A stretch of DNA of 64,000 bases, from the NCBI GenBank assembly GCA_023249375.1, contig JAHFCT010000003.1, positions 85,979 to 149,978 of the forward strand. The letters are read 5' to 3'. The notes under the pieces are model-generated. The model did no database searches and had not been told where the DNA came from. It saw nothing but the letters and a program-made list of their open reading frames with translations. This DNA comes from Gemmatimonadota bacterium (lineage in GTDB: Bacteria > Gemmatimonadota > Gemmatimonadetes > Gemmatimonadales > Gemmatimonadaceae). Positions 1-64,000 of the stretch are shown here, one piece after another. Both the position numbers and the translations under genes were made by a program. The stretch's first letter is position 1; each line of letters begins with the position of its first letter.

Positions 1-1
1 T

Positions 2-1264
2 GCGGATCTCGGCATCACCGAGTGGACGCTGTCGAACGGCCTTCGCGTGCTGCTCAAGCCCACCGATTTCAAGAACGACCAGGTGCTGCTGAGCGGGCGG
101 CGGCCGGGCGGATTTTCCCTCTTGAACGACGCCGATCACAACATCGCGACGCTCTCCGATTTCGTCCTCGGCGGCGCCGGTGAGTTCAGCGACAACCAGC
201 TGCGGCGCATGCTCAACGGAAAGGTCGCCAGCGCGGCGGTCTCCGTGAATGAGAATGGCGAGACCGCCTACGGCACGGCCTCGCCGCGCGACTTGCCGAC
301 GATGTTCGAACTGCTCTGGCTGAGCGCCACCGCGCCGCGGCTCGACACCGCGCTCTTTGCGGCGGGACGCTCGATGATGAAAGCCGCGATGCAGAACAGC
401 CGGAACACGCCGGAGCAGGCGTTTGGCGACACGATCTCGGTGGTGATGGCCAACTACCATCCGCGCTTCCGCCTTTTCCAACCCGAACAGCTCGATTCGC
501 TCGACGTGATGCGCGCCTATGCGCTGTACAAAGGCCGGTTCGCCACGTTCCGCGGCTTCACGTTCTATCTCGTCGGCAACTTCACGCTCGACGGCATTCG
601 TCCGCTCGTCGAGCGGTACCTCGGCGCGCTGCCGACCGCGGGCACGACGGAATCGTTCGTTGATCGCGGCATCCGTCCGCCAAAGGGCGTGGTCAGCCGC
701 ATCGTGCGCAAGGGCACGGATGCCAAGGCCGAATCGCGCATCGAGTTTCACGGTGACTTCGCCTACTCGTGGGAGAATCGGCTGGAGCTCGATGCGCTGC
801 GCCAGCTCCTCGAGATGCGATTCCGTGAGGCGCTGCGCGAGGACAAGAGCGGGACATACGGCGTCGGCGTGAGCGCCAGCGGCAGCTGGATTCCGTACAA
901 GCAGTACAGCGTCTCGTTCAACTTCGAGTCGGCGCCCGAGCGCGTCGAGGAATTGTCGGCGGCCGCCTTCGCCGTCATCGACTCGGTGAAGCGCACCGGG
1001 CCCACCGACGACGAGATGGCCAAGATCCGCGAGACGTTCCTTCGTTCGCACGAGACCGGCCTGCGCGAAAACTCGGCGTGGCTTGGCTGGATGAACGACC
1101 ACGATGAGGATGGACGCGACCAGCACGCCACCATCGAGTACCCGTCACTCGTGAAGAAGCTGACCGGCGCGCAGCTGCGCGATGCCGCGCGGCGCTACCT
1201 CGATATCACGCAGTACGCGCGCTTCACGCTGCTTCCAGAAGAGGCGCGCAAGCCGTCGCCGTAA
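2..1264 (+). CDS. M16 (insulinase/pitrilysin-like) peptidase, C-terminal part, 5' truncated
   Basis: The reading frame is open from the window edge, so the start and the N-terminal half are missing. What remains resembles the second half of a two-lobed M16 peptidase: an opening WTLSNGLRVLLKPTDFK strand of the kind that begins an M16 domain, a mid-region helix, and the late RxDKSGTYGV motif typical of the inactive C-terminal lobe (about residues 265-275 of the visible part). The zinc motif HXXEH is not in this portion and would lie upstream of the window. Proteins of this type are usually secreted or periplasmic. The gene ends with TAA, 6 bp before the stop of the convergent ferredoxin-like gene. 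Confidence 0.85.
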   Translation, partial: ADLGITEWTLSNGLRVLLKPTDFKNDQVLLSGRRPGGFSLLNDADHNIATLSDFVLGGAGEFSDNQLRRMLNGKVASAAVSVNENGETAYGTASPRDLPTMFELLWLSATAPRLDTALFAAGRSMMKAAMQNSRNTPEQAFGDTISVVMANYHPRFRLFQPEQLDSLDVMRAYALYKGRFATFRGFTFYLVGNFTLDGIRPLVERYLGALPTAGTTESFVDRGIRPPKGVVSRIVRKGTDAKAESRIEFHGDFAYSWENRLELDALRQLLEMRFREALREDKSGTYGVGVSASGSWIPYKQYSVSFNFESAPERVEELSAAAFAVIDSVKRTGPTDDEMAKIRETFLRSHETGLRENSAWLGWMNDHDEDGRDQHATIEYPSLVKKLTGAQLRDAARRYLDITQYARFTLLPEEARKPSP

Positions 1265-1270
1265 CCGTCG

Positions 1271-1591
1271 CTACAGCGGAAGCTTGTTTTCCCCTGGCGG
1301 CGCGACGTAGCGCAGCGCCTCCACCGGCTGGCCACCCTGCAGATGTTCGCCGACGATTTGCGCCGCATCCGCCGGCTTCACCGCGTGATACCAGACGTCG
1401 TCAGGATAGACGACGACCATGGGTCCGTGCCCGCACTGCCCGAGGCACCCCGAGTGATTGACCCGCACGCGATCCTTGATGCCGGCCTCGACCACGGCGG
1501 CGCGAAGCGCGGTGAAGACATCCTTGGAATCCTGCGTTGGGCACGTCTTGCCCGACGTACAAACGAACACGTGATGCTGGTATTGTCCCAT
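1271..1591 (-). CDS. Thioredoxin-fold [2Fe-2S] ferredoxin-like protein
   Basis: This 106-residue protein has the four-cysteine pattern of thioredoxin-like 2Fe-2S ferredoxins. One pair is near the N-terminus (CTSGKTC, residues 11-17) and one is in CLGQCGHGP (about residues 49-53). The length fits a stand-alone small ferredoxin rather than a NuoE subunit. It is probably a cytoplasmic one-electron carrier; the partner cannot be told from the context. The ATG start is preceded by a purine-rich stretch (GGGG). It is transcribed divergently from csaA, with 74 bp between the two starts. Confidence 0.85.
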   Translation of the reverse strand: MGQYQHHVFVCTSGKTCPTQDSKDVFTALRAAVVEAGIKDRVRVNHSGCLGQCGHGPMVVVYPDDVWYHAVKPADAAQIVGEHLQGGQPVEALRYVAPPGENKLPL

Positions 1592-1665
1592 ACCCCAAGC
1601 TAGCAGAACGCGTCGAGCACGCGCGAGGCGATGCGGCGCCGCTCGAGGCTCGCTACTTTCGGCGC

Positions 1666-1998
1666 ATGCCGACTCCCCAGGATTTCTTCGACATCGACAT
1701 TCGCGTGGGCACCGTGCTCAGCGCCGAGCCGTTTGCGCGCGCCGTCAAGCCGTCCATTCGGCTTGCGATCGACTTCGGCCCCGAGTTGGGGATCAAACAT
1801 TCGAGTGCGCAGCTCACCGTACACTACACGCCCGAGTCACTGGTCGGCCGTCAGGTGCTGGCCGTCACAAACATCGGCACGCGCAACATCGCCGGCTTCA
1901 CCAGCGAGGTGCTCGTGCTTGGCGCGATGCCGGCGGCGACTGAGGTGGTTCTGCTGAAGGTGGATCATCCGGTGGCGAACGGGGTGAGGATCGGATAG
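1666..1998 (+). CDS. csaA: CsaA-like tRNA-binding-domain protein
   Basis: The product is 110 residues, the normal CsaA length, and is essentially one OB-fold tRNA-binding domain. Diagnostic pieces are FFDIDIRVGTVLSAE near the N-terminus, IDFGPELGIKHSSAQ in the middle and the ending VDHPVANGVRIG. CsaA proteins have chaperone-like activity linked to protein export and can bind tRNA. I chose the ATG at 1666 because the family begins about eight residues before the first conserved strand; the open frame further upstream has no family resemblance. Confidence 0.92.
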   Translation: MPTPQDFFDIDIRVGTVLSAEPFARAVKPSIRLAIDFGPELGIKHSSAQLTVHYTPESLVGRQVLAVTNIGTRNIAGFTSEVLVLGAMPAATEVVLLKVDHPVANGVRIG

Positions 1999-2010
1999 AC
2001 GCAGCTGGTC

Positions 2011-2163
2011 GATGGTAGATGATGGATGGATGGTAGATGGTAGACTCGCGGCGGCCATCGGTTGAGATTTCCCTGAGGGGATCGCTCCGTGTCGGTCGTC
2101 GGCCGCCTACCGTCGGCTCTCTGTTTTCTGCCATCTGCCATCTACCATCTCCCCTCTGCCCTC
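2011..2163. repeat. Heptamer repeat locus H1 (two-armed)
   Basis: The left arm at 2011-2045 is made of GATGGTA/GATG units. The right arm at 2127-2161 is five in-register heptamers (TCTGCCA, TCTGCCA, TCTACCA, TCTCCCC, TCTGCCC). The arms are roughly reverse complements about 80 bp apart, so they could pair. The right arm ends two bases before the ATG of the OsmC-like gene. No hairpin with a T-tract was seen between the arms. Related units occur near 10.5, 22.0, 52.4, 59.2, 59.9 and 62.2 kb. Confidence 0.85.
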
Positions 2164-2583
2164 ATGTCCATTCGCGCTGACAATCGCGTCGCCATCTCCT
2201 GGGCCGGTGAACATCGCTTCGATGCCGGCCGTCCTGACGGTCCGCAGATTCGCGTCGATGCCTCGGCGCAGACGGGACCCGGGCCCGTCGACACCCTGCT
2301 CATCGGACTCGGCTGCTGCACGGGCGTGGATGTCGTGGACATTCTTGCCAAGCGGCGCACGCCGGTGGAATCGATGAGTATCGAGGTACAGGGCGAGCGG
2401 CGCGAGACCGTACCGCGCCGCGTCACGAAGGCGCACCTCGTCTACCGCATTGATGGTGCCGGCATCGAGCGCGTCCACGTCGAACGCGCCGTCGAGCTGG
2501 CGGTGACCAAGTACTGCAGCGTCCGCGATTCACTCGACCCCGCCACACCGGTCACCTGGTCGGTGATTCTCAACGGCACCTGA
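2164..2583 (+). CDS. OsmC/Ohr family protein
   Basis: This 139-residue protein looks like an OsmC-fold peroxide-reducing or organic-hydroperoxide protein. The first half has the dimer-forming strands. It is followed by the helix carrying the first conserved cysteine (GLGCCTGVDVVDILAKRR, about residues 55-72), and the second cysteine is in KYCSVRDSL near residue 117. The paired cysteines are the redox centre in this family. The ATG at 2164 is chosen because everything upstream in frame is repeat H1. Confidence 0.88.
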   Translation: MSIRADNRVAISWAGEHRFDAGRPDGPQIRVDASAQTGPGPVDTLLIGLGCCTGVDVVDILAKRRTPVESMSIEVQGERRETVPRRVTKAHLVYRIDGAGIERVHVERAVELAVTKYCSVRDSLDPATPVTWSVILNGT

Positions 2584-2715
2584 ACCAATTCCGTCGTCCG
2601 CACGTAGGGAGTCCAGTACGTCGCGGCCGCGCGGTTGCCCTGCACCGAGCGCGCCGCGAGTCGTTCACACAAAGCCCCTCGCACCTTCCATCTCCAACGC
2701 ACGGAGTTGTGCGGA

Positions 2716-4794
2716 ATGCGCATCAGTCTCAGAATGCTGCTCGCCGTGTCGGCAGCGCTGCCGTTCGCCACGCCGGCCTCGGCGCAGGTCTGGCTTAACG
2801 CCGACACCACCAAGCGAGTCAATCAGTCCAACTTCCGCGCCCTCGAGGACTGGCCCTCGGCCAATGATCTTCGCCGCGCGTCGGGCGCCCCAGGCGCCAG
2901 GTACTGGCAGCAGCAGGTCGACTACAGCATCAAGGTGTCGCTCGACACGACGACGCACCGGCTGACCGGCAGCGAAGTGGTGACCTACCACAACAACTCG
3001 CCGGACAAGCTCAGCTACCTGTGGTTCCAGCTCGACCAGAACATTGAAAAGCCCGATGCGCGCGCTGCGTTCACGCGCGCCGCGCTCCCGAAGTCGGTCC
3101 CGACCGATCCGCGCTTCCGCCGGTATCTCCTCGGCACCGGTTTTGAGGGCGGGTACACGCTAGCCCGGGTCCAGCTCCTCGACGCGCAGGGCAAGGCGAA
3201 AGACGCGCATTACACGCTCAACGGCACCGAGCTGCGCATCGACTTGTCTGGCCCGCTCGGCTCGGGGCAGGCGGTAAAGGTGGCGATCGACTGGTCGCAC
3301 GAGGTGCCCGAAGGAGGGCGCAACGGCCGCGGGCAGAAGGAGAAGCTGAAGGACGGCTGGGAGTACGAGAACGCGCAGTGGTTCCCGCGCGCCGCCGTCT
3401 ACGACGACGTGAACGGCTGGCAGACCAACCAGTTCCTCGGCTCGGGCGAGTTCTATCTCGAGTTCGGCAACTACGACGTCAGCATTACCGTGCCGCACGA
3501 CCACATCGTGCGCGCCACGGGCATGCTTCAGAACCAGGCCGAGGTGCTGACCGCCACGCAGCTCGCCCGCCTCAAGCAGGCGTTCGCCGCCGATACGCCG
3601 GTCTACATCGTCAAGCCCGAGGAAATTGCGACCAAGGCGGCCCGCCCCGCCGGGACGGGCAACCTGACATGGCACTTCACCGCGCAGAACGTGCGCGATT
3701 TCTCGTGGGCGTCGTCGCGCGGCTTCGCGTGGGACGCGATGGGCTTCCGGTACGAGAAGGGCGGCCGGCTCATCGAACTGCACTCGGTCTACCCGCGTGA
3801 AGCGATGCCGCTGTGGAACCGCATCAGCACCAAGGCAATTCGGCAGACGATGATCACCTACGGGCGCATGGCGTTCGAGTATCCATACCCGCAGGCGTCG
3901 AACGTGCACGGCACGGTAGGCGGCATGGAGTACCCGATGATCGCCTTCTGCGGCGCGCGCCCCAAGCCGGATGGTTCCTACGACAAGTCGCTTGAGCGCG
4001 GCCTGATTGGCGTCACGATCCACGAAGTCGGGCACAACTGGTTCCCGATGATCGTCGCGTCCGACGAGCGCATGTGGACGTGGATGGACGAGGGGCTCAA
4101 CTCGTTCCTCGAGCACTACGGCGAGGGCGAGTTCGACAAGGAGTGGTCCGCCGATCAGCGGCCGGGTTCGGCGAAGAGCATCGCCAACTTCATGCGGACG
4201 AACCAGCCGGTGCCGATCATGACGCACTCGGATCTGCAGATGCGCGCGTTCGGCGCCAATGGCTACACCAAGCCGGCAAGCGGGCTGGTGATGCTGCGCG
4301 AGCACATCGTCACGCCCGAGACCTTCGACCAGGCGTTCCGCGGCTACAGCCAGCGCTGGATGTTCAAGCACCCGCAGCCCGCGGATTTCTTCCGCTCCAT
4401 GGAAGACGGGCTCGGCGAATCGCTCAACTGGTTCTGGCGCGGCTGGTTCTACACGGCGTACGCCAATGACCAGGCCATTGCGAACGTCGAGCGCCAGAGC
4501 AGCAAGGAACTGATGGGTGACGAATCGAAGGGCACGGGCTACTTCCGCATCAGCATCGAGCAGAAGGGCGGCATCGTGATGCCGGTGGAGATGGACATCA
4601 CCTTCACCGACGGCACCTCGCAGCGCGTGAAGCTCCCGGCCGACATTTGGCGGGCCAACGAGAAGCAGTTCACGTACGGGATGTTCTCAAGCAAGGACAT
4701 CGCGCAGGTGGTGCTCGACCCGGACGAGGCATTCGCCGACATCAACCGCGCGAACAACACGTGGAAGAAGCCGGCCGTTGCGCCGGTGCCCTGA
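2716..4794 (+). CDS. Secreted M1-family metallopeptidase (aminopeptidase N-like)
   Basis: The 692-residue product begins with a signal peptide (MRISLRMLLAVSAALPF..., cleavage expected after ASA-Q). The gluzincin core is clear: GGMEY at residues 402-406 corresponds to the GxMEN exopeptidase motif, HEVGH at 436-440 gives two zinc ligands and E435+1 is the general base, and E459 in WMDEGLNSF completes HEXXH-X18-E. Enzymes of this type remove N-terminal residues from peptides outside the cytoplasm. The replacement of MEN by MEY is common in secreted M1 paralogues. The ATG at 2716 starts the signal peptide directly. Confidence 0.93.
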   Translation: MRISLRMLLAVSAALPFATPASAQVWLNADTTKRVNQSNFRALEDWPSANDLRRASGAPGARYWQQQVDYSIKVSLDTTTHRLTGSEVVTYHNNSPDKLSYLWFQLDQNIEKPDARAAFTRAALPKSVPTDPRFRRYLLGTGFEGGYTLARVQLLDAQGKAKDAHYTLNGTELRIDLSGPLGSGQAVKVAIDWSHEVPEGGRNGRGQKEKLKDGWEYENAQWFPRAAVYDDVNGWQTNQFLGSGEFYLEFGNYDVSITVPHDHIVRATGMLQNQAEVLTATQLARLKQAFAADTPVYIVKPEEIATKAARPAGTGNLTWHFTAQNVRDFSWASSRGFAWDAMGFRYEKGGRLIELHSVYPREAMPLWNRISTKAIRQTMITYGRMAFEYPYPQASNVHGTVGGMEYPMIAFCGARPKPDGSYDKSLERGLIGVTIHEVGHNWFPMIVASDERMWTWMDEGLNSFLEHYGEGEFDKEWSADQRPGSAKSIANFMRTNQPVPIMTHSDLQMRAFGANGYTKPASGLVMLREHIVTPETFDQAFRGYSQRWMFKHPQPADFFRSMEDGLGESLNWFWRGWFYTAYANDQAIANVERQSSKELMGDESKGTGYFRISIEQKGGIVMPVEMDITFTDGTSQRVKLPADIWRANEKQFTYGMFSSKDIAQVVLDPDEAFADINRANNTWKKPAVAPVP

Positions 4795-4828
4795 TGTTCT
4801 AGCTGGCGTTCGTGGGCAGAATGGTCTT

Positions 4829-4969
4829 ACTGACTACCACGGATGAATCGGATGGGCACGGATTAACACGGATCACGCAACAAAGAAGAAGGGGACCCCG
4901 ATGTCGGGTCCCCTTTCTCTTGTTTGATCCGTGCCATCCGTCAAATCCGTGTCATCCGTGGTAGGCAGT
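4829..4969. repeat. ATCCGTG-type palindromic element A
   Basis: The element has a left arm of CACGGAT units (4834-4875), a central hairpin, and a right arm of ATCCGTG units spaced about 9 bp (4926-4963). Its ends are imperfect inverted copies: ACTGACTACCACGGAT on the left and ATCCGTGGTAGGCAGT on the right. It lies between two convergent genes (M1 peptidase and MoaB-type). No open frame lies inside it. Two more copies lie near 15.9 and 30.0 kb. Confidence 0.9.
4887..4920. terminator. Bidirectional terminator hairpin inside element A
   Basis: The stem GGGGACCC (4891-4898) pairs with GGGTCCCC (4906-4913) around a 7-base loop. A-rich sequence precedes it and TTTCTCTTGTTT follows, so it can terminate in both directions. 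It serves the convergent genes ending at 4794 and 4996. Confidence 0.85.
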
Positions 4970-4995
4970 AGATCTCCCCGTCGACACGACGCGAA

Positions 4996-5535
4996 CTATC
5001 GCCGCAACTCGCGCAGTGCATGCTTGAGCTCGGGCAAGATCAGCCGTGTCATCGCCAACTCCACGGCCGCGCGTGAGCCGGGCATCACCACCACGAACTT
5101 TCCGCGCGCCGCGCCGGCGAGTGCGCGCGTGAGCATCGCGGCGGCGCCGATCTGCTCCTGAAAACTCAGCACGCGGAACAACTCGCCAAAACCCGGCAAC
5201 TCGCGCTCGAGTAGTGGACGCACGACCTCGACGGTCCGGTCGCGCGAGCCGAGTCCCGTGCCACCGGTGCAGAGCACCACATCCAGGTCAGTGCGCGCGA
5301 GCACCTGATCAATGGCCAAGCGGAGTGGGCCTTCATCGTTGCTCAGCAGTTCTCGCACCACCACCGCGTGCCCCGCGCCGGCAAGCAGTTGCGCGATCAG
5401 CGCACCCGATTCGTCGGTGGCGAGCGTGCGCGAATCGCTGACCGTGAACACGGCACAGCGCGCGCCATCGCGGCGCGCCGAGTCCTCGCGATGCGCCTCT
5501 GTGCTCGGTGAATGCCCGCCGCCGGTCTGCGTCAC
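4996..5535 (-). CDS. moaB: MoaB/MogA-type molybdopterin-binding protein
   Basis: This 179-residue protein has the MoCF-BD (molybdopterin-binding) fold: the opening strand FTVSDSRTLATDESG, then the signature GGTGLGSRDRTVEVVRPLLE (about residues 90-109), then FGELFRVLSFQEIGAAAM-type sequence and MPGSRAAVELAM. MogA-type proteins adenylylate molybdopterin before molybdenum insertion. MoaB proteins are close relatives, and the two cannot be separated here. A molybdenum hydroxylase is encoded at 60.4-63.2 kb, so the cell needs the cofactor. The gene lies 13 bp downstream of the TPR gene and is probably co-transcribed with it. Confidence 0.88.
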   Translation of the reverse strand: MTQTGGGHSPSTEAHREDSARRDGARCAVFTVSDSRTLATDESGALIAQLLAGAGHAVVVRELLSNDEGPLRLAIDQVLARTDLDVVLCTGGTGLGSRDRTVEVVRPLLERELPGFGELFRVLSFQEQIGAAAMLTRALAGAARGKFVVVMPGSRAAVELAMTRLILPELKHALRELRR

Positions 5536-5548
5536 GACTTGAACCTAG

Positions 5549-6511
5549 CTACTTCAGCGCGCCCAGCGCACGCTGCGCCTGGCCGTTGCGGGGATCGAGC
5601 TTGAGAGCCAGCTCATACTCGGCGCGCGCCGCTGACTTGTCACCACGGCGCTCGGCGATGTTGCCCAGGCGCAGGTGTGCGGCGCTCGGCGACGGTGCGT
5701 TTGGTGGCGGCGCGGCGGCGAGGTATTTCTTCAGTGCCTCTTCGCCCCGATCCAGCTGCTGACCCGACGCTGCAGCCAAGCGTCCGATCTGGTACAGCGC
5801 CGCGAGGTCCGACGGACGCCGCTTCTGGTAGGCCTCGATCAGCGCAAATGCCTCGGCCGCCCGCGCATGGTCCGCCAGCCAATTCGCATAACTCGCGGAC
5901 GCCGCCATCGAATCTGGATACTCGGCGGTCAGTGACTTGAGCGTTCGCTCGACGGTCGCCTGATCCTTGGCGCGCGCCGCCGCGTTCACGGTGAGAAACA
6001 GGCCACGATAGCGGTTGCGGCGCACGACCTCCGCCACCTCTTCGCGCGCCTTTTCGTTGCTGCCGCCCATCACGCCGGGCGCCATGACGTAGAACTGCCA
6101 GCGCAGCTCGCGCGCGTCGAGGTTGTCGGGATCGAGCTCAATGGCGCGGTCCACCGTGGTCTTCACGCGGCGCGCCAGAAACGGCTGCCGCAGCACGTTC
6201 GCCCGCTCCGCCTGCACGCCAACCGCACGCGCCAGCCAGAGCTGCGCGTCACTGCGCTTCGGGTCGATCTTGGTGGCCTGCGCGAACCAGTCTTCGGCGT
6301 CGCTTGCCTTGTCTTCCGCGAGCAGCGTCCGGCCATACCAGATGGCCGCGTCGGCGTTGCGCGGCTGCGCTTTCACCGCGTTCGCGAAGAAGGCGTGCGC
6401 CTCCGGCCAATGGCGCGCATTGTACTGCGCGATGCCGGGGCCGAGGTCGGCGGATTGCGCGGCAAGGGATGTTGCCCTCGCCAGCAGGAACAGCAGGACG
6501 AAGAGGCGCAT
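5549..6511 (-). CDS. Secreted TPR-repeat protein
   Basis: The product is 320 residues with an N-terminal signal peptide (MRLFVLLFLLARATSLAAQ). It is followed by several tetratricopeptide repeats, clearest at the first two (YNARHWPEAHAFF..., RTLLAEDKASDAEDWF) and the last (RRGDKSAARAEYELALKLDPRNGQAQ). Such proteins are scaffolds for protein-protein contacts; no enzyme domain is visible. A start seven codons further upstream (6532) is possible, but the hydrophobic signal begins at 6511. The gene lies 54 bp downstream of rsgA and 13 bp upstream of the MoaB-type gene. Confidence 0.82.
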   Translation of the reverse strand: MRLFVLLFLLARATSLAAQSADLGPGIAQYNARHWPEAHAFFANAVKAQPRNADAAIWYGRTLLAEDKASDAEDWFAQATKIDPKRSDAQLWLARAVGVQAERANVLRQPFLARRVKTTVDRAIELDPDNLDARELRWQFYVMAPGVMGGSNEKAREEVAEVVRRNRYRGLFLTVNAAARAKDQATVERTLKSLTAEYPDSMAASASYANWLADHARAAEAFALIEAYQKRRPSDLAALYQIGRLAAASGQQLDRGEEALKKYLAAAPPPNAPSPSAAHLRLGNIAERRGDKSAARAEYELALKLDPRNGQAQRALGALK

Positions 6512-6565
6512 GACTCGTGGACTGATGTACACGTGCGACGTTGGTGGTCGACTCGCCGGCTCCGG

Positions 6566-7501
6566 CTAGTACCGCTTTTCGCTCTCCTCGAGTTCCGCGC
6601 GGAGTTTCACGTAGCTGTCATACCGTTCCGACGACACACCGCCGCGCGCCACGCCAGCGCGCACGGCGCATTCGGGCTCGGAGAGATGGCGGCAGTCCTG
6701 AAAGCGGCACTCGCCCAGCATCGGACGGAACTCGGGAAAACAATGGTCGAGTTCTTCCGACGGCAATCCCCACATCCCGACTTCGCGCAGTCCCGGTGTA
6801 TCCACCACGTAGCCGCCGCCCGGCAGCGGCACCAGCACTGCGCCCACCGTGGTGTGCCGTCCCTTGTTCACGGATTCGGAAATCTCGCCGACGCGCAGGT
6901 TCAGGCCGGGATAGAGCGCGTTGATCAGCGACGACTTGCCGACGCCGCTCGGGCCGGTGAGCGCGCTGGTTCGGTTCACCAGCACGGCGCGCAACTCGTC
7001 CAGTCCCGCGGGCCGCTTGACGCTGGTGCGATGCACGGGATAGCCCGCTCGCTCGTAGTCGGCGGCGAGCGCGTCGATGGGCGCGGCGTCCTCAACAAGG
7101 TCCACCTTGTTCAGCACGAGGCGCGCCGGCAGTTCGTTTCCCTCGGCGATCACGAGAAAGCGGTCGATCATCCGCACGTGCGGTTCCGGCTTGGCAACCG
7201 AAAAGACGATCACCACTTGATCGACGTTGGCGACCACAATGCGCTCGCCGCGTCCGCCACCCGGCGTGCGGCGTGCGAGCTGCGTGCGGCGCGGATGAAT
7301 GCCGGTGATGCTCCACGCGCCGCCGCGCGCGTCTTCGGTGATATCCACGTCGTCGCCCACCGCGAGCTTCTCGAACTTCGATTCCTGCTTCAGGCGCCCG
7401 CGCAAGGATGCGTCACGTTCCGTGCCGTCGAGCGCGCGGACGCGCCAGACACCGCCCGTGCCGCTCAGCACCACGCCTCGCAGCAGCACCGCGGCCGTCA
7501 C
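6566..7501 (-). CDS. rsgA: Ribosome small-subunit biogenesis GTPase RsgA
   Basis: This is a circularly permuted GTPase of 311 residues that acts late in 30S maturation. An N-terminal OB-fold comes first, then the G motifs in permuted order: NKVD at 131-134, P-loop GPSGVGKSS at 183-191 and DTPGLRE near 234-240. The C-terminal zinc site is complete (C265, C270, H272, C278). The GTG start overlaps the TGA stop of the small gene upstream in a GTGA arrangement, so translation is probably coupled. Confidence 0.96.
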   Translation of the reverse strand: MTAAVLLRGVVLSGTGGVWRVRALDGTERDASLRGRLKQESKFEKLAVGDDVDITEDARGGAWSITGIHPRRTQLARRTPGGGRGERIVVANVDQVVIVFSVAKPEPHVRMIDRFLVIAEGNELPARLVLNKVDLVEDAAPIDALAADYERAGYPVHRTSVKRPAGLDELRAVLVNRTSALTGPSGVGKSSLINALYPGLNLRVGEISESVNKGRHTTVGAVLVPLPGGGYVVDTPGLREVGMWGLPSEELDHCFPEFRPMLGECRFQDCRHLSEPECAVRAGVARGGVSSERYDSYVKLRAELEESEKRY

Positions 7502-7896
7502 GGCGCGTCATCCTCGCGCATCACGTCAATCCAGCGGCGGCCGCGGTCGCCGTCTCGGGCCGCCACGAGTGCGTCGAGCAGCCGCTGGCATTCCGTGAGC
7601 GGCATCGCGCTGGCCAGCGCCTGCGCCTCATCGGCGGTGTTTGCGAACGTGAGGAAGTCCGTTTCGAGATGCCCGTCGATGCCCTGCTCGCCCATCCGCC
7701 GCCACTGGAGGAAGACGAGATACGCGCCGAAGGGCCGCGCGGCATCGCCCGTGTCATCGGTCAGCACTTCGAGCGAGTACGACAGCCCATCGCGCCCTTC
7801 GAGCGCCGCGGCGCGCCCATGCACCGCCGCATACCCGCCGACGGTGTGCTCGTCGCCGCGCGAAGGGTCGGGGGGCAGGAACCGTCCCGTACTCAC
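7498..7896 (-). CDS. Conserved-looking protein of unknown function between proline dehydrogenase and rsgA
   Basis: I do not recognise a family. The product is 132 residues, soluble, without a signal peptide or membrane segment. Its second half has a helical look (TADEAQALASAMPLTECQRLLDALV). Both ends are fixed by neighbours: the GTG start at 7896 shares bases with the proline dehydrogenase stop (GTGA), and its own TGA shares bases with the rsgA GTG. A longer reading from 7989 would overlap the dehydrogenase by about 100 bp and is less likely. The tight coupling and normal codon use argue that it is a real gene. Confidence 0.75.
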   Translation of the reverse strand: MSTGRFLPPDPSRGDEHTVGGYAAVHGRAAALEGRDGLSYSLEVLTDDTGDAARPFGAYLVFLQWRRMGEQGIDGHLETDFLTFANTADEAQALASAMPLTECQRLLDALVAARDGDRGRRWIDVMREDDAP

Positions 7897-8825
7897 CGGC
7901 TCCGGAAAGTCTCGCGCAGCACGTTCCCCGTGATGAACCACAGATTCGCCGGACGCTCGGCCATGCGGCGCATCAGATACGGATACCACTGCGTGCCGAA
8001 TGGCACGTAGAGGCGCAGCCGCCAGCCGTCACGCACGAGCTGCTCCTGCAGGTCGCGGCGCACGCCGTAGAGCATCTGGAATTCGAACCGGTCGGCGCTG
8101 ATCCCCTGTTCCTTGGCCCACGCCGTGATCTGATTGATGATCACCGGATCGTGCGTAGCGAGCCCCGGATAGTTTCCGTTCAGCACGAGCGACTTGGCGC
8201 ACTCGACGTACGTGCGGTCGACGTCGCGCTTATCGGGAAAGGCGACCGTAGCCGGCTCGAGGTACGCGCCCTTGCAAATGCGCACGCGGCAGTGCTTCTG
8301 GTTGGCCCACTCCACATCCTTGGGCGTGCGGCGTAGCATGCTCTGCAGCACGATGCCGACGTTCTCGGGAAAGTGCGGGTAGAGCCGCTCGGCAAAGAAG
8401 TCCAGCGTGCGCTGCGTGAGGTCGCTCCCCTCCATGTCGAGGCGCACGAACGTGCCGTACTGCTTGGCGCGTTCGAGAATCGAACGCGTGATTTCCTCGC
8501 ACAGCGCATCGGAGATGTCCTGTCCCAGCGACGTCAGCTTCACCGAGACGTTCGCCTTCAGGCCGCGGCGGTTGATCTCGTCGAGGAGTTGCAGGTAGCG
8601 CCGCCCGGTGTCGCGCGCCTCTTCCTCGCGCGTCACGCTCTCGCCGAGCTGGTCGAGCGAGGCGGTGACGCCCGTCTTGTTGATGATGGCGACGGCGTCG
8701 CACGCCGCCTCAATGGTTTCGCCGGCGATGAAGCGCGACGCCATCTTCTTGGCAAAACCGTTATTACGCACGAACCGGAAGATGGACTTCTGGCGCGACA
8801 GATAGATGAGGGTCGAACGAAGCAT
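7893..8825 (-). CDS. Proline dehydrogenase (monofunctional, FAD-dependent)
   Basis: The 310-residue protein is a stand-alone PRODH TIM barrel, which oxidises proline to pyrroline-5-carboxylate in proline catabolism. Evidence is the strand LKANVSVKLTSLGQDIS, the barrel segment FVRLDMEGSDLTQRTLDFF, RICKGAYLEP and the diagnostic C-terminal substrate-binding motif YVPFGTQWYPYLMRRMAERPAN. The P5C-dehydrogenase half of bifunctional PutA is absent and is not in this window. It starts 9 bp after the stop of the M14 peptidase gene and overlaps the next gene by GTGA. Confidence 0.94.
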   Translation of the reverse strand: MLRSTLIYLSRQKSIFRFVRNNGFAKKMASRFIAGETIEAACDAVAIINKTGVTASLDQLGESVTREEEARDTGRRYLQLLDEINRRGLKANVSVKLTSLGQDISDALCEEITRSILERAKQYGTFVRLDMEGSDLTQRTLDFFAERLYPHFPENVGIVLQSMLRRTPKDVEWANQKHCRVRICKGAYLEPATVAFPDKRDVDRTYVECAKSLVLNGNYPGLATHDPVIINQITAWAKEQGISADRFEFQMLYGVRRDLQEQLVRDGWRLRLYVPFGTQWYPYLMRRMAERPANLWFITGNVLRETFRSR

Positions 8826-8834
8826 GGTGCGGTT

Positions 8835-10484
8835 TTATGGAAGCAGGCGGCCCGGCACGGCCGGCGCCTTCGTGAGTCGGCAAACCGGCACGCCGCCGCC
8901 AGAGGCGGCCGGCCGGGCGATGGCGGCATCGTAGAAATTCCACGTGCCCAAGCCGTCATCGCTGTTGGGATCAAGCAACAACTGAGCGAGCACGCCAAGC
9001 GGCTGGCGCGCCGTGACAATCAGTGCGCCCGCCGGCGTCTCGCCGGTGAACGCCGTCCACCGCCCCTCAAAGCGAGTCTCGCGGTGTCCCTGGAAGGGAC
9101 GCGGCGACGACACCACCGAATCGGCGGTAAAGCACTCGACGCCGGCAATTGTCGCCGGCGTACTTGTGCGCTGCACGCGCACGCCATGCAGGCGCAGCAT
9201 CGTACCCACGGTATCGGCGGCGGCCGGCGTCACCAGCCAGCCCCACGGCATCGGCGCCGTGCGCGTTGCGTCAAAGCGGTCGCGCACCGGCATCTTGCTG
9301 GTGACGAACTTGCCGCTCCGCTTGAAGCCGCGGCGCACGCCCGGCTCCGACGGCGGTGCGTCGGTCTTCTCAATCGGCTCCTCGATGACGTCCTGCATCG
9401 ACGGCTTCTTGGTCAGTTCAGCGCGCACCGGCACCTCGGCTACCTTGCCCGCGTCGAGCGCCGCGTCGGAGGCGCGGGTGAGCGCCAGCACCGCGCGCGA
9501 CTTCTCCGCCGTGAGCGAGAGCAGTTCGGTGACGAACGCGTACGTCGACTTGATGCGCCGCTCGAACGGATCGTGCGAGTACGCCTCGCTGAGGATCGAA
9601 AGCCGGCCGCGCAGACCGTAGTAGTTGGTGCCGTATCGGCCGCGATGGTCGTACGTCGACCACGTCTTCGCCTCGCCCGGCGCCGCGGGGCCTTCATCGC
9701 CCGTGAAGTTGCCGTAGTCGAAGATCTCGTACTTGTGCCGCGTGCGGACGCGCTTGCGCAGCACCGGCAGCATGCTGTCGCGCACGAACGCGCCGCCAAA
9801 TGTGCCGCCGCGCACACCCGCCGCCGGATGCAGTGACGGCGAGTAGGTGAGCGCGTAGCCGTGGTAGCTGCCGTCGGTCGTGTGCAGGTCCACGAAGACG
9901 TCGGGATCCCACGCGTTGAACATCTGCAGCGACGCACGCGTCTCGGGCGCTTCGGCCTTCACGTAGTCGCGATTCAAGTCGAGCATCATCCCATTGGGAC
10001 GCTGGCCGACCAGCTCCGGCCCGTTCTGCGCACCGCGCTGACGCGCCGTCGGCCCGAACACCTCGTTGCCGTCGGCGTTGTAGATGGGCACGGCAATCAG
10101 CACGATGGAGTCGAGCACGTTCTTCTTGGGCGACAGCACGAGATCGCGCACCAGCGCCTGCAGCGCCTCCTTTCCTTCCACCTCGCCGGCGTGGATGTTG
10201 CCCTGCACATACACAATTGGGCGGCCCAGCCGCTTGGCCTCGGCTGGTGAATGCACCAGCGGCCGCGAGGCAATGACGTATGGAATGTCGCGCCCCTGCG
10301 TCGTCTTGCCGATGCTGCCGACGACGATGGGCGCGCCGCGCGATTGCAGCGAGTCGATGAACGCCACGACGTCGGTGTATTTGGACGTCTCGGTGTACTT
10401 GGTGAGTTCGGGGCGGGTCTGTTGCGCCGACAGACGATGGGCCGCCGACGGCAGAAGTACAGCGATGAGCAACGCGCGACTCAC
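8835..10484 (-). CDS. Secreted M14-family zinc carboxypeptidase
   Basis: The product is 549 residues from the chosen GTG, with a signal peptide (VSRALLIAVLLPSAAHRLSAQ). The M14 zinc ligands are visible as H98 and E101 in IHAGEVEGKE and H201 in DLHTTDG. The catalytic glutamate is E300 in ILSEAYS. M14 enzymes cleave C-terminal residues or side-chain amide bonds. The C-terminal 200 residues form a separate domain I cannot name. The frame is open back to 10574, but that extra piece is mostly low-complexity repeat DNA (locus H2), so I prefer the GTG at 10484, which begins the signal peptide. Confidence 0.88.
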   Translation of the reverse strand: MSRALLIAVLLPSAAHRLSAQQTRPELTKYTETSKYTDVVAFIDSLQSRGAPIVVGSIGKTTQGRDIPYVIASRPLVHSPAEAKRLGRPIVYVQGNIHAGEVEGKEALQALVRDLVLSPKKNVLDSIVLIAVPIYNADGNEVFGPTARQRGAQNGPELVGQRPNGMMLDLNRDYVKAEAPETRASLQMFNAWDPDVFVDLHTTDGSYHGYALTYSPSLHPAAGVRGGTFGGAFVRDSMLPVLRKRVRTRHKYEIFDYGNFTGDEGPAAPGEAKTWSTYDHRGRYGTNYYGLRGRLSILSEAYSHDPFERRIKSTYAFVTELLSLTAEKSRAVLALTRASDAALDAGKVAEVPVRAELTKKPSMQDVIEEPIEKTDAPPSEPGVRRGFKRSGKFVTSKMPVRDRFDATRTAPMPWGWLVTPAAADTVGTMLRLHGVRVQRTSTPATIAGVECFTADSVVSSPRPFQGHRETRFEGRWTAFTGETPAGALIVTARQPLGVLAQLLLDPNSDDGLGTWNFYDAAIARPAASGGGVPVCRLTKAPAVPGRLLP

Positions 10485-10547
10485 GACGGATCGCCATGAC
10501 CGAGCGCGATGGTCCGTCGACCGGCCGCTTCCGACGTTCGTCCGCTC

Positions 10548-10568
10548 TCTTCCGTCTGCCGTCTGCAG
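10548..10568. repeat. Heptamer repeat locus H2 (single arm)
   Basis: Three in-register heptamers (TCTTCCG, TCTGCCG, TCTGCAG) lie between the fadJ stop and the M14 peptidase start. They match the pyrimidine-rich right arm of the family. No opposite arm was seen. Confidence 0.6.
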
Positions 10569-10570
10569 TC

Positions 10571-12721
10571 TCATACCGGTTTCCCCGTGGTCGGATAGAA
10601 CGTGCCGTTCTTGTTCGCCATCTCGCGCAACAGTCCCGCCGGCTCAAACCGCCCCGGGAAGCGCGCGTTCAACGCCTCGAGGCGCGCGACGAGCGCCGCC
10701 GCGCCAATTGTGTCCACCACCCGCAGCGGCCCGCCCCGGAACGGCGGAAAGCCAATGCCGAACACCGCGCCGATGTCGCCGTCACGCGGCGCGCGGAGGA
10801 TCCCCTCTTCCACGCAGCGCACGGCTTCGTTCACCATCGCCAGCGACAGGCGCTCCTGGATTTCGGCGGCACTCATCTCTATACGCGACGAACCGGCGGG
10901 CGTTGCCGCATACACCGACTCGTCCACGCCGCCCTTCTTGCCGCGTTCGTCGTAGAGATAGAAACCCTTCTTTCCCTTGCGGCCAAGCCGCCCGGTTGCA
11001 ATCACCTTGCCCAGCGTCGCCGATGGCTGCAGCCGGTCGCCGAACGCCGAGGCCATGATCGCGCCGCTCTTGCCGGCCACGTCGAGCCCGACTTCATCGA
11101 GCAGCGTCACCGGGCCCACCGGGAACCCGTAGTCGAGCATCGCCTTGTCGATGGCCTCGATGCGCACGCCGTCATCAAGCAGCTTGCCGGCCTCGTTGAT
11201 GTACGGCGCGAGAATGCGGTTCACGTAGAAACCGGGCGCGTCGTTCACGACGATCACCGTCTTGCCCAGCTTCCGTCCGAACGCCACCGTCGTCGCGATG
11301 ACGCCAGGCGCCGTCCGCGGCGTGACGATCACCTCGAGCAGCGGCATCTTGTGCACGGGCGAGAAGAAATGCATGCCCACCACCCGCGAGGGGTCACGCG
11401 ACGCTTCGGCCACGCGGTGAATCGGGATGGTGCTCGTGTTCGTGGCAAAAATCGCCCCCGGCGGCAGCACCGACTCCGCGTCCCTGACCACCGCGTGCTT
11501 GACCGCGAGGTCCTCAAAGACGGCCTCAATTAGTAGCGGAACGTTACTAAATCCGGTGTAGTCCACCGTGCCGCTCACGAGCGACAGCTGGTCCTCGAAC
11601 TGGTGCCGCGTGATCTGCTTCTTGGTGAGGCGGTCCTTCAGCACGTCGCGCACCGCGCCGAGTCCCTTGGCCACGGCCGCGTGCTTGGTGTCCTTGAAGC
11701 GCACCGGCACGCCCTGCATCGCGCTCACCGCGGCAATGCCCGCACCCATAAACCCGGTGCCGAGCACGCCGATCTTGCCAACGGGCGCCGGCGGCGGCGC
11801 GTCGCCGCTGACACCGAGGTCCTTCTTGAGCGACGTCGTGGCGTAGAACAGGAAGATCAGTTGCTTGCTGACCGCCGTGAACGCCATCTCGCCGAAGAGC
11901 CGCGCCTCGGTGGCAAAGCCGTCGGCCACCGTGCCGTGATAGCCGGCCGCCACGGCGTCGAGCGCGGCGAGCAGCGCGGGATAATGGCCGCGCGACTTCT
12001 TCATCGTCATCTCGCGCGCCTGCCGAAACACCACCGCGCGTCCCACTGGATTGTTCTCGAGTAGCGCACCCTTGGCGCCCGTCGAGTGCGCCCGCTTGCG
12101 CGCGATCTTTCCGGCGCCGAGGTCCTTGGCGCGGGCAATCGCCACGTCGCGCAGGATGTTCGGGTGCACCATCTCGTCGACGAGTCCGGTCTGCAGCGCC
12201 TTCTTGGCGCGCACGTTCTTGCCGGTGAGAATCATGTCGAGCGCCACCTGCAGCCCCACGGTGCGCGGCAGGCGCTGGGTGCCGCCTGCTCCGGGAATCA
12301 GGCCAAGCTGCACTTCGGGCAGCGCGAGCACCGTCTTGGGCGAATCACCGACAATGCGATACGCGCAGGCCAGTGACGCCTCGAGCCCGCCGCCCAGACA
12401 GGCGCCGTTGATCGCCGCCACCCACGGCACGCGCCCTTCTTCCAGCCGACTCATCAGCGTGTGTCCGGCCGCGCTCTCCCGTGTGGCGTCAGCCGCCGAC
12501 GTGAACTCGAGAAACTGATCGATGTCGGCGCCGGCGATGAACGTGTCGCTCTTGCCGCTGATCAGCACCGCGCCCTTCACCGATGCATCGCGCTCGATCT
12601 GATCGAACGCCGTGACAAACTCGGCGATCACCGCCTTCGAGAACTTGTTGACCGGCTCGCCCGGCAAGTCGAACGTGACGACGGCCACGCCATCGTGCAC
12701 CACGACGGAAAGTGCGCTCAT
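10571..12721 (-). CDS. fadJ: Fatty-acid oxidation multifunctional protein FadJ-like (enoyl-CoA hydratase / 3-hydroxyacyl-CoA dehydrogenase)
   Basis: The 716-residue protein has two enzymes in series. Residues 1 to about 190 are a crotonase domain (FIAGADIDQF oxyanion-hole region, NGACLGGGLEASLACAYRI, LGLIPGAGGTQRLPR), which hydrates enoyl-CoA. From about residue 315 a Rossmann NAD site (GVLGTGFMGAGIA) begins the 3-hydroxyacyl-CoA dehydrogenase, with GMHFFSPVHKMPLLEVI and NDAPGFYVNRILAPY. It catalyses the second and third steps of beta-oxidation. It sits 54 bp downstream of the thiolase gene, giving the usual fadI-fadJ pair. Confidence 0.95.
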   Translation of the reverse strand: MSALSVVVHDGVAVVTFDLPGEPVNKFSKAVIAEFVTAFDQIERDASVKGAVLISGKSDTFIAGADIDQFLEFTSAADATRESAAGHTLMSRLEEGRVPWVAAINGACLGGGLEASLACAYRIVGDSPKTVLALPEVQLGLIPGAGGTQRLPRTVGLQVALDMILTGKNVRAKKALQTGLVDEMVHPNILRDVAIARAKDLGAGKIARKRAHSTGAKGALLENNPVGRAVVFRQAREMTMKKSRGHYPALLAALDAVAAGYHGTVADGFATEARLFGEMAFTAVSKQLIFLFYATTSLKKDLGVSGDAPPPAPVGKIGVLGTGFMGAGIAAVSAMQGVPVRFKDTKHAAVAKGLGAVRDVLKDRLTKKQITRHQFEDQLSLVSGTVDYTGFSNVPLLIEAVFEDLAVKHAVVRDAESVLPPGAIFATNTSTIPIHRVAEASRDPSRVVGMHFFSPVHKMPLLEVIVTPRTAPGVIATTVAFGRKLGKTVIVVNDAPGFYVNRILAPYINEAGKLLDDGVRIEAIDKAMLDYGFPVGPVTLLDEVGLDVAGKSGAIMASAFGDRLQPSATLGKVIATGRLGRKGKKGFYLYDERGKKGGVDESVYAATPAGSSRIEMSAAEIQERLSLAMVNEAVRCVEEGILRAPRDGDIGAVFGIGFPPFRGGPLRVVDTIGAAALVARLEALNARFPGRFEPAGLLREMANKNGTFYPTTGKPV

Positions 12722-12775
12722 GATCGTATACCAGAAGCGGACCGCCCCAGGTGAAGGCTACGGTCCGCGGTTCGT

Positions 12776-14071
12776 TCACTCACGTTCGATCACCATGCTG
12801 AAGCCCATTCCGCCGGCCGCGCACACCGTCATCAGTCCAAACTGACCGCCGCGGCGCTTCAGTTCGTGCGCCAGCGTCGTCGTGATGCGCGCACCGGTAG
12901 CGCCAAACGGATGGCCAATGGAAATGGACCCGCCCATCACATTCAGCCGCGTGCGGTCCACTTCGCCCAGCGGCGCCGACAGTCCGGCGCGTTCGGCCCA
13001 GTGCTTCGACTCAAATCCACGCAAGTTGCTCAGCACCTGCGCCGCGAACGCTTCGTGCATTTCCACAAGGTCGATGTCCTTTAGCGCGAGCCCGGCGCGC
13101 CGCAGCGCCAGCGGTGCGGCAAGCACCGGCGCCTGCAACAGCTGCTCGCCCGGATCGAGCGCGGCGTACGCGTACGACTTGATGTACGCGAGCGGCGTGT
13201 AGCCGAGCGCCTTGGCGCGCTCCTCGCTCATCAGCAACACCGCGCCGCCGCCGTCGGTGAGCGGTGATGCGTTGCCCGCCGTCACGGTACCATACCGCTT
13301 GTCGAAGACGGGGCGCAGCGCGGCCAGCTGATCGAGCGACGTATCGCTGCGAATGCCGTTGTCTTCCGTCATCACCTGCTCGTAGCGCGGCGGAACGAAA
13401 ACGGGCGCCATCTCCGCGGTGAGGCGCCCGTCCTTCGTTCCCGCCGCTGCATTCAGGTGAGACGCGAGCGCCAGCGCATCCTGCTCGGCGCGCGACACGG
13501 CGTTGAGCTTCGCCATCTTCTCGGCCGACTGCCCCATCGACTCACCCGTCATCGGTTCGGCGATGGCCGGCGTGATCGGGATGAAATCCTTGGGACGGAT
13601 CTTCGCGAGCGCCTGCAGGCGGCCGCCGAGCGACTTCGCCTTGCTCGCCGCCACCAGCGCATCGCTGAATCCGCGCGAGTGCAGAATGGGAACGTTGGAG
13701 AGCGACTCGGCGCCGCCGGCAATGGCGACATCGGCGTGGCCGAGCGCGATCTGGTCGGCCGCATCGGTAATCGCCTGGTTGGCGGAGGCGCACGCGCGGC
13801 TGACGCTGAACGCCTGCACCGACTTGGGCAACAACGGCATCAGCGCGACTTCGCGCGCGATGTTGGGCGCGAGCACCGACGGAATGACGGAACCGAAAAC
13901 GAGCAGATCCACGCTCGCGGGGTCGAGACTGGTCCGCTGAATCAGTTCACCAACCGCGATCTTGCCGAGGTCGATGGCACTGAGTGATTTGAGTGTCGTG
14001 CCGGCACGCGCGAACGGGGTGCGGACTCCCTCGATGATCGCGACGCGGCGGCCGTTTCCAAAGCTGGCCAT
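12776..14071 (-). CDS. fadI: Acetyl-CoA acyltransferase (3-ketoacyl-CoA thiolase) FadI-like
   Basis: The 431-residue protein is a thiolase that releases acetyl-CoA at the end of each beta-oxidation round. The acyl-accepting cysteine is C94 in SRACASANQAI. The catalytic histidine is in GHPFGATGARI, and the second cysteine is in the C-terminal CAAGGMGFSMVIE. The length and the phrase EGVRTPFARAGT fit the FadI type rather than the shorter FadA. It is the first gene of a long minus-strand run and is divergent from glpD across about 120 bp. Confidence 0.95.
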   Translation of the reverse strand: MASFGNGRRVAIIEGVRTPFARAGTTLKSLSAIDLGKIAVGELIQRTSLDPASVDLLVFGSVIPSVLAPNIAREVALMPLLPKSVQAFSVSRACASANQAITDAADQIALGHADVAIAGGAESLSNVPILHSRGFSDALVAASKAKSLGGRLQALAKIRPKDFIPITPAIAEPMTGESMGQSAEKMAKLNAVSRAEQDALALASHLNAAAGTKDGRLTAEMAPVFVPPRYEQVMTEDNGIRSDTSLDQLAALRPVFDKRYGTVTAGNASPLTDGGGAVLLMSEERAKALGYTPLAYIKSYAYAALDPGEQLLQAPVLAAPLALRRAGLALKDIDLVEMHEAFAAQVLSNLRGFESKHWAERAGLSAPLGEVDRTRLNVMGGSISIGHPFGATGARITTTLAHELKRRGGQFGLMTVCAAGGMGFSMVIERE

Positions 14072-14189
14072 AGACTATGGAAGTTAGGCGGCGCGCGCCC
14101 TCGGGGCTATCTCGGAGAACGCGCGCTGGCGCATGGCTCCTGTCGGGTCGCCGCATCGCGCCGTAGAATCGGAACTGACTCCGCCCTCC

Positions 14190-15821
14190 GTGACGCCCAC
14201 TCCTGCCCTCACGCGCACCGCGCAAATCGCCCGGCTTGGCCAGCGGCGGTTCGATGTCCTTGTGGTGGGCGGCGGAATCACGGGTGCGGGCATCGCGCGC
14301 GACGCAGCGCGGCGCGGTCTCGACGTGGCGCTCGTGGAACGCGATGACTTTGCGAGCGGCACCTCGAGCCGTTCGTCACGATTGGTGCACGGCGGCGTGC
14401 GTTATCTCGAGCACGGACACTTGCGGCTGGTCTTTGAATCGAGCCACGAGCGCCGCGTGCTGCTGCGCATCGCGCCGCACCTCGTGCATCCGTTGGCGTT
14501 CACGTGGCCGGTGTACGAGGGCGCGCGCATTCCGCGCTGGAAGCTGCGCGCCGGGCTGATGCTCTACGACCTGCTCGCGCTCTTCCGCAATGTCGCGCCG
14601 CATCGCGGTCTGAGCGCCACTGGCATTACGGAAGCCGAGCCGATGCTGTCGAGGCGTGGTCTGCTCGGCGGCGCGCAGTACTACGATGCCGCCACGGACG
14701 ACGCACGCTTGACACTCGCCACGATTCTCGACGCGGCGGTCTCGGGCGCGACGGTGCTGAACCACGCGGGCGTGACGGCGCTCAGGGAGGAAGACGGAAA
14801 GGTGCGCGGCGCGTCGGTTATCGAGCGTTTGGGCGGCCGCTCGTTCGATATCGCCGCGTCGTGCGTCGTCAATGCCACGGGTCCGTGGACCGATGACCTG
14901 CGGCGGATGGAGGATCCCGGCGCTTCGCCGGCGGTGCTTGGCAGCAAGGGCGTGCACATTGCGGTGCCACATGCGCGCGTCGGAAATCGCGGCGCCATCA
15001 CGCTGCTGGCGCAGGACGGCCGCGTCATGTTCGTGCTGCCGGCGGGGCCGTGCACGATCATCGGCACCACCGAGACCGAGACCGTCGAAACGCCCGATCA
15101 GGTGCGCGCCACGCGCGCCGACGTCGACTACTTGCTGGCGTCAGCCAACCGCGCGTTCCCCGAGGCTGCGCTGTCTGCGGACGATGTGATTGCGGCGTGG
15201 GCCGGCATCCGGCCACTGGCCGCGAAGGCGCATTCGGGCGACGCCAATTCGGCATCGCGCGAACATCTGGTCGAAACGGGACCGCGCGGGGTGATCACCG
15301 TGACGGGCGGCAAGCTCACCACCTATCGCGTGATCGCGCGCGATGTGGTGGATGTGGTCTTCGGTGCGCTTGCACGCCGTTCGCCGCGCGTGCGCACCGA
15401 GCTGATCGCGCTGCCGGGCGGCGAGGTGCGCGACCTCGACGCCGAGCTGGCGGCGGCGCGAGCGGCGACGGGGACCGACGACATTGCGGCGTGGCTCGTG
15501 CACGCCTACGGAGGCGCGTGGCATCAGGTCTGGGCGCGCACGCGGAGCGACGCGTCGCTCGAACAGCGGCTGGTGCACGGCCTTCCGTATGTGGCCGCCG
15601 AAGTCACCCACGCCGTCGAAGCAGAGTTCGCCTGCACCGTGGCCGACGTGCTGGTGCGCCGGCTGCACGTGGCTTTCGAGACGCGCGATCACGGCGCGTC
15701 CGTTGCGCCACGCGTCGCCGCGCTGATGGCGGCGCTGCTCGGCTGGACAGACCGCGGCGTGTCGAGTGCGGTCGCGGAGTACACGGCAGAGATTGCGCGG
15801 CTGTTTGCAATTGAGCCGTAA
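14190..15821 (+). CDS. glpD: Glycerol-3-phosphate dehydrogenase (FAD-dependent, GlpD/GlpA-type)
   Basis: The product is 543 residues from the GTG at 14190. The N-terminal FAD site is VLVVGGGITGAGIARDAARRG, followed by FASGTSSRSSRLVHGGVRYLEHG, the classical GlpD signature, and GGKLTTYRVIARD near residue 380. A C-terminal helical domain completes the family length. The enzyme oxidises glycerol-3-phosphate to dihydroxyacetone phosphate at the membrane and passes electrons to quinone. The frame is open to an ATG at 14133; neither start has a convincing Shine-Dalgarno sequence. Confidence 0.93.
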   Translation: MTPTPALTRTAQIARLGQRRFDVLVVGGGITGAGIARDAARRGLDVALVERDDFASGTSSRSSRLVHGGVRYLEHGHLRLVFESSHERRVLLRIAPHLVHPLAFTWPVYEGARIPRWKLRAGLMLYDLLALFRNVAPHRGLSATGITEAEPMLSRRGLLGGAQYYDAATDDARLTLATILDAAVSGATVLNHAGVTALREEDGKVRGASVIERLGGRSFDIAASCVVNATGPWTDDLRRMEDPGASPAVLGSKGVHIAVPHARVGNRGAITLLAQDGRVMFVLPAGPCTIIGTTETETVETPDQVRATRADVDYLLASANRAFPEAALSADDVIAAWAGIRPLAAKAHSGDANSASREHLVETGPRGVITVTGGKLTTYRVIARDVVDVVFGALARRSPRVRTELIALPGGEVRDLDAELAAARAATGTDDIAAWLVHAYGGAWHQVWARTRSDASLEQRLVHGLPYVAAEVTHAVEAEFACTVADVLVRRLHVAFETRDHGASVAPRVAALMAALLGWTDRGVSSAVAEYTAEIARLFAIEP

Positions 15822-15873
15822 CGGTAGGCGCCGCGAAGTTCGCCTGCAGACCGCGAACGGCAACGGCAAAAGC

Positions 15874-15990
15874 CTACCACGGATGACACGGATCAAGCAC
15901 AAGAAAAGGGGGGCCAGCTGAGCGGGCCCCCGATTTTCGTTTGCAGTATCCGTGTCATCCGTCCAATCCGTGTCATCCGTGGAAGTCCGT
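15874..15990. repeat. ATCCGTG-type palindromic element B
   Basis: The left arm (CTACCACGGATGACACGGAT, 15874-15893) and the right arm (ATCCGTG units, 15948-15982) are inverted with respect to each other and flank a G+C-rich hairpin. The element sits between the convergent glpD and greA genes, as element A sits between its convergent pair. Confidence 0.88.
15903..15942. terminator. Bidirectional terminator hairpin inside element B
   Basis: GGGGGCC (15909-15915) pairs with GGCCCCC (15925-15931). AAGAAAA precedes it and GATTTTCGTTT follows, so it has a T-tract on either strand. It lies between the stops of glpD and greA. Confidence 0.8.
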
Positions 15991-16025
15991 AAAACTAGCC
16001 CGACCACGAAGCGAAGTCGCCACGA

Positions 16026-16493
16026 CTAGGTGTCGTGAATCGTCGCCAGCTCCACGATCTTCATCTTGCGCGTGCGCGCCGGGAGCTTGAGCAGCACGAG
16101 GTCGCCCACCTTCTTGCCGAGGAGCGAGCGCCCGATGGGGGACATCATCGTCACGTGGCCGTCCTCGAAGTCGTCGGAGTCACCGAAGACGAGGTGGTAC
16201 GTCTCTTTGACTTTGGTGTCTTGGCAGACGACGACCACGCGTGAGCCGAGTCCGACGCTGTCGGCGGGAATCTGCGCCGGGTCGATGGTCGAGAGCTTGG
16301 ACAGCCGCGAGGTGAGGTGCCCCAGCCGCGCCTGCACGAACTGCTGGCGCTCGAGCGCCGACTTGTACTCGCTATTCTCGCGCAGGTCGCCCATCTCGAC
16401 AGCCCGGCGGATCTCCGCCGGGAGCGTGATATTGAGCTCATGGCGGAGCTTCTCGACTTCAGCGCCGAGCTTCTCTTTGAGGGCTTCAATCAT
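16026..16493 (-). CDS. greA: Transcription elongation factor GreA
   Basis: The product is 155 residues, the standard GreA length. The N-terminal coiled coil (residues 1-75) contains the conserved tip region AVEMGDLRENSEYKSALERQ, with the acidic residues that reach into the RNA polymerase channel. The C-terminal FKBP-like domain contains SPIGRSLLGKKVGDLV. GreA stimulates cleavage of backtracked RNA. The ATG at 16493 gives the family start; a TTG at 16517 would add eight residues but lies in the T-tract of the leader terminator. Confidence 0.95.
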   Translation of the reverse strand: MIEALKEKLGAEVEKLRHELNITLPAEIRRAVEMGDLRENSEYKSALERQQFVQARLGHLTSRLSKLSTIDPAQIPADSVGLGSRVVVVCQDTKVKETYHLVFGDSDDFEDGHVTMMSPIGRSLLGKKVGDLVLLKLPARTRKMKIVELATIHDT

Positions 16494-16510
16494 CGGGGGG
16501 CCACCGGGAA

Positions 16511-16551
16511 AAGACAAAAGGACGGCGCCCGGCCGTTATCGGGCCGGGCGC
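16511..16551 (-). terminator. Terminator-like hairpin in the greA leader
   Basis: Read on the minus strand, GCGCCCGGCC (16551-16542) pairs with GGCCGGGCGC (16534-16525) around a 7-base loop, followed by GTCCTTTTGTCTT. It lies downstream of a good promoter and upstream of the greA start codon, so it is inside the greA leader. It could also terminate transcripts from the deoxyhypusine-synthase-like gene upstream. Confidence 0.75.
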
Positions 16552-16578
16552 TGGGCAGGTGCTCTGGTACTCTGACGA

Positions 16579-16607
16579 ATCATAGCCCTGCCGCGCCACC
16601 GAATCAA
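16579..16607 (-). promoter_or_regulatory. Probable sigma-70-type promoter of greA
   Basis: On the minus strand TTGATT (16607-16602) and TATGAT (16584-16579) are separated by exactly 17 bp. The expected transcription start is near 16572, about 79 nt upstream of the greA ATG. Confidence 0.65.
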
Positions 16608-16677
16608 TCGCGTCTGGTGCTGCCGTGTCACTCCTGGGCGAGAACACGCACCTCGTCCGCCGGCTTTTTCTCGATGG

Positions 16678-17898
16678 CTACTTGTTGGCCTTGTCAAACT
16701 CCGCCTGCAACCGCGCCATCATCGCCTCGCGCTTGTCATACAACCGCTTGAGCTTGCGCGGTTTGCGCTTGGCGAGCGCATAGCTGGTCAGCAGCGGCAG
16801 CGCGATGGTCGAGTCCACATAGCACACCACCGCATCGGGCAGCCGGTCGGGGTCGATCTTGCCCCAACTGACCGCCTCGGCGGGCGTGGCGCCGCTCAAA
16901 CCGCCCGTGTCGGGGCGCGCGTCGGTGACCTGCAGGAAGAAGTCGTGCCCCTTCTCGTCGATGCCCAGCACTTCCTGGATCTGCGGCTCGGTCTGCAGCG
17001 CGAAGTTCTTGGGGCTGCCGCCGCCCATGATGAGCAAGGCGCTCTTGCCGCCCGACCGCTTGGCGTGGAGCACGATCGACGCCGTTTCGTTGACGTCGAG
17101 GTTGGTGTCGATGGCGCACGCATACCCTTCGAGCGCCAGCGCCGCGATGTTCATGCCGATGGAGCTGTCGCCCGGCGAACTGGTGTAGACCGGTACGCCA
17201 CAGGCGTAGGCGGCACTTAGTAGCGATTTGTTACCAATTCCCAGCGCCCGTTCGCGCGCCGCGATGTACTTGCCACACAGCCAGTGGAACTCGGCGCTCG
17301 ACATCGCCTTCTGGAATTCCGGTGCGCGCAGGATCTTGCGGAAGAACGCGTCGGTGCTGAGCAACACGTCGTAATCGAAGAAGATGTCGTAGATGCGCAC
17401 GACGCCCTCTTCGCGCAGCACCGTGTCGCTGGCGGTGTGGCTGCCGCGATGCATCGCCAGCCCGAGGCCGAAGTGCGCGTCGTGGTAGAGATTCGCGCCC
17501 GTGCTGACGATCCAGTCCACGAAGCCCGCTTCAATCAGCGGGATCAGCGCGCTCATCCCCAGCCCGGCCGGCGTCAGCGCGCCGGTGAGCGTCAGCCCCA
17601 CCGTGACGTCGCGCTTGAGCATCTGCTCGGCGTACAGCCGGCACGCCTCGCGCAGGCGCCCGCTGTTGTACGCCTGGAAGGTGCCCTCGACCAGTTGCAC
17701 CACCGATTCCGTGCCGTCGATGCGGCGCGGCATGATGCGGGCGCCGCGCAGGAACGGATTGCGGCTCTTGGTCGCCACTTTCACGCCCTTCGCTTCACGT
17801 GTCTCCGCCGCCTTCTTCTGCTTCGACTTGTCGCCGGCCGGGCTGCTCTTCGCGCCGTGCCGGCTGGCCTTGAAGCCGCTGCGTTCCCGCTTGCTCAT
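16678..17898 (-). CDS. Deoxyhypusine synthase-like protein
   Basis: The 406-residue protein belongs to the deoxyhypusine synthase fold (NAD-dependent aminobutyl transfer from spermidine). After a Lys/Arg-rich N-terminal tail of about 50 residues come [31 protein letters not shown] and [13 protein letters not shown]. The late signature [14 protein letters not shown] carries K347, which corresponds to the catalytic lysine of eukaryotic DHS. The segment GGGSPKNF replaces the histidine-containing GGGVVKHH of eukaryotic DHS, as expected for a bacterial branch. Bacteria lack eIF5A, so the substrate is probably a polyamine or another protein. It lies 20 bp after the LOG-family gene. Confidence 0.85.
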
Positions 17899-17918
17899 TG
17901 CGTATCCGGAGTTCGTCG

Positions 17919-19028
17919 TTATTTGCGGCTGCGGACCGACTCGGAGAGTCGCTTCGCTTCCTGCTCCATGCGTTCCACCTGGTCCTCCCACTGCCGCCGC
18001 ACCACGCCGACGGCCTCCTCCATCTGCACTTCCCACGCGGCGGTGATCACATCAGCCGCTTCCTTCGGATCGTCGGTGATCACCAGCAGGTCGAGGTCCC
18101 CGGGGGAGATCTTCTCCTCGCCGAGCACGCGCGACTGCATCCAGCGCACGAGTCCCGCCCAGTAGTGCGTGCCGAACAGCACCACCGGGAACTGCGAGAT
18201 CTTGCCCGTCTGAATCAGCGTCACGGCCTCGAACAGTTCATCGAGTGTGCCGAATCCGCCCGGGAAGATCACGTAGCCGACGCTGTACTTGATGAACATC
18301 GTCTTGCGGACGAAGAAATACCGGAAGTCGACGAGCGTGTCGACGTACGGATTGGCCCCCTGCTCGAACGGCAGTTCGATGTTGCATCCCACGGAGTGGC
18401 CGCCCGCTTCGCGGGCGCCCTTGTTGGCCGCTTCCATGATGCCGGGGCCGGCGCCGGTGATGATCGAGAAGCCCTGCTTGGCCAGCAGCCCTGCCGTCTC
18501 CACCGCCGCGAGATACTGTGGATCGTCCGGCGCGGTGCGCGCCGAGCCGAAGAAACAGACGCCCTTGTCCACCTTGGCGAGCTTGTCGAAGCCCTCGATG
18601 AACTCGCCCATGATGCGCATCACGCGCCACGTGTCGGTGCGCGTGAAATCGTCGCTGTGCCTGGGCGCGAAGGAGAGCAGCTTCTGATCTTCCGTCATCA
18701 TCGGCGACGCGTCGCGAATGGCGTCGTCAATGCGACGCTGTGCCGCGGCGCTGAGCTTGGGCGCACCGGTCGGCATGCGGCCCGCCGCGAGGTGCCCGAT
18801 CTGGTGGCGTTCGCGCACACCGGCGAGCGCCTCGTGCTCTGCCGTGCGGCGCAGGCGCGGATCCACCGGCTTGCCGCGCGCGCTGCGTGGCGCCTTGGAA
18901 GTTGCCTTCGAAGTTGCCTTCGAAGTTGCCTTCGAAGTCGCCTTGGACGTGGCCTTGGCACGCGACGCGTTTGCGCGCGGCGCGCCGGCGGCCAGTTTCT
19001 TCTTCTTGGGTTTCGGCATCGTCTGCAT
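17919..19028 (-). CDS. LOG-family protein (TIGR00730 / 'lysine decarboxylase' family) with repeat-rich basic N-terminus
   Basis: The product is 369 residues. The C-terminal 270 residues are a Rossmann-like LOG domain with the nucleotide-binding motifs [25 protein letters not shown] and [15 protein letters not shown] enzymes release ribose phosphate from nucleoside monophosphates (cytokinin activation in plants, nucleotide salvage in bacteria); the old name lysine decarboxylase is a misnomer. The first 100 residues are Lys/Ala/Ser/Thr-rich and contain a perfect ATSK tandem repeat. Either ATG (19028 or 19019) could be used; AGG precedes the former. Confidence 0.87.
18892..18963 (-). repeat. 12-bp tandem repeat coding for ATSK
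   Basis: Six 12-bp units, each close to GCCTTCGAAGTT on the plus strand, lie inside the LOG gene. They encode tandem ATSK. The unit is a multiple of three, so copy-number change would not break the frame. Confidence 0.9.
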
Positions 19029-19108
19029 CGGCCTGAGGTCCGGCGCGCATGTGCGCACCGTGGACGATGCAGTTTACTTTCTGCCGTGATCCAACGCGAC
19101 CCGTCCCG

Positions 19109-20518
19109 GTGAGCGTCGTCGTTCTGGTTGCCGACGGCGCCCGCCCCGATACCCTTGGCGCGGCCCTAGATAACGGCACGCTGCCGGCCTTGGCGCGCTT
19201 GCGCGCCGAGGGGGGACTGCACACCGTAACGTCTGTCTTTCCGTCGGTCACGGGGCCCGCCTACACGCCGTTTCTTCTCGGGCTTTTCCCGGGGACCGCG
19301 GGACTTCCGGGCATTCGGTGGTGGGACCGCGCGCGGGCGGACACCCGCTGGCCGGACTTTGCGCGCAGCTACGTGGGCATCCAGGCGCGGCATGCGGACT
19401 CCGACCTGACGCCGGACCGCGGCACGCTGTTTGAACACGTGCCACACTCGCTCGGATCGCTCACGCCCATCGGCCGCGGGCTCGCGCCGCGGAACCGCCT
19501 GGGCTTCAACTGGACCTTCGCGCTGCGCGCCGCGTGGACCCACTTTCGCGGCGATGTGCGCGGCTGGCTGATCATCGACCGCGCCACCAGTGCCAAGGTG
19601 GCCCGGCGCATACGCGAGGAACGCCCTGACTTTGCCTTCTGCGTGCATCCGGGCATCGACAAGACGTCGCACGAGGTGGGTCACACGCATCAGGCGGTAC
19701 AGCAGGCCATGCGCATCGTCGATGACACGGCCGCGCGCATTCGCGCCGACGCCGAGCGTGATGGCCGCTGGGGAAGCATGCACCTGTGGGTAGTGAGCGA
19801 TCACGGCCACTCGCCCGTAGCGCGGCACGAAGATCTCTCCGGCCTGCTTGCCTCGTGGGGACTTGGCGTCTGTTCGCATCCGTGGACGCCGTTCGGCGGG
19901 CCCGACTGCGCGGTGATGGTCAGCGGCAACGCGATGAGCCATGTCTATCTGGAGTTGCAGCACACCACGCGACCGTACTGGCCCGAACTTGCGGCGCGGT
20001 GGGAACCGACCGCCGAGCGGTTGCTCGCGCGAGCGTCCGTGGACTTGATGGTGCTGCCATACAGCGCGGATGTGTGCGAGGTGCGGGCGCGGGGGCCGCG
20101 CGGTCGCGCGTTCATTCGCCGCACCGGCGCGCGATACACCTACGAGCCGATCGACGGCGGCGATCCGCTTGGACTTGCCGGCCGCGTGGATGCCGCGTCA
20201 CCCGACGCGGCGCATGATGCGTGTGCGGCTTCTGATTATCCAGATGCGCTTGTGCAGTTGATGCAGTTGGTTGCATCGCCGCGTTCGGGCGAGATGCTGC
20301 TCTCGGCGGCGCGCGGCTGGGATCTTCGCGCACGCTACGAGCCGATTCCGCACGTTTCGGCGCATGGCGCGCTGCATCGCGAGCATATGCAGGTGCCGCT
20401 GCTGCTGAGCCGGCCGGCGGCGCGTACGCCGCGGCGCACGGCTGATGTGATGCCTAGCGTGCTCGCGGCGCTGGGGTTGCCGATTCCACCGGGGCTGGAC
20501 GGCGCGTCGTTCGTGTGA
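19109..20518 (+). CDS. Alkaline-phosphatase-superfamily nucleotide pyrophosphatase/phosphodiesterase
   Basis: The 469-residue protein has the metal ligands of the type-I phosphodiesterase/nucleotide pyrophosphatase family: ADGARPDTL at the very start, the nucleophile region FPSVTGPAYTPFLLG, HPGIDKTSHEVGH, VSDHGHSPV and, near the end, a histidine in HGALHREHMQVPLLL. It hydrolyses phosphodiester or phosphoanhydride bonds; the substrate is unknown. No signal peptide is seen from the GTG at 19109, chosen because the family begins directly at the VVVLVADG strand. It is divergent from the LOG gene by about 80 bp. Confidence 0.85.
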   Translation: MSVVVLVADGARPDTLGAALDNGTLPALARLRAEGGLHTVTSVFPSVTGPAYTPFLLGLFPGTAGLPGIRWWDRARADTRWPDFARSYVGIQARHADSDLTPDRGTLFEHVPHSLGSLTPIGRGLAPRNRLGFNWTFALRAAWTHFRGDVRGWLIIDRATSAKVARRIREERPDFAFCVHPGIDKTSHEVGHTHQAVQQAMRIVDDTAARIRADAERDGRWGSMHLWVVSDHGHSPVARHEDLSGLLASWGLGVCSHPWTPFGGPDCAVMVSGNAMSHVYLELQHTTRPYWPELAARWEPTAERLLARASVDLMVLPYSADVCEVRARGPRGRAFIRRTGARYTYEPIDGGDPLGLAGRVDAASPDAAHDACAASDYPDALVQLMQLVASPRSGEMLLSAARGWDLRARYEPIPHVSAHGALHREHMQVPLLLSRPAARTPRRTADVMPSVLAALGLPIPPGLDGASFV

Positions 20519-20528
20519 GTGCCGGAGC

Positions 20529-21818
20529 CTACTGAAGGCCGAGCTCCAGCAGTTCGTCGAGATGCTTGGCGATCGCCACTTGTCGCGCGCGCATGCGGCT
20601 CAGCCGGCGGCGATGCAGGTGCCGCACGAAGAATCGCCGCACCGCGAGCCATCGGAGCCGGCGGCGTTCCGCCACCATCGCGGCGCCAATCGCCGCCATC
20701 GGCAGCAAGAGAAGCGCAGCGAGCGCCGCGATCCATCCGCCGAGGAACCCGGCAATCGCGCTCGCGAGCAGCGTCCAGATCGTGCCGAACAGCGCGATGC
20801 CGAGCGTACGATACGTCGATTCGGAGTCGGGGCCCTCGCCGTTGTGCCGTCCCGCCCAGATGGCGGCCTGCACGGGCGGCCAGTACGCCAGCAGGGCGAG
20901 CGATGCGAGTGGAATTGCCGTGATGAGCGGGAGGCGCATCAGGAGCCAGCGCGCAGCGGCCGGCCAACTGACGTTCTGCTTGAGTGTCTGCGGCGTGAGG
21001 CCCATGCGCTGCAGCATCCTCGCGTGCGCGCGCAGCTCGCGCGCGGTGGCCTGCCACTCGGCGTCGCCGCGTGATCGGAACCGCTGGAAGACGCTGGCGG
21101 TCATCGCGAGGCGCGACACCGTCGATTCGGAGTCGCGCGGCGAGCCGTGCTCGGCGGCCCAGATCTGTTCGGCGATGTGGACGATGGCGGCGTCCTCGCC
21201 CGAGTCGAGATTGAGCGTGACTCGTCGCATGGCTTCGTCGATGCGCTTGGTGAGTTCTCGCACCGCAAACTTTTCGTCACTGCGCGCGGCCAAGTCGCTC
21301 CAGTCGAACGCGTCGCCCACCACCACGCGCGCTTCGCTGCGAAAGCTGTTGCGGTCGCGATACACCAGTCCGACGGCCATGATGGGAAAGTCGCGGCCGA
21401 TGCGCCGTGCGGCGCCGAGTGCAATGCGCGCCGCGCCCGTCTTGATGGGAGACAGTCGCGAGCCCGAGTGGCTGGTGCCCTCGGGGAAGATGCCAACCGC
21501 GGCACCCCTGGCGAGCGCGCCGTGCACATCAATGAAGATGTCGCGGTTCTGCCCGACGAGGCGCGGATCATCCTGGATGCGATAAACCGGAATGGAGCCG
21601 ACGGCGCGCACCAGCCATCCGATGTATGGATGCGCGATCAGTGGCGCCTTGGCGAGGAAGCGCACTTCGCGTTCGGCGGCGACGGTGACGAACGCCGGAT
21701 CCATCAGCCCGTTGTTGTGGTTGGCCACCAGCAGCACCGGCCCCTCGGCGGGGACGCGCATGCCGCCTACCGAGAACCGGTAGTAGGCGCGTGTCGCGAC
21801 GCGCGAAATGAGGGGCAT
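20529..21818 (-). CDS. PlsC-like 1-acylglycerol-phosphate acyltransferase with C-terminal membrane segments
   Basis: The 429-residue product has the glycerolipid acyltransferase motifs NHNNGLMD (NHX4D, about residues 32-39) and FPEGTSHSGSRL, with VGSIPVYR between them. The enzyme transfers an acyl chain to lysophosphatidic acid or a related acceptor. The last 130 residues contain two or three hydrophobic segments, giving membrane attachment not found in minimal PlsC. The frame is open to 21962, but that part is repeat DNA, so the ATG at 21818 is preferred. Confidence 0.88.
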   Translation of the reverse strand: MPLISRVATRAYYRFSVGGMRVPAEGPVLLVANHNNGLMDPAFVTVAAEREVRFLAKAPLIAHPYIGWLVRAVGSIPVYRIQDDPRLVGQNRDIFIDVHGALARGAAVGIFPEGTSHSGSRLSPIKTGAARIALGAARRIGRDFPIMAVGLVYRDRNSFRSEARVVVGDAFDWSDLAARSDEKFAVRELTKRIDEAMRRVTLNLDSGEDAAIVHIAEQIWAAEHGSPRDSESTVSRLAMTASVFQRFRSRGDAEWQATARELRAHARMLQRMGLTPQTLKQNVSWPAAARWLLMRLPLITAIPLASLALLAYWPPVQAAIWAGRHNGEGPDSESTYRTLGIALFGTIWTLLASAIAGFLGGWIAALAALLLLPMAAIGAAMVAERRRLRWLAVRRFFVRHLHRRRLSRMRARQVAIAKHLDELLELGLQ

Positions 21819-21842
21819 GAGGCCGGAAACTGCCAAGGCGCT

Positions 21843-22120
21843 AGACGGTAGATGGGAGATGGCAGATGGTAGAGACGACGATGGACGATAGGAGGGGGTC
21901 GCGGTGGCTGGAAGCCCCCGCGGCGTTCTGCGAAGGTGAATGTAGAGACTCGCGCCCGACACCTTTCGCGGATGATCTGCACCGATCCTGTAGTGCTACC
22001 ATCTGCCATCTACCATCTGCCATCTACCATCTGCCCTCTACCATCTGCCCTCTACCATCTGGCGCGTCCCGTCTGCCTTCCCCCATCTACCCTCCACCAG
22101 CTGCCTTCTACCATCTTTCC
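21843..22120. repeat. Heptamer repeat locus H3 (largest, two-armed)
   Basis: The left arm (21843-21877) is five heptamers of the AGATGGT type. The right arm starts at 21997 with nine uninterrupted heptamers alternating TACCATC and TGCC(A/C)TC (to 22059), then decays through further units to about 22120. The alternation makes a 14-bp higher-order unit. The locus fills the 305-bp gap between the divergent plsC-like gene and the small gene upstream of queG, so promoters for both must lie in or around it. Confidence 0.92.
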
Positions 22121-22123
22121 CCC

Positions 22124-22372
22124 GTGCCTTGGCTCCGCCTCCTGATCGCGCTCAAACTACGCGCCCTCGTGAATCCCGCGGTGGCGGCTGATCTGCTGCG
22201 CGTCGCGTGGCGGTATCGCCGGCGGCGGTGGTGGGCGCGTGCACCGTTTCTTCCGCTGCCCGATCGAGCGTACCTGCGGTGGCGGATGTACACGGCGTAC
22301 GGAAGCGAGGACGCCATTCCACCGGTCGCCGACGTGCTTCGCTACGCGCGCTGGACGCGGCATCACCCGTGA
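22124..22372 (+). CDS. Small basic protein of unknown function upstream of queG
   Basis: I do not recognise a family. The 82-residue product is Arg- and Trp-rich, with a central RVAWRYRRRRWWARAPFLPLPD segment and a conserved-looking end (YTAYGSEDAIPPVADVLRYARWTRHHP). It starts at a GTG immediately after the repeat tract. Its TGA overlaps the queG GTG as GTGA, which supports it as a translated gene coupled to queG. No signal peptide is seen. Confidence 0.68.
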   Translation: MPWLRLLIALKLRALVNPAVAADLLRVAWRYRRRRWWARAPFLPLPDRAYLRWRMYTAYGSEDAIPPVADVLRYARWTRHHP

Positions 22373-23304
22373 GCCGGCCGGTTTCCGCCGGCTTCGAGCA
22401 TCGCCTCAAGACGCAGGCCTACGCGGCGGGGTTCGATCTCGCCGGCATCGCCACCCTCGGCACGCCCGCAACGACACCGCACTTCGACGATTGGCTGGCG
22501 AACGGTTATCACGGCGAGATGGCGTATCTCGAGCGCGGCGCGGAGCTGCGGCGCGATGCGAGGCGGCCGGTGGAGGGGATGGTGAGCGCGCTGGTGGTGG
22601 CGTTCAACTACGGCGGCACGCAGCCTGAAGGTCCGATTGCACGCTATGCGCGCTTTGCCGACTATCATCGCGTGATGTGGGACAAGCTCGACGCGCTGCT
22701 CGCGTGGACGCGCGGTGAACGCGAGGGCGTGCAGGGACGGGCGTTCGTGGACAGCGCCCCCGTGCTCGAGCGCGACCTTGCGCGGCGCGCGGGACTGGGC
22801 TGGTTTGGCAAGAACACGCTGCTCATCCACCCGAAGCTGGGATCGTTCTTCTTTCTTGGCGCGCTCTTTCTCGACGTGGCGCTCGATCCCGATGATCCGT
22901 TTGAGAGCGATCATTGCGGTTCGTGCACACGGTGCCTTGATGCTTGCCCGACGCAGGCGTTTGTGGCGCCGCACGTGCTCGATGCGCGGCGGTGCATTTC
23001 GTATCTGACCATCGAGTTGCGGGGCGCGCATACGCCGGAGCAGGCGGCGATGCTGGGAGAGCATCTGTTTGGGTGTGACGTCTGTCAGGACGTCTGTCCG
23101 TGGAACGAGAAATTCTCGCGCGAAGCGACAGAGCCTTTGTTCAAGGCCCGACCCGAACTCGCAGCGCCCGACGTCGCTGCGTTCGCGTCAATGGACAGTG
23201 CGGCGTTCAAGGCGCGATTCGGCGACACGCCGCTCGCGCGGGCCAAGCTGGCGGGGCTGCAGCGCAATGCCGCCGCGGTCGCGGGCAACGTTCGCACCAC
23301 GTAG
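22369..23304 (+). CDS. queG: Epoxyqueuosine reductase QueG
   Basis: The 311-residue protein performs the last step of queuosine synthesis on tRNA position 34, reducing epoxyqueuosine with a cobalamin and two 4Fe-4S clusters. Both cluster motifs are present: CGSCTRCLDACPTQAF (about residues 183-198) and CDVCQDVCPWNEKF (about 235-248). The N-terminal part contains FDLAGIATLG and YHGEMAYLE. The GTG start overlaps the preceding stop. Confidence 0.95.
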   Translation: MSRPVSAGFEHRLKTQAYAAGFDLAGIATLGTPATTPHFDDWLANGYHGEMAYLERGAELRRDARRPVEGMVSALVVAFNYGGTQPEGPIARYARFADYHRVMWDKLDALLAWTRGEREGVQGRAFVDSAPVLERDLARRAGLGWFGKNTLLIHPKLGSFFFLGALFLDVALDPDDPFESDHCGSCTRCLDACPTQAFVAPHVLDARRCISYLTIELRGAHTPEQAAMLGEHLFGCDVCQDVCPWNEKFSREATEPLFKARPELAAPDVAAFASMDSAAFKARFGDTPLARAKLAGLQRNAAAVAGNVRTT

Positions 23305-23500
23305 GTCGGCACTCACGAAATGTGAATTCGGGGCGTGGCAGACGTCGCTCACGGCGCTGCTGATGAAGCACAGCTTCAGGTGCGCGGAGAAGTCCTGTCG
23401 TCTGACATCCCCATCGGCTCGGTGCCGACACTCGGCACGGACGCTGCCGAGCGCACGCTGATGCTCCTAGCCTCCCGCTCCAGGCCGCCTCAAGCGATCG

Positions 23501-24145
23501 CTATCGAGGCGCTGCCGGCGCCGCGACAATCTTCGCCGCCTTGATGTAGTCGAGTTTCGGGAACTCCCGCGCCAAGTACGCATTGCCCTCGGACTCGATC
23601 TGCCCCTGGTCCGGCGCCTCACCGTACTGCGCGTTGATCCCGGCCACGACCTCCATGCCCTCAACCACGCGACCGAACGGCGAGAAGCCCATGGCGTCGA
23701 GCATGGCATTGTCGCCGAAGTTGATGAAGAACTGGTTCGACCGGGAGTTGGGCGCGTCCGTCTTGGCATACACGAGCGTGCCCCGCGCGTTGGTGCCGAC
23801 CACGGGTTCGTCGCGCAACGTGCTGCGCTGCCAGACGCGATTCACCGACGGGTCGCCATGCATGCCGAACTGCGCGATAAAGCCCGGCACCACCCGGAAG
23901 AACCGCACCTCGCTGAAGTATCCCTTGAGCACCATTTCGTGGAAGCGATCCGCACCCATGGGCGACTGCGCACGCGCGACCTCAACCACGAAATTGCCGC
24001 GCGTGGTCTCGAAGGCCACGCGGAACGTGTCGGGACTCGTCGGTGGCGGTGCCGACGGTGCGCCGATGCTGGACGTGTGCTCCGTCTGGCAGCCGACGAG
24101 CATGACGGAAACGGCGCAGCGCGCCAAGAGTCGGGAGAATCGCAT
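23501..24145 (-). CDS. Peptidyl-prolyl cis-trans isomerase, cyclophilin type, predicted lipoprotein
   Basis: The 214-residue product starts with a lipoprotein signal ending in the lipobox LVGC (MRFSRLLARCAVSVMLVGCQ). A Ser/Pro spacer follows, then a cyclophilin domain: FETTRGNFVVEVARAQSP, GYFSEVRFFRVVPGFIAQFG, NSRSNQFFINFGDN and FGRVVEGMEVV. It should catalyse proline isomerisation on exported proteins from a membrane-anchored position. The 196-bp gap between queG and this convergent gene shows no terminator I can support. Confidence 0.92.
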   Translation of the reverse strand: MRFSRLLARCAVSVMLVGCQTEHTSSIGAPSAPPPTSPDTFRVAFETTRGNFVVEVARAQSPMGADRFHEMVLKGYFSEVRFFRVVPGFIAQFGMHGDPSVNRVWQRSTLRDEPVVGTNARGTLVYAKTDAPNSRSNQFFINFGDNAMLDAMGFSPFGRVVEGMEVVAGINAQYGEAPDQGQIESEGNAYLAREFPKLDYIKAAKIVAAPAAPR

Positions 24146-24257
24146 ACCGACAAGATACCGGCGACGACTGAATTTTGCCGCCAGGCCAAGCCACCTTCGC
24201 AATGCGCCTGTGCACGCGCGTTGCGAGGCGCCGTGAGACGAGGGTCCGGTGCCTAAA

Positions 24258-24422
24258 TCAGGCCGGCCTTGCGTCGGCGAGCTCAGCGCACGAAGGACAC
24301 CGCGTCTCGGTCACGGGCACATCCGTGCTCTCTGCGACAAACGCTTCGAGCGTCAGCCAGCGTCCCTTCGCATCGCGCACGCTCCGACCTCCGGCGCACA
24401 TTGGCACAATGCCGCGCACCAC
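24258..24422 (-). pseudogene. Remnant of a response-regulator-type C-terminal CxxC...CPxC module
   Basis: A 54-residue minus-strand frame reads GIVPMCAGGRSVRDAKGRW, LTLEAFVAES and TRCPSCAEL. This matches the short module often found at the C-terminus of two-component and PAS proteins, where the usual text is (L/V)PICAxCKxIRDxxGxW...CPxC. Here the second cysteine of the first pair is glycine, and an in-frame TAG closes the frame 54 bp upstream of the GTG pair. I read it as a decayed fragment; a very short intact gene is possible. The rest of the 390-bp gap (24146-24534) shows nothing I can support. Confidence 0.5.
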
Positions 24423-24534
24423 GGCGAAGGTGATCGTCGGCGACGCCGAACCGAGCGGCTAAGGACTCGTCCGGTCATCACGACAGCGGTTGACCATCGC
24501 GTGCACGTGACAGCGCACGAGTGCCTGTTCGGTG

Positions 24535-27500
24535 CTACTTCGCATCAAGCTTCCGCCCCGCATTCAGGTTGTCGTGATTCAGCAGCGTGTTGAACACGAG
24601 GAAGTAGCTCCCGATCGTTTCGCCGCGCCACACGGGATTATTCGCGAACAGGACGACGTGGCCCTTGCCGAGCGGCGCGTCGACTACGAGGGAACGCTGC
24701 GCGATGTCGCTGCCGCCGTCGAGCAGACCGCTGACGAGCAGTCCGCTCTGGTCGCCGAAGCGCAACACCGCGCGCGGCCGTTGATCCGGCGGAATAATAT
24801 TGAGCGGCGAGCGCAACTGTTCGTCGGTGATGGGCGCGTACTGCCACGGCTGCACCGTCGGGCGCGCCGGCGCTTCGAACTTGGGATCGAGCGCGGCAAA
24901 ACCCTGCACGACGTCGCCGTCGTCCAAGGTACCGCGTCCGGTGGCGCGCGTGGCACCGCCGCCGCCCGCTCCGCCCCCACGTCCGCCAAATCCGCCACCG
25001 CGCGTCGCGCTGATGCCAAAGCTCTGCCCGTCGTCGCTGTACACGGCGAGGTTGTCCTGCACGCCATACGCGATGGGGCTCGCGTCGTCCACGATCCTGG
25101 AGCGCAGCAGGCTGCCGACAATCGAACCGCGGCGCGCGGTGGTGGAGCTGACGCCATTGGCGAGCCCGAACTGCAACGCAAAGTCTGACGTGCCGGCGGC
25201 GGTGATGAGCACGCCGCCACGCGACACGAACGCCTTCAGGTTTTCGAGACCGCCGTACCCCAAGCCGGGGCGCATGTCGTCCGTCTGCGCGAAAGACGTG
25301 AGGTTGGGCGTTTCCGGCGTCACCTTCCACGGCATCGCGTTCCGCCACATCGGCATACCATCAATGATCTGCTGCGCGCCGCTCGTCGGCGGAAAGACAA
25401 TCACGTCGTACTTCGCGTTCAAGTTCGCGTCTTTCGCCACGTCCTGCGTGCTGATGTAATCGTACGGGATCTTCTCCGCGTCGAACGCGATGCGCCACCA
25501 GCCTTCCGTCTGCGTGCTCCCCCAGGTGTGAAGAATCGCCGTGCGCGCTGCACGCAACGGATGCGTCTTCACGCTCGGCGCCGCCGCCAATGCCACCGCC
25601 TTCAGGCCGAGTTCTTTGGTCGCCTTGTCGAGCACGTCGTGCGCGACGTTACTGATGATGAATGAACCGCGCGCGAACTTGGCGCCGCTGGCCTCAAACG
25701 GTTCTTCTGCGGCCTGGAAGTCGGCGCTCTTCAATTGATAGCGCAGCGTCGCGAGCGAGTTGTCGGCGTTGTGGTTGATCGCGAACACCGAACCCGTGCC
25801 AGTCACGCCGCCGGCGGGAATGATCTCGCCGGTGACTCTCGTCACAGGCACGTCGAGGATCTTCTTGTCGGTGACGCGCACCGACTGAACCGCGAATCCC
25901 TCGGGGAACGTCCACCCTGTGTCGTCGTACGGCGACTTCTGCGGATCGTTGGGGCTCCAGAACTGATAGTCCAGCAGCGCGTCGGCAATACGTGCGTACG
26001 GCTGGTCCATGCGAATGATGTAACTGCCCGCGGGAAACTCACGCGTTTCGGTTTGAAGAGTCGTGGGTGCGGCGGCGGCCGGCACCGCGGCCGCCGGCAC
26101 GTTGGTATCGCCAGCCGGCGCGGCGGCGGCGGGCGCAGCTCCGCCGCCGGCACCGCCAGCGCCGCCCCCGCGACCGCCACGCCCTCCGGCGGCCGGTGCA
26201 CGCTTAACGGGCACAGTCACGCTGAACGCCGCGTTCGCGCGCGAGATCTCGACCGCCTGCTTCTGCAGCACGGCGAGCAGCCTCGCCTGCGCCCCGGGGC
26301 GCGGATCGTTGGCGGTGAGCACGTACGCCGCCGGCCCTTCGGTGGTGGCCTTCAGGATGGAACGCTTGCTCTTCTCGTAGAAGTTCTGCATGAAGAGCCG
26401 CTTGTTGGTCGCGAAATAGTTCAGCGAGACCAGCAACCCGGTCTGTTCATAGTTGTTGTTGTTGCGCAGCGACCACTTCACCTTGGGCAGCGGCGGGTTC
26501 TGCTTGAACCAGCTGCGCGCCGTCTCGCTCGCGTTCAGCGTGCGTTCCACCGTCTCGGCCGTGCCGCCATTGCCGAACGTCTCATACAAGCGGCTGATGC
26601 CGTTGTGCGTGGCGGCAATGAACATCAGGTAGCCGGGGCTCCACGTGTCGAAGCTGCCGTGCGCAAAGACGCCGGGCATGCCGAAGCGCGTCATCTCCTG
26701 CACGTTGTTCCAGCCGATCATCTGCCATTCATTGCTCAGCAGCGGGTCGAGCCAGGCGTTGTAGGGGCCGTCGCCGATGGTGTTGTCGTACAGATACGCC
26801 ACCGACTCGTGCAGATCGTGCAGCACCTGCGCCTTCCAGCCGACGTACGTGTTGAGCACGTTCTGCGTGAGCTTGAGCGTCATGCCCATGGCGTCGCGGT
26901 TATTGTCGTGCGCCACGTAATGGCCCCAGTAGATCATGTTCGGCACGGTCTCGCCGGGGTGCTTCATCTTCCAGTTGTAGATGTCCACCACGCGGTCGCG
27001 GCCGTCCACTTCGACAATGGGCGTGATGAGCGTGATGACGTTGTCGCGGATGTGCCGCACGTACGGGCTCTCGTCCACCGCGAGCCGGTAGGCCAGTTCC
27101 ATCAGCGCCGTGGGCGCGCCTGCCTCGGTGCTGTGAATGGTGCCGGTGATGTAGTAGACGGGCGCCACGTCAGCCACGATCTTCGCCGCCTCGGCGTCAT
27201 TCATGTTGATCGTGCGCGGATCGGCGAGCTTGGCGAGCTTGGCCTTGTTCTCGTCCAGCTTGTTCATCAGCGCTTCGCTGGCGACTGCCACCGCGATCAT
27301 CTCGCGCCCTTCTTCTGTCGTTCCGATGGAGACGACTTTCACGCGCCGCGAGTTCTTCGCCAGCAGGCGCATGTAGTCGTAGACCTCCTTGGAGTACGGC
27401 AGCTTGGTGGGCGCGCCGGCAATGTCGCCGAGTATGGCCTTGGGCGTCGGCACCGTCTTGCTCGCCGGGAGGTAGTCTACCAGCGGCGACAGGAAGAACG

Positions 27501-27672
27501 GCTCGGTGGTGTACTCCTTGATCTTCTTGGTGTACTCCTCGTCAATCGGCTGGCTGGGCGCGCGGCCGGGACGTGATTCGATGGGCGCGGTGGCTTGAGC
27601 GAGGGCGGCGCCGGTGAGCGGCGCGGCGAGCAGCAACGGCAGAACACCAGCAAGACGGAAGAAGCGGAACAT
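24535..27672 (-). CDS. Large secreted M14-type zinc peptidase with Gly-rich insertions
   Basis: The 1045-residue product begins with a signal peptide (MFRFFRLAGVLPLLLAAPLTG..., ending ALA-Q). The M14 zinc pair HSTE lies in TGTIHSTEAGAP, near residue 180, and HDLHESVAYLYDN supplies the later histidine. After about residue 480 comes a Gly/Ala-rich linker (GGRGGRGGGAGGAGGG, then Ala/Pro-rich). The C-terminal half includes a glutamine-amidotransferase-like fold (YDVIVFPPTSG, GGVLITAAG) with a second Gly-rich stretch (GGGFGGRGGGAGGGG). It is probably a cell-surface or periplasmic peptidase. Starting 18 codons earlier (27726) is possible but less signal-like. Confidence 0.88.
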   Translation of the reverse strand: MFRFFRLAGVLPLLLAAPLTGAALAQATAPIESRPGRAPSQPIDEEYTKKIKEYTTEPFFLSPLVDYLPASKTVPTPKAILGDIAGAPTKLPYSKEVYDYMRLLAKNSRRVKVVSIGTTEEGREMIAVAVASEALMNKLDENKAKLAKLADPRTINMNDAEAAKIVADVAPVYYITGTIHSTEAGAPTALMELAYRLAVDESPYVRHIRDNVITLITPIVEVDGRDRVVDIYNWKMKHPGETVPNMIYWGHYVAHDNNRDAMGMTLKLTQNVLNTYVGWKAQVLHDLHESVAYLYDNTIGDGPYNAWLDPLLSNEWQMIGWNNVQEMTRFGMPGVFAHGSFDTWSPGYLMFIAATHNGISRLYETFGNGGTAETVERTLNASETARSWFKQNPPLPKVKWSLRNNNNYEQTGLLVSLNYFATNKRLFMQNFYEKSKRSILKATTEGPAAYVLTANDPRPGAQARLLAVLQKQAVEISRANAAFSVTVPVKRAPAAGGRGGRGGGAGGAGGGAAPAAAAPAGDTNVPAAAVPAAAAPTTLQTETREFPAGSYIIRMDQPYARIADALLDYQFWSPNDPQKSPYDDTGWTFPEGFAVQSVRVTDKKILDVPVTRVTGEIIPAGGVTGTGSVFAINHNADNSLATLRYQLKSADFQAAEEPFEASGAKFARGSFIISNVAHDVLDKATKELGLKAVALAAAPSVKTHPLRAARTAILHTWGSTQTEGWWRIAFDAEKIPYDYISTQDVAKDANLNAKYDVIVFPPTSGAQQIIDGMPMWRNAMPWKVTPETPNLTSFAQTDDMRPGLGYGGLENLKAFVSRGGVLITAAGTSDFALQFGLANGVSSTTARRGSIVGSLLRSRIVDDASPIAYGVQDNLAVYSDDGQSFGISATRGGGFGGRGGGAGGGGATRATGRGTLDDGDVVQGFAALDPKFEAPARPTVQPWQYAPITDEQLRSPLNIIPPDQRPRAVLRFGDQSGLLVSGLLDGGSDIAQRSLVVDAPLGKGHVVLFANNPVWRGETIGSYFLVFNTLLNHDNLNAGRKLDAK

Positions 27673-27710
27673 TGGAGCCCTCGTCAGGCGAGTGGCGCGG
27701 AAGCGCGGTT

Positions 27711-27746
27711 GAAACGACCGGCTCAAGAATGGGGTCTCGTCGTTTC
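27711..27746. promoter_or_regulatory. Inverted repeat upstream of the large M14 gene
   Basis: GAAACGAC (27711-27718) and GTCGTTTC (27739-27746) are perfect inverted copies 20 bp apart, located 39-74 bp upstream of the peptidase start. It could be an operator or an mRNA leader stem. There is no T-tract on the coding strand that would make a terminator of it. Confidence 0.35.
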
Positions 27747-27801
27747 TTTCAGAAGAGGGAACGCGCGACGCGCGCTGAAGGTTGGCGACCGACAGGCGCC
27801 C

Positions 27802-28299
27802 CTAGAGCGACAGCCGGTACGCCCCGCCTTCATGCGCCAGCAGCCACCGCTTGCGCTCAAGGCCGCCGCCGTAGCCTGTAAGCGAGCCGTCGGCGCCGAT
27901 CACGCGATGACACGGCACGATGATCGAGATGGGGTTCTTGCCGTTCGCCAGACCAACGGCGCGCACGGCCGAGGGCTGCCCGATGCGACGCGCGAGTTCG
28001 CCGTAACTGATGGTCTTGCCATACGGAATGTCGCACAGCGCGCGCCACACTTTCTGCTGAAAGTCGGTGCCTTGCGCGGCGAGCGGCAACGCAAACTCGC
28101 GCAGTTCGCCCGCAAAGTAAGCCGAGAGTTGCGTGCGCACCTTCTTGAGCGCGCCATCGTCGCGCCGGCCACCGCGGCTGTCCTCCGCGCGGTGTTTGTG
28201 TCGCTGCATGTACAGGCCCGTGAGCGCGTCGCCGTCTGACGTGAGCGTCAGTTCGCCGATGGGGCTGGTCATGGTGCTGAAGAGCACGGTCGTTTGCAC
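27802..28299 (-). CDS. ogt: Methylated-DNA-protein-cysteine methyltransferase (Ogt)
   Basis: The 165-residue suicide repair protein transfers the methyl or alkyl group from O6-alkylguanine to its own cysteine. The active site is the canonical PCHRVIG, and the DNA-binding helix segment VWRALCDIPYGKTISYGELARRIG precedes it. The GTG start at 28299 has GGAG about 8 bases upstream. It is 29 bp downstream of the Ada/AlkA fusion gene on the same strand, so the two likely form a methylation-repair operon. Confidence 0.94.
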   Translation of the reverse strand: MQTTVLFSTMTSPIGELTLTSDGDALTGLYMQRHKHRAEDSRGGRRDDGALKKVRTQLSAYFAGELREFALPLAAQGTDFQQKVWRALCDIPYGKTISYGELARRIGQPSAVRAVGLANGKNPISIIVPCHRVIGADGSLTGYGGGLERKRWLLAHEGGAYRLSL

Positions 28300-28328
28300 T
28301 GCGAATCTCCGGTTGAAGCGGGGAGCAG

Positions 28329-29768
28329 CTACTTGAGGCTCGCCCACAGGTGATGTGCCGCGTATGAACGCCATGGCCGCCACTGCTCGGCGGCGGCCAG
28401 CATTTCTTTTTCGCTGCGCAGGCCGAGCGCCTTCTTGAGTCCGAGGTCGCCGACGGGGAACGCATCGGGGGAGCCCAGTGCGCGCATCGCGACGTATTGC
28501 GCGGTCCACGGCCCGATACCGGGCAGCGACTGCAATTGCTCGATGGTCTCCTCGACGTTGACGCCGGGTTCGAGCAGCAAACGCCGGCTCGCCACCGCGT
28601 CAGCCAGCCTGCTGATGGTTTCGGCGCGTTTCTTCGTCAGGCCCAGCGCGATGAGGTCGCGCACATCGGCCGCGGCGATGCGCTCGGCGGAGGGCGCAAA
28701 GAACGTCAATGCCTCGAACGGTGTTTGCGCCGGTTCACCGAATGCGGCAGCGAAGCGGCCGGCGAGCGTGCTCGCCGCCTTCACCGTCACTTGTTGCCCG
28801 AGCACGGCGCGCAGCGCGAGTTCGAAGCCGTCGAAGGCGCCGGGCAATCGCAGCCCGCACTGCCGGCGCACGATGCGCGCGAGCCGCTCGTCACGACGCA
28901 GGTGCGATTCGATGATCCGCGGATTGGCATCGAGATCGAACAGGTGCCGCAGCTTGGCGAGCAGCGGCGCAAGGACAGGCATGAGGCCGATCGCGACGTC
29001 CACGCGCAGCGTGTGCTGATGCGCGATCGGTTCGGCGCTGATCCAGCCACGGTGCCCCGCCAGGCGCACCGTGCGGGCGTAGCGGGCGCCCTGCACGCAC
29101 TCCACGCCGGACGCGCCGCGGCTGACGAGAAAGTTGGTGAGCCGTTTCCAGTCCAGCGGCGGGCGGTACGCCAGTTTGAGCGTGATGGCGTCGGCGCCCG
29201 GCAGCGGACTACCCTGACGCCGCAGCGCCGTCGGGTTGAGACCGTAGCGCGTCTTGAACAGGTGATTGAAGCGGCGCACGCTGGCAAAGCCGCTCGCGTG
29301 CGCGACCGCCGCCATGGTCAAGCGCGAGTCGGTGAGCAGCTGCTTGGCAAGCAGCAGCCGGCGGGTCTGGGCGAGCTCCACGGGCGTGACACCGAACTCG
29401 CTCTCGACGACGCGCCGCAGCTGGCGCGAACTCAAGCCGTACTCCTTGGCGAGCGCTTCGACGTCCTTTTCGTTCAGCGCCCCGGCATCGATGCGCGCGG
29501 CCACCCACCGCGCGGCACTCCGCACCGCATCCACCGGCGCCTGTCCGGGAGCCAGCTCGGGCCGGCAGCGCAGGCACGGCCGATAGCCCGCGCGCTCGGC
29601 GGCGGCCGCGTTCGTGTAGAAGCTGCAGCGATCGCGCCCCGGCGTCTTCGCCGTGCAGACCGGGCGGCAGTAAATCCCCGTCGACGAAACGGCGACGAAG
29701 AAGCGACCGTCGAAGCGGGCATCGCGCGCCTTCAAGGCGGCGTAGCAGCGGCTGGCATCGAGTTCCAT
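28329..29768 (-). CDS. Ada regulatory domain - AlkA DNA-3-methyladenine glycosylase fusion
   Basis: The 479-residue protein joins three parts. Residues 1-75 are the Ada zinc domain with C34, C38, C65 and C68, which repairs methylphosphotriesters and acts as the methylation sensor. Residues 80-185 are an AraC-type helix-turn-helix (GLSSRQLRRVVESEFG, GFASVRRFNHLFKTRYG). The rest is AlkA with its HhH region (LQSLPGIGPWTAQYVAMRALG) and catalytic aspartate in FPVGDLGLKKA. The O6-methylguanine transferase domain of classical Ada is missing and is supplied by the next gene. The ATG at 29768 fits a leaderless transcript. Confidence 0.94.
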   Translation of the reverse strand: MELDASRCYAALKARDARFDGRFFVAVSSTGIYCRPVCTAKTPGRDRCSFYTNAAAAERAGYRPCLRCRPELAPGQAPVDAVRSAARWVAARIDAGALNEKDVEALAKEYGLSSRQLRRVVESEFGVTPVELAQTRRLLLAKQLLTDSRLTMAAVAHASGFASVRRFNHLFKTRYGLNPTALRRQGSPLPGADAITLKLAYRPPLDWKRLTNFLVSRGASGVECVQGARYARTVRLAGHRGWISAEPIAHQHTLRVDVAIGLMPVLAPLLAKLRHLFDLDANPRIIESHLRRDERLARIVRRQCGLRLPGAFDGFELALRAVLGQQVTVKAASTLAGRFAAAFGEPAQTPFEALTFFAPSAERIAAADVRDLIALGLTKKRAETISRLADAVASRRLLLEPGVNVEETIEQLQSLPGIGPWTAQYVAMRALGSPDAFPVGDLGLKKALGLRSEKEMLAAAEQWRPWRSYAAHHLWASLK

Positions 29769-29774
29769 GCCCAG

Positions 29775-29803
29775 AGTATAGCCGCATTCGGCCACGTTGT
29801 CTG
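29775..29803 (-). promoter_or_regulatory. Probable promoter of the Ada/AlkA gene
   Basis: On the minus strand CAGACA (29803-29798) and TATACT (29780-29775) are 17 bp apart. Only six bases separate TATACT from the ATG, so transcription would start at or next to the A of the start codon. Confidence 0.6.
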
Positions 29804-29947
29804 GCCGTTTTCGGACATTACTGCGGGGCCGCTGACGAACGTCTCCCGCGCCGGTTCAGTGTCGCGTCGGTCCGACGGGCGACCGCGTCCGTACTATTGG
29901 GTTGTCGGCCTCTGACGCACTGGGGCAATGGTCGCCAATGAAGTCTT

Positions 29948-30065
29948 ACTGCTCACCACGGATTGAACGGATGGACACGGATGCACACGGAACTGCTTTC
30001 AAGGGGTTCCCCCAACGTCCGATCCGTGTTGATCCGTTCGATCCGTGTCATCCGTGGTAGTCAGT
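29948..30065. repeat. ATCCGTG-type palindromic element C
   Basis: The left arm runs from ACTGCTCACCACGGAT through CACGGAT units to about 29992. The right arm has four ATCCGTG units (30021-30057) and ends in ATCCGTGGTAGTCAGT, the exact reverse complement of the left end of element A. The centre has only GGGGTTCCCC, a poor hairpin with no T-tract. Unlike A and B it lies in a divergent gap (29769-30209), between the Ada/AlkA promoter and the sigma-factor gene. Nothing else is recognised in that 441-bp gap. Confidence 0.88.
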
Positions 30066-30209
30066 TGTAGTTGCTCGCCTGAGGAGCACGCGAACGGTGG
30101 CGCATGAAGAATGCGTGTTGGACAATTCGCCGCCCCCACGCAACCGTTTTCGAGCACCCGTTGTCTACCCCGCAGACACGGAAGTCCATGACCCCCGCCC
30201 CGATGGTGC

Positions 30210-30752
30210 GTGACTGACGCTGACCTGATTGCTGGCATACGCAGCGGCGACCCGCGCGCAGAGCGAACGCTCTACGACCGGCATGTCGACCGGCTGTACC
30301 GGCTCGCCCACCGCATGACGGGGGACGAGACGCTGGCCCGCGACTTCACGCAGGATGCGTTTGTGCGCGCCTTCGAGCGGATCGGCGATTTTCGTGGCGA
30401 TGCCTCGCTGGCGACGTGGCTGCACGCCATCGCGGTGAACGTGATTCTGAACGGACTCAAGAAGGTCACGCGCATTCGGCGCCGGGAGGAAGGAATGGAC
30501 GAACTCCCCGACGTGATGGACGCGCGGCGCACGGCGGAACCCGACTTGAAGCACCGGCTGCACGCCGCCATTGCGGCGCTGCCGGATGGGTACCGGATGG
30601 TGTTCGTGATGCACGATGTCGAAGGGTACACGCACGAGGAGATCGCGGCGTCGCTCGGCATCCAGCCTGGCACGTCCAAGGCGCAGCTGTTCCGGGCCCG
30701 GGGCAAACTGCGCGAAGCACTGGCGGAATTCGCAGGAGAATGGGCGTCATGA
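30210..30752 (+). CDS. ECF-type RNA polymerase sigma factor
   Basis: The 180-residue protein has sigma region 2 (LYDRHVDRLYRLAHRMTGDETLARDFTQDAFVRAFERIG and the DNA-melting segment FRGDASLATWLHAIAVNVILN). It also has region 4 (ALPDGYRMVFVMHDVEGYTHEEIAASLGIQPGTSKAQLFRARGKLRE). It redirects RNA polymerase to a stress or envelope regulon. It uses a GTG start. The next gene overlaps its stop (ATGA) and is the likely anti-sigma factor. Confidence 0.94.
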   Translation: MTDADLIAGIRSGDPRAERTLYDRHVDRLYRLAHRMTGDETLARDFTQDAFVRAFERIGDFRGDASLATWLHAIAVNVILNGLKKVTRIRRREEGMDELPDVMDARRTAEPDLKHRLHAAIAALPDGYRMVFVMHDVEGYTHEEIAASLGIQPGTSKAQLFRARGKLREALAEFAGEWAS

Positions 30753-31516
30753 CCGACGACGAACGCTTTGAACAATTTCTGCGCGACACGGCGGCCGACT
30801 ACGAGCTGCCCGCGTCCGAGATACCGCGCGACCCGATGTGGGATGCCATTCGCGCGCGCCGCGCGGCGTCCACGCCGACGCTTGGCGCGCCGGCTTTCGC
30901 TTCGCAGGTTCCGCACCTCGCGCATCGTCGGACGATGCGTTGGGCGTGGATCGGCATGGCGGCAACACTGTTGCTCGGCGTGGCCGTCGGACGGTACGCC
31001 TGGCGTCACGAGGCCGCGCCGTCGGTGGCAGGGCTGCCCCAGCTCGCAACGCCACAGACTCCCGCACCGCAGCTCGTGAGTCCGACGTCTTCAGTCTCCG
31101 CAGCGCCCGTTGCGCCCGCGACGTCCCTTGCACGACCGGACAATGGCAGCACCCTCGCCAGCGCCCGAACCACTACCTACTCGCTCGTCGCCGCACGCCA
31201 CCTCGCCAACGTCGAAGCGTTGCTCACCTCGTACGCCGTCAGCGGCGTTGAAACCCGCAGCGACTCGATGTTCGGCGCGTGGGCCAAGGACCTGCTCAGC
31301 AACACCCGGCTCCTGATGGACTCGCCAGCGGCGCGCGATCCCGTGCGTGCGCGCCTGCTGTCAGACCTCGAAGTGATTCTCGTGCAGCTCGTCCAGCGCT
31401 CACCCGGCCACGACGCGGAAGAGCGGTCCGCTGTTGAACGCACGCTTCAGAAGACGCAACTCATCCCACGGCTGCGCAGCGCGGTCCCCGCCAGCGCGCG
31501 CACCGGCACTGACTGA
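30749..31516 (+). CDS. Putative membrane anti-sigma factor
   Basis: The 255-residue product has an N-terminal cytoplasmic part of about 65 residues and a single membrane segment (RWAWIGMAATLLLGVAVGRYAW). A Pro/Ser/Ala-rich linker and an exported domain with helical character follow. It lacks the H-X3-C-X2-C zinc motif. The topology and the ATGA overlap with the sigma gene, with AGGAG at 30734-30738, make an anti-sigma role likely; this is inference from context. Confidence 0.75.
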   Translation: MTDDERFEQFLRDTAADYELPASEIPRDPMWDAIRARRAASTPTLGAPAFASQVPHLAHRRTMRWAWIGMAATLLLGVAVGRYAWRHEAAPSVAGLPQLATPQTPAPQLVSPTSSVSAAPVAPATSLARPDNGSTLASARTTTYSLVAARHLANVEALLTSYAVSGVETRSDSMFGAWAKDLLSNTRLLMDSPAARDPVRARLLSDLEVILVQLVQRSPGHDAEERSAVERTLQKTQLIPRLRSAVPASARTGTD

Positions 31517-31532
31517 TCAAGGAGAACGCACC

Positions 31533-33086
31533 ATGTCCAAGCTCATTTCCATCCTCACCGTCGCCGCGGCGGCGCTCCTCGGCGGGGCGTCGTCCGGAGC
31601 GGCGGCGCGCGTCCCCGGTACAGCGCTCGTCCCCGCGATCGCGCACGTGACCGCGGCGCGCGACAGCGCCGATTCACTCTGGCGCCGAGCGCGCGAAGCG
31701 CTCAGTGATGGCGACTTTGCGCGCGCCGCGGAGCTGTTTGCGGCCGTGCGCGATCGCTACCCGGCATCGACGTACACCGGTGACTCGTACTACTGGCAGG
31801 CATTCGCGCTCTCGCGTGACGGCAGTCAGACGAAGCTGCGCCGCGCGCTCGACCTGCTCTCGGCGCAGGGACAGAAGTACGCGGCCGCGGGCACGGTGAA
31901 GTCGGGCGAGGCCCGCACGCTGGCCACGCGGCTGCGCGGACAGTTGGCGCGCGGTGGCGACGCCAGTGCGGCAGAGGCGGTCGCCGAAATTGCGCGTGAC
32001 ATTGGCCGCCCGTCCGACGCGGGGGCCATCGCCGCCGCCGCATCGTACGCCGCGGCAGTCGCCGGCTCTGCGACATCCGCTCGGGACCGCGCCCAGACGC
32101 TCGTCATTCAACGCCAGGCGGAACGCGAGGCCGCCATCGCCGCGCGTGAGACCGCGCGCGAGGTCGGTCGTTCATCCGGAAGCTCAGTCCCACCCGGCTG
32201 TAAGGACGAAGACGAAGACGATCGCGTCGAGGCGCTCAACGCGCTGCTGCAGATGAACGGCGAGCAGGCGATGCCGATTCTCAAGAAGGTGCTCGACCGC
32301 CGCGACAAGTGCAGCGAACTGCTGCGCCGCAAGGCGGTGTTCCTTGTCTCGCAGAAGCGTTCCGACGAAACTGCGGACATCCTGCTCAAGGCGGCGAAGA
32401 GCGACCCGGACGCCGAGACGCGCGAACAGGCCATCTTCTGGCTCTCGCAGGTCTCGGATGAGAAGGCCGAAGATTTCCTGCTTGGCCTCGTGCGCGAGTC
32501 GAAGGACGAGGGCGTGCAGGAGAAGGCGCTCTTCGCCCTGTCGCAGCGCAAGTCCGAGAAGTCGCAGCTCGCCCTGCGCGATTTTGCCTCGCGCACCGAC
32601 GCGCCGGCTGAACTCCGGCAGCAAGCCGTGTTCTGGCTCGGGCAGCACCGATCGGCGGAGAACGCCAAGTTCCTGCGCGACCTATTTGCCCGCACCGCGG
32701 ACGAGGACGTGCGCGAGAAGATCCTGTTCTCGCTCTCGCAGATGCGCGGCATGGGCAACGAGACATTCATCCTCGACCAGTCGGCCAACACCAAGCTGCC
32801 CGTGGACCTCCGCAAGCAGGCGCTCTTCTGGGCGGGGCAGAGCGGCGGCGTGACGACGGCGCAGCTGTCGGCCATCTACGATCGCAACACCGAGCTCGAG
32901 ATGCGCGACCAGGTGATCTTCACGCTCTCGCAGCGCGGCAACAAGGATGCGGCTGCCGTCGACAAGCTGCTCGAGATCGCCAAGACCGAAAAGGACCGCG
33001 AGTTGCGCAAGAAGGCGATCTTCTGGCTGGGACAGAGCAAGGATCCGCGCGCGGCCAAGCTGCTGCAAGAACTCATCGAGCGGTGA
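31533..33086 (+). CDS. Secreted HEAT-repeat protein with eight FWLxQ repeats
   Basis: The 517-residue product has a signal peptide (MSKLISILTVAAAALLGGASSG) and a TPR-like helical region at about residues 40-120. After an acidic linker (CKDEDEDDR) it has a C-terminal array of HEAT-like repeats of 31-34 residues. Each repeat is marked by a version of A(I/V/L)FWLSQ: AVFLVSQ, AIFWLSQ, ALFALSQ, AVFWLGQ, ILFSLSQ, ALFWAGQ, VIFTLSQ and AIFWLGQ. Such arrays bind proteins and have no catalytic residues. AAGGAG sits at 31519-31524. It is in the sigma/anti-sigma operon. Confidence 0.88.
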   Translation: MSKLISILTVAAAALLGGASSGAAARVPGTALVPAIAHVTAARDSADSLWRRAREALSDGDFARAAELFAAVRDRYPASTYTGDSYYWQAFALSRDGSQTKLRRALDLLSAQGQKYAAAGTVKSGEARTLATRLRGQLARGGDASAAEAVAEIARDIGRPSDAGAIAAAASYAAAVAGSATSARDRAQTLVIQRQAEREAAIAARETAREVGRSSGSSVPPGCKDEDEDDRVEALNALLQMNGEQAMPILKKVLDRRDKCSELLRRKAVFLVSQKRSDETADILLKAAKSDPDAETREQAIFWLSQVSDEKAEDFLLGLVRESKDEGVQEKALFALSQRKSEKSQLALRDFASRTDAPAELRQQAVFWLGQHRSAENAKFLRDLFARTADEDVREKILFSLSQMRGMGNETFILDQSANTKLPVDLRKQALFWAGQSGGVTTAQLSAIYDRNTELEMRDQVIFTLSQRGNKDAAAVDKLLEIAKTEKDRELRKKAIFWLGQSKDPRAAKLLQELIER

Positions 33087-33865
33087 GGCGCGTCATGACC
33101 AGCACACGGCGAATGATGCTCGCGGCGCTCACCTGCGCCGCGGTGAACCAGGCGGGGGCGCAGAACCTGGCGCAGCGCGCCGCCCAGGTGAAAGATGGCA
33201 CGGTGCGGTTCAGCTTCGCGGCACGCGAGGGCGTGTGCGGCGACGGACGCAATAACATCAGCGACCGCGGCGACCGCGACTCCAAGTGGAAGGACGTCGA
33301 GTGGACGTGCGAGCGCGGCCCGGTGATGGTCGCGCTCACCAAGGCGAACGGCGACATCGTGTCGGTGCGCGCCTACGTCGGCGCCAGGTGGCGCGCGCCT
33401 GGTGGCGACGTCGTGAATCTCGGAAGCGTGGGCGTACGCGAAGCCACCGATTGGCTGCTCGACGTGGCCGCGGTGTCGCCGGGCAAGGCAGCGAGCCAGG
33501 CGATCTTCCCGGCGACGTTGGCCGACAGCGTGAGCATTTGGCCGAGGTTGCTGCGCATCGCGCGCGATGAATCACGGCCGCGCGACGCCCGCACGCAGTC
33601 GGTGTTCTGGCTGGGCCAGGCGGCGGGCGACGAAGCCACCAAGGGGCTCGCCGACGTCGTCGATGACCCGAACGGGGACCGCGAAGTGCGTAAGTCGGCG
33701 GTCTTTGCGCTCAGCCAGCAGCACGGCAACGGCGTCGAGTACCTGCTAAAAATCGCGCAGGGGAACAAGGACAAGGAGATCCGCAAGCAGGCGATCTTCT
33801 GGCTGGGCCAGAGCAAGGACCCGCGCGCGCTCGATTACTTCGAGCGTGTGCTGACGAAACGATAA
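33083..33865 (+). CDS. Second secreted HEAT-repeat protein of the sigma-factor operon
   Basis: The 260-residue product has a signal peptide (TSTRRMMLAALTCAAVNQAGAQ) and a unique N-terminal domain with two cysteines (GVCGDGRNN, WTCERGP). Three C-terminal repeats are of the same kind as in the preceding protein (SVFWLGQ, AVFALSQ, AIFWLGQ). The GTG start overlaps the previous stop (GTGA). The end of both proteins reads AIFWLGQSKDPRA, so they share a recent repeat ancestor. Confidence 0.85.
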   Translation: MRRVMTSTRRMMLAALTCAAVNQAGAQNLAQRAAQVKDGTVRFSFAAREGVCGDGRNNISDRGDRDSKWKDVEWTCERGPVMVALTKANGDIVSVRAYVGARWRAPGGDVVNLGSVGVREATDWLLDVAAVSPGKAASQAIFPATLADSVSIWPRLLRIARDESRPRDARTQSVFWLGQAAGDEATKGLADVVDDPNGDREVRKSAVFALSQQHGNGVEYLLKIAQGNKDKEIRKQAIFWLGQSKDPRALDYFERVLTKR

Positions 33866-33922
33866 AGTGGCGCGCCCACCAGCGCGTGCGGCTCGCGCGC
33901 AGAATGGTACGGCGTGAGTATT

Positions 33923-33957
33923 CATCGGCGTCCGATCTGAACTCGCGGACGCCGATG
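33923..33957 (+). terminator. Stem-loop after the HEAT operon
   Basis: CATCGGCGTCCG (33923-33934) and CGGACGCCGATG (33946-33957) form a perfect 12-bp stem with an 11-base loop, 58 bp after the last stop of the operon. There is no T-tract, so it may act by a different mechanism or protect the 3' end. Confidence 0.5.
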
Positions 33958-34033
33958 GCAACTCCCCGTGCGAGAGATGTGTCAAATCTTCGGTTGGCAC
34001 TCCGCCACGTCCTCTCCCCGTAATCGTCTCCGT

Positions 34034-37000
34034 ATGCGCCGCGCCGTGATAATCGTGCTGTTTGCCAGCCAGCCGGTGCTGGCGCAGGGTGTTTCTGATC
34101 GCATTCGGGGTCGCGTGACGAATGACTCCGCGCAGGTGATAGTCGGCGCGACGGTGTTTGTGACCCGCGGTCCCGATCGCGCGATGAAACAGGCTAGGAC
34201 CGACACCGCCGGGCGCTACGACGTGGTGTTCGAGAACGGCACGGGCGACTACCTCGTGGCCGTCACCAGCCCGGGGTTCCGCACGGCGCGGCGCCGCGTG
34301 CAGGCGAACGCCGGCGTGCACGAACTGGCCGCCGACTTCACCCTCGCCCGCGATCTCGCCACACTGGCGGCCGTGACGGTGGAGGCGAAGAAACCGCAGC
34401 GTGCGTCGAATGCGGTCAACCCGTACACCGCGGAAACGGGCGCGTCGGAAAAATGGGTCGATGGTGTCGACGGGCAGCTCCCGCCGTCGCTCGAAGGAAA
34501 TCTCGCGGCGCTGGCCGGCACGATGCCCGGCATCACCACGGGCGGCGCCGGTCCTTCGTTTCTCGGCGCGAGTTCCGCGTCGAATCTCACGACGCTCAAT
34601 GGCATGGCGCTCGCCGGCGGATCGCTTCCCCGTGCGGCCCGCATTGAGACGCGTGTCAGCGGAACCACCTTCGATCCCACACGCGGCGGGTTCGCCGGCG
34701 CTAGCATCGACAGCCGGCTGAGCCCCGGCAGCCGGTCGTACCAGCAACGAAACGCGTACTTCACGCTGGATGCGCCGCGGCTCCAGTCCTCCGACGCCGT
34801 GGGCCGCTCGCTGGGCGCCATCGGCGGCTCGTATCGCGCCAGCGTCGGCGCCGACGGCGAACTCATTCGTCACGCGCTGACCTACAACGTCGCGCTGGAC
34901 CTGTCGCGCGGCAGCGCCGACGCGGCCACGCTGTCCACGGCGACGGACGACGCGTGGCTGCGCGCCGGCGTCGCCCCGGATTCGGTGCGCCGCGCCATCG
35001 ACGTGGCACGCGCGCTTGGAATCCCCATCGCGGGAGGCGGCGTTCCTCTCGCGAAGGAGCGTTCAGGCGTCACCTGGCTCGCACGGTTGGACGACACACG
35101 CGATTCGCTGGCCGCGCGCACGCTGACGGCGTACGCCTCCACGAGTCGGGAGGGCGCGCTGTCGTTTGGGCCGGTGACAGCTCCCGCCGCCGGCGGCCGC
35201 CGTGAGGACGCGACGATCGGAACCCAGCTTCAGATTGCGAACTACCTGGGCGCGGGTCGGCGCGTGCTGAACCAGACGCGAGCCGCCGCCAGCCGCGTGC
35301 GGGCGACGACCGCGCCGTATCTGGAGCTCCCCGCGGCCTCAGTGCTCGTCCGCTCGGCGGCGGGAGGCGCCGGCGACGTGACGTCGCTCAGCCTCGGTGG
35401 CTCGCCGTTCTCCGATGAGAACACGCAGTGGACCGTAGAAGGGGCCAACGAAACCGTCTGGAACGCGCGAGGACGCACGCACCGCTTCAAGGTGCTGGTG
35501 TGGGCGCGCATGGATGGCCTGCACGACGCAACCGCCAGCGTTCCGCTGGGAAGCTACGGCTTCAGCTCGATCGCCGATCTGGCGGCCAATCACCCCTCAT
35601 CGTACGTACGCACACTCGTGCAGCCCGATCGTCATGGCACCGTGTGGAATGGTGCGGCAGCCATCGCGCATCAGTGGACCAAGTCCCGGTGGTTCAACGT
35701 GCTGTACGGCGCGCGCATCGAAGCGGATGGTTTTGCGTCGGCGCCGGCCGCCAATCGAGCGCTGGATCAAGCGCTTGGCGTGGCGTCGGGCGCCGCCCCG
35801 GCGCGGCTGCACGTGAGCCCGCGCATCGGATTCCAGTGGACGTACAATCGCGACCGGGACAATGGCAGCGGCCAGTCGAACAATCAGATTGGCCGGTTCT
35901 ACCGAACGACGTCTGGCGTCGTTCGCGGTGGCATCGGCGAGTTTCGCGACCTCCTGCGTCCCGGGCTGCTCGCCGACGCGTCGTCGCACACCGGACTGAG
36001 CGGGAGCTCAGAATCACTGTCGTGCGTTGGCGCCGCCGTGCCCACGCCCGACTGGTCCCAGTGGATCAGCAGTCCCTCCACGGTGCCCACCCACTGTGCC
36101 GATGGCAGCGGCGCCCTTGGTGAACTCGCACCGGGCGTGACGCTCATCGATCCGCGGTACGACGTGCCGAGGAGCTGGCGCGCCTCGCTCGACTGGAACT
36201 CCAACTTCCATCGCCTGATGTACCGCGTCACCGGCGTCGCATCGTACGACCTCTCACAACCCGGCACGTACGATGCCAACTTCGCCGGCGTGTCGCGCTT
36301 TTCGCTCGGCGCGGGCGACGGCCGGCCGGTCTACGTGAGTCCCGCGTCCATTGACGCCGCCAGCGGCGCGGTGTCGGCATCGGAGTCACGGCGCAGCTCG
36401 GCGTTTGGCCGTGTCGGCGTGCGCACCAGCGACCTGCGCGGCTTTGGGGAGCAGTTCACGGTTTCGCTGACCCCCGACCCGTTCCGGCGCAATCGCAGCA
36501 AGCACCCGTTCCTCGGCGGGCTGTATGGTTCGGTGGCGTACACCTGGCAGCGCAGCGAGCGGCAGGCGCGCGGATTCGACGGCGCCGGCTACGGCGACCC
36601 GCGGGCGAAAGAATGGGCGCCTTCGAGCACCGACGCGCGGCACATCCTCCTGCTCCAGGGCGGCACCTATATCCCCAAGGTGGGCGCGCTCACGATGTTC
36701 GCTCGGCTGCAGTCCGGCCTGCCATTCACGCCAGAGGTGCAGGGCGACATCAACGGCGACGGACGCAGCGGTGATCGGGCATTTGTTCCGAATGCGGCCG
36801 TTGAATCTGACACGACGCTCGCGGCCGGTATTCGGGACTTGCTGCGGAACGGTTCGCCGGCCGCGCAACGCTGTCTCGAGGAGTTTGCCGGACGGGTGGC
36901 GGCGCGCAACGGCTGCCGAGGACCGTGGACCGCGTCGCTCAACGCGCAGTGGTCTCCGCAGATGCCGGCGAAGGCGCGGCGCCTCACCGCATCGGTGTAT

Positions 37001-37726
37001 TTCCAGAATGTGCTCGGCGGCCTCGACCAATTGCTGCACGGCGCCAACGGGATGCGCGGCTGGGGGATGCAGGCAATGCCCGATCCGGTGCTGCTGGTGC
37101 CCAGTGGGTTCGATGCGAACGCACGGACGTTCCGCTACGTGGCGAACCCCCGCTTCGCCGACACGCGGCCCGCGCGGACGCTGATTCGCGAGCCGTTCCG
37201 CGTGACCATCGATTTTTCGTTCCGCCTGAGCACGGACTACGACCTGCAGTCGTTGCGGCGTGCGATCGAGCCGGTGAAGATCGACAAGCAGTGGGTGCAG
37301 CGCAGCGCCGACTCGGTGATGGCCTTCTATCTCGACAATACCTCGAACGTGCATGCGTCGGTGCTCGCCGAGAGCGACTCGCTGTTCTTGAGCCCAGGCC
37401 AAACGACCGCGTTACGCGAACTCGATTCGGCGTACAGCGCCCAGGTGCGCGCGATCTACCGTCCACTCGGCGTCTATCTGACCCAGTTCGCTGGCGGCGC
37501 CGCGACCAAATCGGCGCTCGACAGCGCTACCGCCGCCGACAAAGCGTACTGGAAGGTCTTCTGGGTGCAGCCCGAGAAAACCGACTCCGTACTCACGCCG
37601 ACGCAGCGCGAGCTGTTGCCGATGCTGCAGAGCATGCTCAGCGTGCCGCAAAAGGACCGGGAGCATAGCCAGTGGCAGTTTGGCTACCCGGTGAAGATGG
37701 TCGATCCGAAGAAGAAGTCGCCGTAA
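34034..37726 (+). CDS. TonB-dependent-receptor-like outer-membrane protein with N-terminal carboxypeptidase-regulatory domain
   Basis: The 1230-residue product starts with a signal peptide (MRRAVIIVLFASQPVLAQ). Next is a carboxypeptidase-regulatory-like beta domain (residues about 20-110: IRGRVTNDSAQVIVGATVFV...DTAGRYDVVFENGTGDYLV). A plug-like stretch follows (LPPSLEGNLAALAGTMPGITTGG, SNLTTLNGMAL), then a long beta-strand-rich region consistent with an outer-membrane barrel. It probably takes up or binds a polymer or complex at the surface; the substrate is unknown. The ATG at 34034 begins the signal sequence. Confidence 0.85.
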   Translation: MRRAVIIVLFASQPVLAQGVSDRIRGRVTNDSAQVIVGATVFVTRGPDRAMKQARTDTAGRYDVVFENGTGDYLVAVTSPGFRTARRRVQANAGVHELAADFTLARDLATLAAVTVEAKKPQRASNAVNPYTAETGASEKWVDGVDGQLPPSLEGNLAALAGTMPGITTGGAGPSFLGASSASNLTTLNGMALAGGSLPRAARIETRVSGTTFDPTRGGFAGASIDSRLSPGSRSYQQRNAYFTLDAPRLQSSDAVGRSLGAIGGSYRASVGADGELIRHALTYNVALDLSRGSADAATLSTATDDAWLRAGVAPDSVRRAIDVARALGIPIAGGGVPLAKERSGVTWLARLDDTRDSLAARTLTAYASTSREGALSFGPVTAPAAGGRREDATIGTQLQIANYLGAGRRVLNQTRAAASRVRATTAPYLELPAASVLVRSAAGGAGDVTSLSLGGSPFSDENTQWTVEGANETVWNARGRTHRFKVLVWARMDGLHDATASVPLGSYGFSSIADLAANHPSSYVRTLVQPDRHGTVWNGAAAIAHQWTKSRWFNVLYGARIEADGFASAPAANRALDQALGVASGAAPARLHVSPRIGFQWTYNRDRDNGSGQSNNQIGRFYRTTSGVVRGGIGEFRDLLRPGLLADASSHTGLSGSSESLSCVGAAVPTPDWSQWISSPSTVPTHCADGSGALGELAPGVTLIDPRYDVPRSWRASLDWNSNFHRLMYRVTGVASYDLSQPGTYDANFAGVSRFSLGAGDGRPVYVSPASIDAASGAVSASESRRSSAFGRVGVRTSDLRGFGEQFTVSLTPDPFRRNRSKHPFLGGLYGSVAYTWQRSERQARGFDGAGYGDPRAKEWAPSSTDARHILLLQGGTYIPKVGALTMFARLQSGLPFTPEVQGDINGDGRSGDRAFVPNAAVESDTTLAAGIRDLLRNGSPAAQRCLEEFAGRVAARNGCRGPWTASLNAQWSPQMPAKARRLTASVYFQNVLGGLDQLLHGANGMRGWGMQAMPDPVLLVPSGFDANARTFRYVANPRFADTRPARTLIREPFRVTIDFSFRLSTDYDLQSLRRAIEPVKIDKQWVQRSADSVMAFYLDNTSNVHASVLAESDSLFLSPGQTTALRELDSAYSAQVRAIYRPLGVYLTQFAGGAATKSALDSATAADKAYWKVFWVQPEKTDSVLTPTQRELLPMLQSMLSVPQKDREHSQWQFGYPVKMVDPKKKSP

Positions 37727-37748
37727 CCCTCGCGATGCCGTGCGTCAT

Positions 37749-37780
37749 GCGAAGGGCCGCCACACCTGGCGGCCCTTCGC
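37749..37780 (+). terminator. Stem-loop terminator after the TonB-receptor-like gene
   Basis: GCGAAGGGCCGCC (37749-37761) pairs perfectly with GGCGGCCCTTCGC (37768-37780) around a 6-base loop, 22 bp after the stop codon. No T-tract follows. Confidence 0.65.
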
Positions 37781-37903
37781 GCGTCAACCGGCATCGACCG
37801 CTATCGCCTCGCCACGGAGTTCGGCACATTCGCGCAGCACCACTTCGGCGGCGCATCCGCATGCGCGCACCGGAACGGAGCCTCACTGCAACGGGAGTCC
37901 ACC

Positions 37904-39346
37904 GTGCGCGCTTCTCTGTATCGCTATGTGGCCGTCGCCAGCGTCATCCTGTGTCTGTCACCACTCGCCGTGCGCGCACAGCTCGCGTCCGGCACCGCGG
38001 CAGCCATCGACACGCTGTTTTCTCCCATCGCGCACGCCGGCGCTCCCGGGTGCGCCGTCGGCGTCTATCAGAACGGCGCCGTCACGTTCGCGCGCGGCTA
38101 CGGCTTTGCAAATCTCACGCACGACGTCCCCATCACGCCGTCAACGCGCTTTACCGTCGGCTCCGTCTCCAAGCAGTTCACCGCCGCCAGCATCGCGCTG
38201 CTCGTGCGCGCCGGCCGCCTCAGTCTCGACGACGACATTCGCAAGTACATTCCGGAGCTCCCGGCGTACGATGCGCCAGTCCGCGTACGTCATCTGGTGC
38301 ATCACACGAGCGGGCTGCGCGATTTCTGGGAGCTCGTCGGCTTGGCCGGCATGCGCTACGACGACGGCTACGGCGTCAACGACATGCTCGCGCTCGCCGC
38401 ACGACAGAAAGGACTCAACTTCACGCCCGGCGCCGAGTATCGGTACAGCAACACCGGGTACCTCGCGCTCGGCGTGATCGTGCAGCGCGCCACCGGACAG
38501 TCGCTGCGCCGCTTTGCCGATTCGGCGCTGTTCGCACCGCTCGGGATGCGCGAGACGTTCTTTCTCGATGATCACACCGAGGTCGTGCCCGGACGGGCCG
38601 CCGCGTACTCGCCCGCTGGCCGCGGCTGGAAGGTGGACATCTGGAACAACGACCTCGTCGGTCAGGGCGGCATCGTCACCACGCTGGCCGACCTTCAGAA
38701 GTGGGACGAGAACTTCTACGACGCGCGGCTTGGCGGTCGTGCGTTCATCGAGATGCTGGAATCCACGGAGCCCTTCTCGGGCGGCGGCGCCAATGACTAC
38801 GCGTTTGGGTTGACCATCCAGACGTATCGTGGTCAGCGGCTCGTGCAGCACACTGGCTCGACCGGCGGCTACCGCGCGGCGCTGTTCCGTTTTCCGGCGC
38901 AGCACACCAGCATCGCCATGCTGTGCAACGCCAGCACCGCCAACACCACATCGCTCTCGCTGCGCATGGCCGATCTGGTGCTGCGTGAGTCTCTCGCACC
39001 AGCAGCGCCGGTTGCCGCGTCAGCATCGACGCCCGCGCGTTCACGGTCCGCCAGCAGCGTTGCGCCGCGTCCCGCCGAGCACGTGGCAATCATCGGACGG
39101 TACGAGAGCTCAGAGCTGAATGATGCCGTCTGGGAAATCGCTGCCGGTGACGGTCCAAACTCCTTGCAGCTACGGCGCCCTCGCGCACCAGCGACCGTGC
39201 TGGTCGCCGCCGACAGTGCGTTTCAGTATCGCGACTCGAGTGGGCTCGTGCTGCAGTTCGACGCACTTGTGCGGGGCCGCTCGCCCGGGTTCCGACTCAC
39301 GGGCAATCGCGTGGCGAAGATTCAGTTCACGCGGTCGAAGCCGTAG
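37904..39346 (+). CDS. Secreted serine hydrolase (beta-lactamase / class C-like family)
   Basis: The 480-residue product has a signal peptide (LYRYVAVASVILCLSPLAVRAQ) and a penicillin-binding-protein-like fold. The nucleophile motif is SVSK in FTVGSVSKQFTA, the YxN motif is YSNTGY, and the third motif is HTGSTGG in VQHTGSTGGYRA. Enzymes of this type include esterases, D-aminopeptidases and beta-lactamases; the specificity cannot be read from the sequence. A C-terminal beta domain of about 110 residues follows an Ala/Ser-rich linker. The GTG start has ACGGGAG 7 bases upstream. A close relative begins at 63642. Confidence 0.92.
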   Translation: MRASLYRYVAVASVILCLSPLAVRAQLASGTAAAIDTLFSPIAHAGAPGCAVGVYQNGAVTFARGYGFANLTHDVPITPSTRFTVGSVSKQFTAASIALLVRAGRLSLDDDIRKYIPELPAYDAPVRVRHLVHHTSGLRDFWELVGLAGMRYDDGYGVNDMLALAARQKGLNFTPGAEYRYSNTGYLALGVIVQRATGQSLRRFADSALFAPLGMRETFFLDDHTEVVPGRAAAYSPAGRGWKVDIWNNDLVGQGGIVTTLADLQKWDENFYDARLGGRAFIEMLESTEPFSGGGANDYAFGLTIQTYRGQRLVQHTGSTGGYRAALFRFPAQHTSIAMLCNASTANTTSLSLRMADLVLRESLAPAAPVAASASTPARSRSASSVAPRPAEHVAIIGRYESSELNDAVWEIAAGDGPNSLQLRRPRAPATVLVAADSAFQYRDSSGLVLQFDALVRGRSPGFRLTGNRVAKIQFTRSKP

Positions 39347-39389
39347 ATGACGCCTCGCGCTCAGTAGGCCGGACCCGACGCCAGATCGA

Positions 39390-40148
39390 TTAGCCCACCT
39401 GCGCCTGACCGCCCGTACGCAGGTACTCGGCGAAATCATCGGGAAGATCACTCGCGATGATGGCCGCGGCCGTCGTCTCGACGTCGTATGGGACGCGTAC
39501 AATATCGGCGTGCACGTCTGAACCGGTGAGTTCCAGCAGTACATAGCCCGCGCGCGCGTCGCCGTCCTTGGGGCGTCCCACGCTGCCGGTGTTTACGTAA
39601 TGCACGCCGCCAACAACACGGTGCCAAGGCTTGTGCGTGTGTCCGAAGCAGACCACGTCGCCAGACGCTGTGCCGAGCGCGGTGCCCATCTTCTGCAGGA
39701 ATTGATCCGACCGGTCTTCCGTGACGTAGACCGTATTCAGCACCTGATTCCCGTGGAGGAGATACACACTCGGCCCCGTCGCGTGGCCGCCGAACGGGCG
39801 CAGGACGATTTCGAACGGCAAGCCGCCAAGGAACGTCCTCGTTGCCGCCGTGACGTGCGCCCGCGTCCACTCGTACGACAGGTGCGACAGCGCTTCCTGC
39901 CGCGCGTCCTCGTACTTGCAGCCGCAGTGCTTGTAGTCGGCGGCGACCGTGGAGTCGTAGTTCCCGGCGACGCCGGCGATGCCTCGACTCCGTATCAGAT
40001 CGACCGTTTCGTCGGGCCAGGGGGCGTATCCCACGAGGTCGCCCAGATGATAGATGGCGCCGACGTCGGGGCGCCGATCGATGTCGGCGAGCACGGCGTC
40101 GAGCGCGGGCAGGTTGGCGTGGATGTCGGAGATCAGCGCGTAGCGCAT
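39390..40148 (-). CDS. Metallophosphoesterase (YfcE/calcineurin-like)
   Basis: The 252-residue cytoplasmic protein carries the two-metal phosphoesterase motifs in order: SDIHAN at residues 7-12, GDLVGY, GNYD, LLHGN and GHTH followed by the ending strand NTGSVGRPKDG. It hydrolyses phosphate mono- or diesters; the natural substrate is unknown. A Cys-containing insertion (KHCGCKYED) follows GNYD. It is convergent with the serine hydrolase gene, 43 bp apart. Confidence 0.92.
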   Translation of the reverse strand: MRYALISDIHANLPALDAVLADIDRRPDVGAIYHLGDLVGYAPWPDETVDLIRSRGIAGVAGNYDSTVAADYKHCGCKYEDARQEALSHLSYEWTRAHVTAATRTFLGGLPFEIVLRPFGGHATGPSVYLLHGNQVLNTVYVTEDRSDQFLQKMGTALGTASGDVVCFGHTHKPWHRVVGGVHYVNTGSVGRPKDGDARAGYVLLELTGSDVHADIVRVPYDVETTAAAIIASDLPDDFAEYLRTGGQAQVG

Positions 40149-40184
40149 CGGAGTTCCCGCTGGCGGATGTCGGCTCGTTGGTGA

Positions 40185-41276
<1,092 letters not shown>

Positions 41277-41289
41277 TGGCGCTCCGCGA

Positions 41290-41676
41290 TCAACAGGGAG
41301 TGCTGCGCCGCTCGTGCACGCGCCGGGCGGCCGCGCGACGTTCGGCATCAAGCGACGGGATGCCACCGAAGCAGCGGCGCACACAGGCAATCAGGTTCGC
41401 GTGCACGGCATGCGTGGGTGCCGCCAACCGGTAGTGCGCGAACTTCGCGCTGCGCGTCGCCTCGACCAGTGCCGTGCGGCGCAGGTAGGCCAGATGGCGC
41501 GACACCAACGGCTGCGGCAGATTCAGCAGTTCGACGAGGTCGCACACGCACAGTTCCCCGGCCGCCAGCAGGTTGAGCACGCGGATGCGCGTCTCATCCG
41601 CAAAGCCCTTGAACAGGATGTCGAGAGCCGAGACGCCGGGTTGCGCGCGTCGATGACTGCTTCGCGTTTGTGGCAT
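41290..41676 (-). CDS. arsR: ArsR-family arsenic-responsive repressor
   Basis: The 128-residue winged-helix repressor has the metal-sensing motif ELCVCDL with C43 and C45, matching the arsenite-binding pair of ArsR. The recognition helix is in LPQPLVSRHLAYLRRTALV. It should repress its own promoter and acr3 until arsenite binds. The ATG at 41676 gives the normal family N-terminus. Confidence 0.93.
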   Translation of the reverse strand: MPQTRSSHRRAQPGVSALDILFKGFADETRIRVLNLLAAGELCVCDLVELLNLPQPLVSRHLAYLRRTALVEATRSAKFAHYRLAAPTHAVHANLIACVRRCFGGIPSLDAERRAAARRVHERRSTPC

Positions 41677-41702
41677 GGCACGTGGTGTGAAGTCGCCGCA
41701 AG

Positions 41703-41741
41703 ATATTCGTTTGTACGAATATAATATGCGTACGCGCATAT
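41703..41741. promoter_or_regulatory. Double palindromic operator on the arsR promoter
   Basis: Two adjacent dyads are perfect: ATATTCGT/ACGAATAT (41703-41722) and ATATGCG/CGCATAT (41724-41741), each with a 4-base spacer and starting 21 bp apart, i.e. two helical turns. The second falls between the -35 and -10 of the arsR promoter and the first covers the region just downstream. The site also lies 33 bp upstream of the divergent DUF2339 gene. Confidence 0.75.
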
Positions 41742-41749
41742 GAGATCAA
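41721..41749 (-). promoter_or_regulatory. Probable promoter of arsR-acr3
   Basis: On the minus strand TTGATC (41749-41744) and TATTAT (41726-41721) are 17 bp apart. The expected start is near 41714, leaving a leader of about 38 nt before the arsR ATG. Confidence 0.65.
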
Positions 41750-41773
41750 CTGGCCACCAGCCGCGAGGTTCAC

Positions 41774-43564
41774 ATGCACTCCGAGAACGACGAACTCCGC
41801 CTCACCGCCCTGGAGCGTCGCCTCGCCCGCATCGAGGCTACGCTCCAGCTAGCGACGCCGCCCATGCCCACGTCCGCGGAACCGGCATCCACGGAACCGG
41901 CGTCCGCGGAACCGGCATCCACGGAACCGGCATTCGCACCACCTGCGCCTCGTGCATCTGCGCCGGCAGACGCTGCGGCGCGGCAGCCGGCGCCAGCTCC
42001 GCTCATCCGCCCACCGTCGCCGCCACCCGCGAGGCGCTCGTTCGGTGCCGCGACCTCAGCGGTCTCCGATCGCGCCGACGCCCGGTTCATCGGCAGCATC
42101 CTCGGCTGGGGCGGCGCACTCGCACTCGTACTCGCCGCGTCGTACCTCATTCGGCTCGCCATCGACAGCGGCTGGCTGACGCCGGTGCGCCAGGTCGCGT
42201 TCGCGGCGATCTTCGGCGTCTTGCTCGTCGCGGCCGGCTTCGCCATGCGCACCATCAACCGCCAGTACGCCGGGCTGCTCCCTGCCGCGGGCGTCGCCGT
42301 GCTCTTCCTCGCGATCTACGGCGGGCACCTCTATCACGAGATCATTGGGGCACGTCAGGCGGGCGTCGCGGTGCTGCTCGTCTGCGCCGCGTCGCTGTGG
42401 CTCTGCCGGGCCTTCAGCAGCGACATGTACGCGCTCTTTGCCGTCGCCGGTTCCTACTCGGCGCCGCTGCTGCTGCGCACCGAAAGCGGTTCCATCACCG
42501 ACCTCGCCATCTACTTCACGGCGTGGAGCGTGGTCTTCGCGATCTTTGCCGTGTGGCATGGACGCCGCCTCATCTATCTGCTGGCCGCGTATCTCGCCTT
42601 TGTCGCCTTTGACGTCGCGTGGAGGCAAACCGGCTCGGGCCATTGGATTGCCGTACTCGTCTTCCAGTCTGCGCAGTTCCTCATCTTTGGCCTCGCCACC
42701 GTGATGTTCTCGGTGCGCCGGCAGTCGCCGCTCGACGCACCGTCCGCCGTGCCGCACTTGCCGCCACTGCTGCTGTTCTATTTCCTGCAGTACACGCTGC
42801 TCAAGCAGCACCTGCCGGAGTTTGCGCCGTGGATTGCGGTGCTCAGCCTGGTGCTCGTGGCGCTCCTCTTTCTTTTCGCCCGCGGCCGTGAAGGCCAGGC
42901 GCTGCCGGGCGGCGAGCTGCTGTTGTCCAGCTATTCCGCGCTCGTGCTCTTTCACGCCGGCTACGTGGAGAGCGTCCCGCATGATTGGGCACCGTGGTTT
43001 GTCGTCTTCGCGGTGCCGCTTCTCATCTATGCCGGCCTGCGCGCGGTGGACTCACCAACGGCGCGCATTCCCGTGTGGATCGTCGCCGGCATCATCGCAC
43101 TCGAGAACTACTTCCGCGTCACGTTCGAAACGGAAGTGCGCGCGGTCCCCGCGCATCAGCTGCTTCCCGTCGCCTATGCGCTGCTGCTGTATGGCGGCTA
43201 TTGGTTTGCACGGCGCGAGCGCGCGCTGAATCAGGCGCGGCCGGTGATGCTGTACATGGGCCACCTTAGCGCGATGGCCGCCGCCTTGCAGTTGCTCACC
43301 GAGCCCATCCTCCAGTCCGCCGCGTGGGGCGTGCTCGCCGTCGCTTGCCTCATGCTCTCGCTGCGCATGACCGACAAGATGCTCGGGCAGTCATCGCTCG
43401 CCGTGTTCGGCATGGCGGCGTTCAAGGTGTTGCTCGTGGACCTGAAGGGGGCGTCGCCCGTAGCGCGCATCGTCGGCCTGGTGGTCCTCGGCATCGCCCT
43501 CTATGCCGGCGGCCTGCTGTATCAGCGCCTGCTGGGGGCAGTCGCCCAGGATTCCCAGTCGTAA
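41774..43564 (+). CDS. DUF2339-family multi-spanning membrane protein
   Basis: The 596-residue protein has a short N-terminal helix, a Pro/Ala/Ser/Glu-rich linker with a PASTE/PASAE repeat (about residues 35-55), then roughly 15 or more membrane segments from residue 105 on (IGSILGWGGALALVLAASYLIRLAI...). This is the layout of DUF2339 predicted membrane proteins, whose function is not known. It is transcribed divergently from arsR, next to its operator, so arsenic control of this gene is possible but unproven. Confidence 0.88.
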   Translation: MHSENDELRLTALERRLARIEATLQLATPPMPTSAEPASTEPASAEPASTEPAFAPPAPRASAPADAAARQPAPAPLIRPPSPPPARRSFGAATSAVSDRADARFIGSILGWGGALALVLAASYLIRLAIDSGWLTPVRQVAFAAIFGVLLVAAGFAMRTINRQYAGLLPAAGVAVLFLAIYGGHLYHEIIGARQAGVAVLLVCAASLWLCRAFSSDMYALFAVAGSYSAPLLLRTESGSITDLAIYFTAWSVVFAIFAVWHGRRLIYLLAAYLAFVAFDVAWRQTGSGHWIAVLVFQSAQFLIFGLATVMFSVRRQSPLDAPSAVPHLPPLLLFYFLQYTLLKQHLPEFAPWIAVLSLVLVALLFLFARGREGQALPGGELLLSSYSALVLFHAGYVESVPHDWAPWFVVFAVPLLIYAGLRAVDSPTARIPVWIVAGIIALENYFRVTFETEVRAVPAHQLLPVAYALLLYGGYWFARRERALNQARPVMLYMGHLSAMAAALQLLTEPILQSAAWGVLAVACLMLSLRMTDKMLGQSSLAVFGMAAFKVLLVDLKGASPVARIVGLVVLGIALYAGGLLYQRLLGAVAQDSQS

Positions 43565-43649
43565 TCCCAATCCGAATTCGACATCACCGATCGGAATCCG
43601 TGATCCCTGTCCGCAATCCGCACGCCGCGCAACGCACGTCGTGCGCCCC

Positions 43650-45149
43650 TCAACGGAGCTTCGTCCAGAATAGAATCACTCCGCATGTGGTCCGATCAAA
43701 CCGGAATTCCGCCGGCATCGTCGCCTCCGAGTACACTTCGACGCCGGTGAGCAGCTTCGGCCGCAGGAAGTTGTCGACCGCGTCCGCGGAAAAGTCTGGC
43801 AGGGCAAGCCCGTTCAGGTAGATCGTCGGGATACACCAGTTCGCCCCCGAACCGCGCATCAGCAGCCGCCGGTCGAGTGGGTTGATGATGTCGGTGGACA
43901 CGGCAGCCAACGAATCGGCCCACATGCTGATGGTGTCCGACGCGTAGCCGATGCGCACCCCGCTCATCACCCTGAACAGATCGGTGACTTCGAACGCACC
44001 ACGGCGCGCGATATCCGCTGGCGTCAGGTAGTGCCCGGCGCCGCTGCGCCGCCGCTGCTCGAATCCGGTGCCGAGCCGCTCGGGAAGCATGTGCGCCGTG
44101 ATCTTCACCGTGTCGAGTACCGCCTGAAACGTGGACAGCGCCACGCGCACCGGCACGCCGTCGGGCACCACATCCACGGCACGCCGCTCAGCGTAGAAAC
44201 CGACCGCGCGGACCTCGAGGACGCGTGTGCCAGTCGGCACACGTGCCAGCGTCCACTCGCCCTGCTCGTTTGCACGCGCCTCGCTGCTGCCGGAAATCGC
44301 CACGATGGCGCCCGCCAAACGGCGGTTGCCCTCGGCAGCCAGCACCGCGCCGCGCACGACGCCGTCCCCCGCGCGCTGCCGGTGTTGCCGTACGAGCGTG
44401 TCGCTCGGCGGCACGGAATCGGCGGTCGCGACCGTTCTCGCCGAGCCGAGATACAGTTCGCGTCGCAGAAATCCGTGCGCAGGCACCTGAAGCTCAATCA
44501 CGTCCGTCGACTCATCGCCGAGCGCCGCACTCAGAAACATCGTGCCGCCTTTCGGCACGTCGCAGAGTGCGAACCAGCCGTTCGCCGCCGTCGTATCAAC
44601 CAGGCGCGGCCGGCGCCGGTCGACACCGTTCTTGGAAATGGTGTACTCCATCCAGTCCCCGATCACCGTCGCTCCAACGCGTGGAGCGCGGGTGCGCGCA
44701 TCGCGAACGACGCCGATAACGACCGCTTCCGGCATCCGTCCGGCGCGGGCCCCGCAAATCGCCTCCCGAAGCTGCAAGGGCGACGGCGTTGCCAGGTCCA
44801 TCCGCACTGCGCGCTGCCGTCGGACAAGCACGTCGTGCAGCGGCGCCTCGACACCCAGCGAGTCGAGCAGCGGATGGAAGAACCCGAGCGTGTAGCGCCC
44901 GTCCGCCACCCCGTCGACGGCGAAACGGCCAAGCGAATCGGAGAGCACCGTGCGCGAAAAACGCTGCTGGTCCTCCGCGTCCACGAGCTGCACCCACGCA
45001 CCACCCAGCGGCACGCGCGCGACGCTGTCACGCACGATGCCGCTGATCGTGGCGCCGCCCGTGCGCCGCGGCGCGTCAGCACTCTGCGCGAGTATTGCGG
45101 ACGCCAGCAGGGTGAGTGCCGCGCCAATCATGAGGGGCCGAACTCGCAT
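43650..45149 (-). CDS. Carboxypeptidase-regulatory plus TonB-plug-like protein, no barrel (paralogue 1)
   Basis: The 499-residue product has a signal peptide (MRVRPLMIGAALTLLASAILAQ). One carboxypeptidase-regulatory-like domain follows (SGIVRDSVARVPLGGAWVQLVDAE...), then further similar beta domains (GVVRDARTRAPRVGATVIG; RGAVLAAEGNRRLAGAIVAISG). A C-terminal plug-like domain starts near residue 385 (HYLTPADIARRGAFEVTDLFRVMSGVRI) and ends CGVILFWTK. The beta-barrel that normally follows a plug is absent. It is probably a periplasmic or surface-exposed protein. GGAGAG lies 6 bases before the ATG. It starts 13 bp downstream of its paralogue. Confidence 0.85.
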   Translation of the reverse strand: MRVRPLMIGAALTLLASAILAQSADAPRRTGGATISGIVRDSVARVPLGGAWVQLVDAEDQQRFSRTVLSDSLGRFAVDGVADGRYTLGFFHPLLDSLGVEAPLHDVLVRRQRAVRMDLATPSPLQLREAICGARAGRMPEAVVIGVVRDARTRAPRVGATVIGDWMEYTISKNGVDRRRPRLVDTTAANGWFALCDVPKGGTMFLSAALGDESTDVIELQVPAHGFLRRELYLGSARTVATADSVPPSDTLVRQHRQRAGDGVVRGAVLAAEGNRRLAGAIVAISGSSEARANEQGEWTLARVPTGTRVLEVRAVGFYAERRAVDVVPDGVPVRVALSTFQAVLDTVKITAHMLPERLGTGFEQRRRSGAGHYLTPADIARRGAFEVTDLFRVMSGVRIGYASDTISMWADSLAAVSTDIINPLDRRLLMRGSGANWCIPTIYLNGLALPDFSADAVDNFLRPKLLTGVEVYSEATMPAEFRFDRTTCGVILFWTKLR

Positions 45150-45162
45150 GGGAGGCTCTCCG

Positions 45163-46620
45163 CTACTTCATCCAGATCACGATGGCGCCACACCCCGACA
45201 GTCCAATTTCAAACTGCGGCGGCATCGTTGCTTCATTGTAGACTTCGATGGCGCGCACGTTCTTCGCGCGCGCCATGGTGTCGAGCTCGTCGGCCGACAG
45301 GCTGAACATGCGAAGCCCGTCGATGTACGTCGCTGGCTGGCACCAGCCGTTGCCAAACGCGCTGCGCACCATGACGCGCGCCTGCCCCATCGTGTCGAGC
45401 TCGATGCGGACGCCGGGCAGGTTCTTGAACACGTCCGACGTCTCAATCACGCCGCGGCGCACAAGATCTTCCGCGGTGAGATACGTGCCCATGCCCGTAC
45501 GGCGGCGGGCATCGAATCCCGTGTCGAGCAGTTTGGGCGCACTCTTCGCCACGATCTTGACGGTGTCAAGCACGGCCTTGAATGTCGACAGTGCCAGTCG
45601 GGTGGGCGGCGCGCCGTCCATGACATCGACGGATCGGCGCAGCGGATAGAAGCCGACCGCGTGCACCTCGAGGACGCGCGTGCCGAGCGGCGCGTTCCCA
45701 ACGAACCACTCGCCGCGGTTGTCGGCTCGCGACATCGGGCCTTCGGCGACACGCACCTGCGCTCCCGTCAGCGCGCGCTCTCCTTCGACGGTCACCACCG
45801 TGCCGCGCACGCGGCCGTCGCCAACGTGCATGCTCTGTGGACGCAGCGCCAGCGAATCGGCGCGCGTCGTCGTGTCGCGCACGGCAACGGTTCTTGCCGC
45901 ACCGAGATACAGGTCACGCCGCAGGAACCCCTCGGCCGGCACCTCGGCATCGATCATGTCCGTGCTGTCGGCGCCGCGGCTGGCGATCAGGAACATCGTC
46001 CCCCCGGCAGGCGCATTGCACAGCGCGAACCATCCATTGCTTCCGGTCGTCACCACCAGGCGCGGCCGGCGACGGTCAATCCCGCCCGGTGTGAACGAAA
46101 TCTCAAGCCAGTCGCCGTTCACCGTGACACCCGCGGCCGGCGCGCCGCCGGGCACCGTGCGCACGACGCCCACCACGGCCGCGCCGTTCACCACCACGCC
46201 CGAGTCCTTTCCGGAGCGCACGCCGCAGATCATCGCGTTCAGCGTCGCCCCCGACGGAATGCCAAGATCGGCGTGCACGGCACGCCGCCCCACGATCGTC
46301 ACCGCGTGCAGCCGGGGCTCGATACCAAGTGAATCGAGCAACGGATGGAAGAAGCCAAGCGAGTAGCGCCCATCGGGCACGTCGTCGAAGGCGTAGCGGC
46401 CCAGCGAGTCCGACATCACGGTGCGCGCCGACTCCGTCCGGCCATCCGACGCAACCAGCTGCACCCACGCACCGCCGAGCGGCGCACGCGCCACGCTGTC
46501 GCGCACCGTCCCGCTCACCACCGTGCCCGCGAGGTGCTCCGCAGCCGCCGGCGCCTGCGCGGCCGCGACGCGTGCGCAGAGCGCCAACGATGCAACTGCG
46601 TGGAGGATGCCGTGCCGCAT
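45163..46620 (-). CDS. Carboxypeptidase-regulatory plus TonB-plug-like protein, no barrel (paralogue 2)
   Basis: The 485-residue product is co-linear with the downstream neighbour over its whole length. Shared landmarks are SGTVRDSVARAPLGGAWVQLV, DGRYSLGFFHPLLDSLGIE, GGIDRRRPRLVVTTGSNGWFALCNAPAGGTMF, GTRVLEVHAVGFYPLRRSVDV and the ending CGAIVIWMK. It has its own signal peptide (HGILHAVASLALCARVAAAQ). The pair is a tandem duplication that has since diverged. Function unknown; the family is found near TonB receptors. Confidence 0.85.
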   Translation of the reverse strand: MRHGILHAVASLALCARVAAAQAPAAAEHLAGTVVSGTVRDSVARAPLGGAWVQLVASDGRTESARTVMSDSLGRYAFDDVPDGRYSLGFFHPLLDSLGIEPRLHAVTIVGRRAVHADLGIPSGATLNAMICGVRSGKDSGVVVNGAAVVGVVRTVPGGAPAAGVTVNGDWLEISFTPGGIDRRRPRLVVTTGSNGWFALCNAPAGGTMFLIASRGADSTDMIDAEVPAEGFLRRDLYLGAARTVAVRDTTTRADSLALRPQSMHVGDGRVRGTVVTVEGERALTGAQVRVAEGPMSRADNRGEWFVGNAPLGTRVLEVHAVGFYPLRRSVDVMDGAPPTRLALSTFKAVLDTVKIVAKSAPKLLDTGFDARRRTGMGTYLTAEDLVRRGVIETSDVFKNLPGVRIELDTMGQARVMVRSAFGNGWCQPATYIDGLRMFSLSADELDTMARAKNVRAIEVYNEATMPPQFEIGLSGCGAIVIWMK

Positions 46621-46724
46621 GCGCCGGTGGGAGGTTTGGGTGGCTACCGACCAACCTACTGACGATCATCTGTCGCGCCAGAGGAGCGCCGGCCGCCGGG
46701 CCCGGCGCGCGTCGAGTGCGGTGG

Positions 46725-47291
46725 TCAGGCCCGGAGCGTCTTCAGGGCCGCCGTCCAGCGGAACAGTTCGTCCAGCATCGCCGCCGCGTCCTTCACCGCC
46801 TTCTCGCCGGGCGTGAAGACGCCCGTCTCCTTATCGATGAGCTTCGGCAGCCCGTGAATGGACACCTGCTCGAGCAGCGGTACCAGCTTGAGCGTCGTCA
46901 CAATCGGCTTGATCGCCTGCACGCTGCGCAGGCCGCCGGAAACGCCGCCATAGCTGCAGAAGCCTACCGGCTTGTAGTTCCACTCTCTGAACAGGTACTG
47001 CATCGCGTTCAGCAGCGACGGTGGCGCCGTGAAGTTGTACTCCGGCTGCACAAAGACGAACGCGTCGGCGCGGCTGACGGACGCGCTCCACCGCTTCGTG
47101 TGCTCGTGCACGTACTTCGCATGCCGAGGATGTTCGGGTTCATCGAAGATCGGCAGGTTGAACGCCGCGAGGTCCACGAGTTCCACATCGAACTTCGCGT
47201 GCGCGAGTGCCTGCTCCTGCATCCACGCGGCCACGGTCGGGCCCTGCCGCCCCGGCCGCGTGCTCGCGATGACTATCTGTAGGGTGTACAT
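46725..47291 (-). CDS. NADPH-dependent FMN reductase
   Basis: The 188-residue flavodoxin-fold protein has the FMN phosphate-binding loop STRPGRQG at residues 10-17, the PEYNFTAPPSLLNAMQYL motif and YGGVSGGLRSVQ. It reduces FMN, quinones or azo-type compounds with NADPH. The gene lies 41 bp downstream of the LLM oxidoreductase gene on the same strand. Flavin-dependent monooxygenases of that class often need such a reductase, so cooperation is plausible. Confidence 0.92.
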   Translation of the reverse strand: MYTLQIVIASTRPGRQGPTVAAWMQEQALAHAKFDVELVDLAAFNLPIFDEPEHPRHAKYVHEHTKRWSASVSRADAFVFVQPEYNFTAPPSLLNAMQYLFREWNYKPVGFCSYGGVSGGLRSVQAIKPIVTTLKLVPLLEQVSIHGLPKLIDKETGVFTPGEKAVKDAAAMLDELFRWTAALKTLRA

Positions 47292-47332
47292 GACGCCTTG
47301 GTGTGGTTGAATGAACGGTCGCCTACGCCCTG

Positions 47333-48373
47333 CTATACCTCGTGTCCCAGCGCCTTTCGCACCGCCGGCGCCACAACGGTTCCATACAACTCAATTGCCC
47401 GCAGCATCTGCGCGTGCGGCATCGTGCCGACGCTGAGCTGCAGCAGAAAACGGTCCATCCCGAACAGCTCGCGCTCGTAGAGGATCTTGTCGATCACCTG
47501 CTGCGGGCTGCCCAGCAGCAGCGCCCCCGATGGACCGCGCTCGCGATCGAAGTGCGCCCGCGATGGTGGCGGCCACCCGCGCTCGCGCCCAATGCGCCCC
47601 ATCACGTCCGCATACCGCGGCCAGAACGACTCGGCCGCTTCCTGCTCCGTGTCGGCCAGGAAGCCGTGCGAGTTGATGCTCACGCGCGCCTTCGCCGGAT
47701 CGTGCCCCGCGCGCGCCCACGCGTCACGGTAGATCTCCACGAACGGCGTGAAGCGCGCCGGCTCGCCGCCGATGATCGCGATGGCGAGCGGCAGGCCCAG
47801 CATGCCGGCGCGCGCCGCCGACTGCGGCGTGCCGCCAATCGCTATCCAGACGGGCAGCGGATCCTGCAGCGGCCGCGGATACACGGGCTGATCCTTGAGC
47901 GCCGCGCGATGCTCCCCGCGCCACGTCACCCGTTCGTTGGCGCGCAGCGCGAGCAGCAGGTCGAGCTTTTCGGCGAAGAGCGCGTCGTAGTCGTTGAGGT
48001 CGTACCCGAAGAGCGGAAACGACTCGGTGAACGAACCGCGTCCCGCCATGATCTCGGCGCGGCCGTTCGACAGCAGGTCGAGCGTGCTGAACTCCTGGAA
48101 GACGCGCACCGGATCGTCCGAGCTGAGCACCGACACCGCGCTCGACAGCCGAATGCGCGACGTCCGCGCCGCCGCCGCCGCGAGCACGACGGCAGGCGCC
48201 GACACCGCAAAGTCCGGTCGGTGATGCTCGCCGACGCCGTAGACGTCCAGTCCCACCTGATCGGCGAGTGCGATCTCCTCCAGCAGGTGCTGCAGCCGTT
48301 CCGCCGCGCCCGTGCGCGAGCCGGTGGCCGGATCAATCGTGGTTTCCGCGAAGCTGTAAATACCGAGTTCCAA
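47333..48373 (-). CDS. LLM-class (luciferase-like) flavin-dependent oxidoreductase
   Basis: The 346-residue TIM-barrel protein has the LLM landmarks [60 protein letters not shown] and [17 protein letters not shown]. It oxidises an unknown substrate using reduced FMN, probably supplied by the neighbouring FMN reductase. The start codon is TTG at 48373 with AGGCGG about 5 bases upstream. Confidence 0.92.
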
Positions 48374-48400
48374 GGGGCCGCCTATTTATCTTTGTACTGA

Positions 48401-48432
48401 GATATATGTCGGCGCGCGTGCCGGGACAAGCC
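48401..48432 (-). promoter_or_regulatory. Possible promoter of the LLM oxidoreductase gene
   Basis: On the minus strand TTGTCC and TATATC (48406-48401) are 17 bp apart. Each matches four of six consensus bases. The expected start is about 20 nt upstream of the TTG start codon. Confidence 0.35.
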
Positions 48433-48438
48433 CGGCAC
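48418..48438. promoter_or_regulatory. Perfect 8-bp stem-loop upstream of the alpha/beta hydrolase gene
   Basis: GTGCCGGG (48418-48425) pairs with CCCGGCAC (48431-48438) around ACAAG. It ends 23 bases before the ATG at 48462 and overlaps the putative LLM promoter. It could be an operator for the divergent pair or an mRNA leader stem. Confidence 0.4.
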
Positions 48439-48461
48439 CTGAGGGCGCTTACATTTCCCGC

Positions 48462-49358
48462 ATGAACGCGAAGGATCGCTTCGTCGCCTTCCGGCGCGCC
48501 CTGCCGCGCGCGCCGCATCTCGCGCCGTGCACCGTCGGCGCGCGCGGTCTCGATTTTGCCGTCTATCGCACCCCCGAAGTCCCCGGTGCCGCGCCGCTGC
48601 TCTGCATCAACGGCGGCATGGTCTACTCCCACATCCTGCTCTGGCCCGCCCTCTCGCCGCTCGCCGCCAGGCGGCAGCTCATTCTCTATGATCAGCGCGG
48701 GCGCGGCCACAGCCAGGCGCCGCCCGGCGCGCGTGCCGCCCGCATCGAACACGATGCGCTCGACGTGCGTGCGTTGCGCGAAGCCCTCGGGATTGCGCAA
48801 TGGGATGTCCTCGGCCACTCGTGGGGCGGAGGCATTGCGATGCTTGGCGCGGCCGAGGATCCACAGGGCATCCGCAATCTCGTGCTGGTCGATGCCGTTG
48901 GACTTACACCCGAGTGGCTGGCCGATCTGCACAACGTCGCGCTTTCGCGGCTCACGGGCGACGCGCACGCGCGCCTCGCCGCCTTCGATCCGCTCGAGCT
49001 CAACGATCCGGAACCGGGTCGCCAGGCCGAGTACAACCGGGCGCTGTATCCGGCGTGGTTCCACGACGGCGAACTCGGGGCGATGTTTTCGCCGCCGCTC
49101 GCCCGCAGCGAGACGGGCGCGGCCATCGTTGCGCGGCTGCGCCGTGACGGCTTCGACTGGCGCGAGGCGTCCGCGCGCATTCGCGCGCGTACCCGCCTCA
49201 TCCACGGCGCCTCCGACATGATCCCCGTCGCACAAGCGGAACGCACCGCCGCCATCATTCCCGGAGCGCAGCTGCGGCTCATTCCCGAGGCGGGTCACAT
49301 GCCGTTCTGGGAACAGCCCCAACTGTTCTTCACCGTGGCCGAGGAGTGCCTCGCATGA
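48462..49358 (+). CDS. Alpha/beta-hydrolase (proline iminopeptidase-like)
   Basis: The 298-residue protein has the nucleophile elbow GHSWGGG (serine about residue 128), the oxyanion region CINGGMVYSH, the acid HGASDMIPV and the catalytic histidine EAGHMPFWEQP. The last motif is shared with proline iminopeptidases and lipolytic relatives, so it could be a peptidase or an esterase. It is cytoplasmic (no signal peptide). The next gene overlaps its stop by ATGA. Confidence 0.88.
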   Translation: MNAKDRFVAFRRALPRAPHLAPCTVGARGLDFAVYRTPEVPGAAPLLCINGGMVYSHILLWPALSPLAARRQLILYDQRGRGHSQAPPGARAARIEHDALDVRALREALGIAQWDVLGHSWGGGIAMLGAAEDPQGIRNLVLVDAVGLTPEWLADLHNVALSRLTGDAHARLAAFDPLELNDPEPGRQAEYNRALYPAWFHDGELGAMFSPPLARSETGAAIVARLRRDGFDWREASARIRARTRLIHGASDMIPVAQAERTAAIIPGAQLRLIPEAGHMPFWEQPQLFFTVAEECLA

Positions 49359-50158
49359 AGCGGCCCGTCGTGTTCCTCGTGCTGCTCGTCGCGGCGATGG
49401 CTGTGTTCATCGTCGTGCAGGCGCGCTCCATTCCGCGGCGCGCCTCACCCGCAGCGTCGCGCGCCGACACCACGCCCACCGCCAGTGCGCCGAGTGCGCC
49501 GGGCGCGGCGCCCGTCGCCGCGTCGGCTGACAGCACCGGTCTCGTGAGCATTCGCGCCTCGGCGCAGCCCGCTCCCAAGCGGGACCTCGCCGAAATCCAG
49601 CGGCGGCTCGCCGACGGCGAGCGTGGCACGTACATCCGCGAACTCCTGTTACAGCGCGACGACAACAACACCCGATGGCCGGATCGTCAGGCGGAGCCGC
49701 TGCGCATTTGGATCCAGCCGAGCAGCACGCTCGCCGACTTTCACGGCAGCTACCCCGTGCGCGCGCGCGAGGCGTTCGAGCGGTGGATGCGCGTCGGCGT
49801 CCCGGTGGCGTTCACGTTCGTGGTGGATTCGGCGTCGTGCGACATTCCCGTGACGTGGGTCGACAAGTTCGAGATGCCCATTACCGGCCGCACGCTCTGG
49901 ACGCGCGACCAGTACTGGTGGATCGTCGGTTCCTCCGTCGAGGTCGCGCTGCATCACCAGAGCGGCGCTGCCCTCGATCCGCTGGCCATCTACGTTATCA
50001 CGCTGCACGAGGTGGGCCATGTGCTGGGCCTCGATCACACGCAGGATGATCGCAGCATCATGGCGGCGCGCGTGCGCGTGACCGACCTCAGTGATGTAGA
50101 CGAGCACACGGCGCAGTTGATCTACAGCATTCCGCCCGGTTCGGTGTCCAAACCGTGA
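49355..50158 (+). CDS. Membrane-anchored M10/matrixin-like zinc metalloprotease
   Basis: The 267-residue product has an N-terminal signal anchor (KRPVVFLVLLVAAMAVFIVVQA), an Ala/Pro/Ser-rich spacer, and a metzincin catalytic core. The zinc motif is H218-E219-V-G-H222...H228 (HEVGHVLGLDH), followed by the Met-turn SIMAARV about 12 residues later. It should cleave proteins in the periplasm or at the cell surface. It is translationally coupled to the hydrolase before it (ATGA) and the glycosidase-like gene after it (GTGA). Confidence 0.9.
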   Translation: MKRPVVFLVLLVAAMAVFIVVQARSIPRRASPAASRADTTPTASAPSAPGAAPVAASADSTGLVSIRASAQPAPKRDLAEIQRRLADGERGTYIRELLLQRDDNNTRWPDRQAEPLRIWIQPSSTLADFHGSYPVRAREAFERWMRVGVPVAFTFVVDSASCDIPVTWVDKFEMPITGRTLWTRDQYWWIVGSSVEVALHHQSGAALDPLAIYVITLHEVGHVLGLDHTQDDRSIMAARVRVTDLSDVDEHTAQLIYSIPPGSVSKP

Positions 50159-52380
50159 GGCGTCACGAAGTGCTCGCCGCGGCCGGTCTCTTCTGCTTGG
50201 TGGCGGTCGGCGCCGCGTGGGCACAGCGGCCGATCGACCGAGCATCGGCCCGAGTGCCGGTCGGCGGCGAGCGCGTACCGTCGCCAGTCGTCGACGCGGT
50301 CATCACCGTACATACAGAGCGCCCGCCGGTGAATCGCTTCGACCCGCGCGCCACGTTCGGCGGCGGACTCGATGGCCACGGCAAGGGTGCCGTCGCCGAC
50401 GTCTTCACCCCCGCGAACATCGCGGCGATGAAGACAACGGGTCTCACGATGGCCACGGTTCGCCTGCGCACCGAACTGGGCGTGCGGGCGTGGCACTGGA
50501 ATCCGCAGGGGCGCTGGAGTGATGCGTCGCACCATCAAGGCTACTGGACGTCGAACGATCGTGCGCCGGCGCCGATTCTGCTCACGCACGGCTATCGCCT
50601 GCCGCGGCGCGGCACCACCGACGAAAACGACGACAGCGCGTTCTCGCGTCTCGACGACGGCGATACGGCATCATTCTGGAAGAGCAATCCATATCTAGCG
50701 CAGCGCTTCACGGGCACCGCCGACTCGCTGCTCCCGCAGTGGGTGATCGTCGACCTCGGCCGGCCCGTGGCCGTGAACGCGATGCGGATTCACTGGGGCG
50801 CCCCGCATGCCGCGGCCTTTCGCGTGCAGTACTGGCACGGCGAAGAAGTGCACGACATCGACGAGAACCCGCCTGGCCGCTGGATCACGTTCCCCAACGG
50901 CAGTGAACCGCACGGACACGGCGGTGTTGAAACGCGCGCGCTGAGTGACTCCACGGTGCTCGCGCGCTTTGTCCGGCTCGTGCTCACGGCGAGCGCGCAC
51001 AACGCGCCGGCGGGCGCCACCGATCCACGCGACTCGCTGGGCTATGCGATTCGCGAACTCGAAATCGGCGTGCGAGCGAACGGTGTCTTGCTCGACGCGG
51101 TGCGGCACGGCAGCATCTCGTCGCGACAGTCCACCACGTACACGTCGAGCACGGACTCGTGGCACCGCGCCACCGACATCGACACCGACCTCGAGCAACC
51201 GGGCTTCGACCGCGTCTTTCGCAGTTCGCTGACGTTCGACCGTCCCGCGATGGTGCCGGTGCCCGTGCTGTATGGCACGCCCGAGGACGCCGCCGCGGAA
51301 GTGCGGTTCCTGCGCCAGCGCGGCTATCCCATCGGCCGCATCGAAATGGGAGAGGAACCTGACGGCCAGTACGTGACGCCCGAGGACTATGCCGCGCTCT
51401 ACGCCCAAGTGGCGCGCGCCATCCGTACCTCATGGCCCAATGCGCCGCTCGGCGGCCCGGGGTTTCAGGGCCTCGAGAGCCGCGTGATGTTCGCGTGGCC
51501 CAGCGACACCACCGGCGAGACGTGGATTCCGCGCTTCCTCGCCGCGCTGCGCCAGCGTGGCCGTCCCGGCGATTTCACCTTCTTCTCGTTCGAGTGGTAT
51601 CCGTGGGATGACATCTGCGGGCCAGCCGCGCCGCAGCTCGCGGCCGCCTCGGCGCGACTCGCGGACCGGCTGGGCCAGGTGGAGCGCGATGGCATTCCGC
51701 CAAGCGTCCCGTGGGTGATCGCGGAGTACGGATATTCCGCGTTCGCCGGGCAATCGCAGGTGGAACTGTCGGGGGCGCTGCTCAACGCCGACATCGTCGG
51801 ACGCTTTCTGATGCTCGGCGGGCGCGCAGCGTATCTGTATGGATGGGAGCCCACGTCACTCGACAAGTCGCCGCGGTGCGAGGCGTGGGGCAACAACATG
51901 CTGTTTCTCGCGGACGACCGGCGACGCATCCAGGCCCGCGTCGCCACGTATCATGGCCTGCAGCTCCTCACGCAGCAGTGGACATCGCCGCGCGGCGGCG
52001 TGCACGCGATGTTTGCCGCGGAATCGAGTGTCCGTGACGCCGAGGAGAACGAACTGCTCTCGGCCTATGTGCTACGACTGCCCGACGGCTCGTGGAGTGC
52101 GCTGCTCGTCAACAAGGATCCATCGCGCAGCTATCGCGTGACGTTCAAGACGGGCGCCAATGCCGGCGGTCTCGTCTCCGAGCCGCGAACAGTGCGGAGC
52201 TTCTCGGCGGCGCAGTACGAGTGGAAGGCGGACGGCGCAAACGGGCATCCGGTGCGCAGTGATTCGCCGACGCGGCAGATGCTGGGGACGAATGATGACC
52301 TCGTTGTCCCGCCGTACTCGTTGACGGTCGTGCGGACTCGGCATGCCAACGCAGAGAGACGGGGCACGCAGGATCGCTAG
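50155..52380 (+). CDS. Secreted glycoside-hydrolase-like protein with internal discoidin (F5/8 type C) domain
   Basis: The 741-residue product starts with a signal peptide (HEVLAAAGLFCLVAVGAAWAQ). Residues 150-320 look like an F5/8-type C carbohydrate-binding domain (WVIVDLGRPVAVNAMRIHWG, RFVRLVLTAS). The second half looks like a clan-A TIM barrel: the E401-P pair in GEEPDGQYVTPEDY matches the acid/base position and E524 in WVIAEYGYSAF the nucleophile. This suggests a retaining glycosidase of unknown specificity (GH39/GH79-like), an inference from two motifs. GTG start overlaps the previous stop. Confidence 0.78.
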   Translation: MRRHEVLAAAGLFCLVAVGAAWAQRPIDRASARVPVGGERVPSPVVDAVITVHTERPPVNRFDPRATFGGGLDGHGKGAVADVFTPANIAAMKTTGLTMATVRLRTELGVRAWHWNPQGRWSDASHHQGYWTSNDRAPAPILLTHGYRLPRRGTTDENDDSAFSRLDDGDTASFWKSNPYLAQRFTGTADSLLPQWVIVDLGRPVAVNAMRIHWGAPHAAAFRVQYWHGEEVHDIDENPPGRWITFPNGSEPHGHGGVETRALSDSTVLARFVRLVLTASAHNAPAGATDPRDSLGYAIRELEIGVRANGVLLDAVRHGSISSRQSTTYTSSTDSWHRATDIDTDLEQPGFDRVFRSSLTFDRPAMVPVPVLYGTPEDAAAEVRFLRQRGYPIGRIEMGEEPDGQYVTPEDYAALYAQVARAIRTSWPNAPLGGPGFQGLESRVMFAWPSDTTGETWIPRFLAALRQRGRPGDFTFFSFEWYPWDDICGPAAPQLAAASARLADRLGQVERDGIPPSVPWVIAEYGYSAFAGQSQVELSGALLNADIVGRFLMLGGRAAYLYGWEPTSLDKSPRCEAWGNNMLFLADDRRRIQARVATYHGLQLLTQQWTSPRGGVHAMFAAESSVRDAEENELLSAYVLRLPDGSWSALLVNKDPSRSYRVTFKTGANAGGLVSEPRTVRSFSAAQYEWKADGANGHPVRSDSPTRQMLGTNDDLVVPPYSLTVVRTRHANAERRGTQDR

Positions 52381-52397
52381 ATCCGTCGTGCCCCGTC
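52358..52397 (+). terminator. Stem-loop across the glycosidase-like stop codon
   Basis: GACGGGGCACG (52358-52368) pairs with CGTGCCCCGTC (52387-52397), and an inner GGATC/GATCC stem sits in the loop. The TAG stop is in the loop region. It lies between convergent genes, 80 bp before the PDZ gene's stop. Confidence 0.55.
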
Positions 52398-52411
52398 CGG
52401 TTGTCTCATCT

Positions 52412-52432
52412 TCTGCCGTCTGCGGTCTGTCG
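52412..52432. repeat. Heptamer repeat locus H4 (single, degenerate arm)
   Basis: Three in-register heptamers (TCTGCCG, TCTGCGG, TCTGTCG) lie in the convergent gap between the glycosidase-like gene and the PDZ gene. The match is partial and the opposite arm is not seen. Confidence 0.5.
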
Positions 52433-52476
52433 TCGGTTGTCGGTAATCGGCTTCTGTTGCCGCTTGCTGCGCCAGC

Positions 52477-53649
52477 CTACCACCGCAGCCACACCGTCCG
52501 CGCCTTTCCTTTTCGCACCACCTTGAGCTTGAGGCTGTGCTCCTCGGTGTCGCTGATCATGCGCTGCAGCAGCCGCGCGCTCGTCACCTGACGGTCACCG
52601 GCCTCGACAATCACGTCGCCGCCCTTCAAGCCCGCGGCCGCGGCTGGCGTCTCAGGCGCCACCCGCTGCACCATCACGCCGGCATCGGCGCCCGTGAGTT
52701 CCTTGAAGTCCTCGGTGAGCGTGGTGAGCTGCGCTCCCGCGACGAGACTTGAGAAGCCGGCAATGGCCACCGGCGGCGGCGTCATGATGCTCCACACGCT
52801 CGGCGACGCCGGAGCATCCGGCGCGGAGGGCGCGGAGGTGGAAGCGGGCGCCGACGGCGGCGATGCCGGAGAGACCGGCCTCACGAACGTGAACCCGCGC
52901 ACGGGGGGCATCGGCGTCCTCACGGGCACCAGCGCGAGGTCCAGATCCAGACACTCGTCGTCAAAGCCCTCGGGGCGCTTGGACACCTGCACCATGAAGT
53001 TCTGGTCGCGCCCGTCGCGTGACACGCGCACCGACAGCTTGCGTCCCGGCACCAGCATCTGCGACAGAATCACATCGCGCCCCACCACGTCCTTTCCGTC
53101 GAAGGCCACGATGTGGTCGCCGCGGCGCATCCCGGCGCGTTCCGCCGGCGACCCCGGTTCAACGCTCAGCACTTCGGGCGGCTCGTCGAAGCGATAGACG
53201 TCGGGGCCCTTCCCTTCACGTTTCACCGTCCCGGTAATGCTGAACGTCACGCCCAGATAGCCCTCGGGCGCTCGGTCCTGCGACTTCCGGCTCGTGCACG
53301 CCATCTGGATCTTCGACATCAGCTGGACGTTGTTCTCGGTCAGCTTCTGCAGCTGGATTTCGAGGCCTTGCCGGCGAGCCGCGTCGTTCTGCCCCGACCC
53401 GTATTCGCGCAGCGCCATGCCGATGCGTTCCTCCAGTGCGCGCGACTGGGAGAGCGCCCGCATCAGGCTGTCGAGCCCTTCGAGCACCAGCGTGACCTTC
53501 ATATTGTTCGTGTCCACGCGCACCGTCACGCGCCGCTCGGTCCGCGGCAACGGCGCCGGCTGCTGCGCGCCCGCGGCGCATGCCAGTGCCGCACCGGCGC
53601 CTAGCGACAGGATGGTGAGGACTCGGGGAATCACCGAAAAGTTCGTCAT
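52477..53649 (-). CDS. Exported protein with two PDZ domains
   Basis: The 390-residue product has a signal peptide (VIPRVLTILSLGAGAALACAAGAQ), then a coiled-coil-like segment (residues 55-115). PDZ 1 is near residues 125-215 (GYLGVTFSITG, SVEPGSPAERAGMRRGDHIVAFDGKDVVG) and PDZ 2 is at the C-terminus (RVAPETPAAAAGLKGGDVIVEAGDRQVTSA). There is no protease domain, so it is a binding or adaptor protein. It lies 50 bp downstream of the anti-sigma gene and is probably in the same operon. Confidence 0.88.
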   Translation of the reverse strand: MTNFSVIPRVLTILSLGAGAALACAAGAQQPAPLPRTERRVTVRVDTNNMKVTLVLEGLDSLMRALSQSRALEERIGMALREYGSGQNDAARRQGLEIQLQKLTENNVQLMSKIQMACTSRKSQDRAPEGYLGVTFSITGTVKREGKGPDVYRFDEPPEVLSVEPGSPAERAGMRRGDHIVAFDGKDVVGRDVILSQMLVPGRKLSVRVSRDGRDQNFMVQVSKRPEGFDDECLDLDLALVPVRTPMPPVRGFTFVRPVSPASPPSAPASTSAPSAPDAPASPSVWSIMTPPPVAIAGFSSLVAGAQLTTLTEDFKELTGADAGVMVQRVAPETPAAAAGLKGGDVIVEAGDRQVTSARLLQRMISDTEEHSLKLKVVRKGKARTVWLRW

Positions 53650-53699
53650 TGCATCAACTCGTTGCGTGAGACTCGATGGTGCGTGTCGTTCGTGCGTGC

Positions 53700-54395
53700 C
53701 TAGTAGCGTTCCAGCTTCTGCGAAGCCGGCAGCGCCGCTTTGTACTGCCGAAGCGTTGCTTCACGCGCGGCCACCGCGGACAGATAGTACTGGTTGAGCA
53801 CAGGATCCTGCGGCGCCTGATAGAGCGCCGTGCGGGTGGACGCCACGATGTTGTCGAGCGCGGTGAGCCGCGCGCGGTACGTGTTGACGTTCAATCCGAT
53901 GAAGTGCGAGGTCGTGTCCTGCGCCGCGAGATACGTCGCCGCGTCCGAATACTGCTGCTGCGCCGATGTCAGCACCTGCATGGCCGCCTGCGGTGATGCA
54001 AACGCCGCGGCGTCGGAGCCGTTCGCGGTCGGGGCCGAACGCTGCGGCGCACTCGCCAACTCGAGGCCCGCGCTCCACCGCCCGGCCACCGCGCTCCCTG
54101 CTACCAGCGCCAGCCCGGCTGCAATTCGCATGATCCACTGGCGGCGCGATGGACGCGCCGGTGCGAACGGAGCCGCCGAAATGATGCCTTCTGCCTTCAG
54201 CATTGCGCCGAGCGACGCCCAGTCATTCAGCGGCGCGCCTTCGCGCGGCGTGTCGGTGAGCGCCATGCGAACCAGCCGGCGATGCGCCGCCAGTTCGGCC
54301 GTGCACGGTGCGCAGTCAGCGAGATGCGACGCCTCATCAGGCGTCGGCGTCTCGTCAACGAGCGCGGCCAATCGTTCAGGAGAGATGTGCGACAT
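53700..54395 (-). CDS. Anti-sigma factor with zinc-binding (ZAS-like) N-terminus
   Basis: The 231-residue product has the H-X3-C-X2-C motif (H24, C28, C31 in HLADCAPC), typical of zinc-binding anti-sigma domains. A membrane segment follows (WIMRIAAGLALVAGSAVAGRW, about residues 88-108), then a periplasmic helical domain. It should hold the ECF factor inactive at the membrane. It overlaps the sigma-factor gene by 20 bp; the ATG at 54395 begins the family-like MSHISPERLAALVDE. Confidence 0.87.
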   Translation of the reverse strand: MSHISPERLAALVDETPTPDEASHLADCAPCTAELAAHRRLVRMALTDTPREGAPLNDWASLGAMLKAEGIISAAPFAPARPSRRQWIMRIAAGLALVAGSAVAGRWSAGLELASAPQRSAPTANGSDAAAFASPQAAMQVLTSAQQQYSDAATYLAAQDTTSHFIGLNVNTYRARLTALDNIVASTRTALYQAPQDPVLNQYYLSAVAAREATLRQYKAALPASQKLERY

Positions 54396-54945
54396 GTGAC
54401 GATTCCTGCGAAATGGGAGCATCCACCAGGTGCTTGAGCAGCGTGCGCAGCTTCGCGCGCGCCTTGAACAGCTGCGACTTCGACCCGCCGGCTGTGATGC
54501 CCAGCTCGACCGCGATCTCTTCGTGCGTGTAGCCCTCGACGTCGTGAAGCACGAAGACCGTTCGTGCCCCCGGCGACAACTTCTTCACCGCTTCGTCGAT
54601 CGACTGCGCCAGCAACGCGCGATCGCCGTCATGCTCCACCGAGGCCGTGTCCTCTTCGATCTCCGTCTCCGCCTTGCCGATCCGGCGCAGCGACCGCAGC
54701 GCGTTCAGCGTGCGGTTCACGGCGATGCGATGCGCCCACGTGGCGAACTGCGAATCGCCGCGGTACGTCGGCAGCGCGCGGAAAATCTGGATCCAGACTT
54801 CCTGCGCGATGTCGGCCGCCTGATCGGGATCGCCCACGAGCCGCCGCACGACGGCGTCGATGCGCGGCGCGTATTGCACCCAGAGGGCGCGCAACGCCGC
54901 TTCGTCGCCATGAATGGCGCGTCGGATCGTGAGCTGGTCGGCCAT
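54376..54945 (-). CDS. ECF-type RNA polymerase sigma factor
   Basis: The 189-residue protein has sigma region 2 (WVQYAPRIDAVVRRLVGDPDQAADIAQEVWIQIFRALPTYRGDSQFATWAHRIAVN) and region 4 (KLSPGARTVFVLHDVEGYTHEEIAVELGITAGGSKSQLFKARAKLR). With its overlapping zinc anti-sigma partner and the PDZ protein it forms an envelope-type signalling operon. The region 4 text is close to that of the sigma factor at 30.2 kb. Confidence 0.94.
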   Translation of the reverse strand: MADQLTIRRAIHGDEAALRALWVQYAPRIDAVVRRLVGDPDQAADIAQEVWIQIFRALPTYRGDSQFATWAHRIAVNRTLNALRSLRRIGKAETEIEEDTASVEHDGDRALLAQSIDEAVKKLSPGARTVFVLHDVEGYTHEEIAVELGITAGGSKSQLFKARAKLRTLLKHLVDAPISQESSHVAHLS

Positions 54946-54962
54946 GAACGTTCGCTAGATAT

Positions 54963-54997
54963 GTCACCCGGACCTCCGATATGGTTGCCGGGGTGAC
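54963..54997. promoter_or_regulatory. Inverted repeat in the ECF sigma / serine hydrolase divergent gap
   Basis: GTCACCCGG (54963-54971) and CCGGGGTGAC (54988-54997) are inverted, 16 bp apart, 18 bp upstream of the sigma-factor start. It may be a regulator's site or back-to-back promoter elements of the divergent genes. Confidence 0.4.
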
Positions 54998-55127
54998 TGG
55001 GGAAGAAACTACTCGTCTTGCGGGTACAGGGCTTGCATCGTACCCCTTAGGTTTCTGTGTTCTGTGCCGGTTCAGCCAGCGGGTTGATTCGGCGCCGTTT
55101 TGTTCCGTGCCCCTTCCCCTGCACTCT

Positions 55128-56579
55128 GTGATCATTCATCTCGTTGCGGCGCTTATGTTTGGCGGACCGGTCGAAGGACTGCCGGTGCGTTCGCCCGCCA
55201 GCGTCGGCATGTCGCCTGAGCGCCTCGAGATCATTGACCGCGTGGTCCGGGAGGGCATTCGTGCCGGGGGATTCCCGGGAGCGGCAGTCGTTATTGGCCG
55301 CCAGGGCGCGGCTGTCTGGCGCAAGGGCTTCGGCACGCTCGGCTGGGGCGCTGAAAGTCCCGGTGTCACCACTGACCGCACCATCTACGATCTCGCCTCG
55401 CTCACCAAAGTGGTAGCCACCACCACGGCGGCGATGATTCTGTACGATGAGGGCCGCCTGCCGCTCGACGCCAAGGTGATGGAGTTCCTGCCGGCGTTCG
55501 AGGGCAAGTGGAAGGACGAAGTCACCATTCGGCTTCTGCTCACGCACCGCAGCGGCATGCCGGCGGGCCGAGATCTGTGGCGGATTGCCCGGACGCCGGA
55601 CGAGGCCAAGCGCGCCGTGCTCGAGACGCCGCTGGGCTATCGCCCTGGCCGCTACTTCGAGTACTCCGATCTCGGCGCGGACCTGCTCGGCATGGTCGTC
55701 GAGACAATTGCCGGCATGCCACTCGACGCGTTTGTGCGCGAACGCGTCTTCAACCCACTCGGGATGTACGACACGGGCTTCTTGCCGCCCGATTCGGTGC
55801 ACGGCCGCGTGGCCCCCACCGAGGTCTCGCCACCGCGCGGCTATCCGCTGCAAGGCCAGGTGCACGACGAGAACGCGTACGCGATGGGCGGCGTCGCCGG
55901 GCACGCCGGGCTCTTCGGCACCGCGGATGATCTCGCCGTCTTCGCGCAGATGATGCTCAACGGCGGCGTCTATCAGGGCACGCGCATCATCAGCGACTCC
56001 ACGGTGCGGCTCTTCACCCAGCGGGCCGCGGGCTCGCGCGCGCTGGGCTGGGAGATGGCCGAGGGGCGGCACGGCGCGGGTGAGTATCTCAGCCCGTCGG
56101 CGTATGGGCATGTCGGATTCACCGGCACGTCCATGTGGATCGACCCCCAGCGCAACATGTTCGTCATTCTGCTCACGAACCGTGTGCATGCGGCGCGGGC
56201 ACGGCGCCCAGCAACGGTGATTGCCGACGTGCGCGCCGACCTCGCCGACGCGGCGGCGTTGGCGGTCACCGACGAAGACTTCCGCATCAGCGCCATGCCG
56301 GCGGCGTTCCGTGCCGACCGCGCCGTCAACTGGAACAAGCCGCTGCGCAGCCGTCGTTCGCGCCACAAGAAGTCCAAGTCCCACGCAACGCCGGCGGTCA
56401 GCGAGAAGCGCAGCACGAAGAGTGCCGCCGCGAAGCCCAAGAGCTCGAGCGGCACCAGCGCCACAAAGGCGAAGTCGTCGTCGAAATCCGCGGCAGCGCA
56501 CGCGAAGAGTCCGGCGGGCGGCAAGGCAGGAAAAGGAGCGCCGGCGAAGAAGAAGTCGGCCTCAACGGGCGCGCACTGA
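55128..56579 (+). CDS. Serine hydrolase (beta-lactamase family) with lysine-rich C-terminal tail
   Basis: The product is 483 residues from the GTG at 55128. The class-C-like catalytic motifs are SLTK in LASLTKVVATTT, YSDLG in FEYSDLGADLLG and HVGFTGTS near residue 330. A hydrophobic start (VIIHLVAALMFGG) may be a short signal. After about residue 405 the sequence turns into a Lys/Ser/Ala-rich tail of some 75 residues (for example RSRRSRHKKSKSH, PAKKKSASTG) resembling histone-H1-like tails. The catalytic specificity is unknown. A start as early as 54981 is open but unlike the family. Confidence 0.87.
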   Translation: MIIHLVAALMFGGPVEGLPVRSPASVGMSPERLEIIDRVVREGIRAGGFPGAAVVIGRQGAAVWRKGFGTLGWGAESPGVTTDRTIYDLASLTKVVATTTAAMILYDEGRLPLDAKVMEFLPAFEGKWKDEVTIRLLLTHRSGMPAGRDLWRIARTPDEAKRAVLETPLGYRPGRYFEYSDLGADLLGMVVETIAGMPLDAFVRERVFNPLGMYDTGFLPPDSVHGRVAPTEVSPPRGYPLQGQVHDENAYAMGGVAGHAGLFGTADDLAVFAQMMLNGGVYQGTRIISDSTVRLFTQRAAGSRALGWEMAEGRHGAGEYLSPSAYGHVGFTGTSMWIDPQRNMFVILLTNRVHAARARRPATVIADVRADLADAAALAVTDEDFRISAMPAAFRADRAVNWNKPLRSRRSRHKKSKSHATPAVSEKRSTKSAAAKPKSSSGTSATKAKSSSKSAAAHAKSPAGGKAGKGAPAKKKSASTGAH

Positions 56580-56641
56580 CCGCCCCAGCTTGAATTCCCG
56601 TGCGGCGCGCAGCGATACTGCGATGACCCCAGGAGCTCCCT

Positions 56642-57022
56642 ATGACCGACGAACTCACGCCTGCATCTTCGCCTGCAATTGAGGCGCCAGACGCATCTGC
56701 TCCGGCAACCGACGCTGACACGGCCGAGGTGACCGAAGATCTGGTGAAGCTCGCGCTGCGCCGCGTGAAGGACCCGGAACTCAACCTCAACATCGTCGAT
56801 CTCGGCCTCGTCTACGCCATTCGCGTGGATGGTGCCAACGTGTCGGTTGATATGTCGCTGACAACGCCCGCCTGTCCGTCCGGCCCGGAGTTGCTGCACG
56901 ATGCGACGACGCAGTTGCGGGCGATCCCAGGCGTCGCGAACGCCGAAGTGAACATCGTCTGGTCGCCGCCCTGGTCGCCCGAGCGCATTGAGCCGCGGGT
57001 GCGGACGTACCTCGGATTCTAG
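56642..57022 (+). CDS. DUF59/MIP18-family iron-sulfur assembly protein (SufT/PaaD-like)
   Basis: The 126-residue product has an acidic, disordered first 30 residues followed by a DUF59 domain: LVKLALRRVKDPELNLNIVDLGLVYAI and the conserved cysteine in TTPACPSGPEL, ending WSPPWSPERI. Members help mature iron-sulfur proteins, several of which occur in this window. AGGAG lies about 9 bases before the ATG. Confidence 0.92.
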   Translation: MTDELTPASSPAIEAPDASAPATDADTAEVTEDLVKLALRRVKDPELNLNIVDLGLVYAIRVDGANVSVDMSLTTPACPSGPELLHDATTQLRAIPGVANAEVNIVWSPPWSPERIEPRVRTYLGF

Positions 57023-57049
57023 CGGTTCACGACGCGCGCTCGACGTGCG

Positions 57050-58252
57050 CTAGGGCTCGAGGTACGGCGACTCCGACGCCGGCGAAGTCCTGCCGCCCTT
57101 CGGCTTAAACCCGCTCAGCGCTTTCACGAACGCTTCGCCCATTTCGGCGATCTGCCAGCGGCGCAGCTCGGGAATGGCGGCCAGCTCCTCGACCGCGCGC
57201 GGCACCAGCCGAGCCACCGCCTCCAGCCGCTCGCGCGAACCGAGCACGCCGGGGTCGAGTTCCAGTCGGTGCGCCGCCTCGTCGCGCACGGCCTTCAGGC
57301 GTCCCACCTTGTCGTCGAACTCGGGGTCCTTCTCCCAGCGCGCGGACTTGGGAAAACGCGGCAGCTGCGCCTCGGGCACGGCTAGGCCGCGAGCGACCGC
57401 CGCGAGCACATCGCTCGCGGCGCGCTCCACCATCCCGCGCGGCATCCCCTTGATCTTGCCAAGGGCATCCTGCGTGGTCGGCTGCGACCGTGCAATCTCG
57501 AGCAGCACCTCGTTGGCGACTACGCGGAATGTCGAGCGGTCGAGCGCGTGTGCCGTCGCGTCTCGCCACTGCGCCACTTCGCGCAGCACCGCCAACTCCC
57601 GGCGCGTCAGGTCGCGTGCGCCCTTGATGCGCAGGAACGCCTGCCCCGGATCTTCGGGCGCCCAACGTGTCCCTTCGAGCCGCTCGAACTCCTCGCTGGC
57701 CCAGCTCCAGCGCTCCTTCTTCTCGAGCTGCGCCTTGAGCACGTCGCGCAACTGGAGCAGGTGCATGGTGTCCTGCGCCGCGTAGTCGAGCATCCCCTGC
57801 GGCAGCGGCCGCATCGACCAATCCGCGCGCTGGTGCTTCTTGTCGAGCTTCACGCCAAAGTGCTGCTCAAGCAGCGCGGCCAAGCCAAACGCCTTCACGC
57901 CCAGCAGCTGGGCCGCCACGCGTGTGTCGAAAATGCGGCGCACCTGCCATCCGTAATCCTGATGGAGCAGGCGCAAATCGTAGTCGGCGTCGTGAAACAC
58001 CACTTCGACTTGCGGATCCTCAAGCAGCGCGCCAAGCGTGGCCGGCGACTCAATGGGGAGCGGGTCGATGATCGCGTGTGCGTCGCGCGTCGACAGCTGC
58101 AGCAGGTACACGCGGTCGATGAACCGGTGAAAACTGGCCCCTTCGGTGTCGAGCGCGAGCAGCGGCGTACCACGAATACCCTCGAGAAATTTCCCGACGG
58201 CATCGTTCGAATCGAGGTACCGCACCGCCGGCGCTGCGCTCTTGGGGCTCAC
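57050..58252 (-). CDS. rnd: Ribonuclease D (3'-5' exoribonuclease)
   Basis: The 400-residue protein has the DEDDy exonuclease motifs: LALDTEGASFHR (D, E), VFHDADYDLRLLH (D) and YAAQDTMHLLQL (Y and D). HRDC-like helical regions follow (RRELAVLREVAQWRDATAH; a second near residue 320). It trims stable RNA 3' ends. The GTG at 58252 is preferred because GAAGGAAG precedes it; an ATG at 58339 would overlap the divergent hydrolase gene's start. Confidence 0.92.
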   Translation of the reverse strand: MSPKSAAPAVRYLDSNDAVGKFLEGIRGTPLLALDTEGASFHRFIDRVYLLQLSTRDAHAIIDPLPIESPATLGALLEDPQVEVVFHDADYDLRLLHQDYGWQVRRIFDTRVAAQLLGVKAFGLAALLEQHFGVKLDKKHQRADWSMRPLPQGMLDYAAQDTMHLLQLRDVLKAQLEKKERWSWASEEFERLEGTRWAPEDPGQAFLRIKGARDLTRRELAVLREVAQWRDATAHALDRSTFRVVANEVLLEIARSQPTTQDALGKIKGMPRGMVERAASDVLAAVARGLAVPEAQLPRFPKSARWEKDPEFDDKVGRLKAVRDEAAHRLELDPGVLGSRERLEAVARLVPRAVEELAAIPELRRWQIAEMGEAFVKALSGFKPKGGRTSPASESPYLEP

Positions 58253-58337
58253 TCGCTTCCTTCCTCTCCGGTCCCGCGTGTGGTAGAAATGTAGCGGGTA
58301 CACTCGCTGAATACCGCTGACCCTCTCTTTCCGTGCC

Positions 58338-59132
58338 ATGATCACTTTTGCGAACGGACGTGCCATCGGCTACGACGATGTCGGGTCGGGCGTGCCCGTG
58401 CTTTTCCTGCACGGCTTTCCGCACAATCGCGCCCTCTGGGCGCCGCAGCTCGGCGCGCTCGCCGTCCCGGCACGCACCATCTGCATGGACCTCCGCGGCT
58501 TTGGTGAGAGCGAACCCGGCGACCATGATGGCGTTGACGGTTACGCCGACGATGCCGCCGTGCTGCTCGACGTGCTCGGCATCGATCGGGTGGTGCTCGC
58601 GGGCCTGTCGATGGGCGGATACGCCAGTTTCGCCTTTTGGCGTCGGCATCGCGACCGCGTGCGCGCGCTCGTGCTCTGCGATACGCGTGCCACGGCCGAC
58701 AACGACACGTCGCGCGCGGCACGCGTGGAGATGCAGGCCATGGCCATCGAACGCGGCAGCTCGGCGGTGGCCAACCAGATGATCGCGGGCATGATCGGAA
58801 AGACCACGCGCGAGAAGAACCCCGAGCTGGCCGACGAGCTGCATCGGATGATGTCGCTCGCTCCGGTGATCGGCGTGGTCGGTGCGCTCAATGCACTGAT
58901 GACGCGCCCCGATTCTACGCCGACGCTCGCGACCATCGATGTGCCCACGCTCATCGTCGTCGGCGACGAGGACGTGCTCACGCCGCCCAAGGATGCACGC
59001 GCCATGCATCTCGCGATCAGTGGCAGCCGCCTCGAGGTGATTGCTGGCGCCGGGCACGTGAGCAACCTCGAGCGCCCCGCAACGTTCAACCATGTGCTCA
59101 GCGAATTTCTGGTCTCGCTGACGGCACAGTAG
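58338..59132 (+). CDS. Alpha/beta-hydrolase
   Basis: The 264-residue protein has the nucleophile elbow GLSMGGYAS (serine about residue 92), the oxyanion segment FLHGFPHNRALW, acid VVGDEDVLTPP and histidine GAGHVSNLERP. It belongs to the large esterase/epoxide-hydrolase/haloperoxidase group; the substrate cannot be told. No signal peptide, so it is cytoplasmic. It is divergent from rnd by about 85 bp. Confidence 0.92.
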   Translation: MITFANGRAIGYDDVGSGVPVLFLHGFPHNRALWAPQLGALAVPARTICMDLRGFGESEPGDHDGVDGYADDAAVLLDVLGIDRVVLAGLSMGGYASFAFWRRHRDRVRALVLCDTRATADNDTSRAARVEMQAMAIERGSSAVANQMIAGMIGKTTREKNPELADELHRMMSLAPVIGVVGALNALMTRPDSTPTLATIDVPTLIVVGDEDVLTPPKDARAMHLAISGSRLEVIAGAGHVSNLERPATFNHVLSEFLVSLTAQ

Positions 59133-59190
59133 GCAAGATCGCTAGATTTCACCATTGATCGTCCGCGGTCCGCCGTTTGTCCTTCTTTCG

Positions 59191-59218
59191 TCTGCCTTCT
59201 ACCGTCTCCCGTCTACCA
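59191..59218. repeat. Heptamer repeat locus H5 (single arm)
   Basis: Four in-register heptamers (TCTGCCT, TCTACCG, TCTCCCG, TCTACCA) lie directly upstream of the probable start of the isoprenylcysteine-methyltransferase-like gene. They extend the open frame without adding protein-like sequence. Confidence 0.75.
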
Positions 59219-59226
59219 CCACCGTC

Positions 59227-59844
59227 TTGACCGAAATCTCAGCATCGGAAACCTCTACTCCCGCCCGCATTGGCGCGGTGATTTTCCGCAACCGCGGCTG
59301 GCTGCCGGTGCCGTTTCTCGCCGTGCCGCTGCTCGCGCCGGGAGGTATCACGCGCCTCGGCGTCATCATCGGCGCCGTCCTGATCGTGATCGGCGAAGCG
59401 TGGCGGCTGTGGGGCGTAGCCACCGCCGGCACCGTGACGCGCCGCCGCTCGCGCAACGTGCAGAAGCTCGTCACGCACGGACCGTTTGCACTCAGCCGCA
59501 ATCCGCTCTACAACGGCAACTACCTGCTCTGGATGGGCTTCGTCGCGCTCAGCGGCGTTTGGTGGTTCCTTCCCGTCGCCACCGTCCTCTTCGCTCTCGA
59601 GTACTACTTCATCGTGCGCTACGAAGAGGGCGTGCTGGAGTCGATCTTCGCGGACGACTACCTGGCGTTCAAGCACCGCACGCCCCGCTGGATTCCCCTC
59701 GGTGCCTCAGGTTCCGTCGCCGGCGAGTTCTTCTGGGCCGAAGCGTGGAAGAGCGAGATCAGCACGTTCATGCAGTATGCGGCGCTGCTGGTGGTCTTTG
59801 TCGCGAAGGACAGGTACTTCCCGAACGGGCTGGTTGGTCGATGA
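59227..59844 (+). CDS. Isoprenylcysteine carboxyl methyltransferase-like membrane protein
   Basis: The product is 205 residues from the TTG at 59227; the frame upstream is repeat DNA. It has four or so membrane segments and the family's SAM-binding text KLVTHGPFALSRNPLYNGNYLLWMG (about residues 80-104) and EEGVLESIFADDYLAFKHRTPRWIP. In bacteria the family methylates small lipophilic or protein substrates at the membrane; the substrate here is unknown. A GTG at 59278 is another possible start. Confidence 0.85.
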   Translation: MTEISASETSTPARIGAVIFRNRGWLPVPFLAVPLLAPGGITRLGVIIGAVLIVIGEAWRLWGVATAGTVTRRRSRNVQKLVTHGPFALSRNPLYNGNYLLWMGFVALSGVWWFLPVATVLFALEYYFIVRYEEGVLESIFADDYLAFKHRTPRWIPLGASGSVAGEFFWAEAWKSEISTFMQYAALLVVFVAKDRYFPNGLVGR

Positions 59845-59852
59845 TAGCTGGG

Positions 59853-59963
59853 AGAAGGCAGAAGGTAGATGGTAGAGGGTAGAGGGTCGAACGAGACAGA
59901 GCCCGGCAGATCTCCGCCGGGCTCTTCTTCTACCCTCTACCATCTGGCCTCGACCATCTATCT
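59853..59963. repeat. Heptamer repeat locus H6 (two-armed with terminator)
   Basis: The left arm is five heptamers (59853-59887: AGAAGGC, AGAAGGT, AGATGGT, AGAGGGT, AGAGGGT). The right arm is about five (59929-59963: TCTACCC, TCTACCA, TCTGGCC, TCGACCA, TCTATCT). A hairpin sits between them, and the locus lies between convergent genes. The last right-arm unit supplies the TAG stop codon of the ferredoxin gene. Confidence 0.9.
59898..59930. terminator. Terminator hairpin inside repeat locus H6
   Basis: AGAGCCCGGC (59898-59907) pairs perfectly with GCCGGGCTCT (59916-59925) around an 8-base loop. The pyrimidine tract TCTTC follows on the plus strand. It serves the convergent methyltransferase-like and ferredoxin genes. 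Confidence 0.85.
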
Positions 59964-60221
59964 CGTCGGCTTCCCCGGCGGATTCGGCCCCGTGAACGCG
60001 TCCTTGTTCTTGGCGATGTACGTCTTCAGGTTGGCCGGTACGTCTTCCTCGGGGAAGATCGCCGTCACCGGGCATTCGGGCTCGCACGCACCGCAGTCGA
60101 TGCATTCATCCGGATGGATGTAGAGCTGGTCGGGTCCCTCGTAGATGCAATCCACGGGGCAGACATCGACGCAGGCCTTGTCCTTGGTGCCGATGCAAGC
60201 TTCGGTGATGACGTACGGCAT
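59958..60221 (-). CDS. 4Fe-4S ferredoxin
   Basis: The 87-residue electron carrier has two cluster-binding regions ([14 protein letters not shown] and [16 protein letters not shown]), as in 7Fe/8Fe ferredoxins with a C-terminal extension. The N-terminus [17 protein letters not shown] is the standard one for this type. It could serve the molybdenum hydroxylase or QueG, but this is not shown. Its stop codon lies in repeat H6. Confidence 0.95.
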
Positions 60222-60353
60222 TGGTGCTCCTCAAGTGAAATCGTCGGACGACTCGAGGAAGATAAGCGCCGCGAGCGGGCGGCTCAACCGCTCCCGCGGC
60301 ACTCCCGCCAGCACACTCTGTCGCTCTCGGCGCCATTCCGGCACTATTCCCCC

Positions 60354-60890
60354 ATGCAACTGACCGTCAACGGCACCCCCCGCGACGTCGATCCGTCGCG
60401 CTCCCCCACGCTGCTCGCCGCGCTCCGCGACCAGCTCGGGCTGACCGGCGCCAAGCTGGGATGCGACCATGGCGAATGCGGTGCGTGCACCGTGCGTCTC
60501 GACGGCGACCTGGTTTACGCCTGCCTTACGCTGACTGCCGCGGTCGAGGGCGCCCAGGTGCAAACCGTCGAGGGACTCGCCGATGGCACCACGCTCCATC
60601 CGGTGCAACAGGCCTTCATCGCCCACGACGCCGCGCAATGCGGCTACTGCACGCCCGGCCAGCTCCTCGCCGCCACCGCGCTCCTCGAGAAGAACCCGCA
60701 CCCGACCGACGACGAGATTCGCGCCGCGATGAGCGGCAACCTCTGCCGCTGCGGCACCTACCCAAAGATCATCACCGCCATTCGCGCGATCAGTGACGGT
60801 GCGGCCGCTGGTGGCGCGGCAGCAGGCGGCGCGGCAGCTGGTGGCGCAGCAGCGGGCGGCGCGGCCCTATCGGCGGGAGGCGCATCGTGA
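60354..60890 (+). CDS. Molybdenum hydroxylase small subunit, two [2Fe-2S] clusters (CoxS/XdhC-type)
   Basis: The 178-residue protein has the plant-type 2Fe-2S motif GCDHGECGACTVRLDGDLVYAC (about residues 38-59) and the second cluster's CGYCTPGQ and CRCGTY. It relays electrons from the molybdopterin site of the large subunit. After residue 148 there is a low-complexity AAAGG repeat tail not found in typical members. It is coupled to the large subunit by a GTGA overlap. No FAD-binding middle subunit is present nearby. Confidence 0.93.
   Translation: MQLTVNGTPRDVDPSRSPTLLAALRDQLGLTGAKLGCDHGECGACTVRLDGDLVYACLTLTAAVEGAQVQTVEGLADGTTLHPVQQAFIAHDAAQCGYCTPGQLLAATALLEKNPHPTDDEIRAAMSGNLCRCGTYPKIITAIRAISDGAAAGGAAAGGAAAGGAAAGGAALSAGGAS
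60801..60860 (+). repeat. 15-bp tandem repeat coding for AAAGG
   Basis: Four 15-bp units of the type GCGGCAGCAGGCGGC encode repeated Ala-Ala-Ala-Gly-Gly at the end of the small-subunit gene. The unit is a multiple of three. Confidence 0.85.
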
Positions 60891-63163
60891 CGGACAAGCG
60901 CGCCCGCTTCGTGCAGACGACGGTCGAAGTCGAAGGACGCACGGAAACGCGCGTCGTCGAAGTGCCTGCCTTCGAGCCGGCTCCGTGGACTGCCGACACC
61001 CCGCTGTCGATCGTCGGCACGAGTCCACTGCGCGTCGATGCTCACGAAAAAGTCACCGGCCGCGCCCGCTACACCGCGGATATCGTGCGTCCCGGGATGT
61101 TGCACGCCATCATCGTGCGCGCCCCGATCGCCAAGGGCGCCATCACGAGCATCACGCTCGACGGCGCGCGCGCCATGCCCGGCGTGCGCGGCGTAATGGG
61201 CCCGGGTGATGCGCCGCCGACCACGCGATTGTTCCGCCGCGAGGTCTCCTACTTCGGACAACCGCTCGCCGCGGTCTGCGCCGAAACGCTTGAGCAAGCG
61301 GAACGCGCCGCCGCCGTCCTCGCCGCTTCGCTCGCGTTCGACGTCGCGCCGCACGCCGTCACCGTCGACGACGCCATCGCCGCCGATGCCCCGCGCGTTC
61401 GCAGCGCCGGCAACACCACCGCGCCCGATGTCGTCGAGCGTGGCGATGTGGCGCGCGGCCTTTCCGACGCCGAAGTCACCATCACGCGCGAATACCGCAC
61501 GCCGGTCGCACTGCACTCGGCCCTCGAGCCGCACGGCGCCGTCTGCGAGTGGAACGACGATCACCTCACGATTTGGGAATCCACGCAAGGCATCTTCCGC
61601 GTCCGCAAAGACGTGTCGCAGGCGCTCGGCGTGCCGCAGGCAAAAGTACGCGTGCTCAAGGACTACATGGGCGGCGGGTTCGGCGCCAAGAACGGCGCGG
61701 GGGCGCACACCTACACGGCTGCCCTGTTCGCACGCACACTCGGCGCTCCCGTGCGCTGCGTCAACAGTCGCCGCGCCGAACAGACCGACAGCGGCAATCG
61801 TCCCGCCACCGTGCAGAAGGTCACCATCGCCGCGCGGCGCGATGGGTCGCTCACCGCACTCGTGCTTGACGCCCTCATACCGCTCGGCATCAGCGGCTGG
61901 GAAGGCGGCCCCGCGCAGATCTTCCACGAGATGTACGCGTGCCCCAACGTCCGCACCACCGAGACGTGTGTCTACATCAACGCCAGCGGCATGCAGGCGT
62001 TTCGCGGCCCCGGGTACGTGGAAGGCGCGTTCGCCCTTGAGGGCGCGATGAACGCACTGGCCCGCGCGTTGCAGATGGATCCTGTCGCGCTGCGTCTCAG
62101 GAACCTCGCCACGCGCGACCAGCGCGCCAACCGCGAGTTCAGCGGCAATCGTCTCGATGAATGTTACGCCGAGGGGATGAAGCGCTTCGGCTGGCCCTCT
62201 ACCATCCACCCTCTACCCTCTGCCCTCAGCCGCGTGAAACGCGGCGTCGGCGTGGCCGCACAGACGTGGCCCACCGGCGGCGGTCCGCCGTCGTACGCCC
62301 ACGTCCGCATCAACAGCGACGGCTCGGTTGACGTGCTCGCCGGCACGCAGGACCTCGGCACCGGCGCACGCACCATCTTCGCGCAGATCGCCGCCGAAGC
62401 GCTCGGCGCGTCGCTTGGCACGGTGCGCACCGTCATCGGCGACACCGAGCGATTGCCCTACACCGGCAATTCGTGGGGTTCGATGACCACGCCGAGCGTG
62501 GGCCCCGCGGTGCGCATGGCGGCTGAGGAGGCCAAAACGCATCTCCTTGAAGCCGCCGCACAGATGCTCGATGTACCCGTTGAAACACTCACCACGCGTG
62601 ACTCGCAGGTGCTTTCGTCAGGCGTGGTGCAGATCTCGTTCGTCGAACTCTGCAAGCGACTCGGCAATGTGCAGATCCTCGGCCGCGGCTCGCGGGGCCC
62701 AAATCCCGAACTCGCCATTGTCACCGTGGGAGCGCAGTTCGCCGAGGTCGAAGTCGACTCCGAGACGGGCGTCGTGCGCGTGCTGCGCATCGTCGCCGTG
62801 CATGACGGCGGGCGCATCATCAATCCGGCGCTCGCCGAGAGCCAGTTGCACGGCGGCATCATCCAGGGCATCGGCTACGCGCTGTTTGAAGAGCGGCACA
62901 TTGATCGCGAGCGCGGCGTGACGCTCAACGCCAACCTGCACGACTACAAAGTGCCGACCATGGCCGACATTCCCGCCATCGACGCGTCGTTCCTCGTTGG
63001 CGCCGATCCCGCCGCCAATCACATTGGCGCACGCGGCATCGCTGAGCCGCCGATCATTCCCACCGCGCCCGCCATCGCCGCGGCCGTCGCCAACGCGCTT
63101 GGCGTCGAAGTCTGCGCGATTCCACTGACGCCGTGGCGCGTGCTTGGGGCAATCGCCGGATGA
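60887..63163 (+). CDS. Molybdenum hydroxylase large subunit (xanthine dehydrogenase/aldehyde oxidoreductase family)
   Basis: The 758-residue molybdopterin-binding subunit has [12 protein letters not shown] at the start and [21 protein letters not shown] for cofactor contact. It also has [34 protein letters not shown] and the C-terminal [16 protein letters not shown] region with the catalytic glutamate. It hydroxylates an aldehyde or N-heterocycle with water as oxygen donor; the substrate is unknown. Codons at 62198-62232 come from heptamer repeat H7 ([11 protein letters not shown]), placed in a loop between KRFGW and VKRGVGVA. The next gene overlaps by ATGA. Confidence 0.94.
62198..62232. repeat. 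Heptamer repeat locus H7, inside a coding sequence
   Basis: Five in-register heptamers (TCTACCA, TCCACCC, TCTACCC, TCTGCCC, TCAGCCG) lie within the large-subunit gene and are translated. Only the pyrimidine-rich arm is present. Confidence 0.85.
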
Positions 63164-63561
63164 GCGCCGAACGGACGGTGCTGCCGCAGAACGTGCCGCC
63201 CGCCGAGAAGGTGGTGCTGGCCGAGAAGCTCGCGCAGTTCAGCGAACATTGGAGTCCGCGCATTGTTGGCGAGCTCAACGGCCAGCACGTGAAGCTCGTC
63301 AAGTTCGTGGGCGAGTTCGTCTGGCATCATCACGATCACGAGGACGAGTTGTTCCTCGTCGTCAGCGGATCATTCGAGATGCAGTTCCGCGACCGGACGG
63401 TGCCGCTCCGCGAGGGCGAGTTTCTCATCGTGCCGCGCGGCGTCGAGCACCGGCCGGTCGCCGCAGAGGAAGTGTCGGTGCTGCTGTTCGAACCCGCGGG
63501 CACGGTGAACACCGGCAGCGCCGGCGGCGCGCGAACGGTGCCCAACCCTGAGCGTCTGTAA
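63160..63561 (+). CDS. Cupin-domain protein
   Basis: The 133-residue protein is a single cupin barrel with metal-binding residues in [23 protein letters not shown] (motif 1, about residues 48-70) and [14 protein letters not shown] (motif 2). Such proteins bind a metal and act as small isomerases, dioxygenases or sensors; the activity is not known. It overlaps the large dehydrogenase subunit stop (ATGA), so it is part of that operon. Its 3' end lies in a tandem repeat. Confidence 0.92.
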
Positions 63562-63641
63562 ACGGCGCGGGAACAGTGCCCAACCCTGAGCATCTGTAGA
63601 CAGAGCGCAAAACGGTGGCCATCCCTCAACCATTTTAGATC
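63526..63641 (+). repeat. Three-copy tandem repeat of the cupin gene's 3' end
   Basis: Units begin at 63526, 63564 and 63602. The first two are 38 bp and nearly identical, each containing GTGCCCAACCCTGAGC; the third is about 40 bp and more diverged. The first unit holds the cupin stop codon TAA, the second a TAG and the third a TAG just before the next gene's ATG at 63642. Confidence 0.85.
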
Positions 63642-64000
63642 ATGAAGCGCCTTCTTCTCCTCGCTCTTCCGGCCGCACTCGGCGCGCAGGACCTGATCGC
63701 GACCGCCGACAAGATCTTCGCACCGTGGAACAGCACGCATTCGCCGGGCTGCGCCGTTGGCGTGGCGCGCAACGGCATCACGCTGCTCGCGCGCGGCTAC
63801 GGCATGGCCGATCTCGAAACGGGGACGCCCATCACCGCGCAGACGATTCTCGAGAGCGGTTCGGTGGCGAAACAGTTCACGGCCACGGCGGTGCTGCTGC
63901 TCGTGGCAGACGGCAAGCTCCGGCTGGACGACGACGTGCGGAAGTACATCCCCGAACTCCCCGAGTACGGGCGCACGATCACCATTCGGCATTTGTTGTC
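63642..64000 (+). CDS. Secreted serine hydrolase (beta-lactamase family), 3' truncated by window end
   Basis: The visible 119 residues include a signal peptide (MKRLLLLALPAALGAQ), the N-terminal strand SPGCAVGVARNG, and the nucleophile motif SVAK in ESGSVAKQFTATAVLLLV. DDDVRKYIPELPEYG and IRHLL match the gene at 37904 nearly word for word. The remaining catalytic motifs lie beyond the window. The ATG follows the tandem repeat directly, with no clear Shine-Dalgarno sequence. Confidence 0.9.
   Translation, partial: MKRLLLLALPAALGAQDLIATADKIFAPWNSTHSPGCAVGVARNGITLLARGYGMADLETGTPITAQTILESGSVAKQFTATAVLLLVADGKLRLDDDVRKYIPELPEYGRTITIRHLL

Follow-up and report, generated by a model that had tools for sequence, protein, structure and literature searches.

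The window, by which we mean the whole 64-kb stretch of DNA analysed here, comes from a 3.8-Mb, 120-contig draft genome of ~67% GC (G000). It holds ten arrays of tandem heptads when searched with a profile for TCTRCCN and a score of ≥14 is counted as an array, while dinucleotide shuffles, which served as the control, gave none. The initial annotation had listed seven loci with in-register 7-bp units in this window and proposed a dispersed family; all seven are present and the family stands out beyond chance, so that a lack of enrichment, one of the two refutations proposed there, is not borne out.

Three of these loci are two-armed. At 22.0 kb a left arm on the minus strand (21836..21874; four to five heptads, reading TCTACCA/TCTGCCA/TCTCCCA/TCTACCG on that strand) lies directly 5′ of the start of an acyltransferase gene (20529-21818, minus strand), and a right arm on the plus strand (21996..22116; nine perfect alternating heptads, then degenerate units) lies immediately 5′ of a small gene on the same strand, near 22125. 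The nine uninterrupted units were correctly described from the outset: at 21997-22059 TACCATC alternates with TGCC(A/C)TC (TRF period 14, score 137), although the 14-bp dimer that they form is local to this site and not a general property of the family. Between the arms, in a divergent gap, is a core (21875..21995) that is partly kept among orthologues and probably holds divergent promoters; the arms enclose this core with a folding z of −3.50. At 2.0 kb the left arm (2001..2044, minus strand, of which 2001-2029 is the scored array) sits right behind the stop of a gene with a tRNA_bind domain (1666-1998), and the right arm (2091..2163, plus strand) terminates at the start codon of an OsmC-like gene (2164-2583). 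At 59.9 kb a left arm (59835..59890, minus strand) at the stop codon of gene 59278-59844 and a right arm (59927..59960, plus strand) surround a core (59891..59926) containing a terminator-like hairpin, GAGCCCGGC..GCCGGGCTC, that is kept in most congeners; here the arms fold around the hairpin into a long stem (z=−7.75).

The remaining arrays of the window are all on the plus strand. Single arms occur at 10539..10571, between two minus-strand genes and adjoining the stop of 10571-12703; at 52410..52434, where a weak arm lies between convergent genes; and at 59181..59218, shortly 5′ of a TTG start (about 59225). The last array (62194..62232) is coding: its four in-frame heptads lie in a variable loop of gene 60887-63163, which Pfam identifies as a molybdopterin-binding dehydrogenase of the xanthine dehydrogenase type.

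In the genome as a whole we counted 49 exact matches to TCTRCCATCTRCCA and 399 three-unit matches at ≤3 mismatches. Their density is uneven, with ten arrays in the window versus two in ~286 kb of other stretches. Array statistics come from sampled stretches of draft assemblies, 20 of those from G000 having been picked for containing hits; a reversed-pattern control is invalid for TCTACCA, as the reversed string is a rotation of itself. The unit was given at first as TCTACCA/TCTGCCA and is corrected here to TCYRCCN, that is, TC[TC][AG]CCN on one strand and NGG[CT][AG]GA on the other. Array length peaks at 4–5 units, or ~30 nt, by a tolerant unit count.

Unit positions 1, 2, 5 and 6 are 94–99% fixed, a figure that the detection rule favours in part, and positions 3, 4 and 7 drift, position 4 being mostly a purine. 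Ribbon-helix-helix omega and MetJ repressors read tandem 7–8 bp boxes, and the fixed bases, the fixed unit number and the frequency of single arms would likewise suit DNA or RNA sites for a putative protein that reads heptads cooperatively, in chromosome organisation or regulation. Against such sites stand the hundreds of copies, which in the window lie beside genes of unrelated function, the lack of any candidate protein found and the species dialects described below, which would demand a protein that tolerates the changed bases; we consider this explanation quite unlikely.

Arrays are abundant in all 11 genomes of the source genus. One congener, G007, shows 100% identity over 8 kb with Gemmatimonas sp. 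GL140_4_metabinner_26, and we therefore refer to the genus as a Gemmatimonas-type lineage. Elsewhere in the order, genus g42 is likewise rich in arrays (three of its four members), some members of g19 have a modest number, and other genera have few or none. Genus g42, which belongs to the same family, is a second lineage carrying the heptads: three of its genomes (G128, G193 and G235) have 51–103 exact three-unit matches each, such matches being absent from most of the family's remaining genera. Outside the order, comparable heptads turn up in scattered phyla, the breadth being at least that of the matches listed. Four IMG/VR contigs (L189, L191, L194 and L197) carry inward two-armed TCTRCCG heptads and may be prophage or host DNA.

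Two-armed sites have a fixed order, with the G-strand arm on the left and the C-strand arm on the right at every such site in the G000 sample, just as initially described (left AGATGGT type, right TCTACCA type); genome-wide, however, most arrays are single and outnumber the two-armed sites. Orientation is non-random, random orientation having been set in advance as a possible refutation: samples of four congeners gave 35 ‘-+’ pairs of opposite-strand neighbours against three ‘+-’ pairs, and the latter lie between elements. Outside the genus, ‘-+’ accounts for 33 of the 34 opposite pairs among the matches listed (from other Gemmatimonadetes, Saprospiraceae, Balneolaceae, Niastella, Chitinophagales, Acidobacteria, Chloroflexi and some viral contigs), and the one exception is an array scored on both strands.

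Spacers between arms range from ~0 to 121 bp. The claim that the arms can pair holds for folding (the z values given above), but swapping the arms of different sites lowers pairing in only one of three genomes, G007 (p=0.001), and not in G000 or G003; strict compensatory pairing is thus supported in that one genome, and a strict hairpin is not clearly under selection. No cross matches were found between the cores of different sites when 8, 5 and 7 sites were compared.

Inverted pairs, fixed polarity and a variable spacer in intergenic DNA also recall mobile palindromes, either of the REPIN/BIME type with a RAYT or MITEs. REPIN/BIME elements are built on a palindromic REP, however, whereas this family consists of tandem heptads with no RAYT: the Y1_Tnp domain is absent from nine of the 11 genomes of the genus (G000 and eight other congeners), and we rejected a RAYT-driven origin. 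MITEs were rejected too, as copies share no homologous interior and the cores of different sites have nothing in common. Mobile palindromes of either kind are extremely improbable.

Three observations on individual loci may be recorded here. One array cluster (L046, 14822-15123, G000:C77) includes a ‘+ -’ neighbour pair, and a 38-nt identical flank common to two of its arrays suggests recent local duplication. At L049 (13872-17510, G000:C106) one long predicted reading frame contains three two-armed heptad elements; the gene is either wrongly called or has been interrupted by the elements. A 19-nt identity (CATACCGGTTTCCCCGTGG-like) recurs beside arrays at unrelated loci (window 10571-10590, L047 near 16136, and L269), perhaps as a recurring C-terminal ...GKPV* coding end.

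Gene context was assessed with our own codon-based caller, which called 91% of the DNA as coding and whose calls and starts are approximate. Although ~90% of the DNA is coding, 140 of 173 arrays (81%) are intergenic, distributed over tandem (88), convergent (31) and divergent (16) gaps; the 33 arrays in coding regions comprise 18 in sense and 15 in antisense orientation. Arrays mostly touch a gene end, frequently ≤10 nt from a stop or start codon, and a gap with one element at each side thereby acquires the two-armed, inward-facing layout. Where an array adjoins a single gene end, its C-rich strand runs into that gene in 57 cases and out of it in two (starts 19:0, stops 38:2), and the rule also holds in G003 and G007. 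These two genomes dispose of an origin of the polarity in start or stop codons on the G strand, because the G003 unit (TCTACCG) has no ATG on that strand and the G007 unit (TCTGCCA) no stop, and both obey the rule.

Such polarity, with G-rich RNA on exit from a gene and C-rich RNA on entry, favours a directional role at transcription borders. We tentatively propose that the arrays act as strand-asymmetric border elements. On its way out of a gene, at either end, RNA polymerase would produce G-rich (GGNNGAN)n RNA; this RNA could pause it, fold into a two-tier quadruplex, hybridise as an R-loop or base-pair with the arm opposite, while a polymerase entering the gene would make unstructured C-rich RNA. 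Read-through and antisense transcription would be dampened at gene borders, beside ordinary terminators such as the 59.9 kb hairpin. This mechanism, read from the polarity, is plausible but somewhat short of probable, and it makes a clear, testable prediction on transcription at gene borders. It has to contend with the copy in the xanthine dehydrogenase-type gene and the other coding copies (33/173), which are not gene borders and yet have the same frame and dialect.

The same polarity could reflect a guard operated by Rho, in which the C-rich strand is a putative rut site and an untranslated transcript entering a gene would be terminated. Known rut sites are C-rich and G-poor and use YC, and a rut model counts YC dimers spaced 9–13 nt (PMC9160355). 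In base composition the heptads fit in part, since the fixed bases amount to two YC dinucleotides per unit and the polarity gives exactly the C-rich RNA on entry; the heptad spacing, though, is 7 nt rather than 9–13, and several dialects, such as TCTGCCG, are not G-poor. Moreover, the heptads of Nostoc show the same polarity, although cyanobacteria are not known to possess Rho. A Rho guard seems improbable to us.

The STRR repeats of cyanobacteria are dispersed heptanucleotide repeats that probably differ in sequence from TC[TC][AG]CCN. An exact-string literature search for the present heptads returned nothing relevant, and a known structured RNA was rejected, with no match to any Rfam covariance model. 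The closest precedent is the description of GGGAATC and GGGGA(C/T)T heptads in Xanthomonas and Nostoc, which number hundreds per genome, prefer four units, are ~90% intergenic with tandem gaps ahead of convergent and convergent ahead of divergent, point the G-rich strand away from the nearest ORF (in Nostoc included) and are retained at 83% between two Xanthomonas; each Xanthomonas genome has ~70 pairs of GGGAATC heptads in convergent orientation, which have the potential to form a stem (Rehm et al., 2015; PMC4692102). The initial annotation erred, then, in taking the layout to differ from that of known heptads: convergent pairs and the same gene-edge polarity were on record (PMC4692102). The Gemmatimonas-type family shares with these heptads its number, its size of about four units, intergenic bias, the rarity of divergent gaps, polarity, convergent pairs and orthologous places. 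It differs in its unit (NGGYRGA rather than GGGNATC, with GG in place of GGG) and in phylum, and goes beyond them in the full turnover of dialect at fixed orthologous sites and within a coding gene. It is very likely the same kind of repeat, as a variant rather than a member of the GGGNATC family, because the unit differs and the potential for three-tier quadruplexes is lacking. The two-armed, gene-edge layout is already known; the unit, the lineage, the dialects and the in-gene rewriting are new.

A G-quadruplex function has been proposed for the Xanthomonas and Nostoc heptads (PMC4692102), and the shared four-unit preference and polarity would extend it to the present family (Rehm et al., 2015; PMC4692102). 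A two-tier motif is possible in 153 of 190 arrays, but a three-tier motif is present in only five of the 190, on which ground we rejected three-tier quadruplexes, and the conserved GA is left unexplained. Nor does a Rho-type or G-tract rule account for the purine bias at position 4. Quadruplex elements are, in our estimation, highly doubtful. Since this family reaches an equal size, an equivalent layout and a nearly absolute polarity with no GGG tracts, it speaks against quadruplexes as the common cause; those of three tiers cannot account in general for the preference for four units. Four-unit heptads bordering genes are on record from scattered bacteria, with no function assigned to them.

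Two further heptad families are related in kind. TAACTGA heptamers in Beggiatoaceae, cyanobacteria and Bacteroidetes lie just 5′ of start codons, some reversed near stops, and are mostly direct repeats, with a single indirect set in the main genome (MacGregor, 2015; PMC4679880). Both families are heptads at gene edges, but the units are unrelated, and we dropped the idea of a common grammar, since the two differ in strand near start codons. The portion of the Geobacter metallireducens report bearing on Gmet_H4 gives four tandem heptads of unit GGGACCG at 49 inter- and intragenic places, and describes no inverted pairs or dialects of the kind found here (PMC2700814).

Orthology and dialects were compared at five orthologous loci in draft assemblies. 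At 22.0 kb both arms surround the core in nine of ten genomes, G000 included, with a different flavour of unit in the orthologous right array; in G003 a gene has been inserted and the arms are absent. The single array at 59.2 kb is in the same place in six congeners (seven species), and both arms at 59.9 kb are present in six species and lost or reduced in others. At 2.0 kb there is an arm on either side of the gap, and G001 and G010 have arms on both sides of an extra gene. The array at 62.2 kb occupies the same 60-bp interval in ten of 11 species; in other genera this loop varies freely in length and sequence and has no heptads. Outgroup neighbourhoods contained no arrays.

While places persist, units do not. 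Scored as agreement at positions 3, 4 and 7 (maximum 3), units agree at 1.85 inside an array, 1.80 between the two arms of a site and 1.46 between loci of one species, but orthologous arrays of different species (1.12) agree hardly more than unrelated arrays (1.08). Same-species agreement overall is 1.51 versus 1.12 with species shuffled within loci (p=0.003); by locus, the signal is present at 22.0 kb (p=0.0003) and in the in-gene copy at 62.2 kb (p=0.011), is weaker at 59.2 and 59.9 kb (p=0.04–0.05), and is not significant at 2.0 kb alone. GC is similar in all congeners (0.66–0.69) and so cannot explain the dialects. The degenerate positions have turned over fully while sites persisted, which is concerted evolution into species dialects, and on these statistics some homogenising process probably acts on ~30-bp tracts, for which template switching or gene conversion would be candidates. 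Because the sites are orthologous throughout the genus and their units turn over together and in full, the family can serve as a natural experiment in the homogenisation of very short dispersed sequences in bacteria.

The main rival to a border function starts from the fact that in-gene copies obey the same rewriting. It holds that slippage, palindromic template switching or the filling of break repairs writes heptads selfishly or neutrally into tolerant DNA, that gene edges and variable loops are where the survivors are seen, and that the cell derives no function from them. The copies in a length-variable protein loop, dialect turnover inside that gene, the strongly patchy presence across the order and the array-free outgroup neighbourhoods all agree with this account. 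The 57:2 polarity, the 4–5 unit peak and the long-kept orthologous positions, on the other hand, are unexpected without selection or a directional process, and we regard it as possible but somewhat unlikely. Directional writing, by templated end-filling or by template switching from a master sequence, would rewrite hundreds of border sites and the in-gene copy into one dialect, laying the G-rich strand 5′-to-3′ away from the gene; we think this unlikely.

Our preferred reading is a family of gene-border elements that combines a strand-asymmetric role in transcription with rewriting between copies, and we give this whole explanation a probability of roughly 40%. Template switching or gene conversion would keep overwriting arrays with the sequence of others elsewhere in the genome, and one arm of a site with that of its partner. 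The degenerate positions would in this way come to spell a dialect proper to each species, and the TC..CC frame would stay unchanged along with the location and polarity of each array. All of the following are additions to the initial annotation: the element size of ~30 nt, the rule at gene edges, the conservation between orthologues, the dialects and the coding location of the 62.2 kb array.

The window also contains other repeats. Among them is another dispersed family, whose unit ATCCGTGNN is nine bases long and comes in runs of ~3–4 units (4922-4963, 15875-15984 and 29957-30059). It likewise forms inward pairs, with CACGGAT on the left and ATCCGTG on the right; exact two-unit matches number 30 in G000, 13 in G004 and eight in G005, and few if any were counted in the other congeners. 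Tandem repeats that are longer, with periods of 15/30 bases, and unrelated to the heptads lie at 41871-41933 and 60797-60866 (TCCACGGAACCGGCA; CGGCGCGGC...).
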